Origin: a virus
IMG/VR virus record: IMGVR_UViG_3300035701_000366
Location: 1-20,357 of that record
Length of the DNA: 20,357 nt
Direction: 5' to 3' (one strand)
The notes beneath the pieces were generated by a model. It was not told the DNA's origin and did not search any database. It saw only the letters and a list, made by a program, of their open reading frames with translations. Of this stretch, positions 1-20,357 are shown one piece after another (positions within the stretch are counted from its first letter, which is position 1; the number at the start of each line of letters is the position of its first letter). The translations under genes were made by a program, and so were the position numbers.

Positions 1-1432
1 GAATATCATAGTCAGCTTTATCGCCACTATCAAATGGATGTGTATCTCCAGCATCAGTGGTGTTAGAAAAACCTGCATCTACATCAGAGAACCTATCTAT
101 TAACGCTCTATCTTGAGTTGGGCATATAAATGTTTGACCTAGCTCTTCAGATGTACCTGTTGCGCCATACATTACTTCGACATTATTTTGATAAGGTATT
201 ATGTTGATAATTGCAATTAAGTCTGAAGTCCACAAAGTAAAAGTACGATCATACCCTGAAGCATTTTCTGAACCCCATGACCCACTGGCTTTAGTCGCAT
301 ATGCACCACTGGAAGTTACATCACTGTTAGTATATATCCACTCAATATAATTTGAAGTATCTCTAGCTCCAGACCTTTTAAGTATCATGTAATATTTAGT
401 AGCTTTAGTGAGTGCAACTTCAGATGCAAAAGTAAAGCGTGTCGCTGGTTTGACGTTTATACTGTTACTGACCGTTGAAGCTGCTACTGTATTGCTTGTT
501 CCAAGTAAACTTCCAGTAAAACTACCTGAACGTATTTCAATTGTAAGATTATCTGCAGGTGAGCCTATGCGTATTAAAAATGTGTCAACGTATTTAACGC
601 TATATCCGACTCCAGTACCTGAGTTGAAATTCAGACTTGTATCAACTTGAACTTCATACTCTATAGGACTTGCACCCAAGTCTGTGCCAGTAAATTCTAG
701 TGTGGGTGTTGTTGTAGATAATTGTGCTGCGTTATCTGGCGAGTTCAACACTACTGTTGGAGGTAGATCTGCAGCAATCAAACAAAACGCTATAGCTCCC
801 TTATACTCCGCTGTGTCAAGATACCCAAAGGCTCCTGCAGATGCAGTAGTCTGTTCATTTTGATTGTTTATTTGATGTGATATTGCTACGAAAGTTGCAT
901 CAGTACCATCACCTGTAGTTGTTCTGTTATCTAATTCAGTATTTACAAACTCTGGCTCATTTGAAATTGGAGTTAATACAGTTGCCCAAGCATTATCATC
1001 ATCTATTAATGCATAAGATACCAGTAATCTATTCGACCCCGATAAAGGAGGGGCAGCAGCAGTACCAACAGCAGTAGTAAGAGCAGTTAGTGCATTTGTA
1101 GGCGTACCGTCATATGGAGTACCAGAAGTAACGCACCCGCGGTATGCATAAACAATACCAAAGGCGTCTGTAGTAGTCGCTGTTATTGTCGGTCCTGCTG
1201 TTCCAGCACCAGCTGCTCTTTTCCACCATGCAGCTATTGCAACATTACCAGAATAATTTTCTGTTACTAATGACCACCCACTAGTTGCTGTAGATAGTTG
1301 AGTATTACCAACATTCAACGCAATAGCTATTAGTATGTCATCAGTTTGATGTGTAGGAGGAGTTGGAGTAAAACTAGCAGCACCAGATACATCAGAAGCT
1401 ATCGCACCAGCAGCAACAAAAGTTACAGCCAT
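1..1432 (-). CDS. Tail fibre / receptor-binding protein, C-terminus off the left edge
   Basis: Reading the minus strand from ATG at 1432 gives 477 codons without a stop through the left edge, so the gene is real but truncated by the window. It begins 4 bases after the stop of the preceding leftward gene, as in the rest of this operon. Residues 1 to about 220 form a Thr/Ala/Gly-rich beta domain (starting MAVTFVAAGA, with WW at 69-70). Residues 224-270 look like an Ig/Fn3-type strand set (PPTVVLNSPDN, YEVQVD). Residues about 276-402 resemble a jelly-roll carbohydrate-binding module (FLIRIGSPADNLTIEIRSG, YYMILKR, GSW, FTLW), and a second copy seems to start near 430 (LGQTFICP). Such modules in phages usually decorate tail tips or fibres and bind host glycans. 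Family-level role is inferred from domain look and position after the baseplate genes; the receptor is unknown. Confidence 0.75.
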   Translation of the reverse strand, partial: MAVTFVAAGAIASDVSGAASFTPTPPTHQTDDILIAIALNVGNTQLSTATSGWSLVTENYSGNVAIAAWWKRAAGAGTAGPTITATTTDAFGIVYAYRGCVTSGTPYDGTPTNALTALTTAVGTAAAPPLSGSNRLLVSYALIDDDNAWATVLTPISNEPEFVNTELDNRTTTGDGTDATFVAISHQINNQNEQTTASAGAFGYLDTAEYKGAIAFCLIAADLPPTVVLNSPDNAAQLSTTTPTLEFTGTDLGASPIEYEVQVDTSLNFNSGTGVGYSVKYVDTFLIRIGSPADNLTIEIRSGSFTGSLLGTSNTVAASTVSNSINVKPATRFTFASEVALTKATKYYMILKRSGARDTSNYIEWIYTNSDVTSSGAYATKASGSWGSENASGYDRTFTLWTSDLIAIINIIPYQNNVEVMYGATGTSEELGQTFICPTQDRALIDRFSDVDAGFSNTTDAGDTHPFDSGDKADYDI

Positions 1433-1436
1433 AGTA

Positions 1437-2489
1437 TCATATCCTACAAGTTAGAGTAATAACTAGAATACCTGGCGTACCGCTGACATTAGAAATATCC
1501 ACCCACAACCAAGATGCCTCAGCAAGACTATCATTAGCAAATGGTGTAGTTTTAGATGCACCATCAACATCAGCAACTTGATCGCTAGACAGTATATCAA
1601 CGCCAGCTGACCCTATTGTTGCTCGCTCTTCAATATTAAAAGTAACTGACGTTGCTCCTGTTACATAACTATCAATACGTTCAACAGTATGAAACTCGTT
1701 CAACCTCGGTCCAGGAATACCACCCGTAGCTAGATTGCCAATTACAAATGTGTAGGTACGAGTATTGAGAGTTCGCTTGAGTGACCATCGTAGATCTACA
1801 TAATCACTATCAGTATGTGATCTAGTTATGGTAGTCTGACCTACATATAACCTTACAGCCCATAATGGACTATTGCCTAGTGGGACAAGTGGAATATTTG
1901 CTGTAATTAGTAGAGCTTTCTCTGATACTGGTTCACCATCAGTACACACTACATCCCCAGCAGCGTTCACTGATATGAGTACATATAGTGCGTCAGTATC
2001 ATAAGTTGGAATATGAGAGTTCAGGTCAACATCTTCAGTTCCAAACGACTCCCACGCCACATCTGCATCCATAGCCTGACGGAGCAGCTTACAAGTAAAG
2101 TTGTCATCGGGTGATGTATACAAGTACCAAGCCATGAACTGTTCAGGGTACACCAAAACTACATCAGTCCCAAGATTGCCGTATTCGTGTAGGAAGTGAT
2201 GACTACCTACATTGGGATACAGTACAGAATAGACATCTCGAACCCTAGTTACTTGCAACCTACCATTTTCAGTTCCAATCATCGCCGCCAAATTAGCTAT
2301 GTTAGGTGCACGACTGTTCCATACAATAAGAGTATTACCTGTAGTGTCTCGAACATATATGTACCCCGGACGGTTGAGTACATTTACTACCCCTGCCTCA
2401 TCACCAATAAGTACAGGACGCTCATCGCTAATTAATGCATACTTAGCGAGTTTATTCTGTACTACTTTGCGACCATCAATGACTTTCAT
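1437..2489 (-). CDS. Putative tail tip / fibre protein (350 aa)
   Basis: This 350-residue protein sits between the large tail hub gene and the long fibre gene. Its start overlaps the hub gene by 4 bases (ATG inside the end of the upstream gene). No catalytic motif or named family is recognised. The N-terminus (residues 1-60) is mixed strand with a short VLNRPGYIYVRDTTGNT stretch. The middle contains aromatic and acidic residues (MAWYLYTSPDD, DVAWESFGTEDVD), and the C-terminus is beta-rich (WLWVDISNVSGTPGILVITL), typical of a small beta-sandwich cap. Position suggests a structural component of the tail tip or a fibre base. Composition is AT-rich like the fibre gene that follows. The coding call is secure; the function is a positional inference. 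Confidence 0.75.
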   Translation of the reverse strand: MKVIDGRKVVQNKLAKYALISDERPVLIGDEAGVVNVLNRPGYIYVRDTTGNTLIVWNSRAPNIANLAAMIGTENGRLQVTRVRDVYSVLYPNVGSHHFLHEYGNLGTDVVLVYPEQFMAWYLYTSPDDNFTCKLLRQAMDADVAWESFGTEDVDLNSHIPTYDTDALYVLISVNAAGDVVCTDGEPVSEKALLITANIPLVPLGNSPLWAVRLYVGQTTITRSHTDSDYVDLRWSLKRTLNTRTYTFVIGNLATGGIPGPRLNEFHTVERIDSYVTGATSVTFNIEERATIGSAGVDILSSDQVADVDGASKTTPFANDSLAEASWLWVDISNVSGTPGILVITLTCRI

Positions 2490-5119
2490 ATTTCTGTTAT
2501 CCAGTAGTTAGAAAGATATTGAAGTGGTCCACCAGAGTAGTTAGCAGCTGAGAAGTTGAATGTGCCATACCCGTCGAACGAACAAATCACAATACATCTC
2601 GAATTGGCATTTTCACCGAGATGCTGTTTCGAGTATTCATAGTTACCGTAGATGTTAGCCATCCCCTCGAATATGTCGTCGGGGAATGCCTGAAATATTG
2701 TATACCCACCTATTGATGTCCCACTCGGATGATGTGCTATAAACTCGACAGTTAGTGTACCTCTACACCTTCTACGGATATAAATGTAGTTTGAGTTGTA
2801 GTAAGTTAGAAACAGTCCCTTGTTATTTGTATGCAAGAATGGGTCTGCAAACTTCATGAACTGAAGATAACCTAGATGATTTATCGTATCTGACATCCAC
2901 GTCTTACCCATCATGTACTCAGCACCACGAGATGTAGGAATATCAATACCGCCATCAGGGAGAGGAGGGATCTCTGGAAACTCAAAAGGTGGGGGTAGAG
3001 GATCGTCAGGATCGTCCGGTTTGGAAGGGATATCGCCTTTAATGGATGCAGTAACTACAGTTGTCTCAGGCTCGCCTTGAATACTGGTAGTGATGAAACT
3101 CGTCTTCTTATCATGCCTTAGGCTGATGTCTCTAACAAATACGCTATTACTAACCGTGACCTGCCGGGGGTTCATGTCAGTATTGGTTACAACATACAAC
3201 TGCTGCTGAGGACATATATCAATCAGTCGCATGTTGGAAGCAAGCTCAATAGACATAGTAGGATATTGGTTGTTTCGTTGTGCTAATATGAGGCCTGCAA
3301 GCTCAGTACAATGAGTTTGATCGGCTATAACTAGCCGTTCAATCACTTCAGTCTTGCCGTGCCTCTTCATTGTATGACCATTGGCTAGGGCGACTACAGT
3401 ATATCCCGTTACTCCGTTGAACCATACTCCAGACAGGTTGAGCTGACTAACTGCAGGCACAGCTCGACGTTCTAATACAATCTCGCCGACGCGGTCGTAG
3501 GCTTCTATAGTCATGATGTTAGTGTAGGCCCGATCCTCTAGGGGTATGTACTGACCATTAATCTCCGTAAACAGCCGACCATACTTATCGCAGCACGGCA
3601 TGGCCAATACTTGGATCATCATCGACTTCGCCTGTTGCCATAACGATCCTACACTAGAGGATTCCATAGTTGACATAAGTTGCGGACTTCCCGTAAGGTA
3701 CACATCCATCATTGCGGTAGCAGTACATCGCCAATGTAGTAGGTCCCAAATACCTTTGTCTTGTGTTAGGTCTAACATCAAGGCCCACTCAGTCGGGTCT
3801 GTTTCACTGTGTCGTAAGAAAGAAAGGAACCCTTCCATTGCATCTAGCCAGTACTGAGGTCCATGAACAGTAAACGAAGCCAGCCCCCCATCAACGTCGA
3901 ACTCCAAATCTTCTTCTGCCAGCCAACCGCTAGCTAGGATATTCTCGCACCCCGCAATTTGACCGATACCGACTTCGACATGATGATCAAGTACTTCAAT
4001 TGTAACGCTATCGCCGGCGGCCTCGTCAACAATGTCTTCGACTACAAATATATGTCCTGAGGCAACACTAGTGATGGTATAGATACCATCGTTCAGTGTC
4101 GACCCTGAGACGCGGATAGTAGAATCCTTTAGGAATATGCCAAGGCCTGAAGACTTCACAATCTTGTGAGGTGCTTCGAACGAGATGCCCGTAGATGTTA
4201 AAGTAGTAAGATCGCCGTACCAGTCTCTTGCGAACAGGATACATTTAGACCTATCGTAGAGACTTGTCAATGCCGCATCGTCGTGCATCTTCACCTTGAA
4301 TTCCCAGCCACCCGTTTCGTAACTGCCACGACATGACTCTAGTTCGAAGTTACTGATAGGGAGTGCGGTATCGTCGTATATCACAACAGTCCGGTAGCCC
4401 GTAAACACCTTACTATTAGGTGCCGCCATTGTTACGGTGCAAGACACTACATAAGTGCCGGGCAGGTCAAAGGTTAGTACAGGGTTGACCAACGTATCGT
4501 CGTCGATCGTCCAATCGCCCACGGGCCAGTGATACGTGGCACCTGTCATTGCTTCGCTCAAGCAATAAGAGTCAGCTGCATCAAACTGAATCGATACAGT
4601 ATTGGCCCCTCCTAGGGTCCCTGGATAGAAGACCACCCGGTCGGGACCGAGCACAGGCACAGGATCAAGATATTTATGCTGATTGGTATAGGCGACATCG
4701 CGATCCATATAGTCTATATGCGTAGAGCCGGATGCTGTATATTGATACTTTGGCCATAGCCCATATTCGTTTGTTACCGTCAAAAAGGCGCCATCAATAA
4801 AACTGACTTCCGAAGTCTCTCCGATGTACAGCTTACTGTCACTTGCAGCCTTACGTATCCTAGCAATGCCCAAATCTCTGGCGCCTTCTGCAGAACCTAC
4901 CAGTAGGGTCATCCCCGGGTGAATATCGGTGTAGGCCCCTAAGGTAATGTTGTGATAAGTGATCTCAACAATCATATCATTAACTATGGTAACCTGATCG
5001 ACGTCAGCCTTGAAGATAGCTGTGTACTGCGGAAACGCCAAATACAACTTAGACCATTGGCCGTTGGACCTTAGGTAAGCTTTCTCGTTGGTAGTTGCTT
5101 CCCGTGCTGTGTATGTCAT
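2486..5119 (-). CDS. Baseplate hub / tail-tip (Tal-like) protein with PKD-like domain
   Basis: An 877-residue protein directly after the distal tail gene, overlapping it by 4 bases. That position and size match the tail-associated hub protein that forms the tail tip in siphoviruses. Residues about 155-250 look like a PKD/Ig-like beta domain (core YHWPVGDW, FDLPGTYVVSCTV, YRTVVIYDD). Residues about 331-362 carry a turn-rich segment of a kind seen in tail proteins (IRVSGSTLNDGIYTI). Residues 385-690 form the probable hub core, with a GW.AEEDLEFDVDGG stretch near 398-412 and a conserved-looking YDRVGEIVLERR near 541-552. A Pro/Asp-rich hinge (residues 698-728, PDDPDDPLPPP) separates a C-terminal domain of about 150 residues rich in Tyr, Gly and Asn, which may contact the fibres. 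No lytic transglycosylase or peptidase motif was seen. Confidence 0.75.
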   Translation of the reverse strand: MTYTAREATTNEKAYLRSNGQWSKLYLAFPQYTAIFKADVDQVTIVNDMIVEITYHNITLGAYTDIHPGMTLLVGSAEGARDLGIARIRKAASDSKLYIGETSEVSFIDGAFLTVTNEYGLWPKYQYTASGSTHIDYMDRDVAYTNQHKYLDPVPVLGPDRVVFYPGTLGGANTVSIQFDAADSYCLSEAMTGATYHWPVGDWTIDDDTLVNPVLTFDLPGTYVVSCTVTMAAPNSKVFTGYRTVVIYDDTALPISNFELESCRGSYETGGWEFKVKMHDDAALTSLYDRSKCILFARDWYGDLTTLTSTGISFEAPHKIVKSSGLGIFLKDSTIRVSGSTLNDGIYTITSVASGHIFVVEDIVDEAAGDSVTIEVLDHHVEVGIGQIAGCENILASGWLAEEDLEFDVDGGLASFTVHGPQYWLDAMEGFLSFLRHSETDPTEWALMLDLTQDKGIWDLLHWRCTATAMMDVYLTGSPQLMSTMESSSVGSLWQQAKSMMIQVLAMPCCDKYGRLFTEINGQYIPLEDRAYTNIMTIEAYDRVGEIVLERRAVPAVSQLNLSGVWFNGVTGYTVVALANGHTMKRHGKTEVIERLVIADQTHCTELAGLILAQRNNQYPTMSIELASNMRLIDICPQQQLYVVTNTDMNPRQVTVSNSVFVRDISLRHDKKTSFITTSIQGEPETTVVTASIKGDIPSKPDDPDDPLPPPFEFPEIPPLPDGGIDIPTSRGAEYMMGKTWMSDTINHLGYLQFMKFADPFLHTNNKGLFLTYYNSNYIYIRRRCRGTLTVEFIAHHPSGTSIGGYTIFQAFPDDIFEGMANIYGNYEYSKQHLGENANSRCIVICSFDGYGTFNFSAANYSGGPLQYLSNYWITEI

Positions 5120-5511
5120 AGCGGTGTCACATCTATTAGTTGAGTAAACTGAATAGTAAAATCGATGGCCCTAGTAGTTCGCGTTTCTTCGGCAATTACA
5201 GGCCACTTCATTTTACAAGTGAAGTAACGCCAGGCACCTGCATTGTCTTTGATGCATGTTCGTATGTACACATCTGCTGACGGCACCCCGGGACAAAATA
5301 GCCTCAACTGGTCTCTCATGATGCGCGGAAGGAAATCCCAATGCCAAGAAGCAATCGGAGATCCTACCCCTCTACTACTACCATCGGCCAAGTCAACTAC
5401 TTCAGTATAAGGTGAGTAGGTCGACTTAGGGTTAGTGACTGGAGTGGCTAGGCTTCCTAGGTCTGCTAGGGAACCGAAACTTGTGCCAATTTCAAAATGC
5501 TGTAAAGTCAT
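5116..5511 (-). CDS. Distal tail / minor tail protein (131 aa)
   Basis: A 131-residue protein between the tape measure and the tail hub, overlapping both neighbours by 4 bases (ATGA type junctions). In siphoviruses this slot holds the distal tail protein or a small minor tail protein connecting the tube to the tip. The sequence has a Gly/Ser-rich N-terminus (FGSLADLGSLATP), a GSPIASWHWDFLPR motif near residue 50 and a strand-rich C-terminal half (WRYFTCKMKWPVI, IDFTIQFTQL). That agrees with a small beta-barrel with little helix. It is shorter than typical Dit proteins (roughly 200-250 aa), so it may represent only the N-terminal ring domain or a different minor tail protein. The role rests mainly on synteny. 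Confidence 0.65.
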   Translation of the reverse strand: MTLQHFEIGTSFGSLADLGSLATPVTNPKSTYSPYTEVVDLADGSSRGVGSPIASWHWDFLPRIMRDQLRLFCPGVPSADVYIRTCIKDNAGAWRYFTCKMKWPVIAEETRTTRAIDFTIQFTQLIDVTPL

Positions 5512-7799
5512 GATGCCATTGCCTCCTGCAGGACCTCAAGCGAGATGGCATATTGATCGCGTCGAATGGCTGCTCGGTCCGCTTCGGTCATACCAAAAAA
5601 TTGAATAGTACGGTTATCGACATAACTGCGACTACTACCCCCCAAAATGTTTGCCTGTGTTAGTCTATTCCCAATACGCTGCTCTGCAAGCTTTGTAGTA
5701 CGATGAGAAAGTATAAACTCGTATCCTTCCTCTCCTACGTTGTGCTGACCAAAGCCGACATATCCACCGGCGGCGTTACCGCCACCTCGGTCGTTGTCGT
5801 TATCTACAAACGTTCCAGCAACTCGGGCTAGCCAATTACGGAAGTTCAGGGTCATAGTTGCGGCTGCATCCTGAACGGCTGCATAGTCACCTAGAATAGC
5901 GTTATCCAAAAGTCTCAGTCGGTCGCGGAAAGCTGTTTCGATAGTCGCAAGTTGTTCTTCATAGGTTTTTTGGAGCGTAATTAATTGCCTGTCGTGGGTG
6001 TCCTTTAGTTCTTTGAGCCTAAGAGCTTCTTCGGCAATCGACCTAGCTCGCTCAATCTGGAAGTCCTGCCATTGGTCAGTCATCCGCTGGTCAAAGGCTG
6101 CTTTTCGTTGTGCACGTTCAAGAGCAAACTCTCTCTCGTTGTCCCGAAGCTTTTGGGCTGCCGCCTTGTTGACGCGCTCCACTTCTAGTAGGTAATCTTC
6201 CTCTTTGCGCTGCCGCTCTATTTCGTATCGCTCGTCTTCGCGGAGCATCTCCAAGCCGTTGCGAGATTCTAGTAAGTCTCGCTGAGTTAGTTCGTGATCT
6301 TCGAGATCGCGCCGCATCTCGATTTGGTGGTCCTGCTCCATCTCGAGAAGCTTTTGTGAGTTGTCTCTAGCCGCCTTGATGCGATCTTCATAATAACTGC
6401 GTTCAATCTCACTCTCGTTTTGTTGAAAGTCTCTATACGCCCGGAAGGTCTTCAGGTTATAATTATCGTCGGCCTCCATGCGCTGCTTGGCATACTGTGC
6501 TACGATGTCGGTCCGCTGCTTCTCGTACTGTTCTTCGATCTGGGCGCGTTGCTTTGCATACTGAGTAGTTGTTTCTAATAATTGCTTTTGGTAGTCTTTC
6601 CAAGCATCCAAATTAGCGGCCGCAAACTCGTAGTACTTATCAACTGGAGCCTCTTTCTTAGCACCTACAAGACCCATAAACTTGCCGACCTTTATCATTA
6701 AGTCGTCAAAGCTATTACCGACCTCATCTACTAAAGGAGTACCGTTCTTAATGGAATTCCACAAACCGCCGAACGCACTCCCTACGCCTGCAACTAGTAT
6801 AGTAGTGAGTCCCTTGAGGGATGCACCTAAGTCGATACTGTGCTTATTTACGTACCAAAGCTCTACTGCAAGAATAGCCAAAGGGGGAGCTAAAGCAGAA
6901 ACGGCTAACGCGGCTACTCCCGCAGCCGATGCAATAGCGGCAGAAACAATACTTAGGCCTCCAGTAGTAGAGGCCCCAGCAACTGCCCCTCCAGTAATTG
7001 CTCCTCCGGTAACTGCCTCCCCTACTACTTTAAGACCACCCTGGGCAACGGCGATTTTGTCGGCAGCAATTCGAGCCGCTGTTACTGTAGCATAAGTTGC
7101 TACACTACCTTCAAACTCTTTAGTCGCCGCTGCATATACTGCAGCTGCAGCCACTTCGGCGTTTGTTGCCAAGATATAACCAAGATCGGCATAAAGTCGG
7201 AAGCCTTTAGCGGCTATAAGCGCCAAAGTAGAAACAGCTAAGACAACCCCTGTGGCTGATAGTGCAGCTTTTACTAGTTCAGGGTGAGCTGCAACAAAAG
7301 TCGATACCTTACCTGCAACACTTGCGGCTAGCTGTAATGTCGGAAGGGCCTCTTGGGCAATTGTGGCTCCAACGCGGGCATACGACTCCTGCAGGCTTCG
7401 TGTTGCAGCTTTCCATTCATAAGTAACCTCAGTGCCTACCTTGGCATTTGCAATGTAGTCTGTAGCGGCCTTTGTCATCAGGCCCATTACGGCTGCACTA
7501 GCAACAACTGCCGTCTGACTGATTTCGAGTAGACTCCGACCTTTAAACTGCTGTCGACGCCATTCAGACTGTGCCTGGCGGGCCTCCTCTTGGACTGCGT
7601 GCTGGCCTGCAAGATAAGAACTGACAACTTTCTGGTTGGCCTTGATTAGGTCTTCGGCGGATTGCTTTTGGTCCTTATTACTCTTCTTGACCACCTCATC
7701 CAAAGACTTCAAGGCAGCCGCAGCCTTCTTACTACCTGTGGAGATCATATCCTCAAGTAGTACGCGTACCGCCATTTCCAGAACTTTAATTGGAGGCAT
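5508..7799 (-). CDS. Tail tape measure protein
   Basis: A 763-residue protein directly downstream of the frameshifted tail chaperone pair, the standard tape-measure position. The SD AAGGAG lies 4 bases before the ATG at 7799. Residues 1-90 are charged and helical. Residues 95-110, 181-200 and about 283-345 are hydrophobic Ala/Gly/Val-rich segments that could insert in the host membrane during DNA entry. Residues about 398-635 are a very long charged coiled coil (repeated EQYEKQR/AQYAKQR, EEDYLLEVER). The C-terminus carries the GGYVGFGQHNVGEEGYEFIL stretch (678-697), a motif common at tape-measure ends. Using the usual 0.15 nm per residue, the tail would be about 114 nm (inference). The gene overlaps the preceding ORF by 14 bases. 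No peptidoglycan-hydrolase insertion was seen. Confidence 0.92.
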   Translation of the reverse strand: MPPIKVLEMAVRVLLEDMISTGSKKAAAALKSLDEVVKKSNKDQKQSAEDLIKANQKVVSSYLAGQHAVQEEARQAQSEWRRQQFKGRSLLEISQTAVVASAAVMGLMTKAATDYIANAKVGTEVTYEWKAATRSLQESYARVGATIAQEALPTLQLAASVAGKVSTFVAAHPELVKAALSATGVVLAVSTLALIAAKGFRLYADLGYILATNAEVAAAAVYAAATKEFEGSVATYATVTAARIAADKIAVAQGGLKVVGEAVTGGAITGGAVAGASTTGGLSIVSAAIASAAGVAALAVSALAPPLAILAVELWYVNKHSIDLGASLKGLTTILVAGVGSAFGGLWNSIKNGTPLVDEVGNSFDDLMIKVGKFMGLVGAKKEAPVDKYYEFAAANLDAWKDYQKQLLETTTQYAKQRAQIEEQYEKQRTDIVAQYAKQRMEADDNYNLKTFRAYRDFQQNESEIERSYYEDRIKAARDNSQKLLEMEQDHQIEMRRDLEDHELTQRDLLESRNGLEMLREDERYEIERQRKEEDYLLEVERVNKAAAQKLRDNEREFALERAQRKAAFDQRMTDQWQDFQIERARSIAEEALRLKELKDTHDRQLITLQKTYEEQLATIETAFRDRLRLLDNAILGDYAAVQDAAATMTLNFRNWLARVAGTFVDNDNDRGGGNAAGGYVGFGQHNVGEEGYEFILSHRTTKLAEQRIGNRLTQANILGGSSRSYVDNRTIQFFGMTEADRAAIRRDQYAISLEVLQEAMAS

Positions 7800-8115
7800 C
7801 TTTCTCCTTGACCGCTTTCTGAGCCGTTATCTTTTCAAGTAAAGAGTCCAAAAGAAATATAACATCCCAAGTTGCTACCGGGAAACGAGTCGCCGCGTTC
7901 TCAAAGTCTACACGACGACCCGTTGCGCGCCAAAGTATCCAGGCGTCCCAGTATTTGTCAATGACCTCTTCCGGTAAAGATAATACGTCTGGTAGGTCAA
8001 TAGTTTCCGGACCCTCGACTAACTGGATCAGCTTTTCGTAGACGCGGTCCGCTTCCGCCCTTTTTTTTCGGGATTTTCCATTCGGGCGGTGGCCGCGTCC
8101 AATGCCACAAACCAA
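7786..8115 (-). CDS. Tail assembly chaperone, frameshift extension (lambda T-like ORF)
   Basis: This ORF overlaps the end of the 134-aa chaperone gene in the -1 frame and ends inside the start of the tape measure. It most likely has no start of its own. The first possible codon (TTG at 8115) has no Shine-Dalgarno, and the sequence upstream of the slip site is simply the other frame of the first gene. Translation should reach it by -1 slippage on the A run at 8061-8068, so the useful part is 7786-8061 (91 residues, beginning RAEADRVYEKLIQLVEG). The fusion product would be 215 aa (124 + 91). The segment is helical and acidic (DLPDVLSLPEEVIDKYWDAW). In lambda, gpGT recruits the tail tube protein onto the tape measure; the same job is inferred here. 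Confidence 0.75.
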   Translation of the reverse strand: MVCGIGRGHRPNGKSRKKRAEADRVYEKLIQLVEGPETIDLPDVLSLPEEVIDKYWDAWILWRATGRRVDFENAATRFPVATWDVIFLLDSLLEKITAQKAVKEKDASN

Positions 8116-8432
8116 TGGGAGTTGAGTCGGTGAGCCGCATCATACCATTTATCTCGTTCGGTAGAGGGCATGTGGTATGCTTCTTCTTCCGAAGGTACAG
8201 CACCTGTAGAGCACGCAGCTAGCTTAGGATAAATACCCTGAATGAAAGCTGACCAGCTGATCTCGGATTCCGAAAGTGGCGCGGAGGTGTCTCTATTGTG
8301 AATGAGCTCCTCCATTCGCCTTTGGGCATCGTTTTCCATAACGCCGACACGCATGTCGGTTTCCCAATTGGCTTCTGTTACCGTAAGTTTTGTTCCGTCT
8401 CGGAACTCCACAACTTCTGAGTTTAGTTCCAT
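8028..8432 (-). CDS. Tail assembly chaperone (lambda G-like)
   Basis: A 134-residue protein between tail tube and tape measure genes, preceded by a clear TAGGAGAAA ribosome binding site. The N-terminal part (MELNSEVVEFRDGTKLTVTEANWETDMRVG region) is a short beta hairpin. The rest is helical and charged (NDAQRRMEELIHNRD, RDKWYDAAHRLNSHWFVALD). The last ten residues in frame 0 (GRKRTASTKS) are basic and unlike the rest, as expected where most ribosomes read past a slip site. By analogy with lambda gpG and other siphophage chaperones it should coat the tape measure during tail assembly and be absent from the virion. Identification depends on position plus the frameshift arrangement, not on recognised sequence similarity. 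Confidence 0.8.
   Translation of the reverse strand: MELNSEVVEFRDGTKLTVTEANWETDMRVGVMENDAQRRMEELIHNRDTSAPLSESEISWSAFIQGIYPKLAACSTGAVPSEEEAYHMPSTERDKWYDAAHRLNSHWFVALDAATARMENPEKKGRKRTASTKS
8061..8067 (-). other. Programmed -1 ribosomal frameshift site (A AAA AAA)
   Basis: On the minus strand the chaperone gene reads CCC GAA AAA AAA GGG in frame 0, giving the slippery heptamer A AAA AAA inside a run of eight A (8068-8061). Slipping back one base continues as AGG GCG GAA in the frame of the 7786-8115 ORF, which is exactly the -1 frame. Both P- and A-site AAA codons re-pair perfectly after the slip. This matches the conserved frameshift between the two tail chaperone proteins of long-tailed phages. 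No downstream pseudoknot was worked out. The frame arithmetic was checked by hand. Confidence 0.85.
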
Positions 8433-8473
8433 AGCAATTTCTCCTAAGCCATCACAGCTTGGCAGTTGAGGGT

Positions 8474-9292
8474 TTAGTATTCGATGAACGCACCGTAAAC
8501 ACCTTCGGCGGGAGCTGCGTCGAATGTGAGTCCTTGTAGATCGACATCAACATCATACAGTGAGGGTGAGACAAGTGCTCCGGTCACCCAACTAAACACT
8601 GTTACGTTACCAGCTGCAAGAGCAGTTACGCCTACCGGGAATGCAAAGGCCTCATCGGAACTGCCGTTGGCTTTCCAGAAGACAATACACGGACGCCCGT
8701 TAGACATGCCACTCAAAAGGGCAGACTCAAGACAGCCATCAACTGCTTCGGTTAGAGGAACCCCGAAGATAGTTTTGGTCGACTTGTTGAGAATGACCTC
8801 ATATTTAATTTCCTGAGGATTCTCTGACATGCCGGTAAGCTGTGGAACGCAGAGACATGAAGGAGCGAGGTGCCAACGCCAGGTACGAGCACGTGTGGTC
8901 TTATCCTTCGCTTGCTGGAACATGAATAACGCGACATCAGGCTCAAAGCCTTGCTTGTCAGTCATCCAATGAGAGGCTTGAGACTCTCCAAACTCGATTA
9001 CCTTTGTAGCACCTAGCAGTGCGTTGAGGGGAATATTGTCGACACCGACAGTTAGCTCCGCAGTACCACTTGTATCAGGAGGCAAGAAATCTGATACTGC
9101 AATCGAGTCGTTGTCTTTATGATCAATACGCTTCATGCCCGGAGCTGTTACATTCCACGCATGGAAGCCTGAAAATAATTCTCCGACATAAGGATCTTTA
9201 TCGGTAGCTAGAGGAGTACCCAGATCGTCGAGCAAAAACGCGGCGACGTACCGAGCTCCTACACCATATTGTAAACCAGTTGCATCAGCCAT
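8474..9292 (-). CDS. Major tail (tube) protein
   Basis: A 272-residue protein immediately upstream of the tail chaperones and downstream of the tail terminator, the normal position of the tail tube gene. The ATG at 9292 follows an AAAGGAGAA site. The sequence is beta-rich with few charged clusters: residues 1-45 (GVGARYVAAFLLDDLGTP), a central region with WRWHLAPSCLCVPQLTGMSENPQEIKYEVIL, and a C-terminal segment (SPSLYDVDVDLQGLTFDAAPAEGVYGAFIEY) typical of tube proteins ending with a beta strand. Hexamers of such proteins stack around the tape measure to form the tail tube. The size is within the usual range of tail tube proteins (about 150-300 aa). The gene is followed by a 41-base gap, one of the longer ones in the operon, consistent with separate strong expression. 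No C-terminal Ig-like domain was recognised. Confidence 0.8.
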   Translation of the reverse strand: MADATGLQYGVGARYVAAFLLDDLGTPLATDKDPYVGELFSGFHAWNVTAPGMKRIDHKDNDSIAVSDFLPPDTSGTAELTVGVDNIPLNALLGATKVIEFGESQASHWMTDKQGFEPDVALFMFQQAKDKTTRARTWRWHLAPSCLCVPQLTGMSENPQEIKYEVILNKSTKTIFGVPLTEAVDGCLESALLSGMSNGRPCIVFWKANGSSDEAFAFPVGVTALAAGNVTVFSWVTGALVSPSLYDVDVDLQGLTFDAAPAEGVYGAFIEY

Positions 9293-9309
9293 TGCTTAGT
9301 TCTCCTTTA

Positions 9310-9777
9310 TCAAATCTCGCCGCCGGCAAAGGTAACCCACTGCCTGACGGTGAACTCTAGGGTTTGGATAATGAAATTAACTTGCGACGAGGCCTGATCA
9401 AACTTGAGGTAGTTAGGCGCCTCGTTTGATGCCAATACGACACGTAAGACACCCGGGGTATCGTTTAGAGTCGGATACATGTGAGTCAGGTTGACCAAAG
9501 CGCCTCTTGCGGCTTTGAACTTGTCCCACGACGTCTTATAGTTGACATAACGGACATACAGATCACCTAGTACTGCCCAGTCGTAGATCCCTTCCTCCAT
9601 CTCGGAGCCCATAGTATAGGGAAACCTGCCGGGCCGCAAGATGAGAAAGTGATCACCTCCCTTCGAGAGAACGGTATCGTCGTTGCATACGCTGTACGGG
9701 TGAGGGAAGAGATCTTTTAATTGTGCGAGCACTAAGGTAGTTACCCCGTCTTCGCATTCGGAATAAAAGTCTACCAT
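9310..9777 (-). CDS. Tail terminator / head-tail joining protein (155 aa)
   Basis: A 155-residue protein that overlaps the preceding gp10-like gene by 7 bases and stops 17 bases before the tail tube gene. The arrangement connector, gp10-like, terminator, tube is the canonical order in HK97- and SPP1-like phages. The sequence starts MVDFYSECEDGVTTLVLAQLKD, an amphipathic helix, followed by strand-rich segments (HFLILRPGRFPY, DWAVLGDLYVRYV) and an ending (FIIQTLEFTVRQWVTF) that looks like the final strands of the terminator fold. Terminators cap the tail tube so it can dock on the connector. The assignment is by synteny and secondary-structure impression; no signature residues are known to check. 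Confidence 0.65.
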   Translation of the reverse strand: MVDFYSECEDGVTTLVLAQLKDLFPHPYSVCNDDTVLSKGGDHFLILRPGRFPYTMGSEMEEGIYDWAVLGDLYVRYVNYKTSWDKFKAARGALVNLTHMYPTLNDTPGVLRVVLASNEAPNYLKFDQASSQVNFIIQTLEFTVRQWVTFAGGEI

Positions 9778-10247
9778 TTGGACGGCATCCTTGTCATGAT
9801 TTTACGCATTAACTCAAATAACTCGTCAGGCATCTTATACAACATATTAGTAACTGCTCCGCGGAACGACTGCCATCGATCGTAATGAATTTGAGATGCT
9901 CCCTTACCAAAAGCGTCACCGGTGATGTAGGAAGTATTGGGTACGTTGTTATACAACAGGACGCCCATACCCTTTCTTTCCAATTGCCAGCCTAGACGAT
10001 GGCGGTGCGATCGCACTGTGGGGATCCCTTGACCAAATCCGTCGGACGAGTGAAAGGCTATTGCCTGTCGCTTACTTTTCCAAGGAATGCGTCTCGGCGG
10101 CGGGTCCCCTGGAACAATTAGAGCAGCCTGTGCCTTTTCGGCCTCGTCAAAAATAGCATCTTGCAACCCTTTAATACTATCGTCGGCAAACTTGACCATT
10201 GCGGTTGCAATTACTTCTCCTTTGGGCCGTAAGGTAATTTGCGGCAT
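9771..10247 (-). CDS. Head-tail completion / tail component protein (HK97 gp10-like)
   Basis: The frame is open from 10343, but the start at 10247 (MPQITLRPKG) is preferred. It has an AAGGAT ribosome site and begins 4 bases after the stop of the connector gene, whereas the upstream 32 residues lie within that gene. The product is 158 aa. It has an N-terminal helix (KGLQDAIFDEAEKAQAALI), a basic middle (PPPRRIPWKSKRQAIAF), an RSHRHRLGWQLERKG segment near 107-122 and a long C-terminal helix (MPDELFELMRKIMTRMP). The helix, basic loop, R-x-x-LGW and C-terminal helix layout resembles proteins of the HK97 gp10 type, which join head and tail. Identification is moderate and relies partly on position. 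Confidence 0.65.
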   Translation of the reverse strand: MPQITLRPKGEVIATAMVKFADDSIKGLQDAIFDEAEKAQAALIVPGDPPPRRIPWKSKRQAIAFHSSDGFGQGIPTVRSHRHRLGWQLERKGMGVLLYNNVPNTSYITGDAFGKGASQIHYDRWQSFRGAVTNMLYKMPDELFELMRKIMTRMPSKW

Positions 10248-10251
10248 GTCG

Positions 10252-10719
10252 CTATCCTTGCTTAGGTGGCGAGAATGAAAAACTGGAAGGTACACCTTTG
10301 TCGGCTCGACGAACGACCAGAAGCTTCTCAAATCCGGTCGCAAACTCTTCCACCCAGCTACTTATCTGCCTGTTGATAATGGTCATCGGCGAGATGCTAT
10401 GCTCGAGAACGTGTTCGGTGTAAAACCGTCCACTGGAGTTGGCGGCATGGCAGAGATCGGCGACTATAGACTCGACAACCATATCGATGGCAGCAATTGC
10501 ATCCATTTGAGTCACTGGAGTATCAAAACCGTGAGACTGCAATGCAAGATTCATGAGTGCCGACACTTCATCCAACCACTTTTCAACTTGCGTCAAAGAA
10601 GGGTTAGTACCCTGAACTTCGGGTACGGCATCATGTGCGGGAACTGAATCAATCCAGTCGCCATTGGTCGTCCAGGTTTGGGCTAATGCCGCTACTGCTT
10701 CCGGCGTTCCGTAAGACAT
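10252..10719 (-). CDS. Head-tail connector / adaptor protein (155 aa)
   Basis: A 155-residue, mainly helical protein whose ATG shares one base with the stop of the preceding small gene (TAATG), indicating translational coupling. Helices are visible at about 5-16 (PEAVAALAQTWT), 41-63 (SLTQVEKWLDEVSALMNLALQ), 70-95 (VTQMDAIAAIDMVVESIVADL) and 108-135 (SPMTIINRQISSWVEEFATGF). A small all-alpha protein after the capsid gene and before the gp10-like gene fits the adaptor family (HK97 gp6 / SPP1 gp15 class) that binds below the portal. The C-terminal tail (SSFSFSPPKQG) is probably disordered. The family was not recognised from a unique motif; the call is structural and positional. Confidence 0.65.
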   Translation of the reverse strand: MSYGTPEAVAALAQTWTTNGDWIDSVPAHDAVPEVQGTNPSLTQVEKWLDEVSALMNLALQSHGFDTPVTQMDAIAAIDMVVESIVADLCHAANSSGRFYTEHVLEHSISPMTIINRQISSWVEEFATGFEKLLVVRRADKGVPSSFSFSPPKQG

Positions 10720-10916
10720 TAGTTACCTTCTTCTTCTTTGGCAGCCGCTAGTTTGGCCGCGGCCCGTTTCTGGGCTGCTGTCAAGGGCTTGGGTTGTTCT
10801 GGTTCGGCGACAGGGACCGGCTCAATAAGAACAACTTCTTCAACAATAGGTTCGCCGTTAGCATTGACTAGCTTGCCTTTTACTAAATAACGTCCACCTG
10901 GGATCGTATTAGCCAT
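10719..10916 (-). CDS. Small head-region protein, 65 aa, unknown function
   Basis: The frame is open from 10973, but the start at 10916 (MANTIPGGRYLV) is chosen because AAGGAG lies 8 bases before it and because the longer version would overlap the 43-aa gene upstream. Residues 1-38 look like a short beta unit (GGRYLVKGKLVNANGEPI.EEVVLIEP), followed by a Pro/Glu linker and an Ala/Lys-rich helix (AQKRAAAKLAAAKEEE) at the C-terminus. The next gene overlaps its stop by one base. Small proteins of this type between capsid and connector genes are often of unknown role. A virion or assembly function is plausible from position only. Confidence 0.65.
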   Translation of the reverse strand: MANTIPGGRYLVKGKLVNANGEPIVEEVVLIEPVPVAEPEQPKPLTAAQKRAAAKLAAAKEEEGN

Positions 10917-10917
10917 C

Positions 10918-11049
10918 TTACTTGCTCCTTCGTTTGGGTTTCCAGCCGGTCTTGCGCAATGTACCATACACATACCGATTTAGGGCCTTACCCTTCAAAT
11001 GATGTTTATGGGCGGACTTCCTAATTGCGCGTTCAATCTTGACTGGCAT
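10918..11049 (-). CDS. Small basic protein of the head operon (43 aa)
   Basis: Reading the minus strand from ATG at 11049 gives 43 codons and TAA at 10918, ending 2 bases before the next gene's start. The ribosome site AAGGAG lies 6 bases upstream of the ATG. The product starts MPVKIERAIRKSAHKHHLKG and ends GWKPKRRSK. It is strongly basic (about 15 Lys/Arg plus four His) with a helix followed by a KGKALNRYVYGTLRKTGW segment. From memory, similar tiny basic proteins with a K-G-K-A-x-x-R-Y-x-Y-G-T-L-R-K-T-G-W pattern occur in phage genomes; the function is unknown to me. Nucleic-acid or capsid-interior binding is possible. It lies between the capsid hairpin and the 65-aa gene. Confidence 0.8.
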   Translation of the reverse strand: MPVKIERAIRKSAHKHHLKGKALNRYVYGTLRKTGWKPKRRSK

Positions 11050-11062
11050 GGCTTACTCCTTA

Positions 11063-11095
11063 GAGAGTGACGAGTGGGAGGGGCTCGTCACTCTC
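11063..11095 (-). terminator. Perfect 12-bp hairpin after the capsid gene
   Basis: The arms GAGAGTGACGAG (11063-11074) and CTCGTCACTCTC (11084-11095) are exact reverse complements around a 9-base loop, 17 bases after the capsid stop codon at 11113. No T run follows on the minus strand; the ribosome site of the next small gene begins almost at once. It is therefore more likely an intercistronic RNA hairpin that blocks 3' exonucleases or causes partial termination after the abundant capsid message than a full Rho-independent terminator. Confidence 0.6.
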
Positions 11096-11112
11096 CGGGA
11101 TAAGGGGGGATC

Positions 11113-12174
11113 CTAACCTGTAATACTTGGATCGGCGTACGTCGCATTTGCGAAGTATAGTACTGACCCGTTTGTTCGGGTCCAGACGCCAACACCGAAT
11201 TCAGCTTCCATCTGGCGGGCATACAACGGATAGTCGCCATTCTCGGCGGCGATCCGCAGTCCCTGCAGTGCGGTGGCAGTCCGCTGTCGATAAGCCAAAG
11301 GCTTGTTGGGGTCAGCTGCATCCCACGCAAATACGTAGTTTGCAATCGCCCACGGCTTGACCTGAATCTCGGCACCTTCAAAAATACCGATGGCGCGATT
11401 GTCCAGTCGACTGATATCCAAGGTAGTGCCTGGAGTATCAGTTACACGGTAGATCACACGAGGATCAGGATATGCAACAAAGCCCGTTAATAGGCGAACT
11501 GCAGCTTCGTCGGTTTTACTAATTGCGGCAATGACACGTCCGCCGTGACCATGCTCGACGACATCGTCGATACAAGCTTTGAGGAATGCTGCAGTGAGGG
11601 AAGCTTCGCCTTCGTAGTGAGTGTGCGATGCAGGAACAAAGACTTCACCGTTTGGTCCGTTCGGGATCGCAACGGAGTCAGCGTTCAGGAACCTCTTGAT
11701 GCTGAGAGTCACGTTGTCCACCAGGTGATCGTAGAACGTGTAGTTCGTGGATCCGAAGATGGCTTTCTTGAGCTCCATCTGAATCCGACGCCAATGAGCT
11801 GCTTCGGCCGCTAACACCATTGTGGCCATATCGGCCGGGGTGTTATTCTGCAGCCACTTATTGGTCCAACCAACATTGAATTGGAACGAGCGAAGTGGGA
11901 AGCCAACTGTGGCACCTGGCTGCGAGCGTTGAGTCGGTGCAAGACCGTACTCGTCAACCTCAACCATGTCCCCACCAGCTGATGTTCCGTAGATCCGCTG
12001 TCGATCGGTGGTTACTTCGCACATCTCGCCAACCATCTCTGAGACAATGGCGTTATGTGCTTCAATGTCGGCCAAGAGCACCTTTTCAATCGTGTTCAGG
12101 CCGTAGGCTGCAGCACTTGAAAAACGTGCGGCAAGTAAATCTTGAATATCGTGGGCACCAGTCTGTAATGTCAT
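11113..12174 (-). CDS. Major capsid protein (HK97-fold candidate)
   Basis: A 353-residue protein after scaffold and decoration genes, the expected capsid position. ATG at 12174 follows AAGGAG; an upstream ATG pair in the same region leads to a stop after two codons, so this start is firm. The N-terminus (residues 1-45, LLAARFSSAAAYGLNTIEKVLLADIEAHN) is helical. The middle contains ELKKAIFGSTNYTFYDH, a candidate E-loop/spine region. The C-terminal half has the NRAIGIFEGAEIQVKPWAIANYVFAWD strands and a QGLRIAAENGDYPLYARQMEAEFGVGVW ending, which resembles the A-domain end of HK97-fold capsid proteins, including the LYARQM.AEFGV pattern familiar from this class. No N-terminal delta domain is present, in agreement with the separate scaffold gene. 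A hairpin follows the stop. Confidence 0.85.
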   Translation of the reverse strand: MTLQTGAHDIQDLLAARFSSAAAYGLNTIEKVLLADIEAHNAIVSEMVGEMCEVTTDRQRIYGTSAGGDMVEVDEYGLAPTQRSQPGATVGFPLRSFQFNVGWTNKWLQNNTPADMATMVLAAEAAHWRRIQMELKKAIFGSTNYTFYDHLVDNVTLSIKRFLNADSVAIPNGPNGEVFVPASHTHYEGEASLTAAFLKACIDDVVEHGHGGRVIAAISKTDEAAVRLLTGFVAYPDPRVIYRVTDTPGTTLDISRLDNRAIGIFEGAEIQVKPWAIANYVFAWDAADPNKPLAYRQRTATALQGLRIAAENGDYPLYARQMEAEFGVGVWTRTNGSVLYFANATYADPSITG

Positions 12175-12186
12175 CTCATCATCTCC

Positions 12187-13089
12187 TTATGCCACACGTA
12201 ACCCGATGACATAAACGTCGCAATCGGGCTGAGTCAAACCGCCGGAACCTGTGGCGCGAAGAACTGTACCCGCACCAACGGTATCGTATGCTACTGCTAA
12301 TGAAGCACAGAGTGTGAATGCGCCTGCAGTTACTGCAGCAATTGCGTCGGTTATAGCATTGGTAACGTTCTTAACTGTCACCGCAGCTGATGCAACGGTC
12401 GTACGAGGATGGACAATCACCGCAATAACGCGAGTCTTATGCGTTATGGTGATATCGGTGTCACCGTTTGCACCAGCAACCATTAGGATGTGGTGAACAA
12501 CTGGAATGCCACCAACGACGTTCCCGGAGGCAACAAACTTCATTACCAAACCGGTTAGGCCTGCACCTGCAGCCCCAACTTCGAGCTTAGCCTGGGTGAC
12601 GTTCGCATTCAAGATCTTTGCGGTCTCAACAGCATCTGCAGCTAACTCAGTCGCACCAACGGTGCCTGCACCAATGGTTGCTGAGATTAAGCCGTGGCGG
12701 ACACGGAGGATCACAATGTCGGTCGCGGTTAGTGCAAAAGCATAACCAAAGCCGTCACCGGTTGTTGCGCCAGTATCTAAGCGACCGGCTGTAGCACCCA
12801 GGTAATACGCATCTCCTGGGGTGAGTAAGCTATCACTATATTTGAACCGTGAACCAGGTCCAAATAGTGTGACAGGTTGTCCAATTGCGGTTGCGCGAGC
12901 AGTAAAGCCGACAACTTCAGCGGCTTCGTTTGCTGACGTACCGTTGGACATGTACACGAGGCCGTCTGAGCTCTTAATGTAGCACGGAGCACAGACGTCT
13001 AATGCCTCACCGGCAAGCAATCCAGCAACAATTTGATGCTGCTGATTGATGTCAAGGCTGGCGAGGGTACTACGAGTTAGAAGTGACAT
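12187..13089 (-). CDS. Head decoration-like protein with fibre-like C-terminal extension
   Basis: A 300-residue protein between scaffold and capsid genes, with AAAAAGGAGAA before ATG at 13089. Residues 1-135 resemble small head decoration/stabilisation proteins: an early strand set (GLLAGEALDVCAPCYIKSSDG), the turn TPGDAYYLGATAGRLDTG and the end strand DIVILRV. Residues about 138-172 are a short-repeat linker (TVGATELAADAVETAKI, then NANVTQAKLEV), the kind of degenerate repeat seen in trimeric phage fibres. Residues about 180-300 form a separate beta domain (MKFVASGNVVGGIPVVHHIL, VIAVIVHPRTTVASAAVTV, DVYVIGLRVA) like a knob. The combination suggests a capsid-surface protein projecting a small knob. 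The decoration role is inferred from gene order and fold impression; a simple minor capsid protein is the alternative. Confidence 0.65.
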   Translation of the reverse strand: MSLLTRSTLASLDINQQHQIVAGLLAGEALDVCAPCYIKSSDGLVYMSNGTSANEAAEVVGFTARATAIGQPVTLFGPGSRFKYSDSLLTPGDAYYLGATAGRLDTGATTGDGFGYAFALTATDIVILRVRHGLISATIGAGTVGATELAADAVETAKILNANVTQAKLEVGAAGAGLTGLVMKFVASGNVVGGIPVVHHILMVAGANGDTDITITHKTRVIAVIVHPRTTVASAAVTVKNVTNAITDAIAAVTAGAFTLCASLAVAYDTVGAGTVLRATGSGGLTQPDCDVYVIGLRVA

Positions 13090-13110
13090 TTGTAGTTCTC
13101 CTTTTTAAGA

Positions 13111-13758
13111 TTATATTCCACTACCATAGCGACCACGTTTCTTCTTCTTTAGTTCTTCCAAACCTGCACCCTGAGGACTCCGTCCGTGGTCGCCGCTATT
13201 CAGATTGTATCGGGGGCCCCCTTCCTGGGTCAGTAAATACGGTTTCGCTTTCGCAAGAACCTTTAACGCATCATCCACACCTGTTACTTTCCCGTTAGCG
13301 TCGATCTCTAACGCTGTACGGTCAATAAGTGTGTAGGCGTCTTGCGGGTCTTCAAAGTTCGCCTTTGAGGCCGCAGCGAGAATTGCACTTTTAAGACGTT
13401 CATCTTTAAGTTGCTCTTGCAACTCTAATGCCTTATCTTCGGCAACTTTCTTAGCCAAGGCTGCTCTCTCAACCTCAGTTAGTGCAGCTGCCTTACGTAC
13501 ATCTTCGGCGTCCTGGAGGACCTTTAGCTGTGCTAAGGCTTCCTTGCCGGTTTTACTAATACCACGCTCACTCACAAGTGCAGATTTGAGGTTTGTGGTG
13601 TAACCCTCAATCTCTTTTGCAACTTCGGGATCCAGTGTTGCGAGGTATGCATTAAATGTCTCTAAAGGGTCCTTCCTTTCAGCTGCCTTTTTAGCAGCTT
13701 CGTCTGCTGTAGCTTTATCAGCTGCCGCTTTGGCTAGTTCTTCCGGTGTTGGGTCCAT
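13111..13758 (-). CDS. Capsid scaffolding protein
   Basis: A 215-residue protein directly after the portal gene, overlapping it by 41 bases in another frame. The ATG at 13758 has AAGGAAG 9 bases upstream. Composition is typical of scaffolds: residues 1-30 are Ala/Lys/Glu-rich (ELAKAAADKATADEAAKKAA), 70-130 are predicted continuous coiled-coil helix (LKVLQDAEDVRKAAALTEV, EDKALELQEQLKDERLKSAI), and the last 30 residues are basic (GLEELKKKKRGRYGSGI), which in known scaffolds binds the capsid protein. It should form the internal core for procapsid assembly and then leave. No protease domain is fused and none is seen nearby, so exit without cleavage, or a protease encoded elsewhere, is implied. 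Confidence 0.8.
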   Translation of the reverse strand: MDPTPEELAKAAADKATADEAAKKAAERKDPLETFNAYLATLDPEVAKEIEGYTTNLKSALVSERGISKTGKEALAQLKVLQDAEDVRKAAALTEVERAALAKKVAEDKALELQEQLKDERLKSAILAAASKANFEDPQDAYTLIDRTALEIDANGKVTGVDDALKVLAKAKPYLLTQEGGPRYNLNSGDHGRSPQGAGLEELKKKKRGRYGSGI

Positions 13759-15385
13759 TTGTAATACTTCCTTCTGGCGTCACGCCACTAGTAGCCGGAC
13801 TCTGTCCGGGTTGATTATCCGCCGGTGGAGTAGTCTCACCTGCCGGATTGGGAATCGGTTGACCGCTTGCATCAACCTGAATAGTATTTGGCGTAGGAGC
13901 ACTAAGCTTCACCTGCCAACCTAACTCATTAAGTAACTGAGTGAGTATCTCTTGAGCTTCCGGCGACTTTGAAATCCATGGCCAGATCTGACCCATAATG
14001 TCCAACCGGTACTCATCCGTCTTTTTCATAACCGCAATCTGTTCTTGTGAATAGCCTGCTTCACTCCAAATGGTCTCTTGGGGTACGCCGAGGTCTTTCT
14101 TTTTCTGGAGGTCTTCAAGGGTCTCATTGTCGGCCCAAATAGTATCAAAATCAATAAGTTCGTCTAGGTTTGCACTTCCAAAAACGTTAGCAATTGCGCG
14201 AGCCATCACTAAGCATGATTCCCAAGCGTCTCCAAATAGTACCCTGCGGTCCTTAGCCTTCTTCTTCAATTGCATGTCTTGCATCTTAAGGGTCTCGGCA
14301 GATGCAATAAGCTTAGTTGTAGTGAATCGCGAAGTCGGCGTACTAGTAATCTGTGCTGCAGATACAACCAAGTCTTGCAATGTATTGATCAACGGTGTCG
14401 GGTCGCTACCCTGAACTACATCCAATTTACCACCGGGATCTTTTGTACCAATAAACTGCCCAGGACCGACCTTTAGTAAATTTGATCCGTCAGCCTTTGG
14501 AGGCTCGCCATCAGTAGTAGGATACCAACCCATAGCTACTAACATTTGAAAGGCCGTGAGGTCGTTAGACGCTAAGACGTCTACAAGAGTCTTGTTTACT
14601 GCATCTTGTAATGGAATAGCATCCCATGCTTCAGGCATTAGACCAACATTCCGGAAATGGATTACCGGGATTCCCATCGGAGTACCATCAGATTTGGTCC
14701 ATGGTATTGGCCACGGCTCGGGAGGTATCTCGGGACGTAAAGGATCCGGCTCTTCGTGATACTTAGTCCACGCTGATGTGTAAATCCATTTCTCGATATG
14801 GTCCGGATAGTATACCGTACGACGCTGACTAATTGTCGGCTGACCCTGGAGGTTATAGATTGTTTGAGTCCACTGTTTCACCGCACATATTGCTTCTTGA
14901 TTCACGTCATCGTTCTTATAAAGCATCCAGCAACCCTGGCCATCTCCATCCGTATCCAAATCGGTAAAGCGGTAGTTATGTATAAACCGAGGACGTAGAG
15001 CTGTATAGTCCCAATCTACAATGACAAAGGTTTCCCTGTCGGACAAAGCAGATTCGTGGACTTCTGCTTGAATTGTGTTCATCTTATTCTTAGTCCAAAG
15101 ATCCCATGCCCATGTAGCTTGAGCCTTCAAGCCCTCCGCGTTAGCCTCCTCTGTAGTGTTAAAGCCCGAAACTGATAATTCATCCTTTACGGCAAGTACA
15201 ATTGTGCGACAAATATTCATACAAAAAGAACGATTTGCATGAAGATCCAAGAACTCCGCCACACGAGGAGTCATGTATGTAGATTGGTTGCCATTGTGGT
15301 AATTACGAGCAAGTGAGACTACTGCATTGTCTTCCTTTATCGCGTTGACAAGAGCTTCAACATACGCCATTGTAAGAGTATTCAT
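13718..15385 (-). CDS. Portal protein
   Basis: A 555-residue protein overlapping the large terminase stop by 4 bases (ATGA). The order terminase, portal, scaffold, capsid is diagnostic. Features agree with the SPP1 gp6-type portal family: N-terminal YHNGNQSTYMTPRV and NRSFCMNICRTIVLAVKDEL segments, a clip/stem region with IPVIHFRNVG and LQDAVNKTLVDVLASNDLTAFQMLVAMGW, and the helix-rich RRVLFGDAWESCLVMARAIANVF. The last about 55 residues are a disordered Pro/Thr/Gly/Ser tail (TPPADNQPGQSPATSG), part of which is encoded in DNA shared with the scaffold gene. It forms the dodecameric channel at the capsid vertex, docks the terminase and nucleates assembly. The size is normal for the family. Confidence 0.9.
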   Translation of the reverse strand: MNTLTMAYVEALVNAIKEDNAVVSLARNYHNGNQSTYMTPRVAEFLDLHANRSFCMNICRTIVLAVKDELSVSGFNTTEEANAEGLKAQATWAWDLWTKNKMNTIQAEVHESALSDRETFVIVDWDYTALRPRFIHNYRFTDLDTDGDGQGCWMLYKNDDVNQEAICAVKQWTQTIYNLQGQPTISQRRTVYYPDHIEKWIYTSAWTKYHEEPDPLRPEIPPEPWPIPWTKSDGTPMGIPVIHFRNVGLMPEAWDAIPLQDAVNKTLVDVLASNDLTAFQMLVAMGWYPTTDGEPPKADGSNLLKVGPGQFIGTKDPGGKLDVVQGSDPTPLINTLQDLVVSAAQITSTPTSRFTTTKLIASAETLKMQDMQLKKKAKDRRVLFGDAWESCLVMARAIANVFGSANLDELIDFDTIWADNETLEDLQKKKDLGVPQETIWSEAGYSQEQIAVMKKTDEYRLDIMGQIWPWISKSPEAQEILTQLLNELGWQVKLSAPTPNTIQVDASGQPIPNPAGETTPPADNQPGQSPATSGVTPEGSITNGPNTGRTSQSGS

Positions 15386-16833
15386 TTATGCTCCACGTAA
15401 CTAACTGCAAACGAGCCTTGAGGCTTCTTTTCAGCTGCTGTCACTGCTAGCATGAATGCAACCGCATAATCGTCTGGACTTCCTTCAGGAGCCCTTAGGG
15501 TTGAGCCTTCAATTGAAGTTAGCTGCTCCATAGTGGTACTAGAATGAATGACCGCACGACTTTCGCGAAGTGTATCTGCACCTGTAGAATACATTAGGTC
15601 TTTGCTTTTGGTAGTAGTCTGCCAGCCAAGTCGAAGATCTTCGCCTACCAAAAGTGCACTACGATAATTATGTACATCTGCAAGAGACAGAAGTACCGCA
15701 TGTCCATGATTATTACGCTCGATCAATAAAGATGCCCGATAAAACATTTTGGAGAGGGTATAGAGATAGCCCGCAAATACATTTGGTTCTATCTTCCCCG
15801 CTAGCGTAGCAACCTCTTCTCGAGTACTCAAATCGACTACACATGCTACAGAATCGTCACTACCCGGATTACCCTCTGCAGGATCGGCACCAACAATGTA
15901 TTGGTGACGAAAGTCTGGCATTACAAACAACTTCAAAAAAGGCAGTCCGAATGAGGTATCCTTCAACGGCGGCATTTCTTTATAGCATTTCATTATCCAA
16001 GCGTACGGAACGCGACGATCCAATTGTGGAGGTGCTAAAGCTTCATCGTCAGTTGAAGGATACTGTTGATGTAGATCGTCTAGACTAGTTGTCCGCGATA
16101 GGATATCCGCTTTTTGTCTATCATACCAAACTTGATCGCGATCAGGTCGAACGTACCACGGCAAAAAGATTGCCTTCCAAGGACTAGTGCCCGATCGGGC
16201 TGCTAGATACGTCTTCTTGAAGAGGCTATTAGGAGTAGTATTATCTGCACGACTTAGCAAGCACATACCACCACCCCCATCGATGGTAGGCTTCACTGCA
16301 TTCATTAAAGCTTGCAAGTCAGGTACCAAATCAGCCTCATCTACAAATGCAAACGATGCGGTATAGGAATCACCCGCTGTGGTCGGAAAGCCGTATGCAA
16401 TCGACCCATTGCTCAATGCCCACTCATGTGAGGCATCTGCTAAGACTGCCTTAACTCGCATCCATTTTGGTAATCGCTTATATACGCCACGAAGGCGTTG
16501 ATTACCTAGTAAATAGATTGCTTCATTTTCTCGTCTCGAGAAGACCAAAGCCGTAAAGACAGGCTTGAAGAGCATCTTCCATAAAATAAAACAAAGGACT
16601 AACCATGTCTGGCCTAGTTGACGCGCCTTGAGAACAACGTTAAGCGGGTTCGTAACTAGTGATTCTAGTACACCAACTTGCTCAGGCCATAATCGAAAAG
16701 GGATCCATGCTAGTAGTGTGGCGTCGTAGATTTGGCAGTAGGTATATATAAAATATACAGCCGATTGACTACACTTTAGCCATTCAAGCCTAATCTCCTT
16801 ATCGGAGAGGGCATCTAGTGGGTCTCTTTCCAA
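15382..16833 (-). CDS. terL: Terminase large subunit
   Basis: A 483-residue packaging motor. The ATPase domain has a deviant Walker A at 69-77 (KARQLGQTW): the usual GKT lysine is Gln 75, with Lys 69 earlier in the loop, a known variation among phage terminases. Walker B is FAFVDEAD at 161-168 (D165, E166). The C-terminal nuclease domain shows VGADPAEGNPGSDDS (D317), LLIERNNHGHAV (E372) and GSPDDYAVAF (D454/D455), the three acidic metal-binding positions of the RNase H-like fold. The start is TTG at 16833, nested 19 bases inside the small terminase gene, because no ATG occurs in frame before residue 87. It cuts concatemeric DNA and pumps it into the procapsid through the portal encoded next. 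Family assignment is secure; headful versus cohesive-end packaging cannot be told. Confidence 0.93.
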   Translation of the reverse strand: MERDPLDALSDKEIRLEWLKCSQSAVYFIYTYCQIYDATLLAWIPFRLWPEQVGVLESLVTNPLNVVLKARQLGQTWLVLCFILWKMLFKPVFTALVFSRRENEAIYLLGNQRLRGVYKRLPKWMRVKAVLADASHEWALSNGSIAYGFPTTAGDSYTASFAFVDEADLVPDLQALMNAVKPTIDGGGGMCLLSRADNTTPNSLFKKTYLAARSGTSPWKAIFLPWYVRPDRDQVWYDRQKADILSRTTSLDDLHQQYPSTDDEALAPPQLDRRVPYAWIMKCYKEMPPLKDTSFGLPFLKLFVMPDFRHQYIVGADPAEGNPGSDDSVACVVDLSTREEVATLAGKIEPNVFAGYLYTLSKMFYRASLLIERNNHGHAVLLSLADVHNYRSALLVGEDLRLGWQTTTKSKDLMYSTGADTLRESRAVIHSSTTMEQLTSIEGSTLRAPEGSPDDYAVAFMLAVTAAEKKPQGSFAVSYVEHK

Positions 16834-17351
16834 TCGGCCACTTCCAATTCTGCTCGACGTAGTTCATCAGCCGTGAACTTGCTGGTAGGTCCAATACCAA
16901 TGTTTGTAGTACCCGGTAATCCAGCACGATCGAGAATCTCTTTGGCAGCCGAAACCTGAAGACGCGGATTCATCAAAGCGTTGACAAGGGCTTCGACTGC
17001 CTTGATGGAATTGCGCACTAGTAAATCGCGAGCATTCTCGACCAAGGTTGCATACTCTGCAAGCGTGTCCCGATCAAAAGCTTCTGCTCGCTCGTACCAA
17101 CGGAACTCCTTACCCATCTGCTGCCAATCTCGAACTGCTCTTGACTCACCTTTGACTAGTGGAGCAATCTTTGGCTGCTCTTCTTTTAGGTACACAGCAA
17201 AAGCTCGAGTAAGCGTTCGGCTAGTACCTAAAGGGACAAAGTACTTCATAAAGCGGACATACCACTTATTAGGTTCATCCCGCATTTGAAGCCAAGGCAC
17301 TTCCGGTAAGGGGTCGAGTATAGTGATAGACGTAGAAGTATCAGGTTCCAT
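16815..17351 (-). CDS. terS: Terminase small subunit
   Basis: The frame is open from 17450, but the first 33 residues of that version are hydrophobic, AT-rich and run into the divergent promoter region, so ATG at 17351 (MEPDTSTSIT) is preferred, giving 178 aa. No strong ribosome site precedes it. The protein has NKWYVRFMKYFVPLGTSRTLTRAF followed by an AVRDWQQMGKEFRWYERAEAFDR segment, a layout seen in proteins annotated as small terminase subunits. A helical region (ENARDLLVRNSIKAVEALVNALMN) and LQVSAAKEILDRAGLPG follow, the latter being a typical C-terminal motif of these proteins. It recognises the packaging site and stimulates the large subunit, whose gene it overlaps by 19 bases. Confidence 0.8.
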   Translation of the reverse strand: MEPDTSTSITILDPLPEVPWLQMRDEPNKWYVRFMKYFVPLGTSRTLTRAFAVYLKEEQPKIAPLVKGESRAVRDWQQMGKEFRWYERAEAFDRDTLAEYATLVENARDLLVRNSIKAVEALVNALMNPRLQVSAAKEILDRAGLPGTTNIGIGPTSKFTADELRRAELEVADWKETH

Positions 17352-17412
17352 AATTAAGTATAGCCCACAAAAGTCCAAAAAAACCCTATGTAGTAAAGGA
17401 CCTATAAAGAAG

Positions 17413-17440
17413 CTTCCAAAAAGTAGTAGTAGGTTATAAT
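17413..17440 (+). promoter_or_regulatory. Rightward promoter of the accessory operon
   Basis: A perfect TATAAT (17435-17440) stands 16 bases after a weak -35-like CTTCCA (17413-17418). Transcription would start near 17447, about 20 bases before ATG at 17468, and the ribosome site AAAAAGGAG falls in this short leader. The weak -35 suggests need for an activator or regulation. The surrounding 17352-17467 separates the divergent operons. A TATACT at 17356-17361 on the other strand is the best leftward -10, but it has no matching -35. Confidence 0.5.
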
Positions 17441-17467
17441 TCTTTATCATTCAAAAAGGAGACCAGT

Positions 17468-17908
17468 ATGGATGCCGACAAAGAAGCGGAAATTGTTCAA
17501 ATGCACTTAGCCGGATTGAAGGCTCCGGCAATTGCTAGTGAGTTGGAAATCTCGCCTTCAGCTGTACGAGCAGTACTTCGTAAGACGACCAAACCCCAGC
17601 CCGTTCATATACTCGACGAGAATGCCATCATCCAGGCATATGCGTCGCAAGTACCTGCAGGGATGATACTAAAAGAGCATAGCATCAGTTATGCTACTTT
17701 ATATCGTGTACTTGCTGCTCACAACATAGAAACCCGAGCAGCTCAAGGTGCTTCGGGTCGAGTCAAACAATTAGAAGCTGCCGTTCAAATGTACCAAGCA
17801 GGATCACCCCTTTGGGCTATCCTACAAGAAACAGGAATAGCCCAACCAACTTTACATGCCGAACTCCATAAGCGAGGCATTGACTTACGAAGGCCGAGGA
17901 TGCTATGA
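17468..17908 (+). CDS. Triple helix-turn-helix DNA-binding protein
   Basis: First gene of the rightward operon, 146 aa, with AAAAAGGAG before ATG. Three related helix-turn-helix units can be aligned by eye: residues 6-40 (IVQMHLAGLKAPAIASELEI...VRAVLRK), 51-90 (IIQAYASQVPAGMILKEHSI...LYRVLAAH) and 102-143 (AVQMYQAGSPLWAILQETGI...LHAELHKR). Each has the pattern hydrophobic helix, turn, I-A/I-L, recognition helix beginning S/A-x-x-T/A-V/L. They resemble the resolvase/transposase-type helix-turn-helix with no catalytic domain attached. The location beside the divergent promoters suggests a regulator of one or both operons. A role in recognising the packaging or replication site is the alternative, since small terminases use similar folds. 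Confidence 0.75.
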   Translation: MDADKEAEIVQMHLAGLKAPAIASELEISPSAVRAVLRKTTKPQPVHILDENAIIQAYASQVPAGMILKEHSISYATLYRVLAAHNIETRAAQGASGRVKQLEAAVQMYQAGSPLWAILQETGIAQPTLHAELHKRGIDLRRPRML

Positions 17909-18135
17909 CAACATATACTGTATGTGCCCTTTGTGGCAGGGTAATTTTGCCGGATCAGCCCATTCATGTATGTCCCAGTGAATGGCGTCATTCATCATCA
18001 ATCCCTCATTGCGGTGGATATGCTCGAAGTGTGGAAAAATCATTGAATACAAATATTGGCTCGCTAAATACAGGAAGGAGGAGAAATGAGAGTTGTCGTT
18101 GCAAGCGAGGAGTTCATCAAAAATCTAGCCAATAG
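17905..18135 (+). CDS. Small cysteine-rich protein, probably frame-disrupted zinc ribbon
   Basis: ATG overlaps the previous stop (ATGA). As read, the product is 76 aa and starts MTTYTVCALCGRVILPDQP with a CxxC at 7-10 and another Cys at 23. After about residue 27 the translation looks non-coding (Ser, Asn and Arg-rich, RRRNESCRCKRGVHQKSSQ), and the last 50 bases overlap the next gene. In the -1 frame the same DNA gives a much more protein-like continuation ending exactly at the next gene's ATGA junction (see 17982-18089). The likely ancestral gene is a zinc-ribbon protein of about 60 residues with two CxxC knuckles, now split by an indel near 17982-18012. A sequencing error or two genuine overlapping genes are alternatives. 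Confidence 0.45.
   Translation: MTTYTVCALCGRVILPDQPIHVCPSEWRHSSSIPHCGGYARSVEKSLNTNIGSLNTGRRRNESCRCKRGVHQKSSQ
17982..18089 (+). CDS. Second half of zinc-ribbon protein or 35-aa overlapping gene
   Basis: In the -1 frame relative to the 17905 ORF, ATG at 17982 follows directly on a TGA and opens 35 codons: MASFIINPSLRWICSKCGKI, then IEYKYWLAKYRKEEK. It contains a clean CxxC knuckle followed by an aromatic, Lys/Glu-rich helix and stops at TGA 18087-18089, overlapping the next gene's ATG (18086) as other junctions in this operon do. There is no convincing ribosome site. It is best read as the C-terminal half of the gene that begins at 17905. Confidence 0.45.
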   Translation: MASFIINPSLRWICSKCGKIIEYKYWLAKYRKEEK

Positions 18136-18337
18136 ACTTATTGCAGTAGCACGCGGAACCATTATTGAAGAAAGTTCTGTACATTGTTCTTTGTGCTTCA
18201 AGTGTTGGACAGCATTTACTTACGAAAAAGAAGATGTGCTTGAAACTAGGCACCTTGAGTTGGGAAAAGCTCAAGAACTTGTCATATGTCCTACTTGTGA
18301 CGCAAAAATGTATTCTAATAAAGAGGAGAAGAAATGA
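18086..18337 (+). CDS. Zinc-ribbon protein (83 aa), unknown function
   Basis: Preceded by a very strong AGGAAGGAGGAG site. The N-terminal 28 residues are a helix (SEEFIKNLANRLIAVARG). Then CSLCFKC (34-40) and CPTC (69-72), roughly 30 residues apart, form a plausible zinc-binding ribbon with WTAF after the first pair. The end is charged (KMYSNKEEKK). Small zinc-ribbon proteins are common among phage early/accessory genes and often bind nucleic acid or host proteins, but no specific family is recognised. The stop overlaps the next ATG by 4 bases, so it is translated as part of the same operon. Like its neighbour, it carries two CxxC pairs, raising the possibility of a duplicated pair of genes. 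Confidence 0.7.
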   Translation: MRVVVASEEFIKNLANRLIAVARGTIIEESSVHCSLCFKCWTAFTYEKEDVLETRHLELGKAQELVICPTCDAKMYSNKEEKK

Positions 18338-18597
18338 CTACGATAATGGTTGGGTCAGGAGAAGCCGTTTCATTTGAGACGTGGGTGACGGTAAAGATAG
18401 ATGGGATGACTATTGTATTTGTGTCCAGCACTGAATTAAAAGTTGTTTGGACATACAAAGGTAAACCAGTGATCGAACAGTTGTCCCATTACGTTTCTAT
18501 ACCGGGATCATCTGTTTGTCTAGATATAGAACGTGGGACTGGGGCTACTTTCACCGCAACAATGAGAATGAGGAGTGATGATGATCCTAGCTCTTAA
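18334..18597 (+). CDS. Small beta-rich protein (87 aa), unknown
   Basis: The ATG overlaps the preceding stop (ATGA) and an AAAGAGGAGAAA site is present. The 87 residues alternate in a beta pattern (FETWVTVKIDGMTIVFVSS, ELKVVWTYKGKPV, SVCLDIERGTGATFTATMRM), which suggests one compact beta barrel or sandwich with no membrane segment and no catalytic motif. The final 17 bases overlap the next gene. I do not recognise the family; an inhibitor-like or structural accessory protein is possible but not supported. Confidence 0.6.
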   Translation: MTTIMVGSGEAVSFETWVTVKIDGMTIVFVSSTELKVVWTYKGKPVIEQLSHYVSIPGSSVCLDIERGTGATFTATMRMRSDDDPSS

Positions 18598-18997
18598 CAT
18601 CGACCACCTAACTGGCAACTTTGGTGACTACGCCTACCCCAAAGGTATTGACGATCGCCACGCTGCGACCATCCGGTTCTTAATGGATGTTGTCGACCTA
18701 GCAATAGTATTCATCCACAATAGTCCTCCCTATCGGGAGGCCGAGAAAGCCTGTATCATCAATTGGGCTAGTGCCACTACCAACTGGTGTACAATGCACG
18801 ACCTAGTAGACCTCTTAAAGTTTACTAGACACCTTCCGGATGCCGACGTGTTTGCAAGTGCTTCCTTGATCGACTGGTCGAGCCCAAAAGTAGCTCGGGT
18901 GGACCAACTGATCCGGGGCTGGCAAGCCGCAAGCACAGGGCAGGAAGGAACATATCGATTCCTCGAAACCTCTCAATTTGAAAGGAGCGTAAAATGA
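18581..18997 (+). CDS. Hypothetical protein (138 aa)
   Basis: The frame could open at GTG 18575 or ATG 18578, but AGGAG occupies 18571-18575, so ATG at 18581 (MILALNIDHLTGNFG) is best spaced at 5 bases. The product begins with a hydrophobic strand then Asp, as in several alpha/beta enzymes, followed by DRHAATIRFLMDVVDLAIVFIHNSPP. That segment is helix plus strand plus a polar loop. The middle has HDLVDLLKFTRHLPDADVFASASLIDW. It could be a small alpha/beta fold, but no complete motif is present and the family is not recognised. It overlaps the genes on either side by 17 and 4 bases. Confidence 0.6.
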   Translation: MILALNIDHLTGNFGDYAYPKGIDDRHAATIRFLMDVVDLAIVFIHNSPPYREAEKACIINWASATTNWCTMHDLVDLLKFTRHLPDADVFASASLIDWSSPKVARVDQLIRGWQAASTGQEGTYRFLETSQFERSVK

Positions 18998-19293
18998 ATC
19001 CTGACTTTGAATTATCACTACTTGCCTTCTGGCTCCTACGTCGCAAGGCCCGAAAGGAATGTAAATCGCGCGGTTCGCTCTCTGTGAGCGAATTATCAGA
19101 ACTCCGTAATGGCCTGGAGAGCTGGCGCCTCAGTCTAAGCAGGACAGGGCTAGACGGAATTGCCCGCATTGGGCTCAAGCGCCGGGTAAATGCGTTGGAT
19201 ATTGCCGTACGTCGAGAGTTAGCTAGATTGCCATCATCTACTTTTAGTGTAGCCCAGAACTACGGCATCCCGACTCTGCCCGACGAGAAGTGA
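18994..19293 (+). CDS. Small helical basic protein (99 aa), last gene of the operon
   Basis: ATG overlaps the previous stop by 4 bases and AAAGGAG lies just upstream. The 99 residues are mostly helical and basic: LLAFWLLRRKARKECKSRG, VSELSELRNGLESWRLSLSR, RRVNALDIAVRRELARL. A Pro-containing tail (GIPTLPDEK) ends it. Amphipathic basic helices suggest a nucleic-acid-binding or oligomeric protein, yet no family is recognised. A Rho-independent terminator follows 35 bases after the stop, so this is the end of the rightward transcription unit. Confidence 0.65.
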   Translation: MNPDFELSLLAFWLLRRKARKECKSRGSLSVSELSELRNGLESWRLSLSRTGLDGIARIGLKRRVNALDIAVRRELARLPSSTFSVAQNYGIPTLPDEK

Positions 19294-19327
19294 GGACGGG
19301 GGTAGTTTTTACTAACCCGCAAAAATT

Positions 19328-19364
19328 TAGGTCACGAGGTTTCGATCGCGTGGCCTATCTTTTT
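19328..19364 (+). terminator. Rho-independent terminator of the rightward operon
   Basis: TAGGTCACG (19328-19336) pairs with CGTGGCCTA (19349-19357), nine base pairs with one G-T wobble, and is followed by TCTTTTT. The left side has AAAAATT, so the reverse strand also reads as stem plus T run, and the structure may stop transcription in both directions. It stands 35 bases after the 99-aa gene. Confidence 0.75.
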
Positions 19365-19388
19365 GGGTGTAGGGTGTAGGGCGTAGGG
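19365..19388 (+). repeat. Tandem GGG heptamers, potential G-quadruplex
   Basis: GGGTGTA occurs twice, then GGGCGTA, then GGGTGT: four GGG runs (19365, 19372, 19379, 19386) separated by exactly four bases each. This satisfies the usual G3N1-7 quadruplex rule on the plus strand. It begins directly after the terminator T run. Confidence 0.65.
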
Positions 19389-19506
19389 TGTTGACCATGA
19401 GATTGGTGGCCATGGGCAAAAAGTTGAGCGCTATAATTTATTAGCTGATATGGTATTTCTAGCGCGAAAAACTCGGTTGATCCTAGCATGTAATTTTCAG
19501 GTTTCG

Positions 19507-19535
19507 TTCATAATTATATGTTATTATTATATTAT
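19507..19535 (+). promoter_or_regulatory. Candidate promoter of the GC-rich right segment
   Basis: TTCATA (19507-19512) and TATTAT (19530-19535) are 17 bases apart. Each matches the consensus at four or five of six positions, and the predicted start, about 19542, falls on the edge of the palindrome at 19543-19560. The tract is so AT-rich that chance matches are likely. Confidence 0.35.
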
Positions 19536-19542
19536 ATAAGTT

Positions 19543-19560
19543 ACATCAATCAATTGATGT
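19543..19560. promoter_or_regulatory. Operator-like palindrome
   Basis: ACATCAAT (19543-19550) and ATTGATGT (19553-19560) are perfect inverted copies around a 2-base centre. It lies just downstream of the candidate promoter, where a bound protein would block transcription. The half-site ACATCAAT recurs at 20131-20138 before the second copy of the leader. Confidence 0.5.
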
Positions 19561-19589
19561 GTAAAATATCTTATATGACGTTGCACGAC

Positions 19590-19613
19590 GACCCTAAGGA
19601 GGTCACAATGAAC
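19590..19613 (+). repeat. 24-nt leader repeat, copy 1 (ribosome site and start)
   Basis: Identical over 24 bases to 20146-20169. It consists of GACCCTAAGGAGGTC, the spacer and the start ATGAAC. AAGGAGGT is a full-length anti-SD match, and GACC/GGTC can pair so that the Shine-Dalgarno lies partly in a small stem-loop. Confidence 0.8.
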
Positions 19614-19940
19614 GCGAAAGAAACCGATTTGAAAGGTGTTTGCAAGATCACGGGTTTGAGCGAGATGCGGGTACGAAACGCGACGAGGTGGGGGGATCTG
19701 AAGTCCCACCTGGAACCGATCAAGGAGGGTGTCAAAACGGAGCACCGGGTATACGCCTTAGCGGATATCCAGACTTGGAGGGCCGCCTGCGGAACCCACA
19801 CCAAACGGGAGGACGGGCGCAACAAGTACACGATCCACATGACCCCAGACGAGTACGCCAAGGTGCAGGAACTCCTCAAGACCGCCAAGATGGAGTTGCC
19901 ACTGGCGCGCGCGAACAAGGTAAAGGCGACCGCCGAATAA
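19608..19940 (+). CDS. MerR/excisionase-like DNA-binding protein (110 aa)
   Basis: The frame is open from 19518, but ATG at 19608 follows AAGGAGGT by 4 bases and is chosen, giving 110 aa. Residues 5-60 fit a small winged helix of the excisionase/MerR-like type: LKGVCKITGLSEMRVRNATRWG, then a wing with GVKTEHRVYALADIQTWRA ending in the typical aliphatic-W helix. Residues 72-104 (KYTIHMTPDEYAKVQELLKTAKM) form a second strand-helix unit that could be a dimerisation element. It should bind DNA and may act on the palindromes on either side. The gene is clearly richer in GC (about 61% in 19681-19800) and in G/C-ending codons than the structural genes. Confidence 0.7.
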   Translation: MNAKETDLKGVCKITGLSEMRVRNATRWGDLKSHLEPIKEGVKTEHRVYALADIQTWRAACGTHTKREDGRNKYTIHMTPDEYAKVQELLKTAKMELPLARANKVKATAE

Positions 19941-20063
19941 CGAACAGCGATAACGAACATAGAGGGTACCCCAAGGGGGAGGGGTACCCCCCAAGTGGGA
20001 CGACCGATCGATGATCGATCGTACCACGTGGGACCACTCACGAAGGAGGTACCAATAAGACAG
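19941..20063. other. Dyad-rich gap with a 17-nt palindrome
   Basis: CGATCGAT (20005-20012), a central G, and ATCGATCG (20014-20021) form a perfect 17-nt palindrome. To the left, GGGTACCCC (19964-19972) and GGGGTACCCC (19981-19990) are two near-identical palindromes; GTGGGAC occurs at 19995 and 20028. The dense symmetry could give a terminator-like fold, a regulator array or an origin. No T run follows. Confidence 0.55.
20043..20050 (+). promoter_or_regulatory. Full-length Shine-Dalgarno before an ATA codon
   Basis: AAGGAGGT with a 4-base spacer ACCA leads to ATA at 20055, exactly where the other two leaders (spacer CACA) have ATG. The next in-frame ATG is 13 bases away at 20064, rather far for efficient initiation. 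Confidence 0.55.
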
Positions 20064-20147
20064 ATGACCTACATGAGACGAGTTCGACAGGGGCCCCCGA
20101 CGCCCACGCTGGACAGTTACCTAATAGGTAACATCAATGACTTATGA
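20064..20147 (+). CDS. Tiny ORF (27 aa, or 30 aa from ATA 20055)
   Basis: ATG at 20064 opens 27 codons (MTYMRRVRQGPPTPTLDSYL, then IGNINDL) and stops at 20145-20147, overlapping the first two bases of the second leader repeat. A strong Shine-Dalgarno supports translation nearby, although its spacing fits better to ATA at 20055 (reading IRQM first). The product is basic at the start with a PPTPT turn. It may be a leader peptide coupled to the next gene or a decayed start. Function unknown. Confidence 0.45.
   Translation: MTYMRRVRQGPPTPTLDSYLIGNINDL
20116..20132. promoter_or_regulatory. Palindrome GTTACC-N5-GGTAAC
   Basis: GTTACC (20116-20121) and GGTAAC (20127-20132) are perfect inverted arms around TAATA. 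It overlaps the half-site ACATCAAT and precedes leader copy 2, so it may be an operator or a small RNA hairpin inside the tiny ORF. Confidence 0.5.
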
Positions 20148-20169
20148 CCCTAAGGAGGTCACAATGAAC
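20146..20169 (+). repeat. 24-nt leader repeat, copy 2
   Basis: Exact copy of 19590-19613, including the Shine-Dalgarno, spacer and ATGAAC start. Here the flanking T and A add a fifth pair to the small TGACC/GGTCA stem. Confidence 0.8.
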
Positions 20170-20262
20170 AGTAGCATAAAGAGTACGTTAGCGACCATAG
20201 TCGCCTATGTGATTATCTATGTCGGCCTGACGATGTTTCTAAACTGGCCACCATTCGCATAA
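20164..20262 (+). CDS. Single-span membrane mini-protein (32 aa)
   Basis: ATG at 20164 sits 4 bases after AAGGAGGT and opens 32 codons to TAA at 20260-20262. The protein, MNSSIKSTLATIVAYVIIYV then GLTMFLNWPPFA, has a short polar N-terminus with one Lys, a hydrophobic helix (residues about 9-26) and a WPPFA tail, so it is a predicted single-span inner-membrane peptide. The next gene's AAGGAG overlaps its stop region. Candidates include a superinfection-exclusion peptide, a small toxin or a holin-like/regulatory peptide; no family is recognised and no lysis genes are near. Confidence 0.7.
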   Translation: MNSSIKSTLATIVAYVIIYVGLTMFLNWPPFA

Positions 20263-20272
20263 GGAGTTTGAG

Positions 20273-20357
20273 ATGAACAAGGAACAAAGAGCCGAATACG
20301 AACGACGGGCGGACCGAGAAGCGTCAGCCCATATCTGGGAGAGCCTCCCCCACATCC
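20273..20357 (+). CDS. Start of a small charged protein, cut by the right edge
   Basis: ATG at 20273, 6 bases after AAGGAG, opens 28 codons up to the window edge: MNKEQRAEYERRADREASAH then IWESLPHI. The visible part is a strongly charged helix. Ten bases separate it from the stop of the membrane mini-protein, so both are in one transcription unit. Nothing more can be said about its function. Confidence 0.6.
   Translation, partial: MNKEQRAEYERRADREASAHIWESLPHI

Follow-up and report, generated by a model that had tools for sequence, protein, structure and literature searches.

The hairpin and the G-rich heptamer array that meet within positions 19328-19388 are quite probably two unrelated elements adjoining in one 314-nt spacer, which runs from the stop codon at 19293 to the next gene at 19608: an ordinary terminator, and a tolerated heptamer repeat grown by slippage. 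The window, by which we mean the whole stretch of DNA analysed, is an IMG/VR virus record of 20,357 bases, for which no longer contig was found, and it is probably a fragment of a tailed-phage genome. Its leftward genes make up a tailed-phage packaging and structure module according to PHROGs, and a set of small rightward genes starts at 17468, the first protein of which has a resolvase-type HTH (Pfam HTH_7, 6e-11). The spacing of the small genes suggests that they form one transcription unit. The features are as follows.

5508-7799, leftward, tape measure (PHROGs)
11113-12174, leftward, major head protein (PHROGs)
13718-15385, leftward, portal (PHROGs)
15382-16833, leftward, terminase large subunit (PHROGs)
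18575-18997, plus strand, second-last ORF of the rightward small-gene set, no family found (PHROG, Pfam)
18994-19293, plus strand, last ORF of the rightward small-gene set, 99 aa, stop codon ending 34 nt before the putative terminator stem
19297-19319, plus strand, small predicted hairpin between stop codon and terminator (folds of 19295-19365 and 19295-19400)
19328-19357, plus strand, putative terminator stem-loop, 9 pairs (one G-U) and up to 3 inner pairs
19358-19364, plus strand, T-run TCTTTTT of the putative terminator, read from the sequence
19365-19391, plus strand, heptanucleotide tandem repeat GGGTGTA x3.9, GGGTGTAGGGTGTAGGGCGTAGGGTGT, third unit GGGCGTA, predicted to be quadruplex-capable
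19412-19428, plus strand, 17-nt block ATGGGCAAAAAGTTGAG (ATGGGC-AAAA-TTGAG), 15 of 17 positions the same in the related loci L130 and L131, where it lies 3' of their terminator; it anchors the homology of the spacers
19608-19940, plus strand, next downstream gene, 110 aa, HTH_17 match with E 0.0059, below the Pfam cut-off

The ORF at 18994-19293 had no PHROG match at 0.001 and no Pfam match at 0.1. Rfam gave no match up to E = 1 in 17400-20357, and there is no tRNA in the window. The capsid of the window had no match at 1e-5 among 50,697 phage records, and its terminase showed less than 30% identity in the best 20 of 1936 matches to phage records; on the evidence of these two proteins the window phage is remote from sequenced phages. 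A tblastn search with the 19608-19940 protein found matches in L131, L136 and other loci of the phage family described below, and this small HTH-like family has two copies in L131 (341-718, 2264-2632) and two in L136 (3101-3400, 5157-5462). A perfect 24-nt repeat, GACCCTAAGGAGGTCACAATGAAC, at 19590-19613 and 20146-20169 gives two ORFs an identical Shine-Dalgarno-like leader and start codon. Just 3' of the stop codon of the 19608 gene there is a hairpin of 13 pairs with an 8-nt loop (19960-19993), which the scan reported as terminator-like on the minus strand.

Direct reading confirmed what the initial annotation had described at 19328-19388, namely a nine-pair stem and a T run followed without gap by four GGG tracts. 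The stem arms, TAGGTCACG (19328-19336) and CGTGGCCTA (19349-19357), form nine pairs, one of them G-U, and the 12 nt between them can add three inner pairs. The predicted fold of 19325-19364 has an energy of -15.3 kcal/mol on the plus strand (40 nt) and -9.2 on the minus strand, and the better folding of the plus strand fits the gene direction. By criteria chosen after seeing the site (9 pairs, 4 G-C, 6 T in 7) this is the only terminator in the window, one on the plus strand and none on the minus strand; hairpins passing these post hoc criteria occurred at a mean of 0.001 per copy in 2000 first-order Markov copies of the spacer. The terminator at 19328-19364 was missing from the list of the standard scan, presumably because of the loop limit of 8 used there. 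The site has the features of an intrinsic terminator: a stable hairpin containing G-C pairs is followed at once by a T-run, and it is situated just 3' of the last gene of the unit, past the stop codon at 19293, with the stem starting at 19328, a place comparable to that in L131. Judged by its form, by its place 34 nt past the last stop codon and by the hairpin of similar energy found there in L130 and L131, the element looks like an ordinary intrinsic terminator closing the rightward small-gene set, in agreement with the initial annotation. Compared with typical intrinsic terminators the hairpin itself is unremarkable, and the difference lies in the adjoining G-rich array.

The array, GGGTGTAGGGTGTAGGGCGTAGGG (19365-19388), abuts the T-run with zero gap. 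Its four GGG tracts, the first at 19365, are spaced at 7 nt, and the last one finishes at 19388; by Tandem Repeats Finder the repeat continues to 19391, with 3.9 copies of GGGTGTA and 90% matches. The loops are indeed uniform in length, 4 nt each, the first two reading TGTA and the third CGTA. By the usual definition of a G4 motif (GGG tracts, loops of 1-7), the window has no other on either strand. In 1000 dinucleotide shuffles, motifs with uniform 4-nt loops were found at 0.001 per window, those with uniform loops of any length from 1 to 7 at 0.005, and G4 motifs of any kind at 0.182. The claim that the regular spacing looks evolved rather than random thus holds in so far as the array is not a chance string, but tandem slippage yields regular spacing without selection. 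The G4Hunter score is 1.58 over the 24 nt of the array, which is the top-scoring 25-nt stretch of the window, and the RNA quadruplex estimate for the 24-mer is -8.36 kcal/mol. On these predictions, quadruplex formation by the array is plausible. The GC content per 100 nt from 19200 to 19699 (0.52, 0.49, 0.39, 0.28, 0.52) points to an AT-rich stretch downstream and to no sharp GC-rich edge, so the edge of a GC-rich segment, at which the array had been placed, is not seen in the local profile.

A search with the capsid found four relatives in IMG/VR with 72-79% protein identity; the terminase of the window alone found none there. Wider searches with terminase and capsid led to a family of 72 loci (L128-L199). 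The loci are parts of contigs, and the count of arrays covers those parts, in a set of 70 sequences (761,509 bases) that includes the window and from which L132, L181 and L182 were dropped as duplicates of contigs already included. Among these 70 sequences the GGGTGTA array occurs only in the window. Three relatives cover the spacer (L130, L131 and L136), and none of the three has the array. In L130 and L131 a hairpin of 12 pairs, two of them G-U, closes the small-gene set and runs into TTTTCTGTT, with no array; over 40 nt the L131 hairpin has -16.8 kcal/mol, an energy similar to that in the window, although the hairpin itself is different. L136 has the downstream gene family, and the same scan found no array and no comparable terminator before that gene. 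L128 and L129 have other genes at the corresponding place. Because L130 and L131 are identical where aligned, the absence of the array represents about two independent lineages. No close strain of the window phage was found. The initial annotation had proposed to look for the array in close relatives with identical terminators and to count its absence against a function; the array is absent, but this speaks only weakly, since the relatives are about 66% identical to the window in DNA and their terminator is at the same place, not identical.

The ATGGGC-AAAA-TTGAG block stands in otherwise diverged spacers. A further match with up to 2 mismatches was found among the family loci only in L175, besides L132, which is the L131 contig. 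The block is possibly a regulator or promoter site. The corresponding spacer of L136, around 5682 on the reverse strand, contains direct repeats of 9 nt, CCTTAACAA, in place of the heptamer array.

In the explanation that we favour, the hairpin and T-run would stop transcription of the small-gene set ahead of the 19608 gene. The GGGTGTA array would have originated within this lineage of phages, the most likely mechanism being slippage during replication of a short seed, for example a single GTGTAGGG, and it would be tolerated in intergenic DNA, as it sits between genes. Between the hairpin and the block L130 and L131 have GCCTGGCGTGTAGGGGTAAAA, in which a single GTGTAGGG matches the array over 8 nt. 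This was equalled in 37 of 5000 shuffles of the L131 segment and in 27 of 3000 random L131 segments; at about 1% by chance, and chosen after the fact, the match hints at a seed and proves nothing, and we regard it as suggestive only. Missing in the few comparable viruses, the array looks like a copying stutter and not like a working part. We infer that the hairpin terminates transcription, that slippage produced the array, and that the array is recent and neutral. A counterpoint to neutral slippage is that the array begins exactly where the T-run stops, a placement that chance would not necessarily produce.

Heptamer arrays of any sequence were found in three of the 70 family sequences (the window, L149 and L154) and in none of five simulated sets. 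Arrays with periods of 6, 9, 10 and 11 numbered 5, 12, 10 and 9, against simulated means of 0, 0.4, 1.2 and 3.6; as these periods are commoner, we do not claim a preference of the family for 7-nt repeats. A looser scan showed a G-rich heptamer run in L184.

The same heptamer is found elsewhere, GGGTGTAGGGTGTAGGG being a repeat in some cellular genomes. A scan of GTDB genomes for a 17-mer of the repeat gave at least 116 stretches, and 86 of the 116 listed have cyanobacterial titles. In even samples of genomes, 17 of the 292 from the phylum of G003 (Microcystis) contain the 17-mer, the richest of them with 102 overlapping matches (backward control 0 of 292); the counts are 2 of 201 for the phylum of G298 and 1 of 198 for that of G002, and each of the three includes the centre genome, picked for matching. 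The 116 listed stretches yielded 134 arrays that were read. A T4+ run within 14 nt upstream was found for 5 of the 134, compared with 8.0% of random positions. The combination of a T4+ run and an upstream fold of -10 kcal/mol or better, a test that the window's own site passes, was found for none of 131 arrays (those with 45 nt of upstream sequence, which three of the 134 do not have) and for 29 of 2615 random positions. Random placement would lead one to expect about 1.5 such cases among 131 arrays, so the zero means that there is no enrichment and does not amount to avoidance. Eighteen of the 134 arrays lie inside a mechanical ORF of at least 150 aa. Where the others have an upstream ORF on the same strand (mechanical, at least 100 aa), 35 of 55 start no more than 50 nt from the stop codon of that ORF, and 39 of 55 no more than 71 nt from it. 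It is usual for such repeats to lie shortly 3' of a gene, and not usual for them to lie behind a terminator.

Cyanobacteria have short tandemly repeated repetitive (STRR) heptanucleotides. The window array is like them in being a head-to-tail heptanucleotide, and GGGTGTA itself is frequent in some cyanobacteria; it differs from them in that the capsid search described below gave no link between the window's phage family and cyanobacteria. It is useful to compare the array also with the G-rich heptanucleotide repeats of Xanthomonas and Nostoc, which have the units GGGNATC and GGGGA(C/T)T (Rehm et al. 2015, PMC4692102). According to that paper, these repeats prefer four units, are over-represented intergenically, form quadruplexes in vitro and have no known function; three heptanucleotide repeats of Calothrix are mentioned as well. 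As described there, they share with the window array the 7-nt unit, the GGG in each unit, the number of four units, the intergenic position 3' of an ORF on the coding strand and the capacity for quadruplex formation. They differ from it in the unit, which is GGGTGTA in the window, and the array is thus of the same kind but outside the two repeat families of PMC4692102. In addition, the window has a single array in a 20,357-base, probably incomplete record, whereas the repeats of that report are present in many copies genome-wide, and the window array is 71 nt from the stop codon, whereas theirs are commonest at 0-50. The placing of the GGGTGTA cellular arrays agrees with what the same paper says of other G-rich heptamers. 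The kind of repeat is already known, and the window adds a different unit sequence, in a phage. The 17-mer was absent from the texts of the open-access literature searched, and among the matches listed there no title concerned a heptanucleotide quadruplex array in a phage.

In IMG/VR the 17-mer was found in 10 stretches, compared with 4 for the reversed pattern. Arrays of GGGYGTAGGGYGTAGGGYGTAGGG were found in 2 stretches, and four of the 10 stretches (L002, L004, L005 and L007) belong to one virus group. With these numbers, we rejected the idea that the array is a common phage element. The members of this group, which is distinct from the window's family, have GGGTGTA arrays in common and fall into two subgroups that are about 90-95% identical nearby. 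In L004, L005 and L007 a second array is inverted across a T-rich centre, and L002 ends at the first array.

It is conceivable, but in our view unlikely, that array and terminator act together: RNA polymerases that escape the hairpin would be blocked by a G-quadruplex in the non-template strand, or in read-through RNA, which would serve as a back-up stop shielding the downstream gene. The lack of a gap between T-run and array would suit such a role, as would the fact that both neighbour genes have the G-rich strand as their coding strand; so would the G4Hunter score and the energy of the 24-mer given above. The fold of a 44-nt RNA that leaves the hairpin out (19357-19400) also prefers the quadruplex, at -9.06 versus -6.40. 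When the hairpin is in the same RNA, however, the quadruplex gains only 0.06 kcal/mol (81-nt fold with the terminator) or is not chosen (106-nt fold). An intrinsic terminator releases the polymerase at the T-run, and this release precedes transcription of the array. Terminated transcripts would therefore end before the array, which would matter only for read-through polymerases or for the DNA, whose displaced strand might fold its four G tracts into a quadruplex. The suggestion that the array strengthens termination finds no support: the terminator of L130 and L131 does without it, and the cellular arrays lack terminator linkage. A more elaborate version appears to us very unlikely. In it the array is a read-through sensor whose quadruplex, formed in the RNA of escaping polymerases or in the non-template DNA, gives a second, K+-dependent stop, which the lineage acquired through slippage and retained as insulation for the regulator-like 19608 gene.

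Acquisition of the array by recombination from host DNA rich in GGGTGTA repeats, cyanobacterial or other, we consider decidedly unlikely. It is true that the heptamer is genome-wide in some cyanobacteria, as the title and phylum counts above attest, and the cyanobacterial bias of the 17-mer had prompted a reading of the window phage as a cyanophage. This was demoted to a rival explanation, because the HIP1 sequence GCGATCGC occurs once in the window (0.26 expected) and the capsid profile of the family had no match among 292 genomes from the Microcystis phylum, a set without any positive. Moreover, the flank just 3' of the array is phage spacer that the window shares with L130 and L131. G298 is a Flexilinea MAG, and in its phylum, which we take to be Chloroflexota, a narrow capsid alignment (A2) matched 0 of 301 genomes and a wider one (A5) 2 of 350; the two capsid-matching genomes have no GGGYGTAGGGYGTAGGG. 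The stronger capsid match is G833, with an MCP 44.7% identical, and seven other window proteins had no match at 1e-3 in 24,399 of the 34,398 bases of the G833 contig. Since the capsid gene is the only one recognisable in that stretch, the link is weak, and by these matches the host of the phage family leans weakly to Chloroflexota. A capsid homologue with one in-frame TAG was seen in L200 (G302:C1:166079-167140), a virus record of 204,685 bases.

Iterons are longer direct repeats, of about 17-22 bp, beside a replication initiator gene. That the array is iteron-like and marks a replication origin, as the initial annotation had also proposed, is extremely improbable: it does stand before an AT-rich stretch (28% GC, 19500-19599) and a gene whose HTH match is weak, but its unit has only 7 bp, it is absent from relatives whose spacer aligns and which have a gene homologous to the downstream one, and there is no replication initiator among the proteins scanned (10 by PHROG, 7 by Pfam) in a window that covers only part of the genome.

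A role of the array in termination, replication or stalling is supported by no test here. With the array read as a slippage-grown repeat beside an ordinary terminator, the site offers a worked example of how to test such pairs, by asking whether relatives retain the terminator when the array is missing and whether the same heptamer goes with terminators in other places. It shows that a G-rich heptamer repeat can arise beside a terminator and look designed, which by itself has little significance. If the array were a back-up stop after all, we would have in it a simple example from nature of a terminator supplemented by a quadruplex.
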